Source: Mucilaginibacter sp. JRF
Lineage (GTDB): Bacteria; Bacteroidota; Bacteroidia; Sphingobacteriales; Sphingobacteriaceae
Assembly (NCBI RefSeq): GCF_015223065.1
Contig: NZ_JADFBY010000002.1
Location: 186,001-250,000, forward strand
DNA: 64,000 nt
Direction: 5' to 3'
Of the stretch, positions 1-64,000 are shown in pieces; position 1 is the stretch's first letter; each line of letters opens with the position of its first letter. The translations under genes were made by a program, and so were the position numbers. The notes below the pieces were generated by a model. The model did not search any database. It saw only the letters and a list, made by a program, of their open reading frames with translations, and had not been told where the DNA came from.

Positions 1-332
1 AGCTGGAATCGGCTATGCTGAAGGAAGCTGATTATCCTGAAAAGGTCATTGTATCTACAGGTGGTGGCCTGCCATGTTTTTTTGATAATATGGATTGGAT
101 GAACAACAACGGTAAAACCCTCTACGTAAAGCTCTCGCCCAAAACCCTGGCCGATAGATTGGAGAACAGCAAGACCGTTCGCCCGGTGTTGCAAGGCAAA
201 AAAGGTGATGAACTGGTTGAGTTTATTACCGGTAAATTGGCAGAGCGCGAAGGTTTTTATTTGCAGGCGCAACACGTAATTGAGGGTATATCGCTCTCAG
301 TAGAGGCTTTAGAGGCAGAACTGAATAAATAA
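1..332 (+). CDS. aroK: Shikimate kinase, C-terminal part (5' end outside window)
   Basis: The reading frame is open from base 3 and the gene begins before the window. Shikimate kinase phosphorylates shikimate with ATP in the chorismate pathway in the cytoplasm. The visible part has the family's STGGGLPCF segment (the Gly-rich substrate-binding motif), then GKTLYVKLSP and the LID-region arginine in TVRPVLQG. The N-terminal P-loop lies outside the window. The ATG at 15 is internal and is not the start. About 108 codons are visible of a usual length near 170. Confidence 0.9.
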   Translation, partial: LESAMLKEADYPEKVIVSTGGGLPCFFDNMDWMNNNGKTLYVKLSPKTLADRLENSKTVRPVLQGKKGDELVEFITGKLAEREGFYLQAQHVIEGISLSVEALEAELNK

Positions 333-389
333 GTATCGCCCTCAAAAATATCCGAAACTATACCCAACTTGCTTTGTTAACAGAATATT

Positions 390-701
390 ATGGACCATAA
401 CGTATATCTGTTAGCTACCGATCCGAACGACCCTTGCCGAGACATTATCCATTCAAGAGATACCGGCCTGAAGGTGCGTGTTTTTTGTCTGAGCAATGAT
501 CCATTTACGCCCAATAAAAATGAGATACAGCTGTTTGGCTATGCCCACAGTAAGTTGTATGCCTTTGAAACCATCAACATAACATCCGAAGACGCGCTCG
601 ATGTAGTAAGTGCCATACAGTGGTATGCCGAGTATGTGGATTATCCGCAGATGGAGATACTCCCTGAAGACCCCCGGCCCGGCCACGAAGTAGCCATGTA
701 G
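390..701 (+). CDS. Conserved-looking small protein of unknown function
   Basis: A 103-aa soluble acidic protein starting MDHNVYLLATDPNDP. I do not recognise a family. No signal peptide, membrane segment or metal motif is visible. It lies 57 bases after aroK on the same strand, so co-transcription is possible. Codon use resembles the neighbours and a clear ATG is present, so a real gene is likelier than chance. The opposite-strand frame over the same bases is regarded as a shadow. Confidence 0.6.
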   Translation: MDHNVYLLATDPNDPCRDIIHSRDTGLKVRVFCLSNDPFTPNKNEIQLFGYAHSKLYAFETINITSEDALDVVSAIQWYAEYVDYPQMEILPEDPRPGHEVAM

Positions 702-812
702 CAACGCCGGCAATGCCCGGCGTTAGTTGTTTTTATGGAGCTATATAGCTGTTTAACCACCCGATTTTAAATTTTTGCCTTACAATTTCGGCATTCTGTC
801 GTTATAGTTAAT

Positions 813-2375
813 ATGAGGAAGCTATTTATATTATGGTTGAGCATTATTAGCTGCACCGCATTTGCACAGGTAAAAACACCCGCGCAGCTTTATCCCGAAT
901 TATTTAACCGGATACAAATGGAGCGTATTTATGCGGATGGTAAAACCTTTCCGGATGTGGTGCCGCTGGCAAGTGCCGAGGTTATTAATAAGGAGTATGC
1001 GGCACAAAAAGGCAAGGCAGGTTTTAGCTTGAAAGCTTTTGTAAATAAATACTTCCAGGAGCCGGTAGCCAATACGGATATCTTTAAAAGCGACCCATCA
1101 AAAGGCGTTGTAAAACATATTGATACTTTGTGGACGGTACTGCAACGCCATCCGGATACAGCCAAAGGTACATCGTTGTTAGCCTTGCCTAATCCATACA
1201 TTGTGCCGGGTGGCAGGTTTAGAGAAGTGTATTACTGGGATTCGTACTTCACTATGCTGGGCTTGCAACAGGCCGATAAAATTGATGTGATACAGGATAT
1301 GGTAGATAATTTTGCCTGGCTGATAGATAAGTACGGGCATATACCGAATGGTAACCGTACGTATTACTTAACCCGGTCGCAGCCGCCATTCTTCGCCATG
1401 ATGGTGAAGTTGCTGGCTGGGGCTAAGGGCAATGCCATATTTAAAAAGTATCAGCCGCAATTGTTAAAGGAGTATGCCTTTTGGATGGATGGTGCCGCTA
1501 AGCTTAAACCCGGACAGGCACACAGACACGTAATTAAATTGCAGGGTGGCGAGGTGCTTAACCGTTATTGGGATGATAGCGATCAGCCCCGCGAAGAATC
1601 GTACCGTGAAGATGTATTGGAAGCCGCGCACAGCAAGCAACCCAAAGCTGAGTTTTACCGCAACATACGCGCCGCTGCTGAATCGGGATGGGATTTTAGC
1701 ACCCGCTGGTTTGCTGATGGTAAAAACCTGCACAGCATACAAACTACCAACTTAATTCCGGTTGATCTGAATTGCCTGGTGTACAACCTCGAAACCACTA
1801 TTGCCTTAAGCTATCGTGCCGAAGGCAATAAGGCAAAGGCAGCGGTTTACGAAGCCAAAGCCAAAGCCCGCCGCATAGCCTTAACTAAATATACCTGGGA
1901 TGCCGGACAGGGATTCTATGTTGATTATAACTGGAAAGCCAGAATACATTCACCCGAGCTGACCATTGCCGCCGCATTCCCGCTGTTTTTTAATATAGCA
2001 AGCAATGCTCAGGCTAAACAGGTATCAGCCAAAATAAAGAGTCGCTTTTTACATACCGGCGGTGTATCAACCACGCTAAAAAACTCCGGCCAGCAATGGG
2101 ACAGGCCAAATGGCTGGGCGCCCTTGCAATACGTAACCATTATAGGTTTACGCAATTACAAGCAAACGGCATTGGCCAAAACCATAGCCACCGGCTGGAT
2201 AAAACAAAACACCACCGCCTTTAAACAAACAGGCAAACTGCTCGAAAAATATAATATTGAACTTAAGGGCGACGCGGCCAAAGCCGGCGGCGGCGAATAC
2301 CCCCTGCAAGACGGCTTCGGCTGGACGAATGGTGTGTTGCTAAAGCTGCTCAGCATCTACCCGCAAAATAATTAA
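813..2375 (+). CDS. treA: Periplasmic trehalase (GH37)
   Basis: A 520-aa glycoside hydrolase family 37 enzyme that hydrolyses trehalose to two glucose. An N-terminal signal peptide ending near AFAQ (residue 19) indicates periplasmic export. Both GH37 signatures are visible: PGGRFREVYYWDSYF near residue 131 and QWDRPNGWAPLQ near 430. The catalytic acid Asp lies in ESGWDFSTRW (near 293) and the catalytic Glu in GGGEYPLQDGFGWTNGV (near 493). Length matches bacterial periplasmic trehalases. The stop codon overlaps that of the convergent lyase gene within a TTAA. The released glucose could feed the ROK kinase and pentose phosphate genes downstream; this is inference. Confidence 0.95.
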   Translation: MRKLFILWLSIISCTAFAQVKTPAQLYPELFNRIQMERIYADGKTFPDVVPLASAEVINKEYAAQKGKAGFSLKAFVNKYFQEPVANTDIFKSDPSKGVVKHIDTLWTVLQRHPDTAKGTSLLALPNPYIVPGGRFREVYYWDSYFTMLGLQQADKIDVIQDMVDNFAWLIDKYGHIPNGNRTYYLTRSQPPFFAMMVKLLAGAKGNAIFKKYQPQLLKEYAFWMDGAAKLKPGQAHRHVIKLQGGEVLNRYWDDSDQPREESYREDVLEAAHSKQPKAEFYRNIRAAAESGWDFSTRWFADGKNLHSIQTTNLIPVDLNCLVYNLETTIALSYRAEGNKAKAAVYEAKAKARRIALTKYTWDAGQGFYVDYNWKARIHSPELTIAAAFPLFFNIASNAQAKQVSAKIKSRFLHTGGVSTTLKNSGQQWDRPNGWAPLQYVTIIGLRNYKQTALAKTIATGWIKQNTTAFKQTGKLLEKYNIELKGDAAKAGGGEYPLQDGFGWTNGVLLKLLSIYPQNN

Positions 2376-3532
2376 GGTACATTGTAGTGGGTGTACATGG
2401 TAAAGCCTAAAAAGGTCTTATCATTATTTACACCAAATGCGGGTTGTGGTAACGTGGTTAAATAATTAAGATTATTGTTAGAGAACGCGCGATAGGCTAC
2501 TGCTATGCCGGGGTAAACTTCTTTAGTAGGGTTGCAATAATCGCAGCCGTTAACGCCGCCACCGTAGGCCTTTTGCATAAAGCCGTACCCTTTACGTAAA
2601 AGGCTTCCATATTCATATAACTCGGTCGATCCTGATTGTATCTTATCAATATCGGCAGCCATGGTAAAGCCGGTAAGTGTATATTGAAAGTGCACACAAT
2701 CAGCTCTCGAACAGTATTCACGCATCGTGCCGTCTTTGTCTATAATTTTAGGCATGATGTTTTTAATCAGATCGTACCCCGTATTGTACGATGCCACATC
2801 ATTTATAAAAACACTTACCGCCATTTTAGCGTAGGCCGCGCTTACATACCAGTTGTTAATATAGTTTATCGCGAATATTTTGTCCGAGTACTCGGTCATC
2901 ATTGTACGCAAAAAGCCTTCAAACTTGGTTATAGCGGCAGGTTTCCACAGGCTCGCTGTAGTGTCATTAACACCATGCCAGCGAATGATCTCGCCTGCTG
3001 CTGCAAACGTAGGTATCACCCAAGCTGCTTCCAAATACCTTTGTTGTTCAAAAGTGCCCGCTACGGTTTCAATGCTCTTAAAATTATCGGCCCAGTTATT
3101 TAATATGGTGATGGCTTGCAGGGCGTAGGTTGAATCTTGCGTTTTTGCCCACTTTAATGCAAGCGCATAAGCCAGCTGAGGGTCGGTACGCATCTTGTTT
3201 TCGGTAGGTGTACTGCCCGATGCCTTTACATAAACTACATCAGGGTATGTTGCTGTGATGTTGTTTATATTCCGCTCAATATATCCATCAACGGTATTGT
3301 CAAACATCTCCTCGCGCCATGATCCGGCGGTGTTGGCATCATTACTTATAAAATTCAGGCTGGCAGTAGTATTCAATATCCCTGGGTGTGTAAACGTTGT
3401 CACTCCCCGTGGGTCGCGATCAGGACTATCGCCATTTTTCTTACAGGAATTAATGATCAGGCTTAAGCAAATTAATAATGCACAAACAGAGTACCGGCTA
3501 AAAAATGAGGTTGAGGATAGGGGAGTTGCCAA
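2372..3532 (-). CDS. Alginate lyase family lipoprotein
   Basis: A 386-aa protein resembling the alginate lyase fold (PF05426/PL5-like alpha-toroid). Visible features are the NNWYVSAAYAKMAV segment and MREYCSRADCVHFQYTLTGF, a region where this family carries its substrate-binding residues. The N-terminus is a lipoprotein signal with the Cys near residue 30 (LSLIINSCKKNG), so it should be anchored to a membrane, probably the outer membrane. The only usable start is TTG at 3532: no ATG precedes the lipobox and an in-frame stop lies just upstream. It stands alone and has no SusC/D partner here. True substrate unknown; alginate is only the family name. Confidence 0.75.
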   Translation of the reverse strand: MATPLSSTSFFSRYSVCALLICLSLIINSCKKNGDSPDRDPRGVTTFTHPGILNTTASLNFISNDANTAGSWREEMFDNTVDGYIERNINNITATYPDVVYVKASGSTPTENKMRTDPQLAYALALKWAKTQDSTYALQAITILNNWADNFKSIETVAGTFEQQRYLEAAWVIPTFAAAGEIIRWHGVNDTTASLWKPAAITKFEGFLRTMMTEYSDKIFAINYINNWYVSAAYAKMAVSVFINDVASYNTGYDLIKNIMPKIIDKDGTMREYCSRADCVHFQYTLTGFTMAADIDKIQSGSTELYEYGSLLRKGYGFMQKAYGGGVNGCDYCNPTKEVYPGIAVAYRAFSNNNLNYLTTLPQPAFGVNNDKTFLGFTMYTHYNVP

Positions 3533-3874
3533 AACTTTTTAATTTTATAAATAGCGGAATGTTATTTTAACGTTAATAAGTTGTAATTATCTATTAATCA
3601 GTTAAAACAATGGCAACAAATTAGCTTAAAATATGTAAATATGCAACCGTAACTTGTTATTAACTAAAAAAACCTAACACCTGCCATGTTTTTAGCGACT
3701 GACTTAAGTTGGTAAGTATGCACATCATTTTATTGTCACTTGCGGCCTAACCGGCAAACCTTTTCGGAATGGTGAAGTATGTATAACAGGCAAGGCCGGA
3801 TCTGCTGTATAGTGAATTTAACATCCAGCTTACAATACAAGTTGTAACTTTATATTTATCTGAAAGCAACTACT
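3533..3874. other. Intergenic region before tkt, no gene seen
   Basis: A 342-base AT-rich gap between two divergent genes. It must hold the promoters of the lyase gene (leftward) and the pentose phosphate operon (rightward). I see no convincing TAnnTTTG element; the nearest is a weak TATTTATCTG about 15 bases before tkt. No small ORF, tRNA or strong hairpin was recognised. Confidence 0.5.
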
Positions 3875-5875
3875 ATGAAAAACAACACAATTGAAGAATT
3901 AAGTGTAAACACCATTCGTTTCCTGTCAACCGATATGGTTGAAAAAGCCAACTCCGGTCACCCCGGTTTACCTTTGGGCGCCGCGCCTATGGTTTATGTA
4001 CTTTGGAGCAAATTTTTAAGGTTCGACCCAACTGACCCGAAATGGCCAAACCGCGATCGTTTTGTGCTATCGGCCGGGCACGGTTCGGCATTATTATATA
4101 GCTTGCTGCATTTATATGGTTATGATCTGCCGTTGGATGAGCTTAAAAAATTCAGGCAGCTGGGCTCAAAAACCCCCGGCCACCCTGAATCGGTATTAAC
4201 ACCGGGAATAGAAGTAACTACCGGCCCGTTGGGTCAGGGTTTTGGTAACGGCATAGGCATCGCCATTGCCGAGGCATTTATAGGCGCCACCTACAACAAA
4301 CCCGGCCATACCCATACGGACCATTACACCTATGCCATTGTGAGCGATGGTGATTTGATGGAAGGTGTAGCATCTGAGGCCGCATCATTGGCCGGTCACC
4401 TGCAATTGGGTAAGCTTATTTATTTGTATGATGATAACAAGATATCGTTAGATGGTTCAACCGAACTGGCCTTTACCGAAAATGTAGCCGCCCGCTTTGA
4501 TGCTTATGGCTGGCACACCATTACTGTTGAAGACGGTAATGACCTGAAATCGATTGAAGAAGCTATTTTAGCCGCGCAGGCGGTTACTGATAAACCATCA
4601 TTAATATCAGTAAAAACCATTATTGGCTATGGTAGCCCGCAGCAAGGCACCAACAAGGTACACGGTAACCCACTGGGTGCCGATAACCTGAAAAAAACCA
4701 AAGAGTTTTTTGGCTGGGACCCTGAGCAAACCTTTGTTATCCCTGACGAGGTGAAAGCCCATTTGGCCGAAGCCGGCCGAAAAGGTGCCGACCTGCATCA
4801 GCAATGGGAAGACGAATTTAAAAAATACGGCGAAGCTTATCCTACAGAGGCTGAGCAACTAAAAATAGCCGTTAAAGGCGAACTGCCCGAAGGTTGGGAT
4901 AAGGAGCTGCCTGAGTTTAAAGCAGGCGAATCATTAGCTACACGCCAGGCATCGGGCAAGGCGTTGGATGCCTTGCGTAGCAGCATCCCGTGGTTAATTG
5001 GTGGTTCTGCCGATCTGGCCAGCTCTAACGAAACTCCAAAAGATGGCGGTTTGAGCTTTCAGCCCGGCCGTTACCAGGATACCAATATCTGGTTTGGTGT
5101 GCGCGAACATGGCATGGGTTCAATACTGAACGGTTTGGCATCATACGGCGGTATTCGCACTTATGGCGCAACGTTCTTAACTTTTAGTGATTACATGCGC
5201 GGCTCTATCCGCCTGGCAGCACTTACCGAGGCGCCGGTTACCTATATATTTACACACGATAGTGTAGCACTAGGCGAGGATGGCCCTACCCACCAATCGG
5301 TTGAGCAGGTTACCTCATTGCGTACCACACCAAACTTAACGGTTATCCGCCCTGCGGATGCTAACGAAACCGTTGCCGCGTGGCGCATAGCAATATCAAG
5401 GCAACATGGCCCGGTAGCATTGATATTGTCAAGGCAAAAACTGCCGGTTATTGATACCGCCAAGTATGCTGCCGCTTCAAACACCGAAAAGGGTGCCTAT
5501 GTGCTGGCCAGTTCGTCAGCCACTCCCGAAGTTATACTGTTAGCTACCGGTTCAGAAGTTCAACTGGTTATCGGCGCTTACGAGAAACTGGTTGCCGAGG
5601 GTGTTGCCGCAAGTGTGGTGAGCATGCCATCGTGGGAGTTATTTGATAAACAGGATCAGACTTATCGTGATAGTGTGTTGCCGCCATCAGTACACAAACG
5701 TTTGGCTGTTGAGGCCGGTGTTACGTTGGGCTGGTACAAATACATTACCGCCGAGGGCGATGTTATCGGTTTAGATCGCTTTGGCGAATCGGGCCCGGGT
5801 GAGGAAGTACTGGCACACTTCGGCTTCACTATTGATAATGTATACAACAGGGCTAAAGCGCTCTTGAATAAATAA
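3875..5875 (+). CDS. tkt: Transketolase
   Basis: A 666-aa thiamine-diphosphate enzyme that moves two-carbon ketol units between sugar phosphates in the non-oxidative pentose phosphate pathway. The substrate-phosphate/TPP His lies in SGHPGLPLG (His29). The TPP/metal motif is SDGDLMEG from about residue 156, continuing to a DDNKISLDG segment. The second half has [13 protein letters not shown] (catalytic Glu region). Length is typical. It is the first gene of a tightly packed run (11 bases to rpiB), so it probably leads the operon. Confidence 0.97.
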
Positions 5876-5886
5876 TATATCTATCT

Positions 5887-6333
5887 ATGAAAATTGGAAT
5901 AGCGGCCGATCATGCCGGTCTTGATCAAAAACAGTTGCTTTTAAAACAGCTGCAAAGCGAAGGGTATGACATAGTTGACTATGGCGCCTATGAGTATGAC
6001 GCTGTTGACGATTACCCCGACATTGTTGTGCCCCTGGCCAACGCCATTGTAAGCGGCGAGGTTGAAAAGGGCATTGCCGTTTGCGGCAGCGGTGTAGGCG
6101 TATCGGTAGCGGCCAATAAAATAAAGGGTATCCGCGCGGCACTTATTACCGAAAGCTACTCGGCACACCAGGGCGTTGAGCACGATGATATGAACCTGAT
6201 GTGTATAGGCGGCCGTGTATTGGGCGCATCATTAATAACCGAACTGGCGCACGCGTTCATCAACGCTAAGTATGATGGTGGCGAGCGTTTTCAGCGCCGT
6301 TTGGATAAAGTTCTCGCATTAGAAAAAAATTAA
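5887..6333 (+). CDS. rpiB: Ribose-5-phosphate isomerase B
   Basis: A 148-aa RpiB/LacAB-family isomerase interconverting ribose 5-phosphate and ribulose 5-phosphate. It begins MKIGIAADHAG, has the catalytic Cys in VCGSGVGVSV (near residue 66) and the conserved DDMNLMCIGGRVLG near residues 99-112. It lies between tkt and tal (gaps of 11 and 5 bases), consistent with one transcript for the non-oxidative branch. Confidence 0.96.
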   Translation: MKIGIAADHAGLDQKQLLLKQLQSEGYDIVDYGAYEYDAVDDYPDIVVPLANAIVSGEVEKGIAVCGSGVGVSVAANKIKGIRAALITESYSAHQGVEHDDMNLMCIGGRVLGASLITELAHAFINAKYDGGERFQRRLDKVLALEKN

Positions 6334-6338
6334 AGCAT

Positions 6339-7466
6339 ATGAAAAATCCACTGCAAAGAGTATCAGATTACGGCCAGAGCATCTGGCTTGATTATATTAG
6401 AAGAAAGTTTGTTCAATCAGGCGAACTAAAGAAATTAATTGATGATGGAGAGCTTAAAGGCCTAACCTCAAACCCGGCCATTTTTGAAGAAGCCATTGCT
6501 AAAAGCGATGATTATAATGAATCGATACTGGAATTGACAAAACAGGGCAAAACACCCGAAGAAATATTTTTGTCGATATCTGTTGAAGATGTACGTGCTG
6601 CCGCCGACCTGTTTAAAGGCGTTTATGAAAACACCAACGCGCTTGATGGTTATGTAAGTTTAGAGGTATCGCCAACATTGGCACAGGATACCGAAGGGAC
6701 TATCACCGAAGCCCGTTCATCATGGAAATTGCTTGATCGTAAGAATGTGATGATCAAGGTACCGGGTACCAAAGAGGGTTTACCCGCTATTGAGCAACTC
6801 ATCAGCGAAGGTATCAACGTAAACGTTACCCTGTTGTTCAGCCTTGACCGTTACCGCGCGGTAGCCGAAGCTTATGTGGCTGGTATCGAGAAACGTTTGG
6901 CCAATGGCGAGGCGGTTGATAAGGTGGCTTCCGTAGCCAGTTTCTTCCTAAGCCGTATCGATACTATGGTCGATCCATTAATTGAGGCTGTTATCAATGA
7001 TAACCCGGCCAAAGCCTCTGCTGCACGTAAGGTATTAGGTAAGGTAGCCATTGCCAGCGCGCAAGCCGCTTACCAGATATATAAGGATATATTTAAAAGC
7101 GATCGCTTTAAGGCCCTTGAGGCCAAAGGCGCTAAACCGCAGCGTTTACTGTGGGCAAGTACCAGCGCTAAAAACCCGGCTTTCAGTGATGTTATCTACG
7201 TGGAATCATTAATAGGCCCTGAAACTGTGAACACTGTACCGGTTGATACCCTGAACGCTTACCGCGATCATGGTGACCCGGAATCGCGCCTTGATGGTAC
7301 TTATGAGGAAGCTCACTGGGTGCTTTACCAACTGGAGGATGTAGTTGAGATAAGCCTGCCCGAAGTTACCCAAAAGCTGGAGGATGAAGGTATCCAGAAA
7401 TTCATCAAGCCTTTTGATAGCCTGATGAAAACCATCGAAAATAAAAAAGGGGAGGTGGCCGTATGA
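6339..7466 (+). CDS. tal: Transaldolase
   Basis: A 375-aa transaldolase of the long (about 370 aa) bacterial subfamily. It transfers a dihydroxyacetone unit from sedoheptulose 7-phosphate to glyceraldehyde 3-phosphate through a Schiff base. The N-terminal LKGLTSNPAIFEEAI segment is diagnostic. The Schiff-base Lys is in VMIKVPGTKEG, near residue 140. The stop codon overlaps the next start as ATGA, so translation with the HAD gene is probably coupled. Confidence 0.96.
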   Translation: MKNPLQRVSDYGQSIWLDYIRRKFVQSGELKKLIDDGELKGLTSNPAIFEEAIAKSDDYNESILELTKQGKTPEEIFLSISVEDVRAAADLFKGVYENTNALDGYVSLEVSPTLAQDTEGTITEARSSWKLLDRKNVMIKVPGTKEGLPAIEQLISEGINVNVTLLFSLDRYRAVAEAYVAGIEKRLANGEAVDKVASVASFFLSRIDTMVDPLIEAVINDNPAKASAARKVLGKVAIASAQAAYQIYKDIFKSDRFKALEAKGAKPQRLLWASTSAKNPAFSDVIYVESLIGPETVNTVPVDTLNAYRDHGDPESRLDGTYEEAHWVLYQLEDVVEISLPEVTQKLEDEGIQKFIKPFDSLMKTIENKKGEVAV

Positions 7467-8086
7467 GCCAACCCGCTGTAAAGGCACTCTTTCTTGACCT
7501 CGGCGGCGTATTCCTGACCAATGGTTGGGATCGCAATTCCAGACAAAAAGCCGCCGAGGCTTTTTCGCTCGATTTTGCCGATATGAATGAGCGCCATCGC
7601 ATAATTTTTGATGCCTACGAGGCCGGTAAAATGACGCTTGTTGAATACGTTAACCTGTTGGTTTTCCATCAGCAACGCGATTTTACACCGCAGCAGTTTA
7701 TTGATTTTATGTACGAGGAATCAGCCCCGTATCAGGATATGATCGATCTGGTTTGTCGTTTAAAGAAAAAATATAACCTCAGAACGGTGGCCGTTAATAA
7801 CGAAGGCCGTGAATTGAATGAATACCGTATAGATAAGTTTGGTCTTACGGGCTGGATAGATATATTTGCTTCATCGTGTTTTGTGCATACCCGCAAACCC
7901 GATAAAGATATTTACCTTTCCGCGCTCGACCTATCGCAGGTAAAGCCCGAGCAGGTGATATATATTGACGACCGTAAGGTATTTACAGAAGCGGCCGCGG
8001 CGCTGGGTATACGGGGCATACATCATACCAAATTTGAAACAACAAAACAGGCGCTTGCCGAATTTGGCTTAATTGAAACACTTTAA
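7463..8086 (+). CDS. HAD-superfamily phosphatase, likely sugar-phosphate phosphatase
   Basis: A 207-aa haloacid-dehalogenase-like hydrolase. Motif I is LFLDLGGVFL (Asp near residue 11, second Asp position occupied by Gly, as in YihX-type phosphatases). Motif III is the Lys in TRKPDKDIY and motif IV is IDDR near residues 168-171. It overlaps tal by 4 bases and sits inside the pentose phosphate operon, so a sugar phosphate is the most likely substrate. Exact substrate not determinable here. Confidence 0.88.
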   Translation: MSQPAVKALFLDLGGVFLTNGWDRNSRQKAAEAFSLDFADMNERHRIIFDAYEAGKMTLVEYVNLLVFHQQRDFTPQQFIDFMYEESAPYQDMIDLVCRLKKKYNLRTVAVNNEGRELNEYRIDKFGLTGWIDIFASSCFVHTRKPDKDIYLSALDLSQVKPEQVIYIDDRKVFTEAAAALGIRGIHHTKFETTKQALAEFGLIETL

Positions 8087-8118
8087 TCTGAACACAATAA
8101 AATAAAACACAAAAAACT

Positions 8119-9528
8119 ATGGCTCAATATGATTTTGGCATTGTTGGTTTAGGCGTTATGGGCAGGAATTTACTGCTTAACGTAGCTGATCATAACTTTG
8201 CCGCCGCAGGTTTGGACGTTGACGCTGAAAAAGCGAGCGCTTTTGAAAAGGCCGCTAAAGAAGGTCAGCAGGTAAAAGGTACCACCTCGGCCGAGGAATT
8301 TGTAGGTTCAATAAAAACGCCGCGAGCGATAATGCTGCTGGTACCTGCCGGTAAACCGGTTGATGCCGCTATACAAACCCTGTTACCATTTCTTGAAAAA
8401 GGCGATATTGTTATTGATGGTGGTAACAGCTTTTTCCCTGATACCGACCGCCGTGTTACCGAGCTTGCCGATAAAGGCATTCACTTCTTCGGCATGGGTA
8501 TATCAGGTGGCGAAAAAGGTGCCCGTTTTGGCCCGAGCATGATGCCGGGTGGCGATAAGAACGCTTACGAGCGCCTGCGCCCTGTATTTGAAGCTATAGC
8601 CGCTAAGGTTGATGGCGAGCCATGTGTGGCTTACCTGGGCAATGGCTCGGCCGGTAACTATGTTAAAATGGCGCACAACGGTATCGAGTATGCCTTGATG
8701 CAACTGATATCTGAAAGCTATGACCTGTTAAAACGCGGTCTGGGTTTTGAGGATGCCGAGCTGCAACCCATTTTTGAGGAGTGGAACAATACCGAGCTTA
8801 AATCATTCCTGATTGAGATAACGGCTGATATTCTGGCCAAGAAAGATGATAACAGCGACGAGCTGCTGGTAAACTTCGTGTCTGATCGCGCCCGTTCAAA
8901 AGGTACCGGTAAATGGACATCGCAGGATGCCATGAACCTACAGGTTCCGGTTCCGGTTATTGATGCCGCTGTTACCATGCGCGATCTGTCGGCCTATAAA
9001 ACCGAGCGCGTTAAAGCTGCCGGATTATTAAAAGTAGCCCCAACCGAAATTGGCGCTGTTGACAAGCAAAAGTTTGTAGCCCAGCTTAAAAATGCCTACT
9101 ACTTTGCCATGATAAACACTTACGCGCAAGGTTTGGCTCAGCTGTTCGTAGCTTCAAAAGAGTATAACTACGAGCTTAATTTGGACGAAGTAGCTAAAAT
9201 ATGGCGTGGTGGCTGTATCATCCGCGCGGTATGTCTGGAAGATTTCCGCAAGGCGTTCCAAAAACAACCGGGCCTGCCAAACATCCTGCTGGATGAAGAA
9301 ATTGGCGCAACCCTGCTGGCAAAACAAGGCGATACCCGCGATATTATTAAGATAGCTATTGATAAAGGAATTCCGGTACCGGCGTTTATGGCCTCATTAA
9401 GCTATTTTGATGGTTACCGCAGTGCAACCCTGCCAACTAATTTAGTACAGGCGCAGCGCGATTACTTTGGCGCGCACCAGTACGAACGTACTGACCGCGA
9501 AGGTGTATTCCATACCGAGTGGAAATAG
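8119..9528 (+). CDS. gnd: 6-phosphogluconate dehydrogenase (decarboxylating)
   Basis: A 469-aa enzyme oxidising 6-phosphogluconate to ribulose 5-phosphate and CO2, usually with NADP+. The Rossmann motif GLGVMGRNLLLN is at the start. The catalytic Lys is in YVKMAHNGIEYALMQ, near residue 183. The substrate-binding region GGCIIRAVCLEDF and the C-terminal RTDREGVFHTEW are present. Length is canonical. It is followed by zwf after 36 bases. Confidence 0.97.
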   Translation: MAQYDFGIVGLGVMGRNLLLNVADHNFAAAGLDVDAEKASAFEKAAKEGQQVKGTTSAEEFVGSIKTPRAIMLLVPAGKPVDAAIQTLLPFLEKGDIVIDGGNSFFPDTDRRVTELADKGIHFFGMGISGGEKGARFGPSMMPGGDKNAYERLRPVFEAIAAKVDGEPCVAYLGNGSAGNYVKMAHNGIEYALMQLISESYDLLKRGLGFEDAELQPIFEEWNNTELKSFLIEITADILAKKDDNSDELLVNFVSDRARSKGTGKWTSQDAMNLQVPVPVIDAAVTMRDLSAYKTERVKAAGLLKVAPTEIGAVDKQKFVAQLKNAYYFAMINTYAQGLAQLFVASKEYNYELNLDEVAKIWRGGCIIRAVCLEDFRKAFQKQPGLPNILLDEEIGATLLAKQGDTRDIIKIAIDKGIPVPAFMASLSYFDGYRSATLPTNLVQAQRDYFGAHQYERTDREGVFHTEWK

Positions 9529-9564
9529 TACGAAAAACAAATTCATACCAAACAATCGCAAAAA

Positions 9565-11091
9565 ATGAAAACGGTTAATAAAAATGACCATCCGGTAATA
9601 ATGGTGATATTTGGCGGTACAGGTGACCTTGCCAAACGTAAACTTATACCGGCATTATACAATTTGTACCTTGAAAGCTGGCTGCCCGATAATTTCGCTA
9701 TTATAGGCCTGGGCCGTACCGAATTAACGGACGACCAGTTCAGGGAGCGCCTGCACGAGGGTTTAGGTGAATTTTCGCGCAGCGGGGCACCTGATCCTGA
9801 AAAATGGGAGGCCTTTAAGGAGTCTATCTCTTACTTTCAGTCAAACATCAACGATGCTAAATCATACGCCGATCTGAACAAGAAGATGGAAGATCAGAGC
9901 AAGGCCTGGGGCGTACGTGCCAACAGGTTGTTCTATCTTTCGGTAGCGCCGCAGTTTATTGAGGCGGTTACCGTAAACATTAAAAAGGCAGGTTTGGCGG
10001 CTGATACCGCACGCGACCGCATGGTGATCGAAAAACCATTTGGCCATAATAAAGAAACCGCTATTGAGCTGAACAAGCTGCTTACTAAAACCTTTCACGA
10101 GGAGCAGATCTATCGTATAGATCACTACCTGGGTAAGGAAACCGTGCAGAATATCCTGGCTTTTCGCTTCGCAAACTCATTGTTTGAGCCGCTTTGGAAC
10201 CGTAATTATATTGATTACGTGCAGATAACCGTGGCCGAACAGGTAGGTGTTGAGGATCGTGGTGGTTACTACGAAGGCTCGGGCGCTTTGCGCGATATGA
10301 TACAGAACCACCTGTTGCAGATACTTTGCATGGTGGCTATGGAACCACCGGCATCATTCAAGGCTGAGGAAGTACGTAACCGCAAGGTTGATATTATGCG
10401 TGCCGTGCGCCGCATGAAGCATGACGAGGTGCACAAATACGCCGTGCGCGGTCAGTATGCCGAAGGTTGGCTGCAAGGTAAAAAAGTACCGGGCTACCGC
10501 CAGGAGCAAGGGGTAGATAAGCACTCGAATACGGAAACCTTTGCCGCTATCAAATTCTTTATTGATAACTGGCGCTGGCAGGATGTGCCGTTTTACCTGC
10601 GTACCGGTAAACGCATGCAGGAGAAAACCTCATCAATCACCATACAGTTTAAACCGGTGCCGCACTCCACTTTCCAGGAGCGCCAGTCGGATAACCTGAT
10701 GCCGAACAGATTGACCATCAATATTCAGCCGCAAATGGATATTCGCTTACGTTTTATGGCCAAAAAAACCGGCCTTGAAATGGAGCTGAACCCGGCCGAG
10801 ATGATATTTGATTACGATACCTGCTCAACCCAAACACCGGAGGCTTACGAAACCTTGTTGCTTGATGCCATGAGGGGTGATGCCACGCTGTTTATGCGAT
10901 CTGACCAGGTAGAGGAAGCATGGGATGTGATCACCCCGATACTGGAAACCTGGGAATCGCGCGACTCGCTTGATTTCCCTAACTACGCCGCCGGATCATG
11001 GGGCCCTGAAACCTCTGAGGCTTTGATAGCCCGCGAGGGCCATGTTTGGGCAATAAACATACATGCTAACGACCGTAAGAAAGACTGCTAA
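9565..11091 (+). CDS. zwf: Glucose-6-phosphate 1-dehydrogenase
   Basis: A 508-aa enzyme catalysing the first, NADPH-forming step of the oxidative pentose phosphate pathway. The coenzyme-binding [17 protein letters not shown] is at residues 15-31. The active-site motif DHYLGKE is at residues 186-192. Order gnd-zwf-pgl places the three oxidative-branch enzymes side by side. The stop codon at 11089-11091 is one base before the pgl ATG. Confidence 0.97.
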
Positions 11092-11092
11092 C

Positions 11093-11836
11093 ATGATAAG
11101 TATATTTAAAGATAATGTAGAGCTTTGCACCGCCCTTGCCGATCTGTTTATCAGCACCGGTACATCGGCCATTGCTAAAAATGGCAGGTTTACGGTGGCG
11201 TTAACCGGTGGTTCATCACCGGTGGCGCTGCACAAAATACTGGCCCAGCCTGAGTACCAGGAACAGCTTGACTGGAGCAAGGTATTTGTGTTTTGGGGCG
11301 ATGAGCGCTGGGTGCCGTTAACAGATGAGAAAAGCAATGCCAAAATGGCTTTTGAAACCCTGCTTAACCATGTGCCTATCCCAAAGCAAAACATCTTCCC
11401 GATGTGGAGCGATGATAAGGATGCCAAGGCTTACGCTGCCGATTACGAGCAAATATTGCGTGGTTTTTTTGGCGAAGATGAAGCCAATTTCGACCTGCTG
11501 ATATTAGGCATGGGCGATGACGGGCACACCGCTTCATTGTTCCCGCATACCGAGGTGCTGCACGAGCGTACCAAATGGGTGGATGCCTATTACCTTGAGC
11601 CGCAGCAAATGTACCGCATCACGCTTACCGAGCCTTTCATTAACAAGGCGCAAAAGGTAGCGGTGCTGGTATTTGGCGCCAACAAGGCACCGGCATTGCA
11701 CGAGGTTTTAGAGGGTGAGCGCAATTTTGAGCAATACCCATCGCAATTGCTTAACCCAGCAAGCGGCAAACTGATGTGGATGGTTGATGAAGGCGCGGCC
11801 TCAAAACTGTCTGACGAAGCAAAAGCATCTAAATAA
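11093..11836 (+). CDS. pgl: 6-phosphogluconolactonase
   Basis: A DevB/SOL-type lactonase hydrolysing 6-phosphogluconolactone. Motifs: VALTGGSSPVALHKIL near residues 34-49, FWGDERWVPL, and LILGMGDDGHTASLFPH. The frame is open from 11063, but the ATG at 11093 gives a family-typical N-terminus (MISIFKDNVELC) and sits one base after the zwf stop, so I chose it. That gives 247 aa. Confidence 0.94.
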   Translation: MISIFKDNVELCTALADLFISTGTSAIAKNGRFTVALTGGSSPVALHKILAQPEYQEQLDWSKVFVFWGDERWVPLTDEKSNAKMAFETLLNHVPIPKQNIFPMWSDDKDAKAYAADYEQILRGFFGEDEANFDLLILGMGDDGHTASLFPHTEVLHERTKWVDAYYLEPQQMYRITLTEPFINKAQKVAVLVFGANKAPALHEVLEGERNFEQYPSQLLNPASGKLMWMVDEGAASKLSDEAKASK

Positions 11837-11854
11837 TTACACTTACTACAAGGA

Positions 11855-12844
11855 ATGGCTACAAACAAAGAGATAGTTATAGGGATAGACGTTGGTGGAA
11901 CCAATACCAAGTTCGGGCTGGTAGACAGCCAGGGAAACATACTTGATGAAGGGCGTATAAAAACCACCGATTATGCTACAGTTGAATTGTTTGTTGATGC
12001 CTTGTACGAGAACATTACGCCCCTGCTTAAAAACCATACCGATAAAACGGTAAAAGGCATAGGCATGGGCGCACCCAATGGTAATTTTTACACCGGCTGT
12101 ATCGATCATGCGCCTAACCTGCGCTGGGGTGAGGAAGTGCCCTTAGCCAAGCTGATGACTGATAAGTTTGACCTTACCTGCATACTTACCAATGATGCCA
12201 ACGCTGCCGCCGCCGGCGAAATGCAATATGGCATAGCCAAAGGTATGCAACACTTTATTGAGATAACACTGGGCACAGGTGTAGGCAGCGGTATAGTGGT
12301 TGATGGTAAGCTGCTTTACGGCTGCAACGGTATTGCCGGTGAGCTGGGGCATACCATCATCAGGCCGGGTGGGCGTAAGCACTGGTCAACTGGTTCGCGT
12401 GGTTCGGTTGAGGCATATTGCTCGGCAACGGGCATTGTTATTACCGCTAAGGAGCAGCTGAAAAAGAAGGCGTATCCTGATAGTAAACTGCGCCAGGTTA
12501 AGGTTGATGATATTACCGCCAAGGTGATCAATGAGCTGGCCGTGCAAGGCGATAAGCTTGCCCAAAAGGTTTACCAGATAACCGGTAGAATTTTAGGCGA
12601 GGCTTTGGCCAACTTTGTAATGTTTTCGTCGCCGCAGGCTATTGTGCTGTTTGGTGGTGTTATAAAGGCAGGCGATTATTTATTAAAGCCGGCCAAAAAG
12701 TATATGGAACTTAACCTGCTCCCTGCTTTCAGGGGGCGGGTTAAGTTACTTTTGAGTGATTTAAAAGAGGCCGATGCCGCTATTTTGGGCGCGAGTTCGC
12801 TGGTTCAAAAAAGCAAGGCTACCAGGGCTGTCCACCCGGTTTGA
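11855..12844 (+). CDS. ROK-family sugar kinase (probable glucokinase)
   Basis: A 329-aa ROK protein. The phosphate-1 motif is IGIDVGGTNTKFG, the catalytic Asp is in LTNDANAAAAGE, and the second glycine loop is TLGTGVGSGIVV. It would phosphorylate glucose (or a related hexose) to feed zwf immediately upstream. Oddly, the ROK zinc motif CxCGxxGCxE is absent: the aligned stretch reads HWSTGSRGSVEAY, so the three motif Cys are replaced by Trp, Thr and Ser. Its 3' end overlaps the convergent glucosidase gene by 40 bases. Sugar specificity is inferred from context. Confidence 0.88.
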   Translation: MATNKEIVIGIDVGGTNTKFGLVDSQGNILDEGRIKTTDYATVELFVDALYENITPLLKNHTDKTVKGIGMGAPNGNFYTGCIDHAPNLRWGEEVPLAKLMTDKFDLTCILTNDANAAAAGEMQYGIAKGMQHFIEITLGTGVGSGIVVDGKLLYGCNGIAGELGHTIIRPGGRKHWSTGSRGSVEAYCSATGIVITAKEQLKKKAYPDSKLRQVKVDDITAKVINELAVQGDKLAQKVYQITGRILGEALANFVMFSSPQAIVLFGGVIKAGDYLLKPAKKYMELNLLPAFRGRVKLLLSDLKEADAAILGASSLVQKSKATRAVHPV

Positions 12845-15411
12845 TGATTGGCGCCTAAACCCTCACCGGTTTCGGGATTAAAGTATTCAAAAAACGGAAT
12901 GTACTGTTTAAACTGTTCATCAAAATTGAACTTTAAACGGCCGCCGTTAACCGGGCGCTCTCCGCGCTCGTTAGTTAAAAACAGGTTTTGCAGGCGCTTG
13001 CTCAATTCATCGGCTATTTGTGCCAGGGTTAAGTATTGGCCCGACCGTGTTGGGTATTCCACCTTAAATTCATCGGTATAATACTCATGAAAATGCCTTA
13101 ACGAGCAAATAATGAGGTAATTCAGCGGAAACCATACCGGCCCGCGCCAGTTACTGTTACCGCCGAACATGAACGAGTCGCTCTCGCCGGGAATATATTT
13201 TACCGAATAGCCTGAGCCATTTAGCGTGTATTGATAAGGCTGCTGCTCATATTTTTTTGACAGGGAGCGTATACCATAATCCGACAAAAACTCCTCCGGA
13301 TCGAGCATCCGTTTCAGCAACAGCTTCATGCGGTGGCCACGCAGCAACGAGAACAAATGCTGATCGCCATTAACATCTCGCCAGCGGCTTACTAAGGCTA
13401 CCAGATCCGGGCGTTGTTCCTTAAACCATTCTAACCGGTGTATCAGTTCGGGCAGTTGCTGCCACTGGTTCTCTTTAAATACACTCACAGCAAATAGCGG
13501 TATCAGCCCGACTATCGAACGTAGCTTCAAGCGTTCCCAACTGCAATTAGGTTTGCGCAGCAGATCGTAGTAAAAGCCATCCTCATCATCCCACAAACCG
13601 TCAGATTCCTCGCCCATATTGGCAATAGAGCCTGCTATGTACATAAAGTGCTCGGCAAATTTAATGGCCATGCTCTCGTAAGCCTTGTTGGTTACGGCCA
13701 GTTCCATGGCCATGCGCATCATGTTGAGGGCGTACATGGCCATCCAGCTGGTGCCATCGGCTTGCTCTAAAAAGCCACCACCGGGTACGGGTTCGCTGCG
13801 GTTAAATATGCCTATGTTATCCAGCCCCAAAAAGCCACCCTCAAAAATATTGTTGCCCTCGCTATCCTTACGGTTAACCCACCAGGTAAAGTTGAGCAGC
13901 AGTTTTTGAAACACGTTTTCTAAAAACAGTGTATCGCCCTTGCCGGTAGCGGCTTTGTCCATTTCATAAACCTGCAAGGTGGCAACCGCCTGTACGGGTG
14001 GATTGGTATCGCTAAAATCCCATTCGTAAGCAGGTATTTGCCCGTTGGGATGCATGTGATTTACGCCGATCAATATCTGTAACTGAGCCTTAGCCAGCCC
14101 CGGATCAATAGGCGCTACAGCTATACAATGAAAGGCGTGGTCCCAGGCGGCAAACCAGGGGTACTCCCATTTATCGGGCATCAGCAAAATATCCTCGGCC
14201 ACAAAATGCTTCCACGATGTGTTTCGCCCTTTTCTGCGGTTGGCAGGTGGCGTTATATTACCGGCATCGCCATCAAGCCAGCGCTTAACGTTGTAGTTGT
14301 AATATTGCTTGCTCCATAATAAACCCGCCCAGGCCTGGCGCTGTACCAAACGCGCGTCGGCCGATTGTACGGTGGTTTGTTTGCCCGCGTAAAACGCATC
14401 AGCCTCGGTTAAGCGCAGTGCCAGGGTATCATCAAACTCCGTGAAAGGGGAGTTGGTTGCCACACGGCTCAGTCGTAAACGGATGGTTGCCTTGCCGCCC
14501 GCCTCAATTTCAAAATGATGCCAAACGGCCGCCTTGCTCCCGGTATGGTCGGGGTTTATAGCATCGATGTTGCCTTTTACAATGCGCTCGTTAAAGGCAT
14601 CCTTAACGTAAGGCGTTTTGTTATCTGTTTTATATAAGCGTCGGCGGTTGGTTTCGTTATTGGTGAAAAGGGTATCGGTAGGTTGCTCAAAGTATAGGTA
14701 GTAAGTACCCGTTGCTGCCGATGTAAGCTCAAAGGCATCCTTGCCGCTTTGCTTAATAACCGGGCGGGCATCACCTCCATGCCATGTTTTACGAAACCAT
14801 ATTTGCGGCAGCAAATCAACCGTGCTTTTTTGGCTGCCGCGATTGTGAACGGTGTATTGTATCAGTATATCATCAGCATCAACCTTGGCATATTCAGCAA
14901 ATACATCAAAATAGGCATTGTTGTCAAATATGCCTGTATCTATCAGTTCATACTCGGGTTTGTCCTTACCGGCGGCGGCGTTTTTTTGTATAAGCTGATC
15001 ATAAGGGAAAGCCTGCTGCGGATATTTGTACAGCATCTTCATATACGTATGCGAGGGCGTATTATCCAGATAGTAATACAACTCCTTTACATCCTCACCA
15101 TGATTGCCCTCGCCATTAGTAAGGCCGAACAAGCGCTCCTTCAGTATCGCGTCATGGCCATTCCATAGTGCAAGGCTTACGCAAATGTGTTGTTTATCAT
15201 CACAAATGCCTGCAATACCTTCTTCACCCCAGCGGTAGGCTTTGCTGCGGGCCATATCATGCGTTATGTAATTCCATGCATCGCCATTGGCGCTGTAGTC
15301 TTCGCGTACCGTTCCCCACTGGCGTTCAGATAAATAGGGTCCCCATTTAAGCCAGTTGGTCTTTCCGGTGTATTGGTCGGCTACGCGTTGTTCTTCAATG
15401 TTTTCAGGCAT
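12805..15411 (-). CDS. GH63-like glucosidase (MGH1-type alpha/alpha barrel)
   Basis: A large (868-aa) cytoplasmic glycosidase with no signal peptide. The barrel has KWEYPWFAAWDHAFH near the middle and ends with GLGANHQTGWTALVA, typical of bacterial GH63 and related mannosyl- or glucosylglycerate hydrolases and oligosaccharide glucosidases. The frame extends to a TTG at 15441, but the ATG at 15411 (MPENIEEQRVA) is the better start. The stop lies inside the 3' end of the ROK kinase gene (convergent overlap 12805-12844). Substrate is unknown; an alpha-glucoside is the family expectation. Confidence 0.85.
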   Translation of the reverse strand: MPENIEEQRVADQYTGKTNWLKWGPYLSERQWGTVREDYSANGDAWNYITHDMARSKAYRWGEEGIAGICDDKQHICVSLALWNGHDAILKERLFGLTNGEGNHGEDVKELYYYLDNTPSHTYMKMLYKYPQQAFPYDQLIQKNAAAGKDKPEYELIDTGIFDNNAYFDVFAEYAKVDADDILIQYTVHNRGSQKSTVDLLPQIWFRKTWHGGDARPVIKQSGKDAFELTSAATGTYYLYFEQPTDTLFTNNETNRRRLYKTDNKTPYVKDAFNERIVKGNIDAINPDHTGSKAAVWHHFEIEAGGKATIRLRLSRVATNSPFTEFDDTLALRLTEADAFYAGKQTTVQSADARLVQRQAWAGLLWSKQYYNYNVKRWLDGDAGNITPPANRRKGRNTSWKHFVAEDILLMPDKWEYPWFAAWDHAFHCIAVAPIDPGLAKAQLQILIGVNHMHPNGQIPAYEWDFSDTNPPVQAVATLQVYEMDKAATGKGDTLFLENVFQKLLLNFTWWVNRKDSEGNNIFEGGFLGLDNIGIFNRSEPVPGGGFLEQADGTSWMAMYALNMMRMAMELAVTNKAYESMAIKFAEHFMYIAGSIANMGEESDGLWDDEDGFYYDLLRKPNCSWERLKLRSIVGLIPLFAVSVFKENQWQQLPELIHRLEWFKEQRPDLVALVSRWRDVNGDQHLFSLLRGHRMKLLLKRMLDPEEFLSDYGIRSLSKKYEQQPYQYTLNGSGYSVKYIPGESDSFMFGGNSNWRGPVWFPLNYLIICSLRHFHEYYTDEFKVEYPTRSGQYLTLAQIADELSKRLQNLFLTNERGERPVNGGRLKFNFDEQFKQYIPFFEYFNPETGEGLGANHQTGWTALVALLF

Positions 15412-15531
15412 AATTAAGCTAATAGATAGGTTGTTGGGCAATAATAGCTAACCTTATTGTAATAATCACGTTTACATGGGTATCAAATATCATTAAGTTG
15501 TCAAAAATCCCCTGATTTGAATTTGGAATTC

Positions 15532-15555
15532 TTGTTTAAACTAAATGTTTAACAA
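15532..15555. promoter_or_regulatory. Candidate TetR operator (imperfect inverted repeat)
   Basis: TTGTTTAAAC at 15532-15541 and GTTTAACAA at 15547-15555 form an inverted repeat with one extra T in the left arm, ending 15 bases before the tetR start. This is the position expected for autoregulation of a TetR repressor that also controls the downstream efflux genes. Function is inference. Confidence 0.45.
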
Positions 15556-15570
15556 TTTTGTCAAACAAAT

Positions 15571-16161
15571 ATGGCAACACGAGATACAGGTACCGAAAAA
15601 TTGATCAAGGATACCGCCAAACGTGTTTTTTTTGCTGAAGGCCGTTTGCATGCCACCACCCAGGATATTGCCGACGCCGCTGGTGTTAACCGAACATTGG
15701 TTAACTATTATTTCCGCTCAAAAGATACGCTGATCACCCAGGTTTACGAGGAAGGGATGAATGACCTGAGCCAAAGGCTTGCACAGGTTATGGAAACTGA
15801 AAAACCTTTTAGAGAACGTATTGAAGATTTTATTGATGTATTCATGGCCGATTCGATGGAGTTTCCTTATCAGGAAACCTTCCTGATAACGGAGATGAAT
15901 ACCCGGGGAAATTTATATCACAAAGAGAACATGAGCGAAAAGGTGGAGAATTTTTCAAAGCAGATACAGGCCGAGATGGATGCGGGCAGGCTGGAGAAAA
16001 TGGACCCTATACATTTTGCCATGAACATGTTTTCGATGATGATCTATCCGCTGGTAATGAAACCCATGTACAAGCAATTTTACAGCATGGACGATGAGCA
16101 ATTCAACAGAATGATGCTGGAGCGTAAACAGCTGGTTTGTAATATGCTTTTTAAAAAATGA
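15571..16161 (+). CDS. TetR/AcrR-family regulator of the efflux operon
   Basis: A 196-aa regulator with an N-terminal TetR helix-turn-helix (ATTQDIADAAGVNRTLVNYY, residues about 28-47) followed by FRSKDTLITQVY. The remaining helices form a ligand pocket of unknown specificity. It lies 86 bases upstream of the RND adaptor gene on the same strand, an arrangement common for repressors of AcrAB-like pumps. A candidate operator sits directly upstream. Confidence 0.9.
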   Translation: MATRDTGTEKLIKDTAKRVFFAEGRLHATTQDIADAAGVNRTLVNYYFRSKDTLITQVYEEGMNDLSQRLAQVMETEKPFRERIEDFIDVFMADSMEFPYQETFLITEMNTRGNLYHKENMSEKVENFSKQIQAEMDAGRLEKMDPIHFAMNMFSMMIYPLVMKPMYKQFYSMDDEQFNRMMLERKQLVCNMLFKK

Positions 16162-16247
16162 AAATAATTTTAACAAATTTCAACCAAACTAATCAAACAA
16201 TCAAGTCACTAAATATCATGCACATATATCAATTTTCAAACATTACC

Positions 16248-17414
16248 ATGAGGACCAAAGCGTTTATAGTTGCCGGTTTAGGTTCGGCAGTGCTGTTATT
16301 ATCAGCATGTGGCGGCGGACAGCAGCAAGGCCAGGCAGGTGCCGGCGCTCAGCCCCCGCAAAGTTTCCCGGTATTTAAGATCACGCCGCAAAATACGGAG
16401 ATCAATGCCATTTACCCCGCTACCCTTGAAGGGCAGCAAAACATCGAGATACGTCCGAAGATTGACGGTTACGTTGATCAGATCTATATTGACGAAGGCA
16501 GCGTAGTTAAAAAAGGCCAGCTATTGTTCCGCATTAACGCGCCGCAATACGCGCAGGAAGTAAACACCGCCGCTGCCGCTATTGCCAGTGCCGAGGCTGA
16601 TGTTAACGCCGCCAAGCTACAGGTTAACAAAACCCGTCCGCTGGTTGAGAAAGGCATCATCAGTAAATTCGAGCTGGAAACAGCCGAGCTTACCCTGCAA
16701 TCGCGCGAGGCCGCGTTAAAGCAAGCTAAAGCGAGCCTGTCAAACGCTAAAACAAATTTGGGTTACACCACAGTTACCAGCCCGGTTAACGGTGTGGTAG
16801 GTGCTATCCCTTACAAACTGGGTAGTTTGGTAAGCAGCACAACTGCGCAGCCATTAACCACGGTATCAAACATTGGTAAGGTTTACGCTTACTTTTCGCT
16901 TAACGAGAAGCAACTGCTTGATTTTGCAAGGCACAACAAAGGCAAAACCCTCGATGAAAAATTAAAGCAACTGCCACCCGTATCATTAACATTAGCTGAT
17001 GGTACCGAGTATCCGGAAAAAGGTAAGGTTGAAACTGCTAATGGTTTAATCAATACCTCAACCGGTTCATCGCAATTAAGGGCGACGTTCGCTAACCCGT
17101 TAGGGCTTATCCGCAGTGGTGGTAGCGCTAACATCAGCGTACCGCAAAAAATTACCAATGGTGTACTGGTTCCGCAAAAATCAACTTTTGAGTTACAGGG
17201 CAAGCGTTTTGTTTACGTGGTTGATAATGCCGGTAAGGTAAAAAGCACCGAGATAACAACGGTTGAAGCTCCGGCGGGGCAATACTTTGTAGTTACCGAA
17301 GGTGTTAAGGCCGGTGAAACCGTAGTGTTTGATGGTGTGGCCAACCTACAGGATGGCATGACCATACAGCCTGATACCAAAGGTGGCGAAGCCGCTTACA
17401 AAGACGTAAAGTAA
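16248..17414 (+). CDS. RND efflux periplasmic adaptor (AcrA/MexA type), lipoprotein
   Basis: A membrane-fusion protein linking the inner-membrane pump to the outer-membrane channel. The frame is open from 16158, but the ATG at 16248 gives a clean lipoprotein signal with the lipobox Cys in LLLSACGGG. Barrel-sandwich halves appear as GYVDQIYIDEGSVVKKGQLL and NLGYTTVTSPVNGVVG, separated by a coiled-coil hairpin rich in Ala/Glu (about residues 100-165). It is followed by the pump gene after 54 bases. About 388 aa, normal for the family. Confidence 0.94.
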   Translation: MRTKAFIVAGLGSAVLLLSACGGGQQQGQAGAGAQPPQSFPVFKITPQNTEINAIYPATLEGQQNIEIRPKIDGYVDQIYIDEGSVVKKGQLLFRINAPQYAQEVNTAAAAIASAEADVNAAKLQVNKTRPLVEKGIISKFELETAELTLQSREAALKQAKASLSNAKTNLGYTTVTSPVNGVVGAIPYKLGSLVSSTTAQPLTTVSNIGKVYAYFSLNEKQLLDFARHNKGKTLDEKLKQLPPVSLTLADGTEYPEKGKVETANGLINTSTGSSQLRATFANPLGLIRSGGSANISVPQKITNGVLVPQKSTFELQGKRFVYVVDNAGKVKSTEITTVEAPAGQYFVVTEGVKAGETVVFDGVANLQDGMTIQPDTKGGEAAYKDVK

Positions 17415-17468
17415 TAACGAATTATTAAGGGTACCGATGTGCCCTTGCAACCTCAGCACAACAACTAT

Positions 17469-20400
17469 ATGTTACGCAAATTTATTGAAAGGCCGGTACT
17501 CTCTACCGTTATATCGGTCATCATAGTTATACTGGGTATACTGGGGCTAACCACGCTGCCAATATCCCAATACCCCGATATCGCGCCGCCAACGGTGCAG
17601 GTTTCGGCATCATACACCGGCGCTAATGCCGAGGTGGTGATGAATAGTGTTATTGTACCGCTTGAAGAACAGATAAACGGTGTGGAGAACATGACCTACA
17701 TGACCTCTAAAGCCGCCAATGATGGTACAGCAACCATTACCGTTTACTTTAAACTGGGTACTGATCCCGATCTGGCAGCGGTAAACGTGCAGAACAGGGT
17801 ATCAAAAGCTACCCCATTGCTACCTGCCGAGGTTACCAAGGCGGGTGTTACCACCAGCAAGCAGCAAAGCAGTATGGTGATGGTGTTCGCGCTGCAAAGC
17901 TCAAACAAATCATTCGACCAGACATTTTTGCAGAACTATGCCGCCATTAACGTATTGCCACAGGTAAAGCGTATCAATGGTGTGGGTGATGCCATCTCTT
18001 TCGGATCGCAGGATTACTCGATGCGTATTTGGCTTAAGCCTGATGTTATGGCTACTTATGGCCTTATACCAGCTGATGTTAACGCCGCCCTTGCCGAGCA
18101 GAATATTGAAGCCGCACCGGGTAAGGTAGGCGAAAACAGCAAGCAATCATTCGAGTACGTACTTAAATACAAAGGCCGCTTAAAAAAACCTGCCGAGTTT
18201 GAGAACATCGTTATCCGCTCAGCAGGTAACGGGCAGTTTTTACGCCTTAAGGATATAGCACGTGTTGAATTAGGCGCGTTAAGCTACAGTGTTACTACCG
18301 AAACCAATGGCGAGCCATCAATAGCGCTGGCTGTATACCAGGCAGCAGGATCAAACGCGCATGAGATGATTCAGCAGATTGATGAAACGCTTGTGCAGGC
18401 AGCAAAAACTTTCCCGCAGGGCGTTAAGGTAACGCACATCTTTAGCGCTAATGATTTCCTTGACGTATCTATCGAAAAGGTAATTCACACGCTTATCGAG
18501 GCATTTATCCTCGTGTTTATCGTGGTATTCATCTTCCTGCAGGATTTCCGCTCAACGCTGATTCCGGCCATTGCCGTGCCGGTAGCTATTGTGGGTACAT
18601 TCTTCTTCCTGCAATTGTTCGGTTTTACCATCAACCTGTTAACCTTGTTTGCGTTGGTGTTAGCCATCGGTATTGTGGTGGATGATGCCATCGTGGTAGT
18701 TGAGGCCGTACACGCCAAGCTGGATAACGGTGCCAAATCAGCCAAAAAAGCTACCGTAACCGCCATGAACGAGATCAGCGGCGCGGTAATATCTATTACC
18801 CTGGTTATGGCCGCGGTATTTATCCCGGTAACATTCATCACCGGTTCATCGGGTGTGTTTTATAAACAATTTGGTTTAACACTGGCTATTTCCATCATTA
18901 TATCGGCGGTTAACGCGTTAACGCTGAGCCCGGCGCTGTGTGCCCTGTTATTAAAACCGCATCCGGAAGGAGAACATCATAAAACAGGTTTACTTAACCG
19001 CTTTTACGCGGCCTTTAACGCCGGTTTTGATGCCGTTACCGAAAAATACAAACGTTCGGTAGGCTTCCTGTCTGTTAAAAAATGGATAGCGGTATTGGGT
19101 ATAGCTGTGTTTGGCGTACTGTTCTGGTACCTGTTAAAAACCACACCAAGCGGTTTCGTGCCCGATGAGGATCAAAGCTTTATCATGGCCGATATCAGCC
19201 TACCTCCGGCGGCATCGTTGGAGCGTAGTATCGAGGTATCAAATCAGGTTGGTAAAATGGTACAATCGCTACCCGAGGTTGAATCGGTTACACGTGTTGC
19301 CGGTACAGGCTTGTTAAGCGGCGCGGGCGGTTCATACAGTATATTGTTCATAAAACTGAAAGATTGGAAGCTGCGTGAAGGTGCCGAGCATAGTGTTTCA
19401 GCCGTTACAGGTAAGATGTTTGGCATGACGGCCGGTATCAAAGCCGCCAAGATCATCTTCTTCGCGCCACCATCACTGCAAGGTTTTGGTAACAGCAGTG
19501 GTTTTGAGCTGCAATTGCAGGATCGTACCGGCGGCAGCATCGAAAATTTCATGGCTGTTAATGGTAAATTCCTGGGTGCTTTAAATCAGCGTCCCGAAAT
19601 TCAATACGGTGCTACCTTCTTTAACACCAACTTTCCGCAATACGAGGTTGATGTAAACGTAGCCAAGTGTAAGGATGCCAATATTGGTGTTGATGCCGTG
19701 TTGGGTACACTGCAAGGTTATTTTGGTGGTTTGTATGCATCAAACTTTAACGAGTTTGGTAAACAATACCGTGTAATGATACAGGCTGATGCGGGTTTCC
19801 GCGGCACGCCTGAGAGCATGACCAAAATATTTGTGCGTACCAATGATAATGTGATGGCGCCGATATCAGAGTTCGTGACCCTGAAAAAAGTTTACGGTCC
19901 GGAATCTATCAGCCGTTTCAACCTGTTCACATCCATATCAATAACCGGTGCGCCTAAGCCTGGTTTTAGTACGGGTGATGCCATCAAGGCCGTACAGGAA
20001 GTTGCCGCGCAAACATTACCAACCGGTTATGGCTACGAATTCTCTGGCCTTAGCCGTGAGGAGATATCAAGCGGTAGCCAAACACTGTTCATCTTCGCAC
20101 TGTGTTTAATATTCGTATACTTCCTGCTTAGCGCGCAGTACGAGAGCTATATTCTGCCATTCGCGGTATTGCTTTCACTGCCTGTAGGTTTGGCCGGCGC
20201 GTTTGTGTTCGCCAAAATATTCGGTGTACAAAACAACATCTATTTACAGATCACGCTCATCATGCTCATCGGTTTGCTGGCCAAAAATGCCATCCTTATC
20301 GTAGAGTTCGCGGTGATGCGCCGCAAAGGTGGTTTGAGCATTATTGATGCCGCCATTGAAGGTGCCGTAGCCCGTTTACGCCCTATCCTGATGACATCGT

Positions 20401-20633
20401 TCGCGTTCATCCTGGGTTTGGTTCCGTTGATGCTGGCCACCGGCGCGGGTGCCGAGGGTAACCGCTCAATTGGTACAGGCGCGGTAGGCGGTATGCTTAT
20501 CGGTACCATATTCGGTGTGTTCGTTATCCCTACGCTGTTCGTAATATTCCAAAGCCTGCAAGAACGCATTAGCGGTAAAAAAGCGCAGGAAGAAGAAGAT
20601 GATGAGGACGATGAAGTTGTAGTGGCTAAATAA
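17469..20633 (+). CDS. RND multidrug efflux permease (AcrB/HAE1 type)
   Basis: A 1054-aa proton-driven inner-membrane transporter. The start MLRKFIERPVLSTVISVIIV at 17469 is the canonical RND N-terminus; the open frame upstream begins only with GTG. The first periplasmic domain begins after TTLPISQYPDIAPP. TM4 carries the proton-relay Asp pair in GIVVDDAIVVVE. The second half has GYGYEFSGLSREE and NAILIVEFAV. The C-terminus is very acidic (Glu/Asp run). Operon order adaptor-pump-channel supports a complete tripartite pump. Substrates unknown. Confidence 0.96.
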   Translation: MLRKFIERPVLSTVISVIIVILGILGLTTLPISQYPDIAPPTVQVSASYTGANAEVVMNSVIVPLEEQINGVENMTYMTSKAANDGTATITVYFKLGTDPDLAAVNVQNRVSKATPLLPAEVTKAGVTTSKQQSSMVMVFALQSSNKSFDQTFLQNYAAINVLPQVKRINGVGDAISFGSQDYSMRIWLKPDVMATYGLIPADVNAALAEQNIEAAPGKVGENSKQSFEYVLKYKGRLKKPAEFENIVIRSAGNGQFLRLKDIARVELGALSYSVTTETNGEPSIALAVYQAAGSNAHEMIQQIDETLVQAAKTFPQGVKVTHIFSANDFLDVSIEKVIHTLIEAFILVFIVVFIFLQDFRSTLIPAIAVPVAIVGTFFFLQLFGFTINLLTLFALVLAIGIVVDDAIVVVEAVHAKLDNGAKSAKKATVTAMNEISGAVISITLVMAAVFIPVTFITGSSGVFYKQFGLTLAISIIISAVNALTLSPALCALLLKPHPEGEHHKTGLLNRFYAAFNAGFDAVTEKYKRSVGFLSVKKWIAVLGIAVFGVLFWYLLKTTPSGFVPDEDQSFIMADISLPPAASLERSIEVSNQVGKMVQSLPEVESVTRVAGTGLLSGAGGSYSILFIKLKDWKLREGAEHSVSAVTGKMFGMTAGIKAAKIIFFAPPSLQGFGNSSGFELQLQDRTGGSIENFMAVNGKFLGALNQRPEIQYGATFFNTNFPQYEVDVNVAKCKDANIGVDAVLGTLQGYFGGLYASNFNEFGKQYRVMIQADAGFRGTPESMTKIFVRTNDNVMAPISEFVTLKKVYGPESISRFNLFTSISITGAPKPGFSTGDAIKAVQEVAAQTLPTGYGYEFSGLSREEISSGSQTLFIFALCLIFVYFLLSAQYESYILPFAVLLSLPVGLAGAFVFAKIFGVQNNIYLQITLIMLIGLLAKNAILIVEFAVMRRKGGLSIIDAAIEGAVARLRPILMTSFAFILGLVPLMLATGAGAEGNRSIGTGAVGGMLIGTIFGVFVIPTLFVIFQSLQERISGKKAQEEEDDEDDEVVVAK

Positions 20634-20675
20634 CCGTGTTGTAATTTATTGAGTAAAAAGATAATTATCATAACA

Positions 20676-22091
20676 ATGATCAAGAGATATAAATGGCCGG
20701 TACTCGCAGCGCTTGCAGCAACGATGATCATTTCATCGTGTGTTACTAAAAAGTATAAGCAGCCCGACCTTAACGTACAAACGGATAAGCTGTATCGTGA
20801 TACTACCATTAGCGATACCACCTCGATAGCCACTGTGCCTGTTGAGCAGCTATTTGCCGATACCGTTTTACAAGGCCTTATAAAAGAGGGTATACAAAAT
20901 AACCTCGACCTTAAAACGGCTATGCAGCGCATCAACTCGGCGTATGCTACGTTGCAGCAAACCAAGGCCGCGTTTTTCCCGAGCCTATCGGGCAACGCGC
21001 AGGTAACCCGTAACAAGCAATCACTGGCAGGTTTGAACTTTCCGCCGGAGTTTGCAAGCTCGTTCATCCTGACCACCACTACCCACCAATTGGGTTTAAG
21101 CAGTAGCTGGGAGGCCGATATTTGGGGTAAGCTAAGCAGTTCGAAACGTTCGGCGTTGGCAAGCTTTTTCGCGAGTGAGGCCGGTAAGCGTGCCGTGCAA
21201 ACACAGCTGATAGCTGATATTGCCAACAACTACTACAACCTGCTGGCTTTAGATAAGCAATTGGCCATAACTGAGCAAACGCTTAAAAACCGCATTACCG
21301 ATGTGGAAACCATGAAGGCTTTGAAGGAGAGCGCCATAGTTACCGGTGCTGCCGTGGTACAAAGCGAGGCCAACCGTTATGCTGCCGAGGTTACCATACC
21401 TGATCTGAAACGCAGCATCCGCGAAACGGAGAATGCTTTGAGTATACTGCTTGCCCGTGCTCCGGGCGCCATAAAACGCACCTCGTTAGATGAGCAAAAG
21501 CCTTATAGCGATATGCAGGTGGGTATACCATCTCAATTGCTAAAAAACAGGCCCGATGTGCAGCAGGCTGAGTTTGCCTTCCGCAGCGCGTTCGAGAATA
21601 CTAATATGGCACGCACCTATTTTTACCCGGCCTTAACCATAACGGCACAGGGTGGTTTGTCGTCATTAAAAATCAAGAACCTGTTTGATAACTCTATATT
21701 TTACAATATAGTTGGCGGTCTTACCCAACCTATTTTTGCCAAGGGCGAGAACCGCGCCAGGTTACGTACAGCAAAGGCTAATCAGGAGCAGGCTTACTAT
21801 GCTTTCCAGCAATCAATATTGAATGCAGGTTCAGAAGTATCGAACGCGCTGTATGCTTATCAAACAGCTATGGAGAAACAAAGCTCACGTACCCATCAGC
21901 TGGAAGCATTACAAAAGTCGGTTGATTTTACTAAGGAGTTGCTGCGCTACAGCTCGGCAACTAACTATACTGATGTGTTAACATCAGAGCAAAGCCTGCT
22001 GGCCGCGCAGCTTAGCAGTGTAAGCGACAGGTTGCAACAATTACAATCCATAGTGAACCTATACCGTTCATTAGGTGGTGGTTGGAAATAA
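20676..22091 (+). CDS. Outer-membrane efflux channel (TolC/OprM, NodT family), lipoprotein
   Basis: A 471-aa outer-membrane factor completing the RND pump. A lipoprotein signal with Cys in MIISSCVTKKY follows the ATG at 20676; the earlier in-frame TTG at 20649 is less likely. Two repeats of the OEP domain are visible, including SLSGNAQVTRNKQSLAG and KNRPDVQQAEFAFRSAFENT, the latter diagnostic of the NodT branch. It ends with NLYRSLGGGW, also typical. It starts 42 bases after the pump gene. Confidence 0.94.
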   Translation: MIKRYKWPVLAALAATMIISSCVTKKYKQPDLNVQTDKLYRDTTISDTTSIATVPVEQLFADTVLQGLIKEGIQNNLDLKTAMQRINSAYATLQQTKAAFFPSLSGNAQVTRNKQSLAGLNFPPEFASSFILTTTTHQLGLSSSWEADIWGKLSSSKRSALASFFASEAGKRAVQTQLIADIANNYYNLLALDKQLAITEQTLKNRITDVETMKALKESAIVTGAAVVQSEANRYAAEVTIPDLKRSIRETENALSILLARAPGAIKRTSLDEQKPYSDMQVGIPSQLLKNRPDVQQAEFAFRSAFENTNMARTYFYPALTITAQGGLSSLKIKNLFDNSIFYNIVGGLTQPIFAKGENRARLRTAKANQEQAYYAFQQSILNAGSEVSNALYAYQTAMEKQSSRTHQLEALQKSVDFTKELLRYSSATNYTDVLTSEQSLLAAQLSSVSDRLQQLQSIVNLYRSLGGGWK

Positions 22092-22160
22092 AACACGGCA
22101 TTGTCAAAAAGTTAGCAATATTTAACATTGGCTTAAAATATTGCAAAGCAATGTTCGTCT

Positions 22161-22195
22161 ACAATACCGCGGGGATATTTACCCTGCGGTATTGT
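22161..22195 (+). terminator. Strong hairpin after the efflux operon
   Basis: ACAATACCGC and GCGGTATTGT form a perfect 10-bp stem, extended by G/C pairs inside, with loop ATATTTA. The following tract (AATTATCTTT) is only moderately T-rich. A second, AT-rich stem (GCAATATTT/AAATATTGC) lies at 22115-22144. Together they probably end the efflux transcript. Confidence 0.65.
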
Positions 22196-22198
22196 AAT

Positions 22199-22206
22199 TA
22201 TCTTTG
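22199..22206 (+). promoter_or_regulatory. Bacteroidota -7 element before the DUF5686 gene
   Basis: TATCTTTG matches the Bacteroidota -7 consensus TAnnTTTG exactly and lies 41 bases before the ATG at 22247. A -33 TTG at the right spacing is not evident because the terminator stem occupies that position. Confidence 0.5.
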
Positions 22207-22246
22207 TGCGCCTTTTTGCCGCGAGGTAAATTGAGTGAATATAAAT

Positions 22247-24811
22247 ATGAATATCATAATACAAGTAAGTAAGAAATTAAGTTTATTGGCAGTAGCTATG
22301 TTGCTGACCGTGATGGCCTTTGCGCAAAATACTGTTGTGCAGGGTACCATTCGCGATGCAAAGACCAAAGAAACACTGCCCTATGTTTCGGTGGCTGTTG
22401 TGGGTACCACACAAGGCGTAAATACCGATATGAATGGTCGTTACCGCATCACCATTAACGGCACCTATACCCAGTTGCAAGCATCATACGTAGGTTATAA
22501 AACCGTACTAAAAAACATATTGCCCAGCCGCGAGCAAACCGTTGATATTTTAATGGGCGACGATGCCAAGCTACTGAGCGAAGTAGTGGTAAAAGCCGGT
22601 AAAAAGAAGAAATATAGCAACAAGAATAACCCTGCTGTTGAACTGATCCGCAAGGTTATTGCTAACAGGGATAAAAACCGCTCTGAAGCATACGACTATA
22701 CCCAGTACAAGCAGTACGAAAAGATGTTCTTCTCGCTAAGCAACCTGTCTGACAAGTTCAAGAACCGTAAAATGTTCCGTAACTACCAGTTCCTGTTCCA
22801 AGAGCAGGATTCAACCGCCATTGGTGGCAAGAATTTGCTGCCGATGTATATGGAAGAAAAGCTGTCTGACAATTACTACCGCAAAGATCCTGAAAGGAAA
22901 AAACAAATAGTTACCGCCCACAAGCAGGTTAAGTTTGATGAGAACTTTATTGATAACGAGGGCTTGCAGCAGTACTTTAACCGCATGTACCAGGATATTG
23001 AGATATATGATAATAATATCTCCCTGTTAAGCAACCAGATACTTAGCCCGATAGCCAACTCTGCACCGGCATTCTATAAATTCTTTATTACCGATACGCT
23101 TAAGGATCAAAGTCCGCAATTGGTTGAGCTGAGCTTTACGCCGCGCAACACTACCGATATGCTGTTTGAAGGCCGCATATACATCACCCTTGATGGTAAC
23201 TATGCTGTTGAGAACGCGGTATTATCAGTCAATAAAAACATCAACCTTAACTTTGTGCGCCAAATGATGGCCACGCTAACCTTTGCCAAAAATCCCGATG
23301 GCCGTTACCACCTAAGCGGCAGCGACCTGAAGATGGATTTTGGTATCAATAAAAATAAAGGTGGCGGTATTTTTGGCCAGCGCACCGTAACTATTCAGGA
23401 TTTTGCCATTAACCAGGCCCAGCCAAAAACTATCTATGATGGTCCGGCAGTGGTAACATCGTTGGATGCGGAGGATAAGAGCGATATGTTCTGGCAGTCA
23501 AACCGCCTGGATACGCTTAGCGTGCAGCAGCGCGATATTTATAAGAATATTGATAGCCTGCAAACCATACCATCCTTTAAACGCACTATGGACCTGATTA
23601 CCCTGTTCATTGCCGGTTACAAGAATTTTGGTCCGTTTGAGGTTGGCCCCGTAAATACCTTTTACAGCTTTAACCCGGTTGAGGGTTTCAGGCTGCGTTT
23701 AGGTGGCCGTACCACTACCGCGCTGAGCGAGCGTTACTATTTTGAAACGTACGGCGCTTATGGTTTTAAGGACGAAAAGTTCAAGTACTTTTTAAGTGCT
23801 ACCTACTCGTTAAATGATAAGTCTATCTATCGTTTCCCGCAAAACTATATCAGGGCAAGCTTTCAGCACGATACAAAAATTCCGGGTCAGGAGTTGCAGT
23901 TTGTGCAGGAGAGTAGCTTCCTGTTATCATTTAAACGTGGTAATAATGATATGTGGTTGTATAACGACATATTCAGGTTAGATTATGTACATGAGTTCCG
24001 CAACCACTTCTCGTACAATCTGGGCTTTAAAACATGGTCGCAAAGCCCGGCCGGTGCCTTGTATTTCCAAAATAATTTGAACGGTCAGCCTAACAACGTG
24101 CGTACCCTAAGCACTACCGAGCTTTCGTTACAACTGCGTTATGCCCCTCACGAAAAGTTTTATCAAGGCAAACTATACCGTACACCGATACCTGATAAGT
24201 ATCCCATTTTTATGGTGCAGTATAACCAGGGGGTGAGAGATCTGTTTGGTGGCGATTATAATTACCAAAGCATTACGGCTAACATTAACAAACGTTTTTA
24301 CTGGTCGCAGTTTGGTTATACCGATATTTGGTTAGAGGGTAACAACATATTCGGGCAGGCACCATTTCCGTTGCTGGATATACACAGGGCCAACCAATCG
24401 TACGCGTTCCAGTTCCAATCATACAACTTAATGAACTTTTTGGAGTTTGTGAGTGATCATTACGCGTCAATAACTATCGATCATAGCTTTAATGGTTTCT
24501 TTTTTAACAAGATACCATTGCTTAAAAAGCTGAAATGGCGTGAGGTTGTTGACTTTAAAAGCCTTTGGGGTGGCATCCGTAATCAAAACAACCCAGCTCT
24601 GCATCCGGAGTTGCTGAACTTCCCTGTTAGTACCGAAACAGGCTTGCCTATCACTTATTCATTAGGCAATGACCCATACATGGAGGGTAGTGTGGGTATA
24701 TCAAACATATTCAAACTATTAAGGGTTGATTATGTTAAACGTTTCTCATACCTCGATAATCCGGGTATTGCCAAAAGCGGATTTAGATTCTTTGTTAAGT
24801 TCGATTTTTAA
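22247..24811 (+). CDS. DUF5686 outer-membrane protein with carboxypeptidase-like regulatory domain
   Basis: An 854-aa exported protein. The frame opens with GTG at 22235, but ATG at 22247 gives the signal peptide ending in VMAFAQ. Residues about 30-110 form a CarboxypepD_reg-like beta sandwich (VVQGTIRDAKTKETLPYVSV). The rest is the Bacteroidota-specific DUF5686 region, probably a beta-barrel given its many aromatic alternating strands and terminal FFVKFDF. Function not established. It is a single gene with its own promoter and terminator. Confidence 0.85.
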   Translation: MNIIIQVSKKLSLLAVAMLLTVMAFAQNTVVQGTIRDAKTKETLPYVSVAVVGTTQGVNTDMNGRYRITINGTYTQLQASYVGYKTVLKNILPSREQTVDILMGDDAKLLSEVVVKAGKKKKYSNKNNPAVELIRKVIANRDKNRSEAYDYTQYKQYEKMFFSLSNLSDKFKNRKMFRNYQFLFQEQDSTAIGGKNLLPMYMEEKLSDNYYRKDPERKKQIVTAHKQVKFDENFIDNEGLQQYFNRMYQDIEIYDNNISLLSNQILSPIANSAPAFYKFFITDTLKDQSPQLVELSFTPRNTTDMLFEGRIYITLDGNYAVENAVLSVNKNINLNFVRQMMATLTFAKNPDGRYHLSGSDLKMDFGINKNKGGGIFGQRTVTIQDFAINQAQPKTIYDGPAVVTSLDAEDKSDMFWQSNRLDTLSVQQRDIYKNIDSLQTIPSFKRTMDLITLFIAGYKNFGPFEVGPVNTFYSFNPVEGFRLRLGGRTTTALSERYYFETYGAYGFKDEKFKYFLSATYSLNDKSIYRFPQNYIRASFQHDTKIPGQELQFVQESSFLLSFKRGNNDMWLYNDIFRLDYVHEFRNHFSYNLGFKTWSQSPAGALYFQNNLNGQPNNVRTLSTTELSLQLRYAPHEKFYQGKLYRTPIPDKYPIFMVQYNQGVRDLFGGDYNYQSITANINKRFYWSQFGYTDIWLEGNNIFGQAPFPLLDIHRANQSYAFQFQSYNLMNFLEFVSDHYASITIDHSFNGFFFNKIPLLKKLKWREVVDFKSLWGGIRNQNNPALHPELLNFPVSTETGLPITYSLGNDPYMEGSVGISNIFKLLRVDYVKRFSYLDNPGIAKSGFRFFVKFDF

Positions 24812-24841
24812 CGAAAATTCTTAACTCAATATATATGCAAG

Positions 24842-24868
24842 AGGCCCGTATTTGTTACGGGCCTTTTC
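24842..24868 (+). terminator. Rho-independent terminator after the DUF5686 gene
   Basis: AGGCCCGTA (24842-24850) pairs perfectly with TACGGGCCT (24856-24864) around loop TTTGT, followed by TTTTC. It separates the DUF5686 gene from the arsenic operon. Confidence 0.85.
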
Positions 24869-24881
24869 TGTTATTAACAGA

Positions 24882-24917
24882 TTTGGATTTCTGAAATATC
24901 CATCGTAATATTGCGAT
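24882..24917 (+). promoter_or_regulatory. arsR promoter with overlapping ArsR operator
   Basis: TTTG at 24882-24885 and TAATATTG at 24906-24913 (20-base spacing) resemble a Bacteroidota promoter. The near-perfect palindrome ATCGTAATATTGCGAT (24902-24917) covers the -7 element, so a bound ArsR would block transcription. A second copy lies at 25273-25288. Confidence 0.6.
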
Positions 24918-24921
24918 TGAT

Positions 24922-25254
24922 ATGGGGATTACACGTACCGAGATATTTACTGATGAGCAAAACCACTTGGCTGTTATGCTTAAGGCTATCGCGCACCCGG
25001 CACGTATAGCCATACTTCAGCATATTATTAAAGCTGATGCCTGTATCTGCGGCGATCTGGTTGAGGAGTTAGGGTTGGCTCAGGCCACCATATCGCAACA
25101 TTTAAAAGAACTAAAAAACGCGGGACTTATTCAGGGCAGTATTGATGGCGCGAGTGTTTGTTACTGTATTGAACCTAAAGCATGGAAAGCGCTTAACAGT
25201 TTATTAAATAATTTTTTTGAATCATATAAGGGATCAGCAAATACCTGCTGCTGA
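24922..25254 (+). CDS. arsR: ArsR-family metalloregulator
   Basis: A 110-aa winged-helix repressor. The recognition helix segment is LGLAQATISQHLKELKNAGL (about residues 48-67). A candidate arsenite-binding Cys pair lies in ADACICGDLV just before it, and two more Cys end the protein (NTCC). It should dissociate from the palindromic operators on binding arsenite or a related thiophilic species. It is the first gene of the arsenic cluster and likely autoregulated. Confidence 0.92.
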   Translation: MGITRTEIFTDEQNHLAVMLKAIAHPARIAILQHIIKADACICGDLVEELGLAQATISQHLKELKNAGLIQGSIDGASVCYCIEPKAWKALNSLLNNFFESYKGSANTCC

Positions 25255-25272
25255 TTTTTTTTGAAAACAACT

Positions 25273-25288
25273 ATCGTAATATTGCAAT
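25273..25288 (+). promoter_or_regulatory. Second ArsR operator copy
   Basis: ATCGTAATATTGCAAT repeats 14 of 16 bases of the arsR operator and is placed 12 bases before the DUF6428 start, just after the arsR stop. It suggests a second ArsR-controlled promoter inside the cluster. Confidence 0.6.
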
Positions 25289-25300
25289 AATACAATTAAC

Positions 25301-25831
25301 ATGGAAACACTAAACTGGCAAACATTTAAGGATACATTGGTGGCTAACAAGGGGCTTACCCTACAGTTTCAGTACGCCGAAGGGCAATGGGTTGATGCAT
25401 CATACCATATAACCGAAATAAAGCAGGCGCCGGTAACTTCGGTTGATTGTGGTGGTGTAATGAATGCCTGGACAGAAGTGATAATACAACTATGGGAGCC
25501 CGTAAGCGAGGGCAATCGCGAAGCCATGAAGGTTGATAAGGCACTCGCCATAGTAAACTTGGTTGAAAAAACTATGCCCCTGCATCCGTTAGCTATGGTA
25601 AAGGTTGAGTTTGGCAACCAGCAGTTTGATACCCGCCAGCTTATACCCAAGGGTTTTATTATTGCCGATGGCAATTTGGTGGTTGACCTTCGCCCCGATA
25701 CCGTACAGTGCAAGGCTATTGAGCGTGGCGGTAATTGCGGCACCCCGGGGGCTGATGATAGTGAACAAAGAACAGGCATACAAAATTTGGCAGCGGCATC
25801 ATGCTGTACACCGGGTGGTGGTTGCTGTTAA
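25301..25831 (+). CDS. DUF6428 family protein with Cys-rich tail
   Basis: A 176-aa protein. The core resembles DUF6428 proteins that recur in arsenic and metal operons: LQFQYAEGQWVDASYHITE and VDCGGVMNAWTE. The C-terminus is Cys-rich (NCGTPG, then ASCCTPGGGCC), which could bind a thiophilic metal or arsenite. It lies between arsR and the acetyltransferase. Its biochemical role is not established; a metallochaperone or sequestration role is inference. Confidence 0.75.
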   Translation: METLNWQTFKDTLVANKGLTLQFQYAEGQWVDASYHITEIKQAPVTSVDCGGVMNAWTEVIIQLWEPVSEGNREAMKVDKALAIVNLVEKTMPLHPLAMVKVEFGNQQFDTRQLIPKGFIIADGNLVVDLRPDTVQCKAIERGGNCGTPGADDSEQRTGIQNLAAASCCTPGGGCC

Positions 25832-25843
25832 TTATAATTTAAC

Positions 25844-26269
25844 ATGATCATACTATCGGCAAAACCCTACAGGCAACAGGTAACCGCTCTGCTGCAATCG
25901 CAAAACTTACCTTATCAGGATCTGCCTGATGATATGAGTGATTTTTATGTAGCTATAAATGATAACAGGATAATAGCTGTGGCCGGCTTTGAGAGCTATG
26001 GCAGTTATGGCTTGCTGCGCTCGGTTGCCGTAGCGCCCGAACATAGGGGTAAGGGTATTGCGGCCAGCTTGTTATGCGTAGTGAATACGCGTGCCATACA
26101 CAAAGGCATAAAGCAGCTATGGTTATTTACCGAAACAGCTTCGGGATATTTTAAGCGATCGGGGTTTGATGAGGCTCGGCGCGCCGATGTGCCTGCCGCA
26201 TTGCAGCTCTCAAAACAATATAGCTCGGTATGCCCGCAAACAGCCATCGTAATGTTTAAAACACTTTAA
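25844..26269 (+). CDS. arsN2: GNAT acetyltransferase, ArsN2-like
   Basis: A 141-aa GNAT fold. The acetyl-CoA loop is LLRSVAVAPEHRGKGIAASL (about residues 56-75). The end (YFKRSGFDEARRADVPAALQ and SSVCPQTAIVM) resembles ArsN2-type enzymes of arsenic operons, whose relatives acetylate the organoarsenical antibiotic arsinothricin. It starts 12 bases after the DUF6428 gene. Substrate is inferred from family and context. Confidence 0.75.
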   Translation: MIILSAKPYRQQVTALLQSQNLPYQDLPDDMSDFYVAINDNRIIAVAGFESYGSYGLLRSVAVAPEHRGKGIAASLLCVVNTRAIHKGIKQLWLFTETASGYFKRSGFDEARRADVPAALQLSKQYSSVCPQTAIVMFKTL

Positions 26270-26280
26270 CAAACATCAGT

Positions 26281-26715
26281 TTGAAAAACATATTGATACT
26301 ATGTACCGGTAACAGTTGCCGTAGCCAGATAGCGCATGGTTACCTGACACATTTTGCAGGTAACAAAGCCAATGTTTACAGCGCGGGTATTGAAACACAT
26401 GGCGTTAACCCTAAAGCCATTAAAATTATGGCTGATGAGGGTATGGATATATCCACCCATACATCAAACCATGTGGATGAATACCAACACATAGCCTTTG
26501 ATTATGTGATAACCGTTTGCGACAACGCAAATGAGGCATGCCCTTACTTTCCGGGTAATGTACACCGGCTGCACCACAACTTTCCGGACCCGGCAAAAGC
26601 TACCGGTACCGAGGTGGAGGTTATGCAGCAGTTTAAGGTTGTAAGGGATATGATAAAACTTTATGTAAAGAATTTCACGGAAGAACATCTGTTTGTAAAA
26701 ACAACAGAGGTTTGA
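26281..26715 (+). CDS. arsC: Arsenate reductase, thioredoxin-coupled (LMW-PTP type)
   Basis: A 144-aa enzyme reducing arsenate to arsenite. The P-loop is CTGNSCRS (Cys8 to Ser15). Two resolving Cys lie at about 80 (VCDNANE) and 87 (ACPYFPG), the same spacing as Cys10/82/89 of the thioredoxin-dependent enzyme of S. aureus plasmid pI258. The start codon is TTG at 26281; no in-frame ATG gives the conserved N-terminus. No arsenite efflux gene follows. Confidence 0.92.
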   Translation: MKNILILCTGNSCRSQIAHGYLTHFAGNKANVYSAGIETHGVNPKAIKIMADEGMDISTHTSNHVDEYQHIAFDYVITVCDNANEACPYFPGNVHRLHHNFPDPAKATGTEVEVMQQFKVVRDMIKLYVKNFTEEHLFVKTTEV

Positions 26716-26725
26716 TTTTGTTATT

Positions 26726-26751
26726 TTCGACAAAATGTGTATAATTGTCTA
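26726..26751. promoter_or_regulatory. Twin TetR-type operator, copy 1
   Basis: TTCGACA-N13-TGTCTA, with GACA and TGTC as inverted half-sites, directly abuts the ATG of the following TetR gene. The same element with the same 13-base spacer occurs again at 27364-27389. Confidence 0.55.
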
Positions 26752-27345
26752 ATGATTAAAGCCGAGGCTCTGGATAGTGTACGTGAGGATATAATTACCG
26801 CTGCTGAAGAGGTATTTAAAAAGTATGGTTACCTGAAGGTAAGCATGCAGGATATTTCAAAAGCCAGTGGTAAGGGTAGGAGCACGCTTTATTATTACTT
26901 CCGCAATAAAATGGAAGTGTTTGATGCCGTTGGTGTGAGAATGTTCACCCAGCTGCTGCGCGAATGCCAAAAGGTGATAAGCCCCGAGGCTACCTTTGTT
27001 ACCAATATTGAAAAGTACTATACCGTTAAGCTGCGTAACCTGAAAAGGCTGGTATCATCATACGAACTGGTGACCGAAGATTTCAGGCAAGATCCATCGC
27101 TACTGGCATCAAAAACGCATACACTACAAAATAACGAGATAGCCCTGCTGAACAATATTATACAATGGGCCCAGGCCAATAAGGAGATAGCCCCGTTAAG
27201 TACCGACGATAGTATGTTTCTGTCGGAGATATTTGTGACGGCCTTTAAAAGCTTTGAGCACGAAATAGTATTATACAACAAGCTGCCAAATTTTGAAGAA
27301 AAAATAAACTGGTTAGCCCAGATTTTATATAAAGGATTAAAGTAG
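26752..27345 (+). CDS. TetR/AcrR-family regulator
   Basis: A TetR regulator of 197 aa counted from the ATG at 26752; the open frame also has an in-frame GTG at 26737. The helix-turn-helix is VSMQDISKASGKGRSTLYYY followed by FRNKMEVFDAV. The C-terminal domain has no recognisable ligand motif. It lies just after arsC but has its own operator-like repeat, and its regulon may include the next gene. Confidence 0.88.
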   Translation: MIKAEALDSVREDIITAAEEVFKKYGYLKVSMQDISKASGKGRSTLYYYFRNKMEVFDAVGVRMFTQLLRECQKVISPEATFVTNIEKYYTVKLRNLKRLVSSYELVTEDFRQDPSLLASKTHTLQNNEIALLNNIIQWAQANKEIAPLSTDDSMFLSEIFVTAFKSFEHEIVLYNKLPNFEEKINWLAQILYKGLK

Positions 27346-27363
27346 AATTTTTTTTGATCATAA

Positions 27364-27389
27364 TTCGACATAAATACGTAAAGTGTCTA
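27364..27389. promoter_or_regulatory. Twin TetR-type operator, copy 2
   Basis: TTCGACA-N13-TGTCTA, identical in both outer motifs and in spacer length to copy 1, placed 71 bases before the start of the second TetR-like gene. The two copies bracket the first TetR gene. Confidence 0.55.
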
Positions 27390-27460
27390 TATGATTATCG
27401 AAGTTTCTGCGTTATAGCAATATCACAATTCATTCTATTACAGATCAAATCAACCCAATC

Positions 27461-28075
27461 ATGATAGCAAGAACCGCGCAAAGGCAAACATCAAAAAGTA
27501 AGGAGCAAATTGTTGATAGTGCCATCAGGCTTATCAGCAAGTACGGTTTTGAACAGCTAACGCTCGACCAGGTGGGCGTTGCCGCCAATGCCAAACGCTA
27601 TGCCATAGTAGCCAAATACGGTAATCTGGGCAACCTGATGCAAGTTTGCCTGCAAGCCAGTTTGGATAGCCTGGCGCTCTTTATGTCGTTACGCTCGTAC
27701 CGCAACGACTATCGTGAACATAAAACCGAAGATTTTTGGGCTTTGCTGGTAGCCTTTAACACGCACAATGCCGATAAAGCCAGCGTTATTTGCCGCTATC
27801 TTAAATCGCCGTCAATTTTTCAGGCGCAGGATTTCAGGACCGAGCTGGTAAAGTTGCTTAACCCGATATATGATCATTTTGAGCAGGGCCTGCTGCAAAA
27901 CAGCAATGTGCATATCAGGTTCATATCATTCAAATACCTCTATCAATCGGCCTGTGCTTATGCCGAGAGCAGGTCATCCGCATCAACATTGAGCCACACG
28001 GCATCGCTAAGTGTTTATTATAACAACAAAGTAGCACCGGAGTTGGAGCGTATATTAAGGCTGCCTATCAATTAA
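27461..28075 (+). CDS. TetR-like regulator, atypical DNA-binding helix
   Basis: A 204-aa protein with a TetR-type N-terminus (QIVDSAIRLISKYGFEQLTL) but an unusual recognition segment, QVGVAANAKRYAIVAKYGNL, in place of the common LYxYFxxK pattern. The rest is helical with an aromatic-rich C-terminus. Downstream of an operator-like repeat shared with the preceding TetR gene. Ligand and targets unknown. Confidence 0.75.
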   Translation: MIARTAQRQTSKSKEQIVDSAIRLISKYGFEQLTLDQVGVAANAKRYAIVAKYGNLGNLMQVCLQASLDSLALFMSLRSYRNDYREHKTEDFWALLVAFNTHNADKASVICRYLKSPSIFQAQDFRTELVKLLNPIYDHFEQGLLQNSNVHIRFISFKYLYQSACAYAESRSSASTLSHTASLSVYYNNKVAPELERILRLPIN

Positions 28076-28090
28076 TAAGGCAGCCTTAAT
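28054..28090. terminator. Bidirectional hairpin overlapping the tetR stop codon
   Basis: TTAAGGCTGCCT (28055-28066) and AGGCAGCCTTAA (28078-28089) form a perfect 12-bp stem, extendable to 13 bp, around an 11-base AT loop. The stop codon of the TetR-like gene lies in the loop. It separates two convergent genes. A U-tract is weak on both strands. Confidence 0.6.
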
Positions 28091-28108
28091 GTAATGGGAG
28101 TTGAGGGA

Positions 28109-29509
28109 TTATTTCAATCCCTCAATTTCGTGCAGGGTTTTGGGCAGGTATTTGCCTAATAGCTGATGGCCGGTATCGGTTATTAAAAAGTTATCTTCAA
28201 CACGTATGCCGCCAAAATCGCGGTAGGTGTTCAGCACATCGTAATTAATAAAATCAGCATACTTATTTTCGGCCTGCCAACGGTCAATCAGTTCAGGTAT
28301 AATGTAGATGCCCGGCTCAACGGTTAGTACGAAACCGGCCTGCAACTCACGCCCCAAACGCAACGATTTTAAACCGAAAATACTGGTTTCCTTCTTCAGC
28401 TCGTCGGTATAGCCAACAAACTGCTCGCCCAGGTCTTCCATATCGTGCGTATCCATACCCAGCATGTGGCCTAAACCGCATTGAAAGAACATGGTATGCG
28501 CGCCCGCGGTTACCGCTTCGGCAGCATCGCCTTTCATCAGGCCTACGCCGGTTAAGCCCTCAACCAATTTTTGGCAGGCAGCTAAGTGAATATCCAAATA
28601 TCTAACGCCCGGTTTCAGCATACTGATGGCATGATCCATAGCGCTGATCACGGTGTTATACAGATCGGCCTGTTTGGTACTGAATTTTTTACCTGCCGGA
28701 AAAGTGCGGGTAAGGTCGCCGCCGTAATGCAGGGCATTTTCGGCGCCAATATCGCTCAATACCATATCGCCCTCTTTAAGCTCGTGGCCATAATAGTGGG
28801 TGTGCAGGGTTTGACCTTGTGTGGTTATGATAGCCGGATAACCCAACCTTGAATTTTGGGCTATAGCCACCTGGTGCGCATGCGATACCATCTCGAAACA
28901 TTTTACACCTGGTCGCGAGTTTTTAATAACAGCCAGCTGCATATCAATACTGGTGTTAACCGCTTTCTCCAGCTCATCAACCTCCAAAGCAGACTTGATA
29001 ACACGCTGCCCGATCACTGTACGAACCAATTTTTCGGACACCAAACCTTTTACTTCGGCCGTAGTTTTACCGAACCACGTGGCCAGCTTGATCACATTCT
29101 CCGGCCTATAGGGTGGCAATATGTGTACCGTGCGACCTTTGCTTATGGCTGCCTGAATATAGTCGGCAACGGCGTTGTATGGTTTGGTATTGCTGATGCC
29201 CACCATCGAGGCCATTTCGTTAACGGTAGGCAGGGTGCCTGTCCACACAATATCATCAATGGTAAGCTCATTACCGTATATGATTTCCTCACCGGTTTCG
29301 GTATCAATGGTGGCTGCCAGCGAGGCTACATCAAGCCCGAAATAATATAAAAAACTACTATCCTGACGAAAAAGGTAGGCATTGTCCTTATAGTTCATGC
29401 TGCTTTCCTCGTTACCCATAAACAGCAAAATGCCATCGGTGCCAAAGCGTTGTTTTAGCACATCACGGCGGTTGGTATAAACCTGTTTTTCAAATAGGTT
29501 GATCTCCAT
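28109..29509 (-). CDS. pepP: Xaa-Pro aminopeptidase (aminopeptidase P, M24B)
   Basis: A 466-aa cytosolic metallopeptidase removing N-terminal residues that precede proline. An N-terminal AMP_N domain covers about residues 1-160. The pita-bread catalytic domain shows the dinuclear metal ligands: Asp in VLSDIGAENALHYGGDLTRT (two Asp), His in CGLGHMLGMDTHD, Glu in LTVEPGIY and Glu in GGIRVEDNFLIT. Convergent with the TetR-like gene and divergent from the tRNA region. Confidence 0.94.
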   Translation of the reverse strand: MEINLFEKQVYTNRRDVLKQRFGTDGILLFMGNEESSMNYKDNAYLFRQDSSFLYYFGLDVASLAATIDTETGEEIIYGNELTIDDIVWTGTLPTVNEMASMVGISNTKPYNAVADYIQAAISKGRTVHILPPYRPENVIKLATWFGKTTAEVKGLVSEKLVRTVIGQRVIKSALEVDELEKAVNTSIDMQLAVIKNSRPGVKCFEMVSHAHQVAIAQNSRLGYPAIITTQGQTLHTHYYGHELKEGDMVLSDIGAENALHYGGDLTRTFPAGKKFSTKQADLYNTVISAMDHAISMLKPGVRYLDIHLAACQKLVEGLTGVGLMKGDAAEAVTAGAHTMFFQCGLGHMLGMDTHDMEDLGEQFVGYTDELKKETSIFGLKSLRLGRELQAGFVLTVEPGIYIIPELIDRWQAENKYADFINYDVLNTYRDFGGIRVEDNFLITDTGHQLLGKYLPKTLHEIEGLK

Positions 29510-29649
29510 AGTTGAAATGTATTTGTTATGCGCAAATCAAAGCAAAATTATTTAAACCCCATGCCCGCTTTTTAGCTTTTGACAGGAGGATGTTACCCCC
29601 TCGATCTATCCGATAAAAAATATTAAATAAAAAAAATAAAGAAAAATTC

Positions 29650-29679
29650 TTGATTTGATAAATGTTAGTTGTATACTTG
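29650..29679 (+). promoter_or_regulatory. Promoter of the tRNA leader
   Basis: TTG at 29650-29652, 19 bases, then TATACTTG at 29672-29679 (one mismatch to TAnnTTTG) fits the Bacteroidota housekeeping promoter. Transcription would begin at about 29683-29687, essentially on the ATG of the leader ORF, so the message would be leaderless or nearly so. Confidence 0.65.
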
Positions 29680-29683
29680 CAGC

Positions 29684-29740
29684 ATGAAAACAACAACAAT
29701 ACAATGTGCTATACCCCAACTGAGTGATCAGAGAGGATAG
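29684..29740 (+). CDS. Leader peptide of a putative tRNA-operon attenuator
   Basis: An 18-codon ORF encoding MKTTTIQCAIPQLSDQRG. Codons 6-12 are ATA CAA TGT GCT ATA CCC CAA (Ile, Gln, Cys, Ala, Ile, Pro, Gln). Six of the seven specify amino acids of the four tRNA genes starting 86 bases downstream. The last two codons and the stop (AGA GGA TAG) contain the 5' arm of an antiterminator, so a ribosome reaching the stop would mask it. This is the geometry of classical ribosome-mediated attenuation. Translation is not proven; the regulatory reading is inference from sequence layout. Confidence 0.6.
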   Translation: MKTTTIQCAIPQLSDQRG

Positions 29741-29785
29741 GCTATGTATTGACTAAAAAATAAGAAAATACTTTAAAATCCTCTT
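29731..29785 (+). promoter_or_regulatory. Candidate antiterminator hairpin
   Basis: AGAGGAT (29732-29738) is perfectly complementary to ATCCTCT (29778-29784), extendable by a G-U pair. A nested stem GTATT (29746-29750) with AATAC (29767-29771) lies inside. The 3' arm is the left arm of the terminator stem, so the two structures exclude each other. Confidence 0.6.
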
Positions 29786-29807
29786 AGTTCATCTAAGGGG
29801 ATTTTTT
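29775..29807 (+). terminator. Rho-independent terminator between the leader and tRNA genes
   Basis: AAAATCCTCTTAG (29775-29787) pairs with CTAAGGGGATTTT (29793-29805) around TTCAT with one U-G wobble, followed by a T run to 29807. It ends 18 bases before the first tRNA and would stop transcription unless the antiterminator forms. Confidence 0.8.
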
Positions 29808-29825
29808 GTTTTAGGGAGTTTTTTC

Positions 29826-29899
29826 AGGGTAGTATATCAATTGGTCAGATTACCACATTTGGGATGTGGAGGCTCCCGGTTCGAGTCCGGGTTACCCTA
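29826..29899 (+). tRNA. tRNA-Pro (UGG), divergent
   Basis: A 74-base cloverleaf. Acceptor AGGGTAG/TTACCCT, discriminator A, no encoded CCA. Anticodon stem CCACA/TGTGG with loop TTTGGGA gives anticodon TGG. T arm CCCGG/CCGGG with TTCGAGT loop. The D stem is weak (TATC/GATT, three good pairs). First gene of a four-tRNA cluster. Confidence 0.85.
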
Positions 29900-29911
29900 C
29901 AGTAATTAAAT

Positions 29912-29984
29912 GGAAATATGGCTCAATGGTGAGAGCAACACCCTTATACGGTGCCGGTTACAGGTTCAAGTCCTGTTATTTCCA
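29912..29984 (+). tRNA. tRNA-Ile (UAU), unusual anticodon
   Basis: A 73-base cloverleaf. Acceptor GGAAATA/TATTTCC, discriminator A. D stem GCTC/GAGC is perfect. Anticodon stem ACACC/GGTGC has one mismatch at its base, with loop CTTATAC giving anticodon TAT, which reads AUA as Ile. T arm ACAGG/CCTGT with TTCAAGT. Bacteria usually read AUA with a CAT-anticodon tRNA modified to lysidine, so a UAU tRNA is unusual. Confidence 0.75.
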
Positions 29985-29992
29985 CAAATAAA

Positions 29993-30064
29993 GGTCGGTT
30001 GCCCGAGTGGTAAGGGTATCCTCTGCAAAAGGATCGTTCACAAGTTCGAATCTTGTACCGGCCT
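29993..30064 (+). tRNA. tRNA-Cys (GCA)
   Basis: A 72-base cloverleaf. Acceptor GGTCGGT/ACCGGCC with one wobble. Anticodon stem ATCCT/AGGAT, loop CTGCAAA, anticodon GCA. T arm ACAAG/CTTGT with TTCGAAT. Discriminator T (U73), an identity element of tRNA-Cys. The D stem is short (CCC/GGG). Confidence 0.88.
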
Positions 30065-30077
30065 CCGTGTTTTAAAT

Positions 30078-30148
30078 TTTTCTGTGGTGCAATGGTAGCA
30101 CGTCTGATTTTGGTTCAGAAGATCGTGGTTCGAGTCCATGCAGAAAAA
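30078..30148 (+). tRNA. tRNA-Gln (UUG), divergent
   Basis: A 71-base cloverleaf. Acceptor TTTTCTG/CAGAAAA is very AT-rich. D stem GTGC/GCAC, anticodon stem TCTGA/TCAGA with loop TTTTGGT giving anticodon TTG. T arm CGTGG/CCATG with TTCGAGT. Variable loop of four bases, discriminator A. Confidence 0.85.
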
Positions 30149-30177
30149 CATTTTTTTGAAAATTCAGGTCACCCCGC

Positions 30178-30205
30178 CCCGCCCGAGAATCATCATCCGG
30201 GCGGG
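30178..30205. terminator. GC-rich hairpin after the tRNA cluster
   Basis: CCCGCCCG (30178-30185) pairs with CGGGCGGG (30198-30205). It lies 30 bases after tRNA-Gln and probably ends the tRNA transcript, although the U-tract is poor. It also lies downstream of the leftward 591-aa gene. Confidence 0.5.
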
Positions 30206-30219
30206 TAAGGGGGGAGTGT

Positions 30220-30247
30220 TTTATATAAAGAAATTTCTTTATATAAA
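30220..30247. repeat. Perfect 28-bp AT palindrome
   Basis: TTTATATAAAGAAA (30220-30233) is followed immediately by its exact reverse complement (30234-30247), with no spacer. It sits between the tRNA cluster and the 3' end of the convergent 591-aa gene. It may be a cruciform or protein-binding site, or part of a bidirectional terminator. Confidence 0.7.
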
Positions 30248-30285
30248 TTGTTGTGCTTTTTATATCTGGCTGTTTGATACTCTAA

Positions 30286-32061
30286 CTATACCATAGCGTG
30301 CAACTGTGCCTCGCAGGTTTGCAGCATGGCTTGCATCTCCTGCAAATATTCGCGGGTTTGGTTGCTTATTTGCGGTATCAGCCCTTTGTAATAGTCGATG
30401 CCTTGTTGCAATTGCTGCCTAAATTTATCTAAGTACTTTTCCTTTTTGCTGTTTATGTTATTTACCGAGCGGGCTACTTCCTTATTCAGATAATCAATAT
30501 ACAGGTTAAGCTCGTTGATGAACAGGTTGGGGCGGCTTACATTCTTCAACAGGTTTAGCTTGCCGTAAATATGCTTCACCATTTCATCTAAGGAGTACGT
30601 CGCTTTAAAATAAGCCAGGTTAGGGCCGGGGCAAATGGCTACGGCCTTGTTTTCGCGCGGTTTGAGGATGTCGTTTTTAATATAGGCCGATACCGCTAAT
30701 CCTTCGCAAAGGCATACCTTTTCGGTTACTTCCCTTATCTGATGGGTTATCTTATCAATCGGCAGATCGGAGGCCATCAGCTGCTCAATTTTAAGGTGCT
30801 GATACTGGCGCGATGCCGTACATATTGGCTCGCTGGTGAATTCGGTATTGGTACACAAATACTTTTTAGTACACGGGCTACCCGGCCGATGGGCCATTAT
30901 GCGTTTTAAGCGTAACTGCTGTATACCTGCCGGTCTGAAATTATTGAACAATACCCCCAGAGGTGATGCCGCGCTCACGTAAAAATCATCGGGATGGGCA
31001 TTAGTAAGTTGGTGTAGTGTTTCTTCATCCACATTGGTAGCCTCGGGTACTAACAAAAACGGACTACCCCAGCCGGTAGCATCCAGCGCGTAATGATCTA
31101 ATAAAAAACTATTTTCGGCAGCGGTGCCTATACCACCCTGCACACTTACGCGGATAGATGGATTATTTAGGGTATGATAACCCTTGCCATTCAGCGCATG
31201 CAAGTATATCTGTTGCAGTTCATCAAACATGTCCTGTCGCTTTTCGCTAAATTCCTGCAAAATGGGGCCAAGCAGCAAACCATCGGTAGCAAAGGCATGG
31301 CCGCCGCAGTTAAGACCCGATTCGATACGGAATTCATGCACCCATATACCTTTTTTAGCCAAAAACTTAGCCTGTATCAAAGCCGACCGGTAATCGCTCA
31401 CCTTCAGTATCACCCGCTTACGGATATTGCCATCCTCATCCGGAAAAAAATCCCTGAACTGTTCGAGGTAGCTATACAGCCTCGGGTTCATCCCTGCCGA
31501 TAATACCACTGAGCCATGTACAGCACTTTGGGCAAAGCCACGCAGGGCGGCAAGCGCATCGGTATTCATATCTCCGGTTGGCTGGCCATCCTTATCATAA
31601 TTCATCTTATCAACCTTAGCCATAATATTTACATCAATGCTGCCGGGCTGCATTTGGCAGCGTAGCTGTTGCTCTAACCTGTGCTTAAGTTCAGCATCGT
31701 CTGTTTGCTGCATCAGCGTATATTTTTGTTTGAGGCGCGAGCCATCGGGCAGCATATCAAAATAACGGTCAATATCGTGCCCCTCATTAAATGGCTGTTG
31801 CTTTATGGCTACCATTTGCAGGTTAACATAAGTGTTCAGCATATCCAGGTAGGCCGTAATGCGGCGGGCGCGGTAATCGTGCTCGGTTTTATGGATGGGG
31901 ATGTACTCATCATTATGCTCGCGGATGTGGAATTCACGCATGCGTTCCGTAAGCTCATCATCAACTATTGAAACTACCGATGATATACCATAACGTGCCA
32001 CCTTTAGCGGCGTATCTATTGAAAAGGCCAGTCCTAAAACCGGGATATGGAAGTTGTGCAT
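30286..32061 (-). CDS. Uncharacterised conserved protein, possible TIM-barrel flavoprotein
   Basis: A 591-aa protein of unknown function. The frame extends to a TTG at 32088, but ATG at 32061 (MHNFHIPVLGLAFSIDTPLK) is the natural start. Segments such as GLNCGGHAFATDGLLLGPIL and SVQGGIGTAAENSFLLDHY followed by GWGSPFLLVPEATNVDE recall the glycine loops and phosphate-binding region of nitronate monooxygenase or glutamate synthase FMN barrels. Several Cys cluster later (SPCTKKYLCTN, EPICTAS, VCLCEGLA) and may bind metal or an Fe-S cluster. A coiled-coil-like C-terminus follows. Fold assignment is tentative. Confidence 0.7.
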   Translation of the reverse strand: MHNFHIPVLGLAFSIDTPLKVARYGISSVVSIVDDELTERMREFHIREHNDEYIPIHKTEHDYRARRITAYLDMLNTYVNLQMVAIKQQPFNEGHDIDRYFDMLPDGSRLKQKYTLMQQTDDAELKHRLEQQLRCQMQPGSIDVNIMAKVDKMNYDKDGQPTGDMNTDALAALRGFAQSAVHGSVVLSAGMNPRLYSYLEQFRDFFPDEDGNIRKRVILKVSDYRSALIQAKFLAKKGIWVHEFRIESGLNCGGHAFATDGLLLGPILQEFSEKRQDMFDELQQIYLHALNGKGYHTLNNPSIRVSVQGGIGTAAENSFLLDHYALDATGWGSPFLLVPEATNVDEETLHQLTNAHPDDFYVSAASPLGVLFNNFRPAGIQQLRLKRIMAHRPGSPCTKKYLCTNTEFTSEPICTASRQYQHLKIEQLMASDLPIDKITHQIREVTEKVCLCEGLAVSAYIKNDILKPRENKAVAICPGPNLAYFKATYSLDEMVKHIYGKLNLLKNVSRPNLFINELNLYIDYLNKEVARSVNNINSKKEKYLDKFRQQLQQGIDYYKGLIPQISNQTREYLQEMQAMLQTCEAQLHAMV

Positions 32062-32090
32062 ATTAATAAGGGAAAAATTGTTATTCAATA

Positions 32091-32119
32091 AAAAAAGCGG
32101 CTGACAAACCGCTTTTTTT
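32091..32119. terminator. Bidirectional terminator hairpin
   Basis: AAAAAAGCGG (32091-32100) and CCGCTTTTTT (32109-32118) form a stem around CTGACAAA, with T runs on both strands. It ends the leftward 115-aa gene 25 bases after its stop and lies about 30 bases before the 591-aa gene start, so the latter must have its own promoter or be read through. Confidence 0.8.
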
Positions 32120-32143
32120 AATCATACCACACTAATCTTGTTG

Positions 32144-32491
32144 TTAAACTATTACAATGATGATCATTGCCAGATGGATAAGAAAGCTGGCCGCGAACAG
32201 CCTGAGCACGGTACGTATACCGGCACCGGCCATATTGGCGATCAGGTTTGCAAAAAAGCAGATCATGGTGATGGCCAATACTGCGGCAGAACCGTCGAAG
32301 TAGTAGCTTAGCACTGCCGGTATGGGTAAAAATATTACGCCATGCACCATCAGCACTAAAAAGAACCATAAGGTTTGCTTGCTTTTTTGCGCGTCGGCAA
32401 ACTCATTAAACTTGTCCCACAAGTTAAAATGCCGGGTTGCCGGTTTATTGTCACTTACAAAATGCGGGGTTATTGTTTTAATGGTTGCCAT
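32144..32491 (-). CDS. Small membrane protein of unknown function
   Basis: A 115-aa protein with a hydrophilic N-terminus of about 38 residues (MATIKTITPHFVSDNKPATR) and three predicted membrane helices: around LWFFLVLMVHGVIFLPIPAV, AITMICFFANLIANMAG and FAASFLIHLAMIIIVIV. No family recognised. It lies downstream of the cbb3 oxidase genes on the same strand but after a 108-base gap with a small hairpin (32544-32563), so it may be independent. Confidence 0.7.
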   Translation of the reverse strand: MATIKTITPHFVSDNKPATRHFNLWDKFNEFADAQKSKQTLWFFLVLMVHGVIFLPIPAVLSYYFDGSAAVLAITMICFFANLIANMAGAGIRTVLRLFAASFLIHLAMIIIVIV

Positions 32492-32599
32492 AACTTTTAT
32501 CGTTTTGTTTACAATTCAAAATTGCCGATAAAACCCTGCCCCGGCCATGATTGCCGTCATGGCAAAAAGTGATCGTGCGCACATTTTTTACTTGGGCGA

Positions 32600-33286
32600 T
32601 TACTTGCAAATGGCTGGTGCATCCATGCCCGCCGGACTAAGATAAGGCACATTCAATTCCAGCCCCCGCAGCACAAACCATAACCCCAGGCACAGCATAA
32701 AATAAGGTACTATAGTATTCAGCTTTCGCCTGAGCGATACGGTGAAAAAGCCACTGCTAAATGCCGCGGCGAACATGAGCGGCAGCGTACCCATTCCAAA
32801 CCAAAACATAAAACCTGCGGATGCCAACACCGACCCGGTATTTACCGCGCCTACCAATGCCAGGTATACAAAGCCGCAAGGTAGCAGGCCGTTAAGCATG
32901 CCTGTAAGTAAATGCCCGGCACGTTTTTTTAATGCCCAAACCAGCATGGTATTAAACGGCCGCGTTAATTTTATGGCGATGCCCGGGCTTTTAAATGAGT
33001 GCTTGAATAAGCGGGATAAAGCTGCCAGTATAATCAAGGCACCGCTTACAATACTCAATCCGTTTTGAATATTGGCCAGCCATATTTGCTTGCCGATAAG
33101 CCCGATGATCAGCCCAAGAATAACATAGCTCAGTGTGCGGCCTAACTGGTACAACAACTTATCGAAAGCCAGCAACCATGCCGAGCGCCCGTTAAAGGGC
33201 ACGGCCAGCATTAATGGCCCGCACATGCCAATGCAATGCACGCTACCAAAAAGACCTATAAAAAAAGCTACCTGCCAATCGCTCAT
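32600..33286 (-). CDS. TauE/SafE-like membrane protein of the cbb3 cluster (DsbD_2 family)
   Basis: A 228-aa polytopic membrane protein beginning with FIGLFGSVHCIGMCGPLML, which carries the conserved Cys/His of this family, and with another conserved segment LLTGMLNGLLPCGFVYLA in the middle. About six membrane helices are visible. Relatives sit at the end of cbb3 oxidase operons in Bacteroidota and are suspected of copper handling or disulfide transfer. It overlaps ccoH by 4 bases, so it belongs to the operon. Confidence 0.85.
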   Translation of the reverse strand: MSDWQVAFFIGLFGSVHCIGMCGPLMLAVPFNGRSAWLLAFDKLLYQLGRTLSYVILGLIIGLIGKQIWLANIQNGLSIVSGALIILAALSRLFKHSFKSPGIAIKLTRPFNTMLVWALKKRAGHLLTGMLNGLLPCGFVYLALVGAVNTGSVLASAGFMFWFGMGTLPLMFAAAFSSGFFTVSLRRKLNTIVPYFMLCLGLWFVLRGLELNVPYLSPAGMDAPAICK

Positions 33287-33723
33287 GGTATCATGATCTC
33301 TTGCTTGTACAGATACTCCTTACCGCCCTGCTGCCAGCTGATAATTAATTGCCAGCGCCCCTGTGCAAAATCAGTAACAGGCAGGGTAAACAGGTTACCG
33401 GCATCGGTTTTAAAGTTTATGGCCTTATCAAATTTTTGCCCTGTAGGGCGAATAAAGCTCGCCCTACCGTTTGCCGCGCCGGTAAATTGTATGCCAAGCG
33501 TGTTGCCTTCAACCTTAATGATGGGTTGAGCATGATCCTGCTCCGTACGCTTTAGTTTAGTGTATTCGCTATTGTAGTCGAGGCCTTTTTCGTAATAGCT
33601 GTTGTCGTAATCATCAGCAGGTTGCCTTAGCATGTAAACGGCCATGCCAATAATAAAGAGCATAAAGGTTACCATGCCGGTAACCAGCCATTTGCCCCAG
33701 TTCCAATTTTTAATTGCTTCCAT
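33283..33723 (-). CDS. ccoH: FixH/CcoH family cbb3 oxidase assembly protein
   Basis: A 146-aa protein with one N-terminal membrane helix (WLVTGMVTFMLFIIGMAVYM) and a periplasmic beta-rich domain. DDYDNSYYEKGLDYNSEY is typical of FixH. FixH-type proteins assist maturation of the cbb3 oxidase. The gene overlaps ccoG by 14 bases and the TauE-like gene by 4, indicating translational coupling. Confidence 0.88.
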   Translation of the reverse strand: MEAIKNWNWGKWLVTGMVTFMLFIIGMAVYMLRQPADDYDNSYYEKGLDYNSEYTKLKRTEQDHAQPIIKVEGNTLGIQFTGAANGRASFIRPTGQKFDKAINFKTDAGNLFTLPVTDFAQGRWQLIISWQQGGKEYLYKQEIMIP

Positions 33724-35101
33724 AAACCGGTCCTATAAATGCTGTTGATATGGTGCCGAGCGTTTCATGGCCCCGCATCACTTTAATTTCAATATCTGTT
33801 TTAGCGCTTTTTATCTGGTTGGCAGGTATCATTAAAAAGAAAACAGCCTTGCCCTCGCTTTCGGCCTTAAGAGTACCGGGCGCCTGGATGTATTTTATTT
33901 TGATGGCCGGATCATCAGTAACCAGGCTAACCTGTTGCGGAGAGCTGGTTTTGTTGATAAGATCGGCATTGTAAATATTGCTGATGTAACCGCCCGGTTG
34001 CTCCTGGTACAGCATACCCGCCGAGCGTAGTATGGTAACATCAACCGCGCTGCGCCTGAGCACGAACGAGGTGAGCACACCCAGCAACACAACAATAACC
34101 GCGCTGTAGGCAACCATGCGGCCATTAAAGGTGCGTTGTTCCTTTTGGGCGATGCTTTGCTCCGAGTAAAAACCGATGAGGTTGAGCGGCTTGTTGATCT
34201 TGTCCATCACCTGGTTGCAGGCATCAATACAGGCGGTGCAGTTAATACACTCCAATTGCGTGCCCTTACGTATGTCAATACCCGTGGGACAAACATCTAC
34301 ACATAAACCGCAATCCACACAATCGCCTTTTTTAGTTTGATCCTGCTTTTTAGAGATCTTGCCGCGCGGTTCGCCACGTAAAAAGTTGTAGGCTACTACC
34401 AGCGTGCTCTTATCTATCAATACACCCTGCAAACGCCCGTAGGGGCAAACCACTGTGCACACCAGCTCGCGCATTTGGCTGTACACCAGGTAAAACACCA
34501 CTGTAAATACGCAAATACTAATAAAGCCCGACCAGTGCAGCACAACCGGCTCGGTAATGATATCGATCAGCGCATCCTTGCCGATAATGTAGGCCAAAAA
34601 AGTATTCGCTATCAGGAAAGAGAGTACGATGAATATGATATGCTTCGCTGATTTTTTAACAAGCTTTTCGCGGGTTAGCGGGCCTTCATCCAACTTGCGG
34701 CGTTTTTTAGCATCGCCCTCTATCCATATCTCAATCTTACGGAAAACCATCTCCATAAAAATGGTTTGCGGGCATATCCAACCACAAAACACCCTGCCGA
34801 ACGCTATGGTGAACAATATGATGCATACCAACCCGGCCAACATAGCCAGCACGAACAAAAAGAAATCCTGCGGCCAAAATACCTGCCCTAATATTACAAA
34901 GCGGCGCTCCATCACATTTAGCAGCAACATGGGGTGCTCGTTTATGCTGATGAATGGTCCGGCAAAAAACAGCAACAGGTAAGCATAACTTAACAAACTG
35001 CGGTACCGGTACAGCTTACCCTTGCGCACAACCGGGTACATCCATCGGCGGCCGCCACCGGTGGTGGTGTTGGGTTGTTCGGTAATGTCAGCGGTAAGCA
35101 T
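33710..35101 (-). CDS. ccoG: cbb3 oxidase accessory protein CcoG (FixG), 4Fe-4S
   Basis: A 463-aa membrane iron-sulfur protein. Several N-terminal helices include GRVFCGWICPQTIFMEMVFR. Two ferredoxin clusters are visible, CVDCGLCVDVCP and CINCTACIDACN, near residues 255-290. The C-terminal region is a periplasmic Ig-like domain. CcoG is a copper reductase needed for assembly of cbb3 oxidase. It lies 13 bases after ccoP. Confidence 0.95.
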   Translation of the reverse strand: MLTADITEQPNTTTGGGRRWMYPVVRKGKLYRYRSLLSYAYLLLFFAGPFISINEHPMLLLNVMERRFVILGQVFWPQDFFLFVLAMLAGLVCIILFTIAFGRVFCGWICPQTIFMEMVFRKIEIWIEGDAKKRRKLDEGPLTREKLVKKSAKHIIFIVLSFLIANTFLAYIIGKDALIDIITEPVVLHWSGFISICVFTVVFYLVYSQMRELVCTVVCPYGRLQGVLIDKSTLVVAYNFLRGEPRGKISKKQDQTKKGDCVDCGLCVDVCPTGIDIRKGTQLECINCTACIDACNQVMDKINKPLNLIGFYSEQSIAQKEQRTFNGRMVAYSAVIVVLLGVLTSFVLRRSAVDVTILRSAGMLYQEQPGGYISNIYNADLINKTSSPQQVSLVTDDPAIKIKYIQAPGTLKAESEGKAVFFLMIPANQIKSAKTDIEIKVMRGHETLGTISTAFIGPVYGSN

Positions 35102-35114
35102 GTTCGGTTAGTTT

Positions 35115-36011
35115 TTATAGTGATGCCGTGTTGGCGGTACTTGTGGCGGCCTCCTTGTACTCATCGCCCTGCGGTTCTTTAGCACCGGCAGGGTGCGTAC
35201 CGTAAATAGATTTGATGTAGTTAGCCACATCGGCAATTTGTTTAGGGGTTAACTGTTTCTCCCAGTTAGGCATACCCTTGGCTTGTACGCCGTACTTAAT
35301 GGTCTTGAAAAGATCGTTTATTTTACCGCCGTGCAGCCAGTATTCATCCGTAAGGTTAGGGCCAACAATACCCTGCCCATGCTCGCCGTGGCAGGCGGCG
35401 CAATACGTTTTAAAAACCGCTGCACCTGATTGCAGCACCGCGCCATCACTGGAAAGCGTGACCGTATTTTCATCAACCCGGTTGGCTGATTTCGCCAGAA
35501 AAGCCTCCTTCTCCTTATTGGCGATGCTCATTTCGGTTTGATATTCCTCGTACTGCAACTGCCCCACACCAAACACATGGTAAACCAGCAGATACCCAAC
35601 CGCAAACACAATGGTGATGTAAAACAAACCCATAAACCAGGCAGGTGTAGGATTGTTAAGTTCCTTAATGCCGTCAAAATCGTGCTCGGTAAGTAGCGAT
35701 TCCTCCTCGGCCATTGGCCTTAGCGAAAGCAGTTTGTTTACCAAACTATTTTTAGGCTGAGCCGGAATTACCTCAGCTTCAACCTCGGCAGCGGCATTTT
35801 TAGCCTCGGCACCCATCAGCAAACGGGTAAGTATTTTGAATGTGCGCAGCAATACCAGCATGGTTATCACAAACAATATCAGCATCAGCATAATAACGCC
35901 GTAGCCAATGTAGTTCATCATATCAACAGGTATCAGGCTGTCATCAGCTGCCATTGCAGGGGCAGTGCCTAAAGCTGTTATCAGCAAAAAAGCGGTCAGT
36001 ATCTTTTTCAT
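35115..36011 (-). CDS. ccoP: cbb3-type cytochrome c oxidase subunit III (monoheme)
   Basis: A 298-aa membrane-anchored cytochrome c. A signal-like N-terminus (ALGTAPAMAA) is followed by a helix near residue 40, a cytoplasmic stretch and a second helix (GLFYITIVFAVGYLLVYHVF). One heme c motif, CAACH, lies near residue 205, with a likely Met ligand in AKGMPNWE. Proteobacterial CcoP usually has two hemes; only one is seen here. The start overlaps the ccoQ stop by 4 bases. Confidence 0.93.
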   Translation of the reverse strand: MKKILTAFLLITALGTAPAMAADDSLIPVDMMNYIGYGVIMLMLILFVITMLVLLRTFKILTRLLMGAEAKNAAAEVEAEVIPAQPKNSLVNKLLSLRPMAEEESLLTEHDFDGIKELNNPTPAWFMGLFYITIVFAVGYLLVYHVFGVGQLQYEEYQTEMSIANKEKEAFLAKSANRVDENTVTLSSDGAVLQSGAAVFKTYCAACHGEHGQGIVGPNLTDEYWLHGGKINDLFKTIKYGVQAKGMPNWEKQLTPKQIADVANYIKSIYGTHPAGAKEPQGDEYKEAATSTANTASL

Positions 36012-36199
36012 AGCTCCTGTAAGTTTAGGTGATCGGCCTGGGCATCATTCAGCGGGATATCGCCCATATAATCGGCATGTGGTTTTTTTATGCGGATAAG
36101 CATTACCGTTACCACGATGAAAAACAGCAGAAATATGGCTAACGAGGTGATGAGGTAAACCTGGTTACCATCAATACCCTGTACAAATTGTTTAAACAT
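36008..36199 (-). CDS. ccoQ: cbb3 oxidase small subunit (CcoQ-like)
   Basis: A 63-aa protein with one membrane helix (LITSLAIFLLFFIVVTVMLI) and a short cytoplasmic tail. Its place between ccoNO and ccoP, 5 bases after ccoNO and overlapping ccoP by 4, matches CcoQ, which stabilises the oxidase. Sequence identity of such short subunits is low, so the call rests on context. Confidence 0.82.
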   Translation of the reverse strand: MFKQFVQGIDGNQVYLITSLAIFLLFFIVVTVMLIRIKKPHADYMGDIPLNDAQADHLNLQEL

Positions 36200-36204
36200 G
36201 GCGC

Positions 36205-38340
36205 TTAATTGTTATTGGCGGTTTTAGTCACTTTAATATCAGTACCCAGGCGTTGCAGATAGGCTATCAGGGCCACTATCTCACGGTCGCATTGTACCTT
36301 GATTTTGTCTTTAGCCAAATTATCGGCAATGCCTTGGGCTTGTTTATCCAACTCGGTATTGGCCAGTTTTTCGTAACCGTTGGCGTAGGGTACACCTAAT
36401 GTGCGCATGGCATTTATTTTAGCCGCGGTGGTGGTGGTGTCCAGCTTTTGGTTGATCAGCCAATCATAATTCGGCATGATACTGCCCGGCGACATCAGCC
36501 GTGGATCAAGCATGTGGTTATAATGCCAGGCGTTGCTGTACTTGCCGCCCTCGCGTTGCAGATCGGGCCCGGTACGTTTTGATCCCCAAAGGAAAGGATG
36601 GTCGTACACAAACTCACCGGCCTTGCTGTACTCGCCATAACGCTCCGTTTCTGAGCGGAAAGGCCTCACCGTTTGCGAGTGGCAGTTAACACACCCTTCG
36701 CGTATGTAAATATCGCGCCCCTGTAACTCCAGCGGGGTATAAGGTTTTACACTGGCGATGGTAGGTACGTTTGATGAGATGGTCATGGTAGGGATCAGCT
36801 CGATGATACTGCCTATCAATATTACCAGTAGTGATAATACCATGAGTTGTATCGGCCTGCGTTCCAGCACACGATGCCAAAAGTTATCGCCCTCGTTATG
36901 GGCTACAAACACTTTCTCTAATGGCATGGCCTCAGCCGGTTCCTGCGCTACCAACTTGCCTATGGCCATAGTTTTAGCCAGGTTATAAGCCATCGCGATA
37001 ACACCCAGCAGGTACAAGCCCCCGCCCACGGCGCGCATTACATGCATCGGGATGATGCGCAGCGTGGTTTCAAGGAAAGTCGGATATTTCAGGATGCCCT
37101 CGGGAGTAAACTCCTTCAGCATCAGCCCCTGCGTAAAACCTGCCCAATACATCGGCACGGCATAAAACAATATACCCAGCGTACCTATCCAAAAATGGAA
37201 CGAGGCCAGTTTTTTAGAGTAAAGCTGCGTGCGGTAAATTCTCGGTATCAGCCAATACAATATGGCGAAGGTTAAAAAGCCGTTCCAGCCCAACGCGCCA
37301 ACATGTACGTGGGCTACTATCCAATCGGTAAAGTGGCCGATGGCGTTTACCTGTTTAAGAGATAGCATCGGCCCCTCAAAGGTGGCCATGCCGTAGGCTG
37401 TTAACCCAACCACCATAAATTTAAGTACCACATCATCACGCACCTTATCCCACGCTCCGCGTAGGGTAAGCAACCCGTTGATCATGCCGCCCCAGCTTGG
37501 CGCTATCAGCATAATTGAAAATACAATACCCAGTGATTGTGCCCAGCCCGGTAAGGTGGTGTACAACAAGTGGTGAGGACCGGCCCATATATAAATGAAT
37601 ATCAGCGCCCAAAAGTGCAGAATGCTCAGTTTGTATGAATACACCGGGCGGTTAGCCATTTTAGGCAGAAAGTAATACATCATGCCCAGATATGGCGTGG
37701 TTAAAAAGAAAGCCACAGCGTTGTGGCCGTACCACCATTGCACCAGCGCGTCCTGCACGCCGGCATACAGGTAATAACTTTTTAAGGCTGATATAGGCAG
37801 CTCGAACGAGTTGACGATATGCAGCACCGCTATGGTAACAAACGTGGCGATGTAAAACCATATAGCTACATACAAGTGCCGCTCGCGGCGTTTAATAATG
37901 GTACCGAACATATTGATACCGAACACGACCCATATCAGCGTTATGGCAATATCAATGGGCCATTCCAGTTCGGCGTACTCGTGCGAGGTAGTGAACCCCA
38001 GCGGCAGGGTGATGGCCGCCGCCACAATGATGAGCTGCCATCCCCAAAAGTGTATCTTGCTGAGGGCATCGCTAAACATGCGGGCCTTTAACAGCCGTTG
38101 CAGCGAGTAGTAAACGCCCATAAAAATGGCATTGCCCACAAACGCGAATATCACGGCATTGGTGTGCAGCGGACGTATGCGGCCAAAGGTGGTGTACTGG
38201 TTGCCCATATTCATGCCGGGTTTAAACAGCTGCATGGCTACCAGTAGCCCTACCGTCATGCCGATTATTCCCCAAACAATGGTGGCAATTCCAAAATTTC
38301 GTACAATCTTGTTATCGTAGTAAAATTTTTCGGGTTGCAT
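36205..38340 (-). CDS. ccoNO: cbb3-type cytochrome c oxidase, fused subunits I and II (CcoNO)
   Basis: A 711-aa fusion. Residues 1 to about 490 are CcoN: FGRIRPLHTNAVIFAFVG carries a heme-ligand His, VQWWYGHNAVAFFLT contains the CuB/Tyr region, and HVHVGALGWNGFL holds further ligands. Residues about 515-711 are CcoO with one heme c site CVNCH near residue 550, and later a Met in SIMPNYDWL. The enzyme is a high-affinity terminal oxidase for microaerobic respiration. The fusion is characteristic of Bacteroidota. An FNR-like palindrome lies about 90 bases upstream. Confidence 0.96.
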   Translation of the reverse strand: MQPEKFYYDNKIVRNFGIATIVWGIIGMTVGLLVAMQLFKPGMNMGNQYTTFGRIRPLHTNAVIFAFVGNAIFMGVYYSLQRLLKARMFSDALSKIHFWGWQLIIVAAAITLPLGFTTSHEYAELEWPIDIAITLIWVVFGINMFGTIIKRRERHLYVAIWFYIATFVTIAVLHIVNSFELPISALKSYYLYAGVQDALVQWWYGHNAVAFFLTTPYLGMMYYFLPKMANRPVYSYKLSILHFWALIFIYIWAGPHHLLYTTLPGWAQSLGIVFSIMLIAPSWGGMINGLLTLRGAWDKVRDDVVLKFMVVGLTAYGMATFEGPMLSLKQVNAIGHFTDWIVAHVHVGALGWNGFLTFAILYWLIPRIYRTQLYSKKLASFHFWIGTLGILFYAVPMYWAGFTQGLMLKEFTPEGILKYPTFLETTLRIIPMHVMRAVGGGLYLLGVIAMAYNLAKTMAIGKLVAQEPAEAMPLEKVFVAHNEGDNFWHRVLERRPIQLMVLSLLVILIGSIIELIPTMTISSNVPTIASVKPYTPLELQGRDIYIREGCVNCHSQTVRPFRSETERYGEYSKAGEFVYDHPFLWGSKRTGPDLQREGGKYSNAWHYNHMLDPRLMSPGSIMPNYDWLINQKLDTTTTAAKINAMRTLGVPYANGYEKLANTELDKQAQGIADNLAKDKIKVQCDREIVALIAYLQRLGTDIKVTKTANNN

Positions 38341-38380
38341 AATATTGCGGTTAGTTCAAATAATTAATGGTGTAAAATTA

Positions 38381-38399
38381 CCCGCCCCGGTGCGGCGGG
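38381..38399 (-). terminator. GC hairpin between ccoS and ccoNO
   Basis: CCCGCC (38381-38386) and GGCGGG (38394-38399) form a stem with a 7-base loop, followed on the minus strand by TAATTTTAC. It may end the ccoI-ccoS transcript, leaving ccoNO under its own promoter. Confidence 0.45.
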
Positions 38400-38424
38400 C
38401 GAGTGATGCCCGTTAGCCCCAAAC

Positions 38425-38438
38425 ATGATGTATATCAT
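38425..38438. promoter_or_regulatory. FNR-like palindrome upstream of ccoNO
   Basis: ATGAT-GTAT-ATCAT keeps the TGAT-N4-ATCA core of FNR/anaerobox sites (TTGAT-N4-ATCAA) and lies about 91 bases before the ccoNO start. It overlaps the ccoS stop codon. Oxygen-responsive control is expected for cbb3 genes; the regulator is not in this window. Confidence 0.5.
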
Positions 38439-38596
38439 TTTTCGGCTTCGCCGGAGGTATCGTCATCCAGCAGTATGCGTACGGATGGGGTGTACAGGTC
38501 ATCGTGCTGACCACGGCGCTGCGCCCAGAAAAAAGCGCACAAAAACCCCAGGGCCAGCAGTATGCTGCACCCTATCAAAAAATAAATTATGCTCAT
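38435..38596 (-). CDS. ccoS: cbb3-type oxidase assembly protein CcoS
   Basis: A 53-aa protein translated from the minus strand: it begins MSIIYFLIGCSILLALGFL, continues CAFFWAQRRGQHDDLYTPSV and ends in an acidic tail. One membrane helix followed by FFWA and the QxDDLYTPS motif identify CcoS. Its ATG overlaps the ccoI stop by 4 bases (ATGA), matching the usual ccoI-ccoS pair. CcoS is needed for cofactor insertion into cbb3 oxidase. Confidence 0.92.
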   Translation of the reverse strand: MSIIYFLIGCSILLALGFLCAFFWAQRRGQHDDLYTPSVRILLDDDTSGEAEK

Positions 38597-40980
38597 AATA
38601 ACCTGCGTTTTTTGGCTGCCACATGCGTGGCGATACTGGTGAATGATATAATGGTGGCCGTACTCAGCGGCATCAGTATAGCGGCGGTAAGCGGCGATAA
38701 CTTGCCCGTTACCGCGAAGCTTAACCCGATGAGATTATAAGTGAGCGATATAAAGAAGGAGATATGGATAACCCGCACGGCATCCTTAGCGAACCTTAAA
38801 AACCGGGGGAAATTTTTGAGCGACCGCCCATCCAAAATAGCATCGCTGCCCGGCGAAAAATTGTTTACGTTATCGGTAATGGCTATACCCAGGTCGCTTT
38901 GCTTTAGCGCCCCGGCATCATTCAGTCCATCGCCCAGCATAGTTACTTTTTTGCCCTGATTTTGCAGGTGTTTAATAAAATCCAGCTTTTGCTGTGGCGA
39001 TTGTTTGAACAGCATATTACTGTCGTTATTAAAATAGGGCAGTAATTCCTTGCGCTCATGATCCTGATCGCCTGATAAAAGATAGAGCTCATATTTTGGC
39101 GATAATGCGGCTACCTGCTGCAAACCATCCCGGTATTTGTGGTTAAAGCTGTAATAACCACAATAAGCATCGTCAATAACTACATGTACCATGGTGGCAT
39201 TGCTTAGCTCATAGCTGCCATTCAACACAAAATCGCTGCTGCCTATAGCTATCAAATGTTCGCCCACCACAGCGCGGATGCCCTTACCCGGAATTTCTTT
39301 ATAGGCTGATACCGGCAAAACTGTACCTGTACCCCAATAAGCGCAAATCTGCCTGCTGAGCGGGTGCCCTGAGTTGATACACACGCTTTGTACCAGTTGC
39401 TTTTGGCTTGCCGATAGGGTGGTATGATCGGTAAGTATTTTATTATTGTTACTGGTGATGGTTCCTGTTTTATCGAACACCAAAGTATCGATACGGGCCA
39501 ATTGCTCAACCACAGCGGTATTTTTGAGATAGAAAAAATTACGGTCGAACACACTCAATGCCGCCGACATGGTAAACGGCGTACTCAGCGCCAAAGCGCA
39601 GGGGCAGGCCACGATGAGCACAGCCGTTAAAGCCGACAAACCGCGCTGCCAATCCAACGGTAACCAAAACAGCAGCGAACCAAGAGCAATGACCAACAGC
39701 ACGATCGAAAAATGTTTGCTCACCCGCTCGTTAAAGGTTTGCATGCGGTTATCCTGGTGCCGGGTAAAGGCCTCGTTGTTCCATAACTGGGTAAGGTAGC
39801 TTTGCGATACGGGCTTTACGATCTCCATTTCCAAAGCCTCGCCCATTTGGCGGCCACCGGCGTAGATGATCTCGCCCAAAGTTTTATTTACCGGTGCCGA
39901 TTCGCCCGTTACAAAGCTAAAATCAATCATGGCGTTGCCTTTCAATAAAATAGCATCGGCAGGAATGATCTCGTTATTACGGATGCGGATACGCTGGCCA
40001 ACTTTCAGATCGGCCAATGGCAGGGGCTTTTCCTCCTCATCAATTATTACCTGTACCGCCACAGGGAAAAACGACCGGTAATCGCGCTCGAAAGACAGAT
40101 GGTAGTATGTTTTACGCTGAACAAATTTACCCACCAGCAGAAAGAACACTAACCCGCATAGCGTATCGGCAAAACCGGGACCGCTATGGGTAAGTATCTC
40201 GGCAACGGTGCGCGCAAACAGCACGGCAATGCCTAAAGCCAGCGGGAAATCAATATTTAAAACCTTATTTTTCAGGTTATGCCAGGCTGATGTAAAATAC
40301 TCCGTACCGCTGTAAAACACCACGGGCAGCGAGAATACAATATTCAGCCAGCCGAAAAAGCGCCTGAAACTTTCCTCGTGCCCGGCCAGGCCTAAATACT
40401 CCGGAAAGCTGAGCAGCATTACATTGCCGAAGCAAAAACCGGCTACGGCTATTTTGCGCACCAGGTTATCCTTTGGTGTGGCCGATTGTTTTTTCACTAC
40501 ATCCTGCAAGTTGATCAAGGGTTCGTAGCCGATATCAAACAGCAGTTCAACCACCTCGCGCAGTGTTGCCTGCTCGCTATCAAAACGAATGTTTACCTGC
40601 TTTTTCAGGAAATCGATACGACTATAATATATAGCCGGGTTAAGCCGGTGCAACTGCTCCAGCAACCAAATGCACGAGCTGCAATGTATATACGGAATGT
40701 AAAAGGTAACAATGGTGATGCCGCCATCCATAAAATCAACCAGATCGCTGATGATCTTTGGCTCGTCCAGGTATTCAAAGCGTTTATCGGTACGGGCGCG
40801 GTTAGCGCCGGGGTGCTCGTTGTAATTGTAGTAGTTGCACAATCCGCTTTGCGAAAGTACCTGGTACACGCCCCGGCAGCCCACGCAGCAAAACTCCTTT
40901 TGGTCAAATTGATAGATCACGTCATCGCAATCCTGCCCGCAGTGGTAGCATGTTGATTTTGCAGTGGTATTAACTAACAT
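38593..40980 (-). CDS. ccoI: Copper-translocating P-type ATPase for cbb3 assembly (CcoI)
   Basis: A 795-aa P1B-type ATPase. A Cys-rich N-terminus (CYHCGQDCDD, FCCVGCRGVYQVL) and a heavy-metal-associated domain with CSSCIWLLEQL precede eight membrane helices. The ion-path motif is CPCALA near residue 458, the phosphorylation site DKTGTIT near 501, and the hinge GDGLNDAGALK near 680. CcoI-type pumps export copper to the oxidase assembly site. An FNR-like site lies about 80 bases upstream. Confidence 0.95.
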   Translation of the reverse strand: MLVNTTAKSTCYHCGQDCDDVIYQFDQKEFCCVGCRGVYQVLSQSGLCNYYNYNEHPGANRARTDKRFEYLDEPKIISDLVDFMDGGITIVTFYIPYIHCSSCIWLLEQLHRLNPAIYYSRIDFLKKQVNIRFDSEQATLREVVELLFDIGYEPLINLQDVVKKQSATPKDNLVRKIAVAGFCFGNVMLLSFPEYLGLAGHEESFRRFFGWLNIVFSLPVVFYSGTEYFTSAWHNLKNKVLNIDFPLALGIAVLFARTVAEILTHSGPGFADTLCGLVFFLLVGKFVQRKTYYHLSFERDYRSFFPVAVQVIIDEEEKPLPLADLKVGQRIRIRNNEIIPADAILLKGNAMIDFSFVTGESAPVNKTLGEIIYAGGRQMGEALEMEIVKPVSQSYLTQLWNNEAFTRHQDNRMQTFNERVSKHFSIVLLVIALGSLLFWLPLDWQRGLSALTAVLIVACPCALALSTPFTMSAALSVFDRNFFYLKNTAVVEQLARIDTLVFDKTGTITSNNNKILTDHTTLSASQKQLVQSVCINSGHPLSRQICAYWGTGTVLPVSAYKEIPGKGIRAVVGEHLIAIGSSDFVLNGSYELSNATMVHVVIDDAYCGYYSFNHKYRDGLQQVAALSPKYELYLLSGDQDHERKELLPYFNNDSNMLFKQSPQQKLDFIKHLQNQGKKVTMLGDGLNDAGALKQSDLGIAITDNVNNFSPGSDAILDGRSLKNFPRFLRFAKDAVRVIHISFFISLTYNLIGLSFAVTGKLSPLTAAILMPLSTATIISFTSIATHVAAKKRRLL

Positions 40981-41043
40981 AATGGCTCGCTTTAGTTAAT
41001 ACAAAAATGTGATAAGCGCCCCGCCGCTCAAGTGATACAAAGA

Positions 41044-41078
41044 GGCCTTAAAAGTGACGTGTATCACATTTTAAGGCC
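41044..41078. promoter_or_regulatory. Long hairpin containing an FNR-like site between ccoI and usp
   Basis: GGCCTTAAAAGTGA (41044-41057) and TCACATTTTAAGGCC (41064-41078) pair with one bulged base. The centre, TGAC-GTGT-ATCA (41055-41066), closely matches the palindrome upstream of ccoNO. A further half, GTGATAC at 41032-41038, mirrors GTATCAC at 41061-41067. It may be both the usp terminator and the ccoI activator site. Confidence 0.5.
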
Positions 41079-41097
41079 AGGGGTATTTATATGTATG

Positions 41098-41973
41098 TTA
41101 AAAATTAGGGGCGATGAAACGTTTTCCGGCACAAGGATATACCAGCAACGGTATATCAATATGCTTGGCGGCGTGGTGGCTATGGCTGCGGTTAAACAAC
41201 CTGTCGAAAAAGTTATGCTGCTGATGTACAATGGCCAGCATGTCAACCAAACCATGTTCGGCTATCCACTCCAGGCCGGGGTTAACGCCCGTGCTGGTTA
41301 CGTGCCTGTAAAATACGTTACTGTAATTTATGCGGTTGGTAACATAGCGCAGGTAGGCATCTATCTTGTTGCCATACTCCGCGGCCTGTTTGTCATCAGT
41401 TACGTGGAACAGTACCAGTTCGGCATTAAAGTAGCGGGCTAAACTGGCTACTGATTGTATCACCTCTACCTCGTGCTCACTCAGATCGGTAGCTATGGCG
41501 ATGCGGCGGATGGGCTTGAACCGGTATTTTGGCGGCACAAGCAGCAGCGGTAAACGTGTTTTGCCGATCAGATCATTACTTGTACTGCCTAAAAAGAATT
41601 GTTGCACATCGCCCGCGCCGGAGGTGCCCATCACAACCAGGCATGCCCGCTCATCGATAGCTTTATCGCTGATCATTTCGGCCACGTTGCCTGCCGAGTT
41701 TTCGCAGTCGGTGAGTACATCCACAGCGCGGCTATCATCCTGATTGGTGAGCTTGTTGGCTAATTTGTTCAGCTCGGCGTTAGTGCTTTCAACAATGGCA
41801 TCATAATCATACAAAGGCCATGCAAGCTGCGGTGCCAGCGGCGAGGTGGCCGCCACCATAAACACGTTGAACAATTTAACACGCGCGCCCGTAGCCCGGG
41901 CAATGGCCAGCGCGTACTGCGCGGCATTTTCGGCAGCGGCCGAAAGATCAGTAGGGACGAATATGGTTTTCAT
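41098..41973 (-). CDS. Universal stress protein, tandem UspA domains
   Basis: A 291-aa protein of two UspA folds. Domain 1 (residues 1 to about 145) starts KTIFVPTDLSAAAENAAQYA and retains the ATP-binding pattern VMGTSGAG...LGSTSNDLIG. Domain 2 (about 150-291) starts IRRIAIATDLSEHEVEVIQS but lacks a clear GxxG...GS motif, with a His-rich stretch (SHSHHAAKH) there instead. Usp genes often accompany cbb3 loci in Bacteroidota. Soluble; role in low-oxygen or redox stress is inferred from context. Confidence 0.9.
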   Translation of the reverse strand: MKTIFVPTDLSAAAENAAQYALAIARATGARVKLFNVFMVAATSPLAPQLAWPLYDYDAIVESTNAELNKLANKLTNQDDSRAVDVLTDCENSAGNVAEMISDKAIDERACLVVMGTSGAGDVQQFFLGSTSNDLIGKTRLPLLLVPPKYRFKPIRRIAIATDLSEHEVEVIQSVASLARYFNAELVLFHVTDDKQAAEYGNKIDAYLRYVTNRINYSNVFYRHVTSTGVNPGLEWIAEHGLVDMLAIVHQQHNFFDRLFNRSHSHHAAKHIDIPLLVYPCAGKRFIAPNF

Positions 41974-42163
41974 AACGATGAGTTTTTAATTCGTACACGG
42001 CACCATGAATGCCTGCACAAATATCAACTCACGCGTTGAGGGATGGAATGATGATGGTCAGGAGATTTTGTGATGGGGAGCATAAATGGGGGAGGATGTG
42101 CCTACAGTTGTTAATACTTTTGTATATATTCACGGTACGCTGATTTATTCTATAATTAAGCCG

Positions 42164-42688
42164 ATGAAAAAAACCATAATCTATATTTTATCACTCTTTT
42201 TTTGCTTTTTATCTTTAAATGGATTCTCTCAAAATCAATTAAACGATACTGACACTCCTGAATTCAAAAATCAAGGTGAACAGGAAGACTACTGGGCTCA
42301 AAAATTCTTTCAAAAAGAATACAAGGAGTTGAAGTATAAAGCATTTGCCGGTAATATTACTCACATCGATAACGTATTCATATTCGGACGAGATTCTATA
42401 ATCGTATCTGATTCTGATGAAAAAATGAACTTGATATTCTCAAAGGGGCTGCTTTATCCTGAAATAATATTCGGCTACCACGTAAGTGATATAGAGGAGC
42501 TTGATTTTATAAAGACCTCCCCAAAGAAAAGAAGATTCAGATTTTTGCTTTACACAAAGGGGATGCACAATCCTACGGTGTGTTTTTTTGAATTAAGCAA
42601 TCCCAAAGCAAATGGAAATATGGACATGCGAGATTTTATCCAAAATTCTACGCTAACATTTTTTAAACGAGGCTGGATAATGATGTGA
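42164..42688 (+). CDS. Secreted protein of unknown function, AT-rich
   Basis: A 174-aa exported protein from ATG 42164, with signal peptide ending in LNGFSQ. The frame opens earlier at 42086, but the residues before the second Met are not signal-like. No family recognised. Composition is visibly more AT-rich than neighbours and the flanks hold repeats, suggesting acquisition or fast evolution. Many Lys, Phe and Asp residues; no catalytic motif seen. Confidence 0.65.
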   Translation: MKKTIIYILSLFFCFLSLNGFSQNQLNDTDTPEFKNQGEQEDYWAQKFFQKEYKELKYKAFAGNITHIDNVFIFGRDSIIVSDSDEKMNLIFSKGLLYPEIIFGYHVSDIEELDFIKTSPKKRRFRFLLYTKGMHNPTVCFFELSNPKANGNMDMRDFIQNSTLTFFKRGWIMM

Positions 42689-42697
42689 TATATCTTA

Positions 42698-42789
42698 TCA
42701 TGCTGAGCCTGTCGAAGCACTAACAAGCTATGATAGCTAACCGCCGCACATTCTGTAAATCACCAAATTCCAAAAATTCTGGTTCAGAC
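42698..42789. repeat. 92-bp intergenic repeat, copy A
   Basis: Begins TCATGCTGAGCCTGTCGAAG and ends in TTCTGGTTCAGACC. The same element, equal in length and aligning without gaps, occurs at 43555-43646 in the same orientation. An inverted partial match (CTTCGACAAGCTCAGGGTGA) follows at 42803-42822, so the first 20 bases could also form a long-range stem. Confidence 0.8.
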
Positions 42790-42848
42790 CACCGCACGCA
42801 CCCTTCGACAAGCTCAGGGTGACAGGCCATCCCTTCTATACATCATCC

Positions 42849-42880
42849 GCACATCTGCATATTCGCACATCTGCACATCT
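42849..42880. repeat. Short direct repeats GCACATCTGCA
   Basis: GCACATCTGCA occurs at 42849-42859 and 42865-42875, then CACATCT again to 42880, just before the reductase stop codon. It is a small tandem-like array of unknown role. Confidence 0.5.
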
Positions 42881-42883
42881 AAC

Positions 42884-43435
42884 TCACTCCCTCACATAAT
42901 GCAGCGCCACATGGCCTGATTTAAAGGGGATGGTATCAACCAGTTTCAGGTTAAGCTTTTGCTGGAGGCTGCCGGCAGCCAGTAGCGGCCTGCCCTGGCC
43001 AACGATTACCGGGTGTACCACCAGATTAAATTCATCAATAACATCGGCGGCTATCATCTCCGGCAGCATACTCACGCTATCCATTGTAATGTTTTTGCCG
43101 GCTTGCTGCTTTAATTTCAGGAGTTCGGCCACGGGGTTTTCGCGGATGATGCGGGTATCCTCGCGTGCATGTTGCAATGATCGTGAAACAACTATCTTAT
43201 TAATGTCGGTAAACCTTTCGGCAAACCGGTTCTCGGCCGGGCTGCCCGACTGATCTCTGGCTACATCAGCCCAATAGGGGAACATCAGCTCATACATTAC
43301 CCTGCCAAAAAACACCAGGTCTACATCGTGCATAGTGCCGGTAAAATAATCAAGCAGTTCTTCGCTCGGACTCATGGCCGTATGGTCGCAATAACCATCA
43401 AGACTAATATTTATACCGAATTTTACTTTTCTCAT
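42884..43435 (-). CDS. Dihydrofolate reductase family protein (RibD C-terminal fold)
   Basis: A 183-aa cytoplasmic protein. The start KVKFGINISLDGYCDHTAM and the segments LVFFGRVMYELM, DINKIVVSRSL and VHPVIVGQGRPLL are typical of the YyaP/YwjB-type RibD C-terminal domain, an NADPH-binding reductase fold. These stand-alone proteins are mostly uncharacterised, so the substrate is unknown. The gene is flanked on both sides by copies of a 92-bp repeat. Confidence 0.88.
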   Translation of the reverse strand: MRKVKFGINISLDGYCDHTAMSPSEELLDYFTGTMHDVDLVFFGRVMYELMFPYWADVARDQSGSPAENRFAERFTDINKIVVSRSLQHAREDTRIIRENPVAELLKLKQQAGKNITMDSVSMLPEMIAADVIDEFNLVVHPVIVGQGRPLLAAGSLQQKLNLKLVDTIPFKSGHVALHYVRE

Positions 43436-43554
43436 TTTAAAGGTTGTTAAAGAGATATATCAAAAGTAAAGCATAACATTATACCCCAACAGGGCAATCC
43501 GCGACAAAAACAGAGGGGTTTAGGCCACTTGTAGTCCATGTGTACGCATCCATG

Positions 43555-43646
43555 TCATGCTGAGCCTGTCGAAGCACTAACAAACTATTACAGCTTACCG
43601 CTACACATTCTGTAAATCCTTTAATTCTATAAATTCTGGTTCAGAC
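43555..43646. repeat. 92-bp intergenic repeat, copy B
   Basis: Same element as copy A (42698-42789), direct orientation, no indels by eye and roughly a dozen substitutions. It lies in the 260-base gap between two divergently oriented genes. The two copies bracket the reductase gene. Confidence 0.8.
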
Positions 43647-43695
43647 AATCACATCAAATACTCCATTTTCCACCCATAATTATATATTTGGCCCC

Positions 43696-44802
43696 ATGCA
43701 ATCTAACCAATTACAAATTAAACCCCATTACCCTATACTTGACGGACTGCGCGGTGTCGCGGCCATTATAGTTGTTACCTTTCACCTTGCCGAGCCTTTG
43801 GGCACCGGTCATTTAGATATTATTGTTAACCACGGCTATCTCGCTGTCGATTTTTTCTTCCTGCTATCCGGCTTCGTTATCGGCTATGCTTATGATGATC
43901 GCTGGGGTAAAATGACCGTTGGCAATTTCTTTAAACGCCGTATTGAACGCCTGCAACCCATGGTTATTCTGGGCATGACGATGGGCGCCATCGGCTTTTA
44001 TTATACCGATTCCACACTGTGGCCGCTCATTCATACCGTACCGCTGTGGAAGATGCTGCTGGTGCTGTTTATCGGCTATACCATATTGCCCATCCCCTTA
44101 TCGCTTGATATACGTGGCTGGCAGGAAATGCACCCGCTGAATAGTGTGGGCTGGTCTTTATTTTTTGAATACATTGCCAACATACTGTATGCCGTATGGA
44201 TCAGGAAATTCTCTAAAGCGGCGTTAACCATCCTGGTGGTTATCTCCGCCATAGCGCTGGCTCAACTGGCCATCACCAATGGCGACGTAAGCGGCGGCTG
44301 GACACTGAACGTAGAGCAGGTGCGCATCGGCATAACCCGTACCATTTATCCTTTCTTTGCTGGTTTGCTGCTATCGCGCATAGCCAAACCAACCGAAATA
44401 AAAAATGCCTTTTTATGGTGCAGCATATTAATTGCCGCGGTACTTTACATGCCCCGCATTGGTGGTGCCGAACATTTATGGATGAACGGGCTTTACGAGT
44501 CGGTATGTATCATCATTGTATTCCCGCTTATAGTATACCTGGGTGCCAGCGGCGTGTTGCAAACTCAGCGAGAGAACAGGATATGTAAGTTTTTGGGCGA
44601 TATATCATACCCGCTGTACCTGGTGCATTATCCGCTGGTTTATTTTTATGTAGCCTGGATAAGCAACAACAAAGGCATAACCATAGCACAGGTATGGCCT
44701 TACGCCCTGCTTATTTTAGTAGGAGCCATAGTTTTAGCCTACGCTGCATTGAAACTGTATGATGAGCCGGTAAGGAAATGGCTGCGGAAAAAGCTTGCTT
44801 AG
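43696..44802 (+). CDS. Acyltransferase 3 family membrane protein (OafA/YrhL-like)
   Basis: A 368-aa integral membrane protein with about ten helices. The N-terminus PILDGLRGVAAIIVVTFHLA has the conserved DGLRG and catalytic-type His of the family; FFFLLSGFVIGYAY and FFKRRIERLQP (the conserved RRxxR region) follow. Such enzymes O-acylate surface or secreted polysaccharides and other extracytoplasmic molecules. It stands alone, so its acceptor is unknown. Confidence 0.92.
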   Translation: MQSNQLQIKPHYPILDGLRGVAAIIVVTFHLAEPLGTGHLDIIVNHGYLAVDFFFLLSGFVIGYAYDDRWGKMTVGNFFKRRIERLQPMVILGMTMGAIGFYYTDSTLWPLIHTVPLWKMLLVLFIGYTILPIPLSLDIRGWQEMHPLNSVGWSLFFEYIANILYAVWIRKFSKAALTILVVISAIALAQLAITNGDVSGGWTLNVEQVRIGITRTIYPFFAGLLLSRIAKPTEIKNAFLWCSILIAAVLYMPRIGGAEHLWMNGLYESVCIIIVFPLIVYLGASGVLQTQRENRICKFLGDISYPLYLVHYPLVYFYVAWISNNKGITIAQVWPYALLILVGAIVLAYAALKLYDEPVRKWLRKKLA

Positions 44803-44854
44803 ATATGATCCAATAAATTGAGATTCGCCTTCATCCCCGATTCCAAAAAGCGAC

Positions 44855-44953
44855 TTATGCTTTCGCCAACTCTTTGAGCAATAACGTTAGCAAAAAAGCC
44901 AGTAGCAAAATGAGGAGGTAGCGGACAGTAGTGCGGTTAAAAAGGTTCTTCAT
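44855..44953 (-). CDS. Possible 32-aa membrane peptide
   Basis: A short ORF starting MKNLFNRTTVRYLLILLLAF and ending KELAKA, with one hydrophobic helix preceded by basic residues. It starts 23 bases after the permease stop, on the same strand, in the position of a last operon gene. There is no family support; it may be spurious. Confidence 0.35.
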   Translation of the reverse strand: MKNLFNRTTVRYLLILLLAFLLTLLLKELAKA

Positions 44954-44976
44954 TACTTTATGGTTTAATGATCGGA

Positions 44977-46197
44977 TTATTCATACCGCAGGGCCTCTAT
45001 CGGGTCGAGCCTTGAAGCCTTGAGGGCAGGGTAGTAGCCAAAGAAGATGCCGATGAGCGTGCAAAAGGAAAAAGAGATCAGCATCGGGTAAGTTAAAGCA
45101 GCCACGGGCCAGTGCATTAGTTTTTCAACAATGAGCGCATTGAGTTGGCCGAGTATAATACCCGTTATGCCACCGCTCACGCTGATGAGCACAGCCTCTA
45201 TCAGGAACTGGCTCAGGATATCCCGCCCTCGCGCGCCGATGGACATGCGCAAGCCGATTTCACGCGTACGTTCCTTAACGGTTACATACATAATATTCAT
45301 GATGCCGATGCCCCCGATAAGCAACGATATACCGGCTATGCCCATCAGCAGAATGGTCAGCAAACCGGTAACGGTGTTTAGTGTGCGCAGCATCTCGACT
45401 TGTGTAAGCACTTCAAAGTCGTTGGATTCTTCAGCTCTGAGCCGGTGGGTCAACCTGAGCAGATCGACGATCTCTTTGGTCGCCGCGTCAGAAAGTGCTT
45501 CCGATTTGGCCGAAGCGTAGATACCACCAAAGTAAACCGAGGCGGTCACCCTTTTTTGTACTGTGGTGTAAGGTGAGAGAATGACGTCATCCTGATCCTG
45601 CCCGAAAGCGCTTTGCCCTTTAATATTCAGTACACCGATCACCTGCAAGGGCAGTTTACCAAAACGAATGATTTTACCTATTGGATCAATCCCTTTAGAA
45701 AAAAGATGATTGACCACCGTTTGCCCGAGCACGCAAACCTTGGCATAGGTCTTTACATCCTTTTCGGTGAACATGGTGCCGCTTTTTAATGACCAGTTCC
45801 TGATCGGCAGAAATTTTTCGTTAACACCTTCAATGGTGGTCGGCCAGTTCAACGCCCCGTGTATCGCCTGACCTTCGGATTGTGATGAGGGGGATATGGC
45901 ACTAACGTACAGACTTCTTTCTTCAATGGCCTTGATATCCTTTAAGGTAAGCGTTTGCAGTTCTTCACTCTGTAAGCGTGTGCCGCCCGGGTCGTTACTA
46001 AGCGGCGTTACCATGATCAGGTTGGTACCCATGGATGCCAGGGTAGCCTTGATGGAGTACTTGGCACCCTCACCGGCAGCACCGATAACAATAACAGCCG
46101 CCACACCGATAACAATACCCAACATGGTGAGTATGCCACGCATCCTGTTGCGCATCATGGCCTGGTAAGCCAGTTGTATGTGGTTAAATATTTTCAT
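44977..46197 (-). CDS. MacB-type ABC transporter permease
   Basis: A 406-aa permease with the MacB/FtsX architecture: a first helix (ILTMLGIVIGVAAVIVIGAA), a large periplasmic domain (about 45-270), then three C-terminal helices including GIAGISLLIGGIGIMNIMYV followed by VKERTREIGLRMSIGARG, the coupling segment. Unlike E. coli MacB, the ATPase is a separate gene 3 bases upstream. With the adaptor and TolC-like genes it forms a tripartite export system. Substrate unknown. Confidence 0.92.
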   Translation of the reverse strand: MKIFNHIQLAYQAMMRNRMRGILTMLGIVIGVAAVIVIGAAGEGAKYSIKATLASMGTNLIMVTPLSNDPGGTRLQSEELQTLTLKDIKAIEERSLYVSAISPSSQSEGQAIHGALNWPTTIEGVNEKFLPIRNWSLKSGTMFTEKDVKTYAKVCVLGQTVVNHLFSKGIDPIGKIIRFGKLPLQVIGVLNIKGQSAFGQDQDDVILSPYTTVQKRVTASVYFGGIYASAKSEALSDAATKEIVDLLRLTHRLRAEESNDFEVLTQVEMLRTLNTVTGLLTILLMGIAGISLLIGGIGIMNIMYVTVKERTREIGLRMSIGARGRDILSQFLIEAVLISVSGGITGIILGQLNALIVEKLMHWPVAALTYPMLISFSFCTLIGIFFGYYPALKASRLDPIEALRYE

Positions 46198-46200
46198 TTT

Positions 46201-46950
46201 TCAATAATCATCCATAAGTGGTAACTCCTCCAGCATTTGTCTGGCGGGGTGTATATCGGGGTTGTCATTGTCTTTTACTATGAGCCCGTCCCTTAGCACA
46301 ATGGTACGGCTGCTAAAGGCGGCGATATCCGGCTCATGGGTTACAAAAACAATGGTTTTGCCCTGTACAGTATTCAGTTCCTGCATCAGTGCCATGATCT
46401 CGTATGATGTTCGTGTATCGAGGTTTCCGGTCGCTTCATCAGCCAGTATCATCACCGGTTCATTAACCAATGCGCGTGCTATAGCTACCCGCTGTTGCTG
46501 CCCGCCTGAGAGTTCGTTGGGCGTGTGCTGCATCCGTTCCCTCAGCCCAACCGCTTCCAGCGCGGCGGCGGCACGCTCTTTACGTTCCGAAGCACTGATA
46601 GCAGGATTGTAGAAAAGGGGCAGTGCCACATTATCGAGTGCGCTTGTTCGGGGTAGCAGGTTGTAGGCCTGAAATACAAAGCCGATTTTGCGGTTACGCA
46701 AGCGGGCCAGTTCATCGCGACTAAGCAGCCCCACATTGGTACCATCAAGCAGATAAGTGCCTTCCGTTGGTTTATCCAGACAGCCCAGGGTATTGAGCAA
46801 GGTTGTTTTGCCCGAGCCGCTGCTGCCCATAATGGTCACGAATTCCCCGGCGCCTATGTGGAATGATATACCTTTAAGTACACGAATCATATCATCTCCC
46901 CGCCGGAAATCCCTTTTAATATTATCTAATACCAGTATATCGTTCATCAT
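46201..46950 (-). CDS. ABC transporter ATP-binding protein (MacB/LolD type)
   Basis: A 249-aa ATPase. Walker A is GSSGSGKTT, the signature is LSGGQQQRVAIARAL, Walker B is VMILADEATGNLD, and the H-loop His is in IVFVTHEPD. QAYNLLPRTSALDNVALPL is typical of the MacB/LolD class. It energises the permease encoded downstream. Its start overlaps the stop of the adaptor gene by 4 bases. Confidence 0.95.
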   Translation of the reverse strand: MMNDILVLDNIKRDFRRGDDMIRVLKGISFHIGAGEFVTIMGSSGSGKTTLLNTLGCLDKPTEGTYLLDGTNVGLLSRDELARLRNRKIGFVFQAYNLLPRTSALDNVALPLFYNPAISASERKERAAAALEAVGLRERMQHTPNELSGGQQQRVAIARALVNEPVMILADEATGNLDTRTSYEIMALMQELNTVQGKTIVFVTHEPDIAAFSSRTIVLRDGLIVKDNDNPDIHPARQMLEELPLMDDY

Positions 46951-48116
46951 TTTTTCTTTTGTACTGGAACTGATGTGATCTGCTCGGCAATAGTTGATCC
47001 CGGAGCAGGCAGGGAGGTAACAACTTCATCGCGCGTACTCAAACCGGATAGCACCTGCACATAAGCGTTATTATTTATGCCGACCGTGATCTGTCGCTCG
47101 GTCAATGTATCTCCCTTTTTTACCCATACATATCGCTGTGCGGGGCTTTTAGCTCGTACCTGATCTGTCAGCGGAATGATCTTATACTGATTATCCAAAG
47201 CTGAATCAGGCGAAAAATTCAATGCTTTTGCCGGGATGCGTAAGGCTCGCTGAAGCTCTTTAGTGTAGACGATGATATTGGCGGTCATGCCCGGTTTTAG
47301 TTTCATGGCCTCATTGGGCGCATTGATAATGGTGGAGTAAGACACCACGTTAGAGCTTACCCGAGGCTGTAACCTTACCTCGGCCACCGTGCCTTTAAAG
47401 TTATCATCCATAAAAGCGTCAACAGTAAATAGGGCCCGCTGCCCTTGGCGCACCTGGCCAATATCCGCTTCGTCAATTGATGCCTGCACTTGCATTTTGG
47501 TAATATCCCTGGCGATGACGAACAAGGTAGGGGTGTTGAACATGGCCGCCACCGTTTGCCCGATGCTGATGTTACGCGAAAGCACCACACCATCAATAGG
47601 CGAATAAATATCAGTAAAGGAGAGATTTCTGCTTGATGACCGGAGCTGCGCTTCCGCGTTCTCTACTGCCGATGCCGCGGCATTGTAGGCGTTCAAAGCC
47701 CGTTCATACTCTATTGTACTGGTTGATCCGGTGGCGTAAAGTTGTTTCTGGCGTTCAAAATTGCTTTTGTCAAAGGCCAACTGGCTGCGCTGCTGGCGCA
47801 GGGTAGCGGCATTTTGATCTAATGTCGCTTTTAAAAGCGTTCTGTCCAGTTGTGCCAGTAGCTGCCCCTTTTTTACCACCGAGTTATAATCCGCGTTCAG
47901 CACACTGATCACGCCCGATACCTGGGTACCTACCGATACGGTGTCCAGCGGTTGAATGGTGCCTGTTGCGGTAACGCTTTCCGCTATATAGCCATAGGTC
48001 GGTTTTTCGGTGGGCAGCGGTAGCGCTTTTTGTTCATCCCGAAGAAAAAAGAACCAGCCCAATGCTCCGCATAAGAGTATAATGACCACCCAAACTATTT
48101 TAATGCCTTTCGTCAT
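46947..48116 (-). CDS. Periplasmic adaptor (MacA/HlyD family)
   Basis: A 389-aa membrane-fusion protein with one N-terminal helix (IVWVVIILLCGALGWFFFL), lipoyl halves (VSGVISVLNADYNSVVKKGQ and DIYSPIDGVVLSRNISIGQT) and a coiled-coil hairpin between them at about residues 90-170. It bridges the ABC permease and the outer-membrane channel, both in the same operon. Starts 11 bases after the TolC-like gene. Confidence 0.93.
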   Translation of the reverse strand: MTKGIKIVWVVIILLCGALGWFFFLRDEQKALPLPTEKPTYGYIAESVTATGTIQPLDTVSVGTQVSGVISVLNADYNSVVKKGQLLAQLDRTLLKATLDQNAATLRQQRSQLAFDKSNFERQKQLYATGSTSTIEYERALNAYNAAASAVENAEAQLRSSSRNLSFTDIYSPIDGVVLSRNISIGQTVAAMFNTPTLFVIARDITKMQVQASIDEADIGQVRQGQRALFTVDAFMDDNFKGTVAEVRLQPRVSSNVVSYSTIINAPNEAMKLKPGMTANIIVYTKELQRALRIPAKALNFSPDSALDNQYKIIPLTDQVRAKSPAQRYVWVKKGDTLTERQITVGINNNAYVQVLSGLSTRDEVVTSLPAPGSTIAEQITSVPVQKKK

Positions 48117-48127
48117 GTTTTCAATAT

Positions 48128-49591
48128 TTATTGGCCCGACTGTTTGTAGAACTCATAGATTCGTTGGGTTAAACCCGCTGTGTATTTGGCTTGCAGGTAT
48201 CTTTGCTGCGCTTGGAGGTATAGCGTTTTTTGTTGCAGAAATTCTACCATATTGATCAGCCCCGTCCGCAGTTGGTCAACAGCCACACGGTAAGCCTCGT
48301 TGTTATAATTAAAAGCCGAAGCAGCAGCCTTGAACTGGTTTTTAGCGCTGATGAGGTTGTAATAGGCCCGTTCAATGATAAGCAATAGGGTGGTTTTGGT
48401 TTCGGTAAGCCCCAGCTGCGCCTGTTCCCTGCCGATGCGGGCTTTCGCTACATTTACCGAATTAAGCTTACGGGTAAAAATGGGCACCGATATGTTAACA
48501 CTTACCTGCTGGCTAAAATCATCTTGTACCTGCCTGGGGGCGGTAGTAGAAGAACCAAAATATCTCGACCCAACGGAACCCGATAAACTGATAGTTGGCC
48601 AGTATCCTGCTTTGGCCTTAGCCAACCCGGCATCCGCTATAGCGATACCAAGGCTGGCATTTCTGATCTCCGGCCGGTTTTGGAAAGCCTCCTGTTGAAC
48701 GGTGGTTATACTTTCGGGTATGGTGAGCAAGGGGGATGGGTCGATCACTACAATGTCAAGCCTCGTACTAACGGGTAATTGCAGCAATTGCTTTAGGTTG
48801 ATGAGATCCTGCTGCTGGGCGTTCTCTGAGGTGATGAGCAGGTAACGGTCATTAGCCAGTTGCGCTTCCAGTTGCATCAGCTCTTTCTTGGCGATGCTGC
48901 CCGCGGCGAGCTTTAGTCGCGCCTGATCTACCTGTGCCGCCGAAGTTCCCGTTAATGTGCGGGCATAGGTAATACTTTCCTTATCCAGCAGGGTATTCAG
49001 GTATTGTTGAATAATTTGTAGCGTCAAATCATTCTCTTGCTGCATAATAGTTAGTTTGGCCGATTCTACCTGTAAGCCTTTCTGCCTGATATCGTTGCTC
49101 ATATATCCGCCGCGAAACAATGTCCAGGTCGAGCTCATGCCCGAGTCGCCCTCGCCGCTCCACCCCGACTCACCAATAAGCGCAGTGTTGCCATGATCAA
49201 CAAAACGGGTTGCAGAAAAATACAGGTCGGGCCAGCGGGCGGCACGGGCGAGGATAAGATCCTGATCGCTGGTGCGCTTATCCAGTACCCTGCGCTTTAG
49301 TGCTATGTTATGCTCCTTTGCATAGCGGAGGCAGGTTTCTAGATCCCAGGTAACTACGGTGTCTTTCAAAGTTTCCTGCGCGCAGCCCTTACCTGCCACT
49401 GCTGTGATCATCAGGATAGTCAGTATCATACGGATCAGGGCGGCGGCAGGCAGGAGCAGGAAGAAATGGTCATACCATCGCTGCTTATTCACGTTGGTAT
49501 CGTTATCGCCAAACAAATCATTTATTGATGATAGCCTGGCTATTATTGGCGTGATCATTTTTAATATCTTATACTTTAAGCAGCGTATCAT
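48128..49591 (-). CDS. TolC-family outer-membrane efflux protein
   Basis: An outer-membrane factor with two OEP repeats (LETCLRYAKEHNIALKRRVL and later RPEIRNASLGIAIADAGLAK). The longest ATG frame gives 487 aa, but its first 54 residues are not signal-like. The internal Met at 49429 gives a good signal peptide (MILTILMITAVAGKGCAQ), so the mature gene may start there (433 aa). First gene of the TolC-MacA-ATPase-permease operon. Confidence 0.9.
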   Translation of the reverse strand: MIRCLKYKILKMITPIIARLSSINDLFGDNDTNVNKQRWYDHFFLLLPAAALIRMILTILMITAVAGKGCAQETLKDTVVTWDLETCLRYAKEHNIALKRRVLDKRTSDQDLILARAARWPDLYFSATRFVDHGNTALIGESGWSGEGDSGMSSTWTLFRGGYMSNDIRQKGLQVESAKLTIMQQENDLTLQIIQQYLNTLLDKESITYARTLTGTSAAQVDQARLKLAAGSIAKKELMQLEAQLANDRYLLITSENAQQQDLINLKQLLQLPVSTRLDIVVIDPSPLLTIPESITTVQQEAFQNRPEIRNASLGIAIADAGLAKAKAGYWPTISLSGSVGSRYFGSSTTAPRQVQDDFSQQVSVNISVPIFTRKLNSVNVAKARIGREQAQLGLTETKTTLLLIIERAYYNLISAKNQFKAAASAFNYNNEAYRVAVDQLRTGLINMVEFLQQKTLYLQAQQRYLQAKYTAGLTQRIYEFYKQSGQ

Positions 49592-49718
49592 CCTTTATCA
49601 AAGTGTAAGTATTTTGCGCTGAATGAGATGAAGCAGGCAGAAAAACTCCTGCCTGTTCACCGGGTTATATACCACACCCAAAAGCGTGTGTGGGCAGATA
49701 TAGGGGTACTTAACTTAA

Positions 49719-50519
49719 TCAAGGCGTTACCACGGTAGTCTTCCGCTGCACGGTATGCGCAGAGAATATACCATACGCAGGGTCGCCCTTAATATTTGAT
49801 GGCGGGTTAGTAGGCGTTGTGTTATATGGTCCGTCAGAATTGAATTGCGATAGCGTAAAGAAATACAGGTAGTTGTTCCTGTCGGTACAGCGAAATTCCA
49901 GTTCCACAGTATCGCCGGCATTGATCTCCGCGCCGGGGTCGAATAAGATATATTCATTCTTCTGACCATTAAATGTATTGTCATTCAAAACAAAATACTC
50001 CGTGTTCAGCGTGTCGTTTACCCGCATAATGAAGCGGTAGGTATTGGCCACATTAGCCGGGTCTGTGAACTCCGGCAGGGCAGAATATTCCGGTTTGCCC
50101 GAATCACCTTTGCTGGTAAAAAGCTCGAACTTGACATTATCCAGCACAACGGGCTGTGGCATGGTTGAGGTGGCGTTGTAACTCTTGCCTTCAGCCAGCA
50201 TATTCAGCGTATAGGTTCTGCCGGGTGTACCAACAAGCGTTGCTGTTTGGTAAACACCGGGAGAGGTTTCGGTCAATGTATCGATCGAGCCTGCATCGTC
50301 AGATATGGTTACGGTAGCGCCCTCAACCGGAGGATAGGTATTCTTGTTATTAAAATCTACCGTTTTGCGGAGAAGCACCGTATACGGACCTTTCTCGTTG
50401 GTAATATTGCCTTCGATAACTATTGTCGGCGGAACTGTTTTTAAAGGCAGGTTTACTTCTTTGGTACAAGATATAAGCAGCAGGGCAGATGCCGCGGCCA
50501 TGATAAATATATTTTTCAT
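49719..50519 (-). CDS. DUF4249 lipoprotein
   Basis: A 266-aa lipoprotein with lipobox Cys in ALLLISCTKEVNL. The body has the DUF4249 pattern: PPTIVIEGNITNEKGPYTVL, then a beta-sandwich with EGATVTISDDAG and PGRTYTLNM. DUF4249 genes typically follow a TonB-dependent receptor and are thought to act as its surface partner, somewhat like SusD. It starts 9 bases after the receptor gene. Confidence 0.9.
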   Translation of the reverse strand: MKNIFIMAAASALLLISCTKEVNLPLKTVPPTIVIEGNITNEKGPYTVLLRKTVDFNNKNTYPPVEGATVTISDDAGSIDTLTETSPGVYQTATLVGTPGRTYTLNMLAEGKSYNATSTMPQPVVLDNVKFELFTSKGDSGKPEYSALPEFTDPANVANTYRFIMRVNDTLNTEYFVLNDNTFNGQKNEYILFDPGAEINAGDTVELEFRCTDRNNYLYFFTLSQFNSDGPYNTTPTNPPSNIKGDPAYGIFSAHTVQRKTTVVTP

Positions 50520-50528
50520 GATGTTTTG

Positions 50529-52829
50529 TTAAAATTTAAAGTTGTAGGTAACAGAAGGGACGAACCGGAAAAGCGAGGTCTGTTTAATTACCGTTCTTGA
50601 TTTATCGGTTTCATGGTCCTCAAAAATGGTTGTGTAAGCGTTAGCCCGGCCGTAGGCATTGTACAAGCTGAAGTTCCAGGATACCTCGCGCCCTCTTTTG
50701 GTTTTTTTAGTATAGGTTGCACCCAGGTCCATCCTGTGGTAGGCCGGTAGGCGATCGCCGTTTCTGTCGGTATAAATAAATACACTCTTATCGCCTATCT
50801 GGTATTTACCTTTCGGGTAGGTAACCGGGTTACCCGTGCCATACACAAAAAGACCGGAAAGTGACCATTTGGCGCTCAGGTCGTAAACGCCGACCACAGA
50901 AATATCATGCGTACGGTCCTGGCGGGCGTTGTACCAGCGGTTGTTGTTGATCCCGTTGATCTGCCTTTCGGTTTTGGATAGCGTATAACCCACCCAGCCT
51001 GTAAAACGGCCCTGCGTTTTTTTGACCAGAAACTCCGCGCCATAAGCTCTGCCTTTACCAAACAGCAATTCGCTTTCCACATCGCGGGAGGTATTAATGT
51101 CCGCACCATCTTTGTAATCTATCTGGTTCTTCATGTCTTTGTAATACACCTCCACACTGGTTTGGTACTTGCTGTTATTGAAATTGCGTGAATAGCCCAG
51201 GCTGAACTGATCGCTAACCTCCGGTTTAACGTTGTAGCTGTCACCAAACCATTGGTCGGTAGGTGATGAGCTGGTACTGTTGCTCAATAAATGCAGGTGT
51301 TGGGAGTTGCGGGCATAGCCACCTTTAATGGCGCTCACATCATTTATGGTGTAGTTGAACTGAACACGTGGTTCAGGGTTGATGTAGGTTTTTCCCGTTT
51401 TGCCTGATGCCAGTACCACACTATCTGTTTGAATACCGTTGTTATACATGCGGTAAGTATCGCCACCCAGTAAAGTATAAAATGAGAAACGCACACCATG
51501 GTCAATGGTCAGCCTGTCGGTCACCAGCCATGTTCTGTTAACGAACAGCGCATTCTCGTATGCCGAGCGCCCTTTCTTATTGCCGGTTACAGTATTTCCG
51601 GTAGTGGTTCTGGTCGGTATCAGGTTATGTTTTATTACGTTAAAACCAAATTTGATGGTATTCTTAGTGTTGAGGTACCATGTCATTTCCTCTTTCAGGT
51701 TAACGTCCTGTATCTTTGATCTCAGCTCGGTGGTTTTACTGGTAGAGCCAAAATTCATCTTGTAATTGTAATTGCTGTAGATGAATGATGTGTTTGAGAA
51801 TAATTTAGGGCTGATCTCATAATTCCAGCGTAAGGTAGCTGTTCTGTTTCCCCAGTCAACCAGAAAGGTTTTACCGAAGCCCAGCACGTCCTGCCCCATG
51901 TAGCCTGAGAAGAAGATGCGGTTCTTATCATTAATGCGGTAACTGGCCTTGGCGTTCAGGTCATAGAAATACAGCTTATTGTCTTTGTCTTCTTCAGATA
52001 GTTTCAGGAACATATCCACATAAGTCCTCCTCGCCGAAATAATAAATGAACCACGGTCCTTAGCGATCGGGCCTTCAAAGCTTGCCCGGCTGCTGATCAG
52101 GCCGATACCGGCAGAGCCATTGAACTTTTGGTTGCTTCCGTCCTTCATTTTTACATCAAGCACGGATGAAAGGCGGCCGCCATATTGTGCGGGACTGTTG
52201 CCTTTGATAAGGGTAACATCCTTTAGCGCATCGCTATTGAATGTACTGAAGAAACCCAGCAGGTGCGAGGCATTATACACCGGCGCTTCATCCAGTAATA
52301 TCAGGTTTTGGTCGGCCGCGCCACCACGTACAAAGAAACCGGCACCGCCTTCACCTGCCGATTTTACGCCCGGCAATAACTGAATGGTTTTGATAATGTC
52401 CTTTTCACCAAAAATGACCGGAATTTTAGCTACGCTGGCCGGTGTCAGCTTTTCAACACCAATGCGTGCTTCGCGGATGTTATCATTATCTTTTTTCGAG
52501 GTTACCACTACTTCGGTCAGCGCGGTAGAGTTGTCGGCCAGTGCATGGTTAAGCTTTACGTTAGCGGTGAGGTTAATGGTTACTGTATCGTTTTGGTAGC
52601 CAACCATACGGAATACAAGCTGATGTGTGCCGGCAGGGAGGGTTAGCGAATAAAAACCGTAAGCATTGGTGGCCGTACCGCTGGCGTTGCCCAATGCATA
52701 AACAGTTGCGCCTATCATGGTTTCACCGTTCTTTTTGTCGGTCACCGTTCCGTTTACCGTGAACCGGGATTGTGCCAGCGATAGTGTGGTGCAGCATAGT
52801 AAGAGGAGGTTTAATGCGATTTTGTGCAT
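50529..52829 (-). CDS. TonB-dependent receptor with carboxypeptidase-like N-domain
   Basis: A 766-aa outer-membrane receptor. A signal peptide (LLLCCTTLSLAQ) precedes a CarboxypepD_reg-like domain (VNGTVTDKKNGETMIGATVY), a plug (IKTIQLLPGVKSAGEGGAGF and VRGGAADQNLILLDEAPVYN) and a barrel ending in the aromatic VTYNFKF. It has no STN domain, so no FecR-type signalling is expected. Paired with DUF4249, ligand unknown. Nearby LytTR genes may regulate it. Confidence 0.93.
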   Translation of the reverse strand: MHKIALNLLLLCCTTLSLAQSRFTVNGTVTDKKNGETMIGATVYALGNASGTATNAYGFYSLTLPAGTHQLVFRMVGYQNDTVTINLTANVKLNHALADNSTALTEVVVTSKKDNDNIREARIGVEKLTPASVAKIPVIFGEKDIIKTIQLLPGVKSAGEGGAGFFVRGGAADQNLILLDEAPVYNASHLLGFFSTFNSDALKDVTLIKGNSPAQYGGRLSSVLDVKMKDGSNQKFNGSAGIGLISSRASFEGPIAKDRGSFIISARRTYVDMFLKLSEEDKDNKLYFYDLNAKASYRINDKNRIFFSGYMGQDVLGFGKTFLVDWGNRTATLRWNYEISPKLFSNTSFIYSNYNYKMNFGSTSKTTELRSKIQDVNLKEEMTWYLNTKNTIKFGFNVIKHNLIPTRTTTGNTVTGNKKGRSAYENALFVNRTWLVTDRLTIDHGVRFSFYTLLGGDTYRMYNNGIQTDSVVLASGKTGKTYINPEPRVQFNYTINDVSAIKGGYARNSQHLHLLSNSTSSSPTDQWFGDSYNVKPEVSDQFSLGYSRNFNNSKYQTSVEVYYKDMKNQIDYKDGADINTSRDVESELLFGKGRAYGAEFLVKKTQGRFTGWVGYTLSKTERQINGINNNRWYNARQDRTHDISVVGVYDLSAKWSLSGLFVYGTGNPVTYPKGKYQIGDKSVFIYTDRNGDRLPAYHRMDLGATYTKKTKRGREVSWNFSLYNAYGRANAYTTIFEDHETDKSRTVIKQTSLFRFVPSVTYNFKF

Positions 52830-53012
52830 GATCGTGAGTTAGCGTTTTTAATTGATGTATATTGTTCTGTGTTTCATTGCGTTTGATGGTCAACGGAACA
52901 AAGGTGTTTTCAAAAACCAGCTCACAGAAATTAATGAGATGAACGATAGGAATTCTGCGAAGAACGTCAGGATATGGAGTGATCAACAACGCTTTCTGAT
53001 CATTACAAATAC

Positions 53013-53046
53013 AAAAAAAATGCCCCGAGCCATTTGGCCCGAGGCA
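53013..53046 (-). terminator. Rho-independent terminator of the lytSR-like operon
   Basis: Read on the minus strand, TGCCTCGGGCC pairs with GGCTCGGGGCA around AAAT, with two G-U wobbles, followed by eight T. It lies 30 bases after the response regulator stop. The wobbles make it specific to the minus strand, insulating the regulators from the receptor genes. Confidence 0.85.
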
Positions 53047-53076
53047 TGTATTGATCAAGTTTTTATAACAATATTT

Positions 53077-53769
53077 TCAGGTATTATACCGGGCAAAGAA
53101 CTCCTCAGCATAAGTTTTACCTATGGGTATTTCCTGCCCATTCAGCTGGATCATGGCACCGCGTACACCTTTCACTTTTGACATGGGGATAATGAAGCTG
53201 CGATGCACCCTGATAAAATCATTGGATGGGAGTTTGTCTGCCATCTCCTTCATGGACATTCGGGCGACGATGGTCTTACGGCCATTAATGTAAATACGGA
53301 GATAATCGGCCAGACCCTCTATGTACATTATATCCGCAACGGGGATCTTCACCAGCGTAAAATCAGCCCTCACGAATATATGCTGATCCTTAACCGGCTC
53401 CCGCTTATCCAGGTAATCCAAATACTCCTGCGCTTTGGCGATGGCCTGGGTAAACCTTTTCTGGTTGATCGGCTTCAGCAGGTAGTCTATCGCGTTAAGC
53501 TCATAGCTAACCGCCGCGTATTCGCTAAAGGCCGTTGTAAATATCACCAGTGTTTTTTGCTCGAGGGATTTGACCAGGTTTATCCCCGTCATTGCGGGCA
53601 TGTGTACATCGCAAAATATCAGGTCGGCAGGAAATTTTCGCAGATGCTTTAGCGCTTCACCGGGCTGTGTAAATGTTTTTTGCAGGTTGATGTCGGGATG
53701 TTTTTCACATAGGGATATGATCACCTTTAAGGCAAGCGGTTCATCATCTATTGCTATAGCGTTGATCAT
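53077..53769 (-). CDS. LytTR-family response regulator
   Basis: A 230-aa regulator. The receiver domain has DDE at residues 8-10, phospho-acceptor Asp54 in LIFCDVHMPAM and Lys in LKPI near residue 104. The C-terminal LytTR DNA-binding domain runs from about residue 130 (IFVRADFTLVKIPVADIMYI, later FIRVHRSFIIPMSKV). The start overlaps the kinase stop by 4 bases. Target genes are probably the adjacent receptor or efflux operons. Confidence 0.94.
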   Translation of the reverse strand: MINAIAIDDEPLALKVIISLCEKHPDINLQKTFTQPGEALKHLRKFPADLIFCDVHMPAMTGINLVKSLEQKTLVIFTTAFSEYAAVSYELNAIDYLLKPINQKRFTQAIAKAQEYLDYLDKREPVKDQHIFVRADFTLVKIPVADIMYIEGLADYLRIYINGRKTIVARMSMKEMADKLPSNDFIRVHRSFIIPMSKVKGVRGAMIQLNGQEIPIGKTYAEEFFARYNT

Positions 53770-54791
53770 TGCAGGTCAATGTGTAAGGATATTGAAAACT
53801 GTTTTGCACTGTCTTTTATCACCAGCAAATGCTTTGATGGATAAATGAGCTCCAGCCGGTGCCGGGTATTCTCTATGCCCAGGCCGCTTTTTTCGGTGGT
53901 GTCCTTTTGCACATCTACCTTGTTGTTTACCACGTTGAGGCGCAGTTCAGTCCCTTCAACCGTCAGCGTGATCCTGATCAGGCTTTTTTGTTCCGAATTA
54001 ACCCCGTGCTTAAACGCGTTTTCGATAAACGGGATAAGCAACATGGGGGCTACCTGCAACGGCGGCACGTTTTCAGGGATGATGTATTCAAGTATCACGC
54101 TTCTGTCCAACCGTAGCTTTTGCAGCTCGATAAAGTTGTTGCTGTAATTGATCTCATCCTCCAAGGGCACAAAATCCTGTTGTATATCGCGCATGGTATA
54201 CCGCATCATTTCTGATAATTTATCAACCATGTCGGCCGCCATCGGTGAGGTGTCAATGGCGGTGGCGTAAATATTATTCAGGGTATTGAACAAAAAATGA
54301 GGATTGATCTGCGATTTGAGTGAGGCGATCTGCGCGGAAAGGCGTTCACTTTCTGTTTGCTTCAAGCGGTTATAACCCATCCACAGGATAGAGGAGATGA
54401 TAGCCAGGAACCACAGGGATATAGCGTTGATGATTATCACCGGTATCAGCTTCTCAACAATAGGATCAATTGTAGCGAATGTTTTTGAATCCAGATCAGG
54501 TAAAAAGAACAACCCTCCGGATACGGAAAGTACAACCACTATGGCCAGAGCGAGATAGATAAAATATTGCCCGTACTTTTTGCTGAGCAGAAACCGGGGT
54601 ATCAGATAAAGATAATTGATGTAAAAGGTGCTTAACAGTACGATGCTCAGCATCAGACAGAGCAATAAATATTTCAGATCTGATTCAGGGTCGAGCGCCC
54701 TGAAAACCTGGTCGGTAGAGGCATAGGGCAGCACCAGCAACAGCAGCCAAACCAAACAGTGTATAGCAATGGTAAATTTTTTAAATTCCAT
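53766..54791 (-). CDS. LytS/YehU-type sensor histidine kinase
   Basis: A 341-aa kinase from ATG 54791; the frame extends to a TTG at 54824. Four membrane helices cover about residues 10-155. The phospho-acceptor His lies in LKSQINPHFLFNTLNNIYAT (His_kinase, PF06580) and the ATP-binding domain ends with KSGLGIENTRHRL. No extracytoplasmic sensor domain is visible, so the signal may be membrane-borne. It is partnered by the LytTR regulator. Confidence 0.93.
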   Translation of the reverse strand: MEFKKFTIAIHCLVWLLLLVLPYASTDQVFRALDPESDLKYLLLCLMLSIVLLSTFYINYLYLIPRFLLSKKYGQYFIYLALAIVVVLSVSGGLFFLPDLDSKTFATIDPIVEKLIPVIIINAISLWFLAIISSILWMGYNRLKQTESERLSAQIASLKSQINPHFLFNTLNNIYATAIDTSPMAADMVDKLSEMMRYTMRDIQQDFVPLEDEINYSNNFIELQKLRLDRSVILEYIIPENVPPLQVAPMLLIPFIENAFKHGVNSEQKSLIRITLTVEGTELRLNVVNNKVDVQKDTTEKSGLGIENTRHRLELIYPSKHLLVIKDSAKQFSISLHIDLQ

Positions 54792-54913
54792 GAGTTTTTG
54801 CAAATAATCCGCAAACCAATGCAATAGCCCAAGCTATTCAAAAAAAATGAGATGAAGTAAGGGTTTTTGTAGAAGAAGGATAAAAGACAGGGCTATGTAG
54901 CTTTGTATACAAA

Positions 54914-54944
54914 CAGGGTTGCTCTTTTGGAGCAACCCTGTTTT
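54914..54944. terminator. Terminator after the SusCD/phosphoesterase operon
   Basis: CAGGGTTGCTC (54914-54924) and GAGCAACCCTG (54930-54940) form a perfect 11-bp stem with loop TTTTG, followed by TTTT on plus and TTTG on minus. It lies 67 bases past the end of the leftward phosphodiesterase gene. Confidence 0.8.
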
Positions 54945-55011
54945 AGCCATTATGGAAATTGCCGGATGATAAAAACTTTCTTACCGAATAGTGATCTCGA
55001 GATGATGTTAT

Positions 55012-56364
55012 TTACTTAGCGCTAAACAATCCCGGGTAAAGTATCCCATCCACACCCTTCATATCAATACCTAAAAGTTTGGCTATAATGGGGGCTATAT
55101 CTTCCTGACCTATGAGTGGTAATACCACGCCCGGTTTTATGCCGTTACCAAAGGCTACAAAACCGGTTTGTATCTGCTTAAAATCAGTAGGCAAATAACC
55201 GTGGGTACCACCTTTGGCCGCGGTAAGCATGTTACCTTTTGCCGCCGCGCCAAAGCTAACGCCCTGGTATGCCGCTAAAGCCAATGCTGCGTTAGGGTCG
55301 CCCTGTGCATCGGCAAGGGCTTTTTTATCAAGCACATGGAATAGTTTTTTTACACCATCAGGTAGTTCGGCTAATGCCTTGTTCACTTTCTCTAATGTAG
55401 CTTTATCCTTCGGGTTGCGCAGGTGCAGGAAGGCCGAGCCTCCGCTGGCCTGAAAATAAGCTTTCCAGTTTTCTTTGTTCTCATTATCATACAAACCAAT
55501 ACCGGCCAGCATAACGTTGGGGTTAAACTGCGTATGTATGTCAACAAAACCATGATCACCGGTGAGTATAAAGGTTGTGTTCTTGGTCATGCCGGCCATT
55601 TCAACGGCATCAATAATGGTTTTTACGGCTACGTCAACACCCACAACAGCTGAACGTACCTTATCACCATCACGACCCTGCTCATGCTCAAAATGATCTG
55701 TCAGGCCAATGTGTATGGCTAAAAACGCGGGTTTATATTTACGCAGAATATAACCAGCCATGCGGGCCTTGTTCTGATCGTTATTATAATAATCAAGCGT
55801 TGCGCCAAACTCACTAAACTTGCCTATAGCGTTTTCCTGCACCTCATCAAACAGCGCTTTCGGGTTCGATTCATTATATAGCGCCTTGATCTCGTCTTTC
55901 TTTTCGCCCTTATTTTTAGGGAGGATAACGAATTCAGGCAGGTTATAATCTATGGGCGCGCCAACGGTTACCGGCCAGCTTACGCCGGCGGTGGTTAGTC
56001 CGGCGGCCTTAGCGGCCGTCCATAAAGTAGGCACCTTAATATCCTTATAATACCAAAACCATTTGCCCGATATACCTAAAGGCTCAACCGGTGTGTTATA
56101 ATAAATGCCATGTTTTGCAGGTAATACACCACTTACAATGGTGGTGTGCGATGGATAAGTTACCGTTGGGAAACTGCCGCGTACCCCCTCGGCATACGAG
56201 CCGCTTTGCATTCCCTGGCGAATGTTCACCATTCCCCACGATGGGTCCATATAAAACTCTGGGCGCAAGCCATCAATGCTAATAAGTACCACATGTTTCT
56301 CCTGTGCCTGCGCAGCCGTGCCAATAAATAAGCAAGCAACAAGGCTTATAAATAATTTTTTCAT
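55012..56364 (-). CDS. Alkaline-phosphatase-superfamily phosphodiesterase (NPP type)
   Basis: A 450-aa exported enzyme from ATG 56364 (signal ending ACLFIGTAAQAQ); an open frame upstream to 56424 is ignored. Type I phosphodiesterase/nucleotide pyrophosphatase motifs: metal Asp in VLISIDGLRPEF, nucleophile Thr in FPTVTYPSHTTIVSG, metal ligands in IGLTDHFEHEQG and TGDHGFVDIHTQ. Such enzymes cleave phosphodiester or pyrophosphate bonds of nucleotides and related compounds. Ten bases after the metallophosphoesterase gene. Confidence 0.92.
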   Translation of the reverse strand: MKKLFISLVACLFIGTAAQAQEKHVVLISIDGLRPEFYMDPSWGMVNIRQGMQSGSYAEGVRGSFPTVTYPSHTTIVSGVLPAKHGIYYNTPVEPLGISGKWFWYYKDIKVPTLWTAAKAAGLTTAGVSWPVTVGAPIDYNLPEFVILPKNKGEKKDEIKALYNESNPKALFDEVQENAIGKFSEFGATLDYYNNDQNKARMAGYILRKYKPAFLAIHIGLTDHFEHEQGRDGDKVRSAVVGVDVAVKTIIDAVEMAGMTKNTTFILTGDHGFVDIHTQFNPNVMLAGIGLYDNENKENWKAYFQASGGSAFLHLRNPKDKATLEKVNKALAELPDGVKKLFHVLDKKALADAQGDPNAALALAAYQGVSFGAAAKGNMLTAAKGGTHGYLPTDFKQIQTGFVAFGNGIKPGVVLPLIGQEDIAPIIAKLLGIDMKGVDGILYPGLFSAK

Positions 56365-56374
56365 GATATGTTCT

Positions 56375-57394
56375 TTAAAATAAAGGCACTGTGAATTTAC
56401 TGTCGCCATCAGTTTCTTCCTCATGGGTGTAAGGCGAAAAGGTGCGTACGCTGATGGTGTTATTTTTTACCGAGAAGGTATATAAACGCATCAGTCCGTT
56501 ACCCCCACCCGGGCGACTTTGGTAATCGTTCAAAAAGGTTTTAATGGTATGCCCGTTATAAATATCGGTACGGTAGCCTTCGCCATTAGCGCCTACGTGG
56601 CCGCAAAGCATCATAAATAGGTTGGGGTTACCTTTCAGGCTTTCATATATCGCTTTGCCTTCGGCATTAAGGGGTGCCTGTGGTTCGTTCGACCCTTTTA
56701 CCGGGTTATAAAACAGGATGGAATGGCTTACCACTATGGCCTTGCGCTTTTCGTTCTTCTTTAATACCTCATTGGCCCAGGCATACAGGTTAGCCTGATC
56801 CTCGTTATGCGCGTCAAACTCCAGGAAAACTACAATAAAATCAACACCACCGGCAGTAAATAGGTCATAATGGCTATCGTTATTTTCGCCGTAGTGGCCA
56901 CCATAGTATGGCCTGCCCTCAAAATGTTTAACACCAAAATACTGGTTGTAACCAGTGGTAGTACCCTTTACCGGGTATTGCGACGGAAACTGATCATGAT
57001 TACCCACAGCCAGTCCGTAAGGTATGCTTACCGGAGTTTCTAAACCGTACAAGGCCGTTTTAGCCATATACCATTCAGCCCGGTTGGTTACCGGGTTATC
57101 GCCATGCTCGGTAATATCGCCCATGTGGGCAACATAGGCTATATTCTCCTTTTGCTGATTATCCTGTATCCACTTTATCTGCGCCTTAAACATATCAAAG
57201 TTGCCGCCCAACTGGGCTTGGGCCAGGTAGTATTGCGTATCAGGCAATACCGCTATCGAAAAATTGCCGGGTTTGGTAGTGGCCGGTTTGCCCGGTGTAT
57301 TTAAAACGGTTTCGGGCGGGGTTTGCGCCGTTGCTATGCCGGTACCGGCTAAAAGGCTTACAAGCGCGGCGGTGAGGGTTAATTTTGTTTTCAT
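56375..57394 (-). CDS. Secreted calcineurin-like metallophosphoesterase
   Basis: A 339-aa exported phosphoesterase from ATG 57394 (signal ending GTGIATAQ); the frame extends upstream only to TTG. Metallophosphoesterase motifs: VLPDTQYYL (Asp replaces the usual DxH His by Thr-Gln, as in many secreted members), HMGDITEHGD, VGNHDQFP and a late GHVGANGEG. It follows susD by 72 bases in the same operon, implying that the imported ligand is dephosphorylated. Confidence 0.9.
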   Translation of the reverse strand: MKTKLTLTAALVSLLAGTGIATAQTPPETVLNTPGKPATTKPGNFSIAVLPDTQYYLAQAQLGGNFDMFKAQIKWIQDNQQKENIAYVAHMGDITEHGDNPVTNRAEWYMAKTALYGLETPVSIPYGLAVGNHDQFPSQYPVKGTTTGYNQYFGVKHFEGRPYYGGHYGENNDSHYDLFTAGGVDFIVVFLEFDAHNEDQANLYAWANEVLKKNEKRKAIVVSHSILFYNPVKGSNEPQAPLNAEGKAIYESLKGNPNLFMMLCGHVGANGEGYRTDIYNGHTIKTFLNDYQSRPGGGNGLMRLYTFSVKNNTISVRTFSPYTHEEETDGDSKFTVPLF

Positions 57395-57466
57395 ATTGTG
57401 AGAGATCAAATCTTAAAGTAAAAAAGAGTAGCGGTAATGCCTGCCGCTACTCTGTGTTGTGAAATA

Positions 57467-59005
57467 TCAATAACCCGGGTTTTGCAACATTTTGCCGGGA
57501 TTCATATCAATTTCGGGTTGGGGTATTGGGTAAAGCAACTTGTAGTCGGTTACGTTGTAGGCATCGGGTGTAAGGTAGTTTACCTCCTGCTTAAGCCTTT
57601 GGCCAAAGGCATTCATTACCTGTACAGCCTTGCCGCCGCGAACCAGATCGTGCCAGCGGTGGTTCTCAAAGGCCAGCTCAACACGGCGCTCATGCTCAAT
57701 TATGGTGCGCAGTTCGGCCTGGCCGCCGGTGGTTATATCGTCCAATCCGGCACGGTCACGCACGGTATTCAAGGCCGCGAGCGGCGATTTGCCCTGCTCG
57801 TTTTGTGCTTCGGCCAGCATCAGCAAAGCATCTGAGTAACGGTATACCGGGAAGTTATCGCTCGATCCGGTTACAGCCGCAAAAGGTTGATGGATGTATT
57901 TTTTGATGTAAGGTACACCAACTTTACCATCGGCGGGTGTATAGTTGATAATGCTTTTGTTAGCTGAATAAACAAACAGATCGCTGGCATTATAAGTACC
58001 CTCTGCTATACCTATTGATGCATCCAAACGCGCGTCATTAGGTTCAAAGTCATCTATCAGATCCTGAGTCGGAGTATTCCAGCCGCCGGTCGAGCTGTTA
58101 TTGATAGCTATGCCTGTTATGATGGCTGTATTGGTGCTTCGCGGTAAAAAATGGAACGGCAGCGGGTTTGGCGTTACGCCAAGTACGGTACCACCCAGGT
58201 ATTGTACCTCAAATATCGACTCCTTGCTGTTTTTATTGGTTACGGCAAAGGCATCGCCATAGTTAGCATTTAGGGCATAACCCATGGCTGGCAGGGTGTT
58301 CAGCAAGGTTTCGGCTTCGGCCCATTTTTTTTGCGTCATGTACACCTCGGCAAGCAGCATAGTGGCCGAGCCCTTGGTAGCCAGGCCCGATTGCGGGAAC
58401 TTAGCAGGTGGCTGTAATTCGGCAATGGCGTCCTTAGCATCAGCAATGATCTGATTGTAAACCTCATCGGCAGTTGAGCGGATCAGGAAAGCATCCTCGG
58501 CATTGGTAACTGTTTTAACAAACAGCGGTACCCCACCGTAAAGGCGCACTAACTTAAAGTAATAAAAGGCGCGTAAAAATTTGGCCTGCCCGTCAATAGG
58601 CGCTTTTACTTCGGCGGCGAAGCTTGCATCGGCAAGCTTTTCAATTACCACATTTGCACGCGATACGCCCGAATAGCAGTGCTCCCAAACCGCATTCACA
58701 TAACTGTTGGTTGAGGTATTTGTAAAATCGGGAATGTTTTCGCGGTGTATGTAAGCCGTACCGCGGTTGCTTGGGTATGGCTGGTAGATGGTATTGTCTG
58801 ACCGCATTTCGCAAGTGAAATAATCATTCAGCATTACATCCCTTAGTTTAACATAGGCACCTATAACAGCCTGGTTAAATTGCTCAGGAGTTTTGTAGAA
58901 CGATTCATCTGTATATTGATCCTCCGGGGCAAGGTCGATAAAGCTTTTTTTGCATGCCGATGTAACGATCAAAGCAAGGGCAAGCAGTATATATATCTTT
59001 TTCAT
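57467..59005 (-). CDS. SusD/RagB nutrient-binding lipoprotein
   Basis: A 512-aa surface lipoprotein with lipobox Cys in LALIVTSACKKSF. The SusD fold shows TPR-like helices (FLRAFYYFKLVRLYGGVPLF) and the C-terminal LNTVRDRAGLD and ELAFENHRWHDLVRGGKA. It caps the adjacent SusC transporter and binds the ligand. 26 bases after susC. Ligand unknown, but neighbouring enzymes are phosphoesterases. Confidence 0.95.
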   Translation of the reverse strand: MKKIYILLALALIVTSACKKSFIDLAPEDQYTDESFYKTPEQFNQAVIGAYVKLRDVMLNDYFTCEMRSDNTIYQPYPSNRGTAYIHRENIPDFTNTSTNSYVNAVWEHCYSGVSRANVVIEKLADASFAAEVKAPIDGQAKFLRAFYYFKLVRLYGGVPLFVKTVTNAEDAFLIRSTADEVYNQIIADAKDAIAELQPPAKFPQSGLATKGSATMLLAEVYMTQKKWAEAETLLNTLPAMGYALNANYGDAFAVTNKNSKESIFEVQYLGGTVLGVTPNPLPFHFLPRSTNTAIITGIAINNSSTGGWNTPTQDLIDDFEPNDARLDASIGIAEGTYNASDLFVYSANKSIINYTPADGKVGVPYIKKYIHQPFAAVTGSSDNFPVYRYSDALLMLAEAQNEQGKSPLAALNTVRDRAGLDDITTGGQAELRTIIEHERRVELAFENHRWHDLVRGGKAVQVMNAFGQRLKQEVNYLTPDAYNVTDYKLLYPIPQPEIDMNPGKMLQNPGY

Positions 59006-59031
59006 TTGTACGTTTATTAATGATTAACCGA

Positions 59032-62000
59032 TTATTTAAATGTTGCCGAAATACCGAATGAGAAGGTGCGTGGAATAGGGTAGGCGTTCTCGTCAATACC
59101 TATACCCAGCGTTGGGTCAAGTCCGGCAAAGTTTATCTCGGGGTTCATGCCGCTGTATTTGGTTAATACAAATGCTTGCTGAACTGAACTGTAAACGCGC
59201 AGGCTGCGAAGCACCGATTTGCTTTTCAGATCAAAACGGTAACCTAACGATATATTCTTAGCGGTTAAGTAAGAGCCATCCTCAACCCATTGGGTATTTA
59301 CCGAACGGCCTATACCGGTAGTGCCGGTTTTGGTACGCGGGTACACCCCCGAGCCCGGGTTTTCGGGCGAGCGCCAGTGATCAGCAGCGGCGGCTAACAT
59401 TACACGCGAGCCATCAAGGTTAGTTTGGTACGCCCATTTAGCGGCATTCAAAATATCGCCACCTACCGAAAAGGCCATGTGGATATTCAGATCCCAGTTT
59501 TTATAAATAAAGTTATTGGTTAAACCACCGGTGAGTGATGGGGTCGGGTCGCCAATAAAGGTACGGTCGTTAACATCATCAATAACACCGTCGCCGTTAA
59601 GGTCGCGCATTTTAAGCGTACCCACGTCAGACGTGCTGCCGTATTTGGCCGAGTTAGCCAGATCTGCCGCATCCTTATATAATCCATCATTAATAAAACC
59701 ATAAAACTCACCAAAATGGCGGCCTTCCTGCTGGCGATAGTAATCAGAAGTAACCGTATTATTTCTGCGGATAAAGCCAGGGTCAACCAGGTCTTTAATA
59801 ATATTACGGTCGATAGAGATATTCAGGTTAGTGCTCCATTTAAATTTACCTGTAGTGTTAACAGAGTTTACGGTAAACTCATGGCCCCACAATTCTACAA
59901 TGCCCACGTTATCTAAAATACTGCCATATCCCGAAGCTTGGGGTATCGGCCTGTTCATGATCAAACCGTCAGATACCTTGTGATAATAATCGTAAGTGAA
60001 CGATAGGCGGTTATTCAGTATAGCCAGATCTAAACCGATGTCAAACTGTTTATTACGCTCCCAGCGCAGGTTTCTGTTAGCCAGCCTGTTGTTGGTTTGG
60101 CCGATAACTGAAGCGCCATCCAAAGCATAATAATATTTACCGATAGTGGCCTGTGCCTCGTAGTTATTGGTGAAAAAGTTATTACCTGTTATACCATAGC
60201 TCGAACGGATCTTCAACATATCTAAAAAGCGGAAGTTTTGCATGAATGCCTCATCGCTAACTATCCAGCCTGCTGATATGGATGGGAAGGTACCATACTT
60301 ACGATCCTCGCCAAAGCGCGACGAACCATCGCGGCGCATGGCAGCCTGTAACAGGTAACGGCCTTTGTAATTGTAATTTAAGCGGGCAAAGGTTGATAGC
60401 AATGAGTAAGCATTATAACCGCTGCTACCGCTTGAAATACTGCCCGCTGCCGATAGGTATGGAATATCATCATTAGGGAAACCCAAACCGGTTAAGGTAT
60501 TGCTGGTGCCGCTGTATTTTTGTGCCGAGTAACCTACCAGCGCTTCAAAGTTATGGTCGTTAGCGAAGGTTTTGTTGTATACCAGGTTTCCCTCAGCTGT
60601 GTACGATCCATTATCGTTGGCACTGCTGGTACCGGTTGTTTGCCCCTCGGTTGAGGTTACTAAGCCCGATTGAAAATACTGACGAGTTTCATTACCCTTA
60701 TCAACACCCACATTGGCTTTAAAGCTAAGACCGCTTAAAAACTCGTAGTTTAAATAAGCGTTAGCTAAAATGCGGGTTGTTTTATAATCATCATTAGTGA
60801 GGGTGAACTGCGCCAGCGGGTTAATATAAGCCACCATGCCCGGCGAACTGGTGTTACGGTCAAGCGTGCCATCCTCTTTATAGGGGGATTTTAACGGACT
60901 GGCCTCGAATATACGCTCGAACAAACCACCAACGCCATCGGTATTTAAACGCACGTTATGGTCAAGTCTGTAGCTTGGCGCCAGGTTAAAGCCTACCTTT
61001 AGCTTATTGTTAGCTAACGACAGATCCTGGTTCATACGTAACGAGAAAAGGCGGGTGCCGGTGTTTATTAATACGCCCTGCTGCTCCTGGTAGCCGGCCA
61101 CAATGGTTGAGGTTGATCTTTCGCCTGCTGATTGTATGGTGAGGTCGTAATTTTGGATAGGCGCGGCACGGGTGAGTAACTTAAACCAGTTGGTACCTTC
61201 GCCATATTGTTCAGGGTTTTGGTACTCGGCAGGTGTAGCGGCAGTGCTGCCTTCGTACAGGCGTGCATCTTCAAACTTTTCATTCATGTACTGGGCAAAG
61301 CCGCGCGCGTCCATCATTTTGGGCACACGCTCACCCGGAATTTTTTGAACGCCATAGTTGGCATTGAACACTATTTTGGCATCGCCGGGTTTGGCATGTT
61401 TGGTGGTAATTAAAACAACACCATTTGCCGCGCGCGAACCATATAGCGCCGTTGCCGAGGCATCCTTAAGTATACTGAAGCTCTCAATCTCGGATGGGTT
61501 GATGTTGTTGATGCTACCCGTAACAGGCATACCATCAATTACAAAAAGCGGCTGATTGCTGGCATAAAATGATGCCGCGCCGCGTATACGAAAATCAATA
61601 CCCCTGCCCGGCTGCCCGCTGCTTAGCGCTACCTGCACACCGGCAACCTTGCCCTGCATTTGTTGCGAAAACTGTATCACAGGCATATCCTGCAAAGGCG
61701 CCGCGCTCAGTTCAGCTACCGAGCCGGTTACTTCGCGCACACGCTGTTTTCCATAACTCACCGTAACCTCTTTTAACAGGCTGCCGCCGGTAAGGGTAAA
61801 GTTTAGCGAGGTTGTTTTATCGCCCTTTATTTCAACATTATTAATGGTTGATGTTTGGTAACCTATAAATGATGCTTCGAGGGTATAGGTACCTTCGGGC
61901 AGTTGAAGGCTGTAGCTGCCATCAGCCTTTGTAGCCGCGCCAATGGTAGTACCTTTGGCGCGTACGTTAGCGCCCGGTACAGGGGTGCCATGCTCATCGG

Positions 62001-62385
62001 TTACAATACCGTTAAGCTTGCCGTACACCTGGCGGTAAAGTACAACGGTGCCTGCCTGTTCGCGGTAGCCGATATCGGTATTGCTTAACAGGTTGCTCAA
62101 TACCTTATCTAACGATTGTGCTGAAAAATCAGCACGCTTTACTTTCTTTTTGTTTAGTTGTAAAAACTCCTCATCATACGCAAAGTTGATATTTAACTGA
62201 TTTTGTATCTGCTGAATAACAGATGACAGGCTTTGGCCCGACGCGTGAACGTCAACTTTTGTTTGCAGCACCTGCGCCTTACTATCAGTAGCCTTAACCG
62301 TTACAAGGCCTACCGTGAGCAGTATGCAGGTTGATAAAATGGTGATACGCATAAAATGCCTCCATAACTTTGTACAGAAATTCAT
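59032..62385 (-). CDS. SusC/RagA TonB-dependent transporter with STN domain
   Basis: A 1117-aa outer-membrane importer. After the signal peptide, residues about 45-115 form an STN domain (LSSVIQQIQNQLNINFAYDE), which contacts FecR-type anti-sigma factors. A CarboxypepD_reg-like domain (LNGIVTDEHGTPVPGANV) and the SusC plug (QMQGKVAGVQVALSSGQPG, FVIDGMPVTG, SILKDASATALYGSRAANGV) follow, then the barrel. STN plus the upstream FecR and sigma genes indicates substrate-triggered trans-envelope induction. Confidence 0.96.
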   Translation of the reverse strand: MNFCTKLWRHFMRITILSTCILLTVGLVTVKATDSKAQVLQTKVDVHASGQSLSSVIQQIQNQLNINFAYDEEFLQLNKKKVKRADFSAQSLDKVLSNLLSNTDIGYREQAGTVVLYRQVYGKLNGIVTDEHGTPVPGANVRAKGTTIGAATKADGSYSLQLPEGTYTLEASFIGYQTSTINNVEIKGDKTTSLNFTLTGGSLLKEVTVSYGKQRVREVTGSVAELSAAPLQDMPVIQFSQQMQGKVAGVQVALSSGQPGRGIDFRIRGAASFYASNQPLFVIDGMPVTGSINNINPSEIESFSILKDASATALYGSRAANGVVLITTKHAKPGDAKIVFNANYGVQKIPGERVPKMMDARGFAQYMNEKFEDARLYEGSTAATPAEYQNPEQYGEGTNWFKLLTRAAPIQNYDLTIQSAGERSTSTIVAGYQEQQGVLINTGTRLFSLRMNQDLSLANNKLKVGFNLAPSYRLDHNVRLNTDGVGGLFERIFEASPLKSPYKEDGTLDRNTSSPGMVAYINPLAQFTLTNDDYKTTRILANAYLNYEFLSGLSFKANVGVDKGNETRQYFQSGLVTSTEGQTTGTSSANDNGSYTAEGNLVYNKTFANDHNFEALVGYSAQKYSGTSNTLTGLGFPNDDIPYLSAAGSISSGSSGYNAYSLLSTFARLNYNYKGRYLLQAAMRRDGSSRFGEDRKYGTFPSISAGWIVSDEAFMQNFRFLDMLKIRSSYGITGNNFFTNNYEAQATIGKYYYALDGASVIGQTNNRLANRNLRWERNKQFDIGLDLAILNNRLSFTYDYYHKVSDGLIMNRPIPQASGYGSILDNVGIVELWGHEFTVNSVNTTGKFKWSTNLNISIDRNIIKDLVDPGFIRRNNTVTSDYYRQQEGRHFGEFYGFINDGLYKDAADLANSAKYGSTSDVGTLKMRDLNGDGVIDDVNDRTFIGDPTPSLTGGLTNNFIYKNWDLNIHMAFSVGGDILNAAKWAYQTNLDGSRVMLAAAADHWRSPENPGSGVYPRTKTGTTGIGRSVNTQWVEDGSYLTAKNISLGYRFDLKSKSVLRSLRVYSSVQQAFVLTKYSGMNPEINFAGLDPTLGIGIDENAYPIPRTFSFGISATFK

Positions 62386-62513
62386 ATTTTTATTCGCTTT
62401 GTAATTTTTTGAATGGGATTGCTTAGCATAAGCAAGCGCGGGTTGCCGCCCGTAGCTTGCTCTTTATATATCTTGTTCCGGGTATGTTTTTATTGCCCGG
62501 TTATTATCTCGCT

Positions 62514-63452
62514 TTAATAAATAACTATATCATTACCCTCCTTCCTGTAATGGGTGTTATGCATTTGTGTTATCATTTGTAAGGTTTGTTCGGCCGGTAA
62601 ATTGGCCTGTATGGGTAGTGTAAAGCGGTAGCCGGTAATTTCAGCGCTGCCCGCTTTTATGGTTATACCCAGCTGGTTTTTTATTACCGCTGCCAACTCG
62701 GCAAATGTTGCCTGCCTTAAGTAAATAATGCCGGTTTTCCAGCCCTGGGCTGCATTAATATCAACCTTATGCTGATTGTATTGGCCAGTGCTGGTGTTAT
62801 ACATCAACTCCTGCCCGGGGGTAAGGTAAATGGTGCGCCCGTTTTTAGTGCTTACACCTACTTTACCTGTGGCTACCATCACCTTAAGCTCGGGCATGTT
62901 ATGGTAAGCATTAATATTGAATGATGTACCCAGCACATGCACCTTTACCTTTGAGGTATGCACTATAAAAGGCTTTTTAGCATCGTGCTTAACATCAAAA
63001 AAAGCTTCGCCTTCATCTAAATATATTTCGCGCAGGGTGCCGTCAAATTGCTCGGGAAAACGTAAGCGGGTTGCGCTGTTTAGCCATACTGCCGAGCTGT
63101 CCTGAAGCACAAGGCGTTGTATCTGTCCGTTTTTGGTGGATGCAAGACTGTAAACAGTCGCCGGTTTGGGTTTTAGTTTATGGTAAGCTACAGCGCCTAT
63201 CAAAGCGAATACCAATACAGCGGCAGCTACCCTGATATATTGATATAACCTGCGTTGAGGCGCGATAGAGATAGCAGGCTCAATAGCCGAATTTATATTG
63301 CGCAGCAGCTTTTGCCTTACGCCATCAGCCAAAGGTTTATCCTCGGCCTGGGTGTACGACGCGTACCAGGCCTCAACCAAAGCGCGCTCGGTTTCGTTAG
63401 CCGAACCATCCTGATAGCGCTTAAGCAGCCTTTTAAATTTGTACCTGTTCAT
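62514..63452 (-). CDS. FecR-type anti-sigma factor
   Basis: A 312-aa inner-membrane regulator. A cytoplasmic N-terminal domain (residues 1 to about 75) precedes one membrane helix (VAAAVLVFALIGAVAYH). The periplasmic FecR domain has LQDSSAVWLNSATRLRFP and GEAFFDVKHDAKKPFIVHT, then VHVLGTSFNINAY. A C-terminal DUF4974-like part follows (NTHYRKEGNDIVIY end). It should hold or activate the adjacent ECF sigma factor in response to the SusC STN domain. Confidence 0.94.
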   Translation of the reverse strand: MNRYKFKRLLKRYQDGSANETERALVEAWYASYTQAEDKPLADGVRQKLLRNINSAIEPAISIAPQRRLYQYIRVAAAVLVFALIGAVAYHKLKPKPATVYSLASTKNGQIQRLVLQDSSAVWLNSATRLRFPEQFDGTLREIYLDEGEAFFDVKHDAKKPFIVHTSKVKVHVLGTSFNINAYHNMPELKVMVATGKVGVSTKNGRTIYLTPGQELMYNTSTGQYNQHKVDINAAQGWKTGIIYLRQATFAELAAVIKNQLGITIKAGSAEITGYRFTLPIQANLPAEQTLQMITQMHNTHYRKEGNDIVIY

Positions 63453-63520
63453 TTCGTGTATTTTCAGCCTTATGTCGCTAAAAACACCTTGAGGTACTTT
63501 TAAATAAAGTTATAGTTATG

Positions 63521-64000
63521 TTAAGAATATATGAACAGTATAGCTATAAGCCCTGCATAACCAGCATATTTTTCAGGATATTTTTCCTTGATTACCACAC
63601 GTAGTCGGCGCGATACTTCCGAAATATAATTTTTAACCGTTTGCTCGGCCAGGCCGGTTTCGGCGGCAATATCCTTTATGCTGTAATTATCTATACGCAG
63701 TTGGTAAATCTTCTGCAAAGTTTCGGGCATGTGGCTCACCTCGTATTCGAGGGTGCGCTCCATTTCGTAATAATCGGTATGGTCGGCTATGGCATTTTCC
63801 AATATGCTCATACGTTGCATAGCCTCCTGCAAATACTCCTCGTTAGCTTTAAGCTGGCGGTAGTGGCTTATTACGCCAAACCTTACAGCGCTGTGTAAAT
63901 ATCCACTTACTGATGTTTCAATGTTTAAGGAATGCCTGCGCTGCCAAATTTTAATGAATATATCCTGAACAATATCCTGCGCGGGTAGCTCATCATCACC
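63521..64000 (-). CDS. ECF RNA polymerase sigma factor (5' end outside window)
   Basis: The frame is open to the window edge, so the N-terminus is missing. Region 2 shows AQDIVQDIFIKIWQRR, and region 4 shows LPETLQKIYQLRIDNYSIKD followed by the helix-turn-helix IAAETGLAEQTVKNYISEVS. It belongs to the Bacteroidota ECF group coupled to FecR and SusC, encoded in that order here, and should direct transcription of the susC operon. Internal TTG/ATG codons near 63832 are not the start. Confidence 0.93.
   Translation of the reverse strand, partial: GDDELPAQDIVQDIFIKIWQRRHSLNIETSVSGYLHSAVRFGVISHYRQLKANEEYLQEAMQRMSILENAIADHTDYYEMERTLEYEVSHMPETLQKIYQLRIDNYSIKDIAAETGLAEQTVKNYISEVSRRLRVVIKEKYPEKYAGYAGLIAILFIYS

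Follow-up and report, generated by a model that had tools for sequence, protein, structure and literature searches.

A putative ribosome-mediated attenuator of spare tRNA genes in Mucilaginibacter and its relatives

Described systems that sense or supply tRNAs

The leaders of the trp, his, ilv and phe operons are ribosome-mediated attenuators of amino-acid operons. T-box riboswitches bind tRNA directly and have no leader peptide; they sense tRNA charging and control transcription via a terminator and an antiterminator, as the locus described here would. The expression of bacterial tRNA genes is usually understood to follow growth rate and not the demand for a given codon. A trn operon repressed by a TrcR-type protein has an RHH repressor site over its -10 box, and an RNA repair operon controlled by RtcR combines a sigma54 promoter with that regulator.

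The locus considered here lies in a 64,000-nucleotide stretch of the Mucilaginibacter sp. JRF genome, the whole of which is called the window. It is very probably a ribosome-mediated transcription attenuator that controls spare tRNA genes in these soil bacteria. What can be read from sequence is its anatomy and conservation, the covariation of codons with tRNAs, the alternative pairings, the fact that the tRNAs are spare and the RNA-repair neighbourhood; translation, stalling, termination and read-through are inferred, there being no expression data. Ribosome-mediated attenuation of amino-acid operons has been described in PMC1183508, a source available in part. With the attenuators of those operons the locus would share control codons in a short leader ORF, alternative stems, an intrinsic terminator, and read-through on stalling. 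In contrast to them, what lies under its control is a set of tRNA genes, between four and six unrelated amino acids would be sensed together, the codons co-evolve with the tRNA set, and the start is nearly leaderless.

According to the available portion of PMC10272220, the trn operon of Anabaena contains 26 tRNAs under the DNA-binding repressor TrcR, and it is likewise a silent extra tRNA operon that is induced when translation is under stress and regulated together with rtcB. Neither "attenuation" nor "leader peptide" occurs as a term in the main text of that paper; unlike the trn operon, the present locus would be controlled in cis and in a codon-specific manner. The rtcBA/Rsr RNA repair operon, following the accessible part of PMC7790460, is switched by damaged tRNAs via RtcR. 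It resembles the present case in its tRNA-damage signal, which is inferred here, in featuring RtcB and Ro60/Rsr and in serving RNA repair, but it employs a protein regulator and makes repair enzymes, whereas here missing decoding capacity would be sensed and replacement tRNAs made. Jumbo phages similarly carry spare tRNAs together with RNA ligases (RtcB/RlaP) against tRNA-cutting nucleases (PMC7824862, available in part), and that part holds nothing on leader peptides for these tRNAs.

Anatomy of the leader and its tRNA array

The features of the locus, in window coordinates, are as follows.

29650..29679, + strand: promoter of the Bacteroidota type; TTG at 29650-29652, a 19-base spacer, and TATACTTG at 29672-29679
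29684..29740, + strand: leader peptide ORF, ATG to TAG, 18 sense codons, MKTTTIQCAIPQLSDQRG
29697..29703, + strand: arm 1, CAATACA, pairing with 29745-29751; helix kept, with changes, in relatives
29699..29719, + strand: control codons 6-12, ATA CAA TGT GCT ATA CCC CAA (Ile Gln Cys Ala Ile Pro Gln)
29720..29731, + strand: small hairpin CTGA-GTGA-TCAG, between the control codons and the antiterminator arm
29732..29738, + strand: antiterminator arm AGAGGAT, complementary to ATCCTCT at 29778-29784
29745..29751, + strand: arm 2, TGTATTG, pairing with arm 1 in the terminating form
29775..29805, + strand: intrinsic terminator, AAAATCCTCTTAG-TTCAT-CTAAGGGGATTTT followed by TTGTTTT; 13 pairs, loop of 5
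29826..29900, + strand: tRNA-Pro(UGG), extra copy; a second Pro(UGG) gene lies elsewhere in the genome
29912..29985, + strand: tRNA-Ile(UAU), which reads AUA directly
29993..30066, + strand: tRNA-Cys(GCA), extra copy; the genome has three further Cys(GCA) genes
30078..30149, + strand: tRNA-Gln(UUG), extra copy; the genome has a further Gln(UUG) gene elsewhere

The promoter, the ORF, codons 6-12, AGAGGAT and ATCCTCT are all read in the sequence where the preliminary description had placed them. The terminator, claimed there for 29775-29807, was found as 29775-29805 plus a T tail, between the leader ORF and the first tRNA gene, and the four tRNAs it had named (Pro, Ile, Cys and Gln) are called in the window, with 4 of 4 detected as tRNA by Rfam. 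The Bacteroidota promoter consensus is TAnnTTTG. Transcription is expected to start at or beside the leader start codon, and the ORF is inferred to be nearly leaderless. The TTG ending 4 bases 5' of the start codon is conserved in at least 90% of 81 leaders, being absent from L080, from L119 and, in five tandem leaders, from the second copy. Taken alone, scans of the window for promoters (4 found, 4.1 expected) and for terminators (2 found, 1.9 expected) are at chance level. Of 200 dinucleotide shuffles, 199 fold less well than the leader (z -3.9), and CAATACA and TGTATTG form the classical "1:2" or anti-antiterminator arm, which overlaps the control codons. The agreement between codons and tRNAs was also unlikely by chance: only 8 of 200,000 nucleotide shuffles of the ORF had at least six of codons 6-12 specifying Ile, Gln, Cys or Pro with all four present, and 38 of 200,000 did so in any 7-codon stretch. 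Stronger support than such single-leader statistics comes from the relatives.

Because the anticodon of the array tRNA-Ile is UAU, both ATA control codons match it exactly. No second UAU tRNA was found among the ARAGORN calls for the JRF genome, which include three distinct CAU tRNAs; one of these is probably the usual AUA reader, a role that is inferred. Across relatives the array tRNAs are extra copies, often decaying.

No leader family in Rfam matched at its cut-off, the matches being sub-threshold only; for the T-box there was none at cut-off in the window, nor below cut-off in the leader. A viral origin was rejected, as one exact terminator pattern led to 2 viral contigs, neither with a leader or a tRNA. 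So was a phage or plasmid origin: blastn of the locus returned only short matches (2 plasmid and 7 phage records), and wherever a record has annotation at the match, it is of a tRNA gene.

Conservation and covariation across genomes

Seventy genomes have the same leader, at 72 counted loci; they comprise 65 of 149 Mucilaginibacter as well as Pedobacter and Hufsiella, and Chitinophaga also carries it. The shared layout consists of a promoter, a start codon about 4 nt further on, an ORF of 15-23 codons, alternative RNA pairings, a terminator, and a tRNA array. From the codon-tRNA counts 10 of 85 model matches were left out (L112-L114, L120-L126). Two of them, L120 and L121, look like remnants (a terminator without an ORF; an ORF fused to a tRNA 3' end), and the other eight, with no tRNA called downstream, were taken as false positives. 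A class-wide search gave 37 places besides the window's own; 28 of the 29 places examined (L207-L234) had no tRNA called on the match strand, and 8 lay outside that examination. Matches to the terminator pattern in Saprospiraceae, Polaribacter, Elizabethkingia and others were rejected, with no leader and no tRNA called.

Homologous loci were expected to keep the leader ORF and to match its codons to their tRNAs, and both expectations were met. The ORF is open in all 75 counted leaders (ATG start in 74, GTG in 1), and its codons vary with the tRNA genes. Of the leaders with an intact tRNA-Cys, 39 of 39 have a Cys control codon, versus 2 of 36 without (Fisher 2.5e-19). The links are weaker for Phe (12/12 with tRNA-Phe, 20/63 without an intact one) and for Gln (55/55 with tRNA-Gln, 14/20 without). 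For each of the three, the strongest positive associate among 20 residues is the cognate one. The association is strongest in the reading frame of the ORF, with weaker positive signals in frame 1 for Phe and Gln. On the tree, tRNA-Cys changes 13 times and the Cys codon likewise 13 times. The strict pair test of treekit had too few supported pairs for significance: for Cys, 6 pairs, typically 5 going the same way, 0 opposite and 1 without difference; for Phe and Gln, 1.9 of 4 and 2.1 of 7 going the same way, with 0 opposite. Since this test of independent pairs is underpowered, both traits were simulated on the tree, and a link as strong arose in 7 (Cys), 51 (Phe) and 28 (Gln) of 200,000 simulations.

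The match extends to the codon in the case of Ile, the control codons before tRNA-Ile(UAU) being ATA in 135 of 135 cases; the single array with Ile(GAU) has a leader with one ATA and the only ATT among the Ile-gene arrays. The correspondence is not complete. Counted from codon 6 on, 138 of 543 control codons have no tRNA of the same kind in their own array, and Pedobacter leaders keep TTT with no tRNA-Phe. In six of nine Gln(CUG) arrays every Gln control codon is CAA, a codon that CUG is not expected to read. TGT or TGC falls outside the control stretch in L013, L089, L109, L110 and L111, the arrays of which lack an intact tRNA-Cys; as defined, the stretch is too short in L109 and was fixed at codons 5-13 in L107, L108, L110 and L111.

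The proposal that stem changes in relatives would be compensated was upheld when the terminator, the small hairpin and stem 1:2 were considered jointly, but not for the antiterminator, which is conserved (89.1% of cells paired) without covariation within the family. The terminator is the best conserved element, with 99.7% of cells paired and 3 of 11 pairs changed on both sides, and one pair of the small hairpin exchanges T-A (42) for C-G (36) among 81 leaders. A nested helix, GTATT (29746-29750) with AATAC (29767-29771), had also been proposed; the letters are present, but the helix is not conserved (74.0% of cells paired, the whole structure no better than shuffles) and we do not retain it. 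With a ribosome modelled at codon 12, the antiterminator and the terminator arm form at least 5 pairs in 81 of 81 leaders versus 1058 of 1620 shuffles, and the shuffles that reach 5 pairs do so with weaker energy than real leaders. The median for the antiterminating window is then -12.4 kcal/mol, versus -6.1 for shuffles. With the ribosome at the stop, it is 0.0 up to the left terminator arm and -16.5 for the terminator. In this folding model the antiterminator would be rightly placed for exposure by a stalled ribosome.

A distant locus, L206, belongs to another family and was found in the class-wide search by the RNA model alone. Its array encodes tRNAs Pro, Gln, His, Leu, Arg and Phe, followed by rtcB, and its leader reads LHFIQPQQLRPQ, in which 11 of 12 codons match its own tRNAs and all six kinds occur. 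Among 20,000 nucleotide shuffles, 1 reached this match; the stretch of 12 codons had been picked after inspection. The letters of its stem 1:2 (GATTCTA/TAGAATC) and antiterminator (AAGGGG/CCCCTT) differ from those of the window's leader, a promoter, TATCTTTG, is found at the corresponding place, and stalls at codons 6 to 16 are predicted to free the antiterminator. No second copy was found in searches of the genus, family and order, which covered the same 7 genomes each; six weak matches there (L236-L241) have no array, with one tRNA-Lys more than 1 kb away.

Proposed mechanism and natural signal

RNA polymerase would start beside the leader start codon, with a ribosome following it. With tRNAs at hand to read the control codons (Ile-AUA, Gln, Cys, Pro), the ribosome would reach the stop and cover AGAGGAT and TGTATTG, the terminator would form, and the tRNAs would not be made. 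If any one aminoacyl-tRNA is scarce, the ribosome would stall on its codon and mask arm 1, so that AGAGGAT could take ATCCTCT, the left terminator arm, before the right arm is transcribed; with the antiterminator formed, the polymerase would read through and the missing kinds of tRNA would be made. Without a ribosome, arms 1 and 2 would pair, and termination would be the default. The core of this scheme, i.e., stalling on control codons, antitermination and transcription of the tRNAs, was put forward in the preliminary description and is supported by the codon-tRNA covariation, the compensated stems, the shuffles and L206. If it is correct, the loop is closed: the lack of a tRNA, read as a pause on its own codon, would turn on its own gene, and one leader would sense several tRNAs. 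The cell would have a new route to notice and replace missing tRNAs, for example after tRNA cutting. The covariation across genomes makes the claim directly testable and predicts which tRNAs each lineage must defend, and the leader may offer a portable, codon-programmable sensor of tRNA shortage.

The same attenuator might respond to amino-acid starvation, i.e., to uncharged tRNA as in the trp, his and ilv operons, with the spare tRNAs merely enlarging the pool. To a stalled ribosome an uncharged and an absent tRNA are indistinguishable, and the architecture of the leader is of the amino-acid operon type, but we regard this signal as unlikely. Extra tRNA cannot cure a lack of amino acid, from which it follows that the natural signal is likely the loss of tRNAs themselves; four to six unrelated amino acids would have to be sensed jointly; and, the long ORFs adjoining the array in the window being on the opposite strand, no biosynthetic gene is apparently co-transcribed directly behind it. 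Many arrays, furthermore, are near RNA-repair genes. TROVE or RtcB lies within 25 kb of the array in 35 of 65 Mucilaginibacter, and co-occurrence with the TROVE and RtcB genes has p values of 1.3e-7 and 6.5e-11, relatedness ignored. In the JRF genome itself RtcB is on a different contig from the array and TROVE was not found. At another locus, L243, an ORF with WYL and WCX domains is close to rtcB.

That the arrays are spare copies, often in such surroundings, suggests that the signal is lost or damaged tRNA and not a mere lack of amino acids, and the most likely inducer, by inference, is loss of tRNAs through, for example, cleavage by ribotoxins or phage-related nucleases. We lean, with some reserve, to the view that Bacteroidota have here an RNA-repair system of a new class, beside RtcB, Ro60, RlaP and KptA, in which the leader codons detect tRNA loss with codon resolution and release replacements for exactly those species; RNA-repair clusters would gain a replacement arm beside the ligation arm. 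The leader text would then record the tRNAs attacked by anticodon nucleases or phages (Pro, Ile-AUA, Cys, Gln and Phe in Mucilaginibacter; Pro, Gln, His, Leu, Arg and Phe in the L206 lineage).

A general sensor of translation stress, in which slow or drugged ribosomes cause read-through and codon identity is minor, would have a role like that of the chloramphenicol-induced trn operon of Anabaena, where, in the available text of PMC10272220, a spare tRNA operon and rtcB are jointly controlled and induced by translation inhibitors. The folding model is compatible with it, as stalls at codon 12 (81 leaders) and at codons 6-16 (L206) alike free the antiterminator. Such a sensor is nonetheless quite improbable, because codon identity tracks the tRNA set closely and in frame over the 13 tRNA-Cys and 13 Cys-codon changes.

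The array RNAs might, alternatively, not decode but serve as decoys or as ligands resembling Y RNA for Ro60, made when translation fails. Ro60/TROVE genes are nearby, many array members are decaying, and the array tRNA-Pro starts with A1-U72, unlike the C1-G72 of housekeeping tRNA-Pro, a difference that matters. For most array tRNAs, however, ARAGORN calls ordinary anticodons, with which Rfam agrees in the window, and leader codons that follow tRNA identity would be needless for decoys; we consider this very unlikely. Finally, that the hairpin, the best conserved element and only about 20 bases from tRNA-Pro, acts untranslated to end a small RNA or to block read-through into the tRNAs, the ORF being incidental, is hardly tenable given the ORF open in 75 of 75 leaders, the in-frame TGT codon gained among them, the covariation of codons with tRNAs and, by eye, the lack of room for a promoter in the 20 bases 3' of the terminator, so that without read-through it would silence the tRNAs.

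Leader elements and their distribution

Every element named in the preliminary description of this locus, which lies in a genome of 4.9 Mb, was found where it had been placed. The array encodes tRNAs of the four claimed kinds, with anticodons identified here as Pro(UGG), Ile(UAU), Cys(GCA), and Gln(UUG).

29684–29740: leader ORF of 18 codons, with control codons at positions 6–12
29732–29738 and 29778–29784: AGAGGAT and ATCCTCT, the two sides of the proposed antiterminator, the second within the left terminator arm
29826–29900: array tRNA-Pro, the first of the four tRNA genes
30286–32088, reverse strand: 600-aa ORF adjoining the array (no Pfam family at E 0.001 for its 591-aa form)

The codon ATA is used twice in this leader, and its exact reader is the anticodon UAU of the array tRNA-Ile. 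The codon match proved to be rare by chance: when the nucleotides of the ORF were shuffled 200,000 times, an equal match occurred 8 times at codons 6–12 and 38 times if any stretch of 7 codons was allowed.

Relatives were collected by a DNA search and then with R1, a covariance model built from 29 leaders. R1 matched 66 of 149 genus genomes (65 after removal of one false positive) and 63 of 399 sampled family genomes, false positives counted in, the latter including Pedobacter and Hufsiella; a sample of 400 order genomes gave the identical set and two additional Pedobacter genomes. Chitinophaga barathri, with two tandem leaders, was added from a species-genome collection by exact terminator pattern. 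Tandem leaders, before or between tRNAs, are also present in Pedobacter (L115, L116, L117, L203, and L204).

Control codons and tRNA content

The proposed correspondence extends to homologous loci, in which the leader codons change along with the tRNA genes. After removal of 10 of 85 model hits, 75 leaders remained for counting, at 72 loci in 70 genomes; a tRNA was taken as intact if it scored at least 50 against profiles derived from the array tRNAs. A Cys codon is found in the control stretch of 39/39 leaders with an intact tRNA-Cys versus 2/36 without (Fisher p 2.5e-19), and the arrays of the two exceptions, L108 and L119, are reduced to one tRNA. TGT or TGC codons outside the control stretch, found with arrays lacking an intact tRNA-Cys (L013, L089, L109, L110, and L111), were excluded. 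The corresponding values are 12/12 versus 20/63 for Phe (p 8.6e-6) and 55/55 versus 14/20 for Gln (p 1.9e-4), while Pro (66/68 versus 6/7) and Ile (69/70 versus 5/5) hardly vary and provide no test.

A tree from which the control codons were left out shows 13 changes of tRNA-Cys and 13 of the Cys codon. With both traits simulated independently, the observed association was reached in 7, 51, and 28 of 200,000 simulations for Cys, Phe, and Gln, respectively, and with the codon alone simulated in 0, 45, and 6. The link is weaker out of frame for all three: p 7.8e-5 in frame 1, in the reversed direction, and 1 in frame 2 for Cys; 0.0051 (frame 1, positive) and 0.31 for Phe; 0.012 (frame 1, positive) and 0.068 for Gln. 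Moreover, among the 20 residues, the strongest positive associate of each of these three tRNAs is the cognate one.

Single loci illustrate the correspondence. L026, with tRNA-Phe and a Gln gene remnant, has the leader ATA TTT TGC TTT ATA CCC AAA, and IQIQLPQ is the leader text of many arrays lacking Cys. Ile(GAU) in L079 is accompanied by ATT, and Pro(CGG) and Gln(CUG) in L109 by CCG and CAG. All 135 Ile control codons preceding Ile(UAU) are ATA. In total, 405 of 543 control codons (codon 6 onward) match a tRNA kind of their own array, and roughly a quarter are without a matching tRNA. Several observations speak against the match, among them these unmatched codons and the uncounted TGT or TGC codons noted above. 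Of the nine arrays with Gln(CUG), six (L005, L008, L023, L029, L075, and L080) have only CAA, the CAG share being 8/21 over all CUG arrays versus 18/102 for UUG (p 0.07). Pedobacter leaders retain AGC TTT (or AAC TTT, AGC TAT, AGT TTT), and neither a Ser nor a Phe tRNA was called.

Alternative pairings and an independent leader

Pairing was assessed in alignment A3, comprising 81 leaders (the 75 and six from L154, L203, and L204). The suggested compensation of stem changes held for the 1:2 stem (arm 1 with arm 2, the terminating form), the small hairpin, and the terminator jointly: 58 cells were changed on both sides versus 16.3 ± 7.4 in shuffles, with 0/500 as high; 38 of the 58 belong to a single hairpin pair. 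Pairing was lost when these helices were slid. The antiterminator showed no such compensation: 89.1% of its cells are paired, but it does not covary. The nested GTATT/AATAC helix was unsupported in the 81 leaders. Under free placement, re-invented 1:2 stems appear, such as TATGTATACA/TGTATATATA and AATATGTA/TATGTATT where a TGT codon has been inserted into the leader; only 5 pairs were obtained in L010, L088, L096, the second leader of L204, and the first of L154.

In the folding model, the ribosome is taken to release the RNA 13 nt downstream of the A-site codon's first base. With the modelled ribosome at codon 12, the left terminator arm is captured by at least 5 pairs in 81/81 leaders versus 1058/1620 with shuffled upstream sequence (median −12.4 versus −6.1 kcal/mol); with the ribosome at the stop, the median up to that arm is 0.0 and that of the terminator −16.5 kcal/mol.

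A second model, R2, derived from 81 leaders alone, was run over 395 class genomes. Apart from the window's genome itself, its best match was L206 (E 8.9e-4), which belongs to another family and precedes tRNAs Pro(UGG), Gln(UUG), His(GUG), and Leu(UAG), then a terminator-like stretch, Arg(ACG), Phe(GAA), and an RtcB gene; R2 contained no information on these tRNAs. The L206 ORF starts with GTG 4 nt behind TATCTTTG and encodes VKNM-ILHFIQPQQLRPQ-SEEGDNYA. From CTA to CAA, 11 of 12 codons are of the six tRNA kinds, all six being represented, a match found in 1/20,000 nucleotide shuffles (the stretch was picked after inspection). Its 1:2 stem is GATTCTA/TAGAATC and its antiterminator AAGGGG/CCCCTT, which in the folding model forms with the ribosome at codons 6, 9, 12, 14, and 16 but no longer at codon 18. 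For 28 other class matches fetched, no tRNA was called on the matching strand (8 more were not fetched). Between tRNA-Leu and tRNA-Arg, at L206:2123–2296, there is a weaker second R2 match with a strong terminator; therefore, the latter half of the array may be under its own attenuator.

As inferred from sequence, the leader's parts work like those of the trp and his attenuators; unlike in those systems, the regulated product would be the tRNA that reads the control codons. Searches of the open-access literature, which mostly leave out subscription papers, gave no account of leader-peptide control over a tRNA operon. We therefore file it, without expression data, as ribosome-mediated attenuation acting on tRNA genes.

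Spare tRNAs and the RNA-repair neighbourhood

The array tRNAs are spare copies. Among 45 tRNA matches in the window's genome, further Pro(UGG) and Gln(UUG) genes and three Cys(GCA) genes lie elsewhere; the array copies have diverged widely from these, being identical at 51/78 alignment columns for Pro, 48/73 for Gln, and 51/74 for Cys (one of the three compared). The extra tRNA-Cys genes (L062, L068, and L073), which bring the total to four, differ in sequence. The array tRNA-Pro begins with A1-U72, the other Pro genes with C1-G72, and given the tRNA identity rule this difference might affect charging.

Decay of array members is frequent in relatives, with Cys, Gln, Phe, or Pro remnants scoring below 50 bits.

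Loci with remnants below 50 bits
L009, L012, L013, L021, L026, L027, L084, L099, L105, and others

In the remnant array of genome G048, in which R1 detected no leader, the Pro and Ile genes are truncated and the Gln gene has no proper anticodon by ARAGORN, yet scores 62.8. Dead copies without a leader ORF, with ruined Pro and Ile genes, were noted at L157 (reverse strand, 7700–7990) and G048:C8 (L248), where terminator or tRNA remnants persist. Outside arrays, at L140, L176, and L178, a gene resembling tRNA-Phe by eye directly precedes a terminator with the sequence type of the leader terminators, ATCCTCTTAG...CTAAGGGGATTTTT.

A spare tRNA operon induced by translation stress is described for Anabaena trn/TrcR (PMC10272220), and repair operons responding to damaged tRNA are known (PMC7790460). 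The neighbours of the arrays include Ro60/TROVE, RlaP, RtcB, and, in L244, KptA. In at least 26 of 65 Mucilaginibacter genomes the leader has TROVE or RtcB no more than 5 kb away, and in at least 35 no more than 25 kb away, the chance expectation being, by our own estimate, about 2–3% per genome. TROVE is present in 38/65 genomes with the leader versus 14/84 without, and RtcB in 57/65 versus 30/84 (among the matches listed, 87 of 93 genomes); neither relatedness nor genome incompleteness is allowed for in these counts. In the window's genome, RtcB is on a different contig and no TROVE match was obtained. A role in the response to tRNA damage is probable but unproven.

In Mucilaginibacter clusters of this kind, L243:12822–13868 is an ORF resembling a regulator, in which Pfam (L243 only) identifies WYL and WCX domains; it is divergent to an rtcB or rtcB-like ORF from which one small ORF separates it. 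ORFs of similar N-terminal sequence, likewise divergent to rtcB or an rtcB-like ORF, are located at L244:4720–5772, L245:2936–3994, and L246:792–1850.
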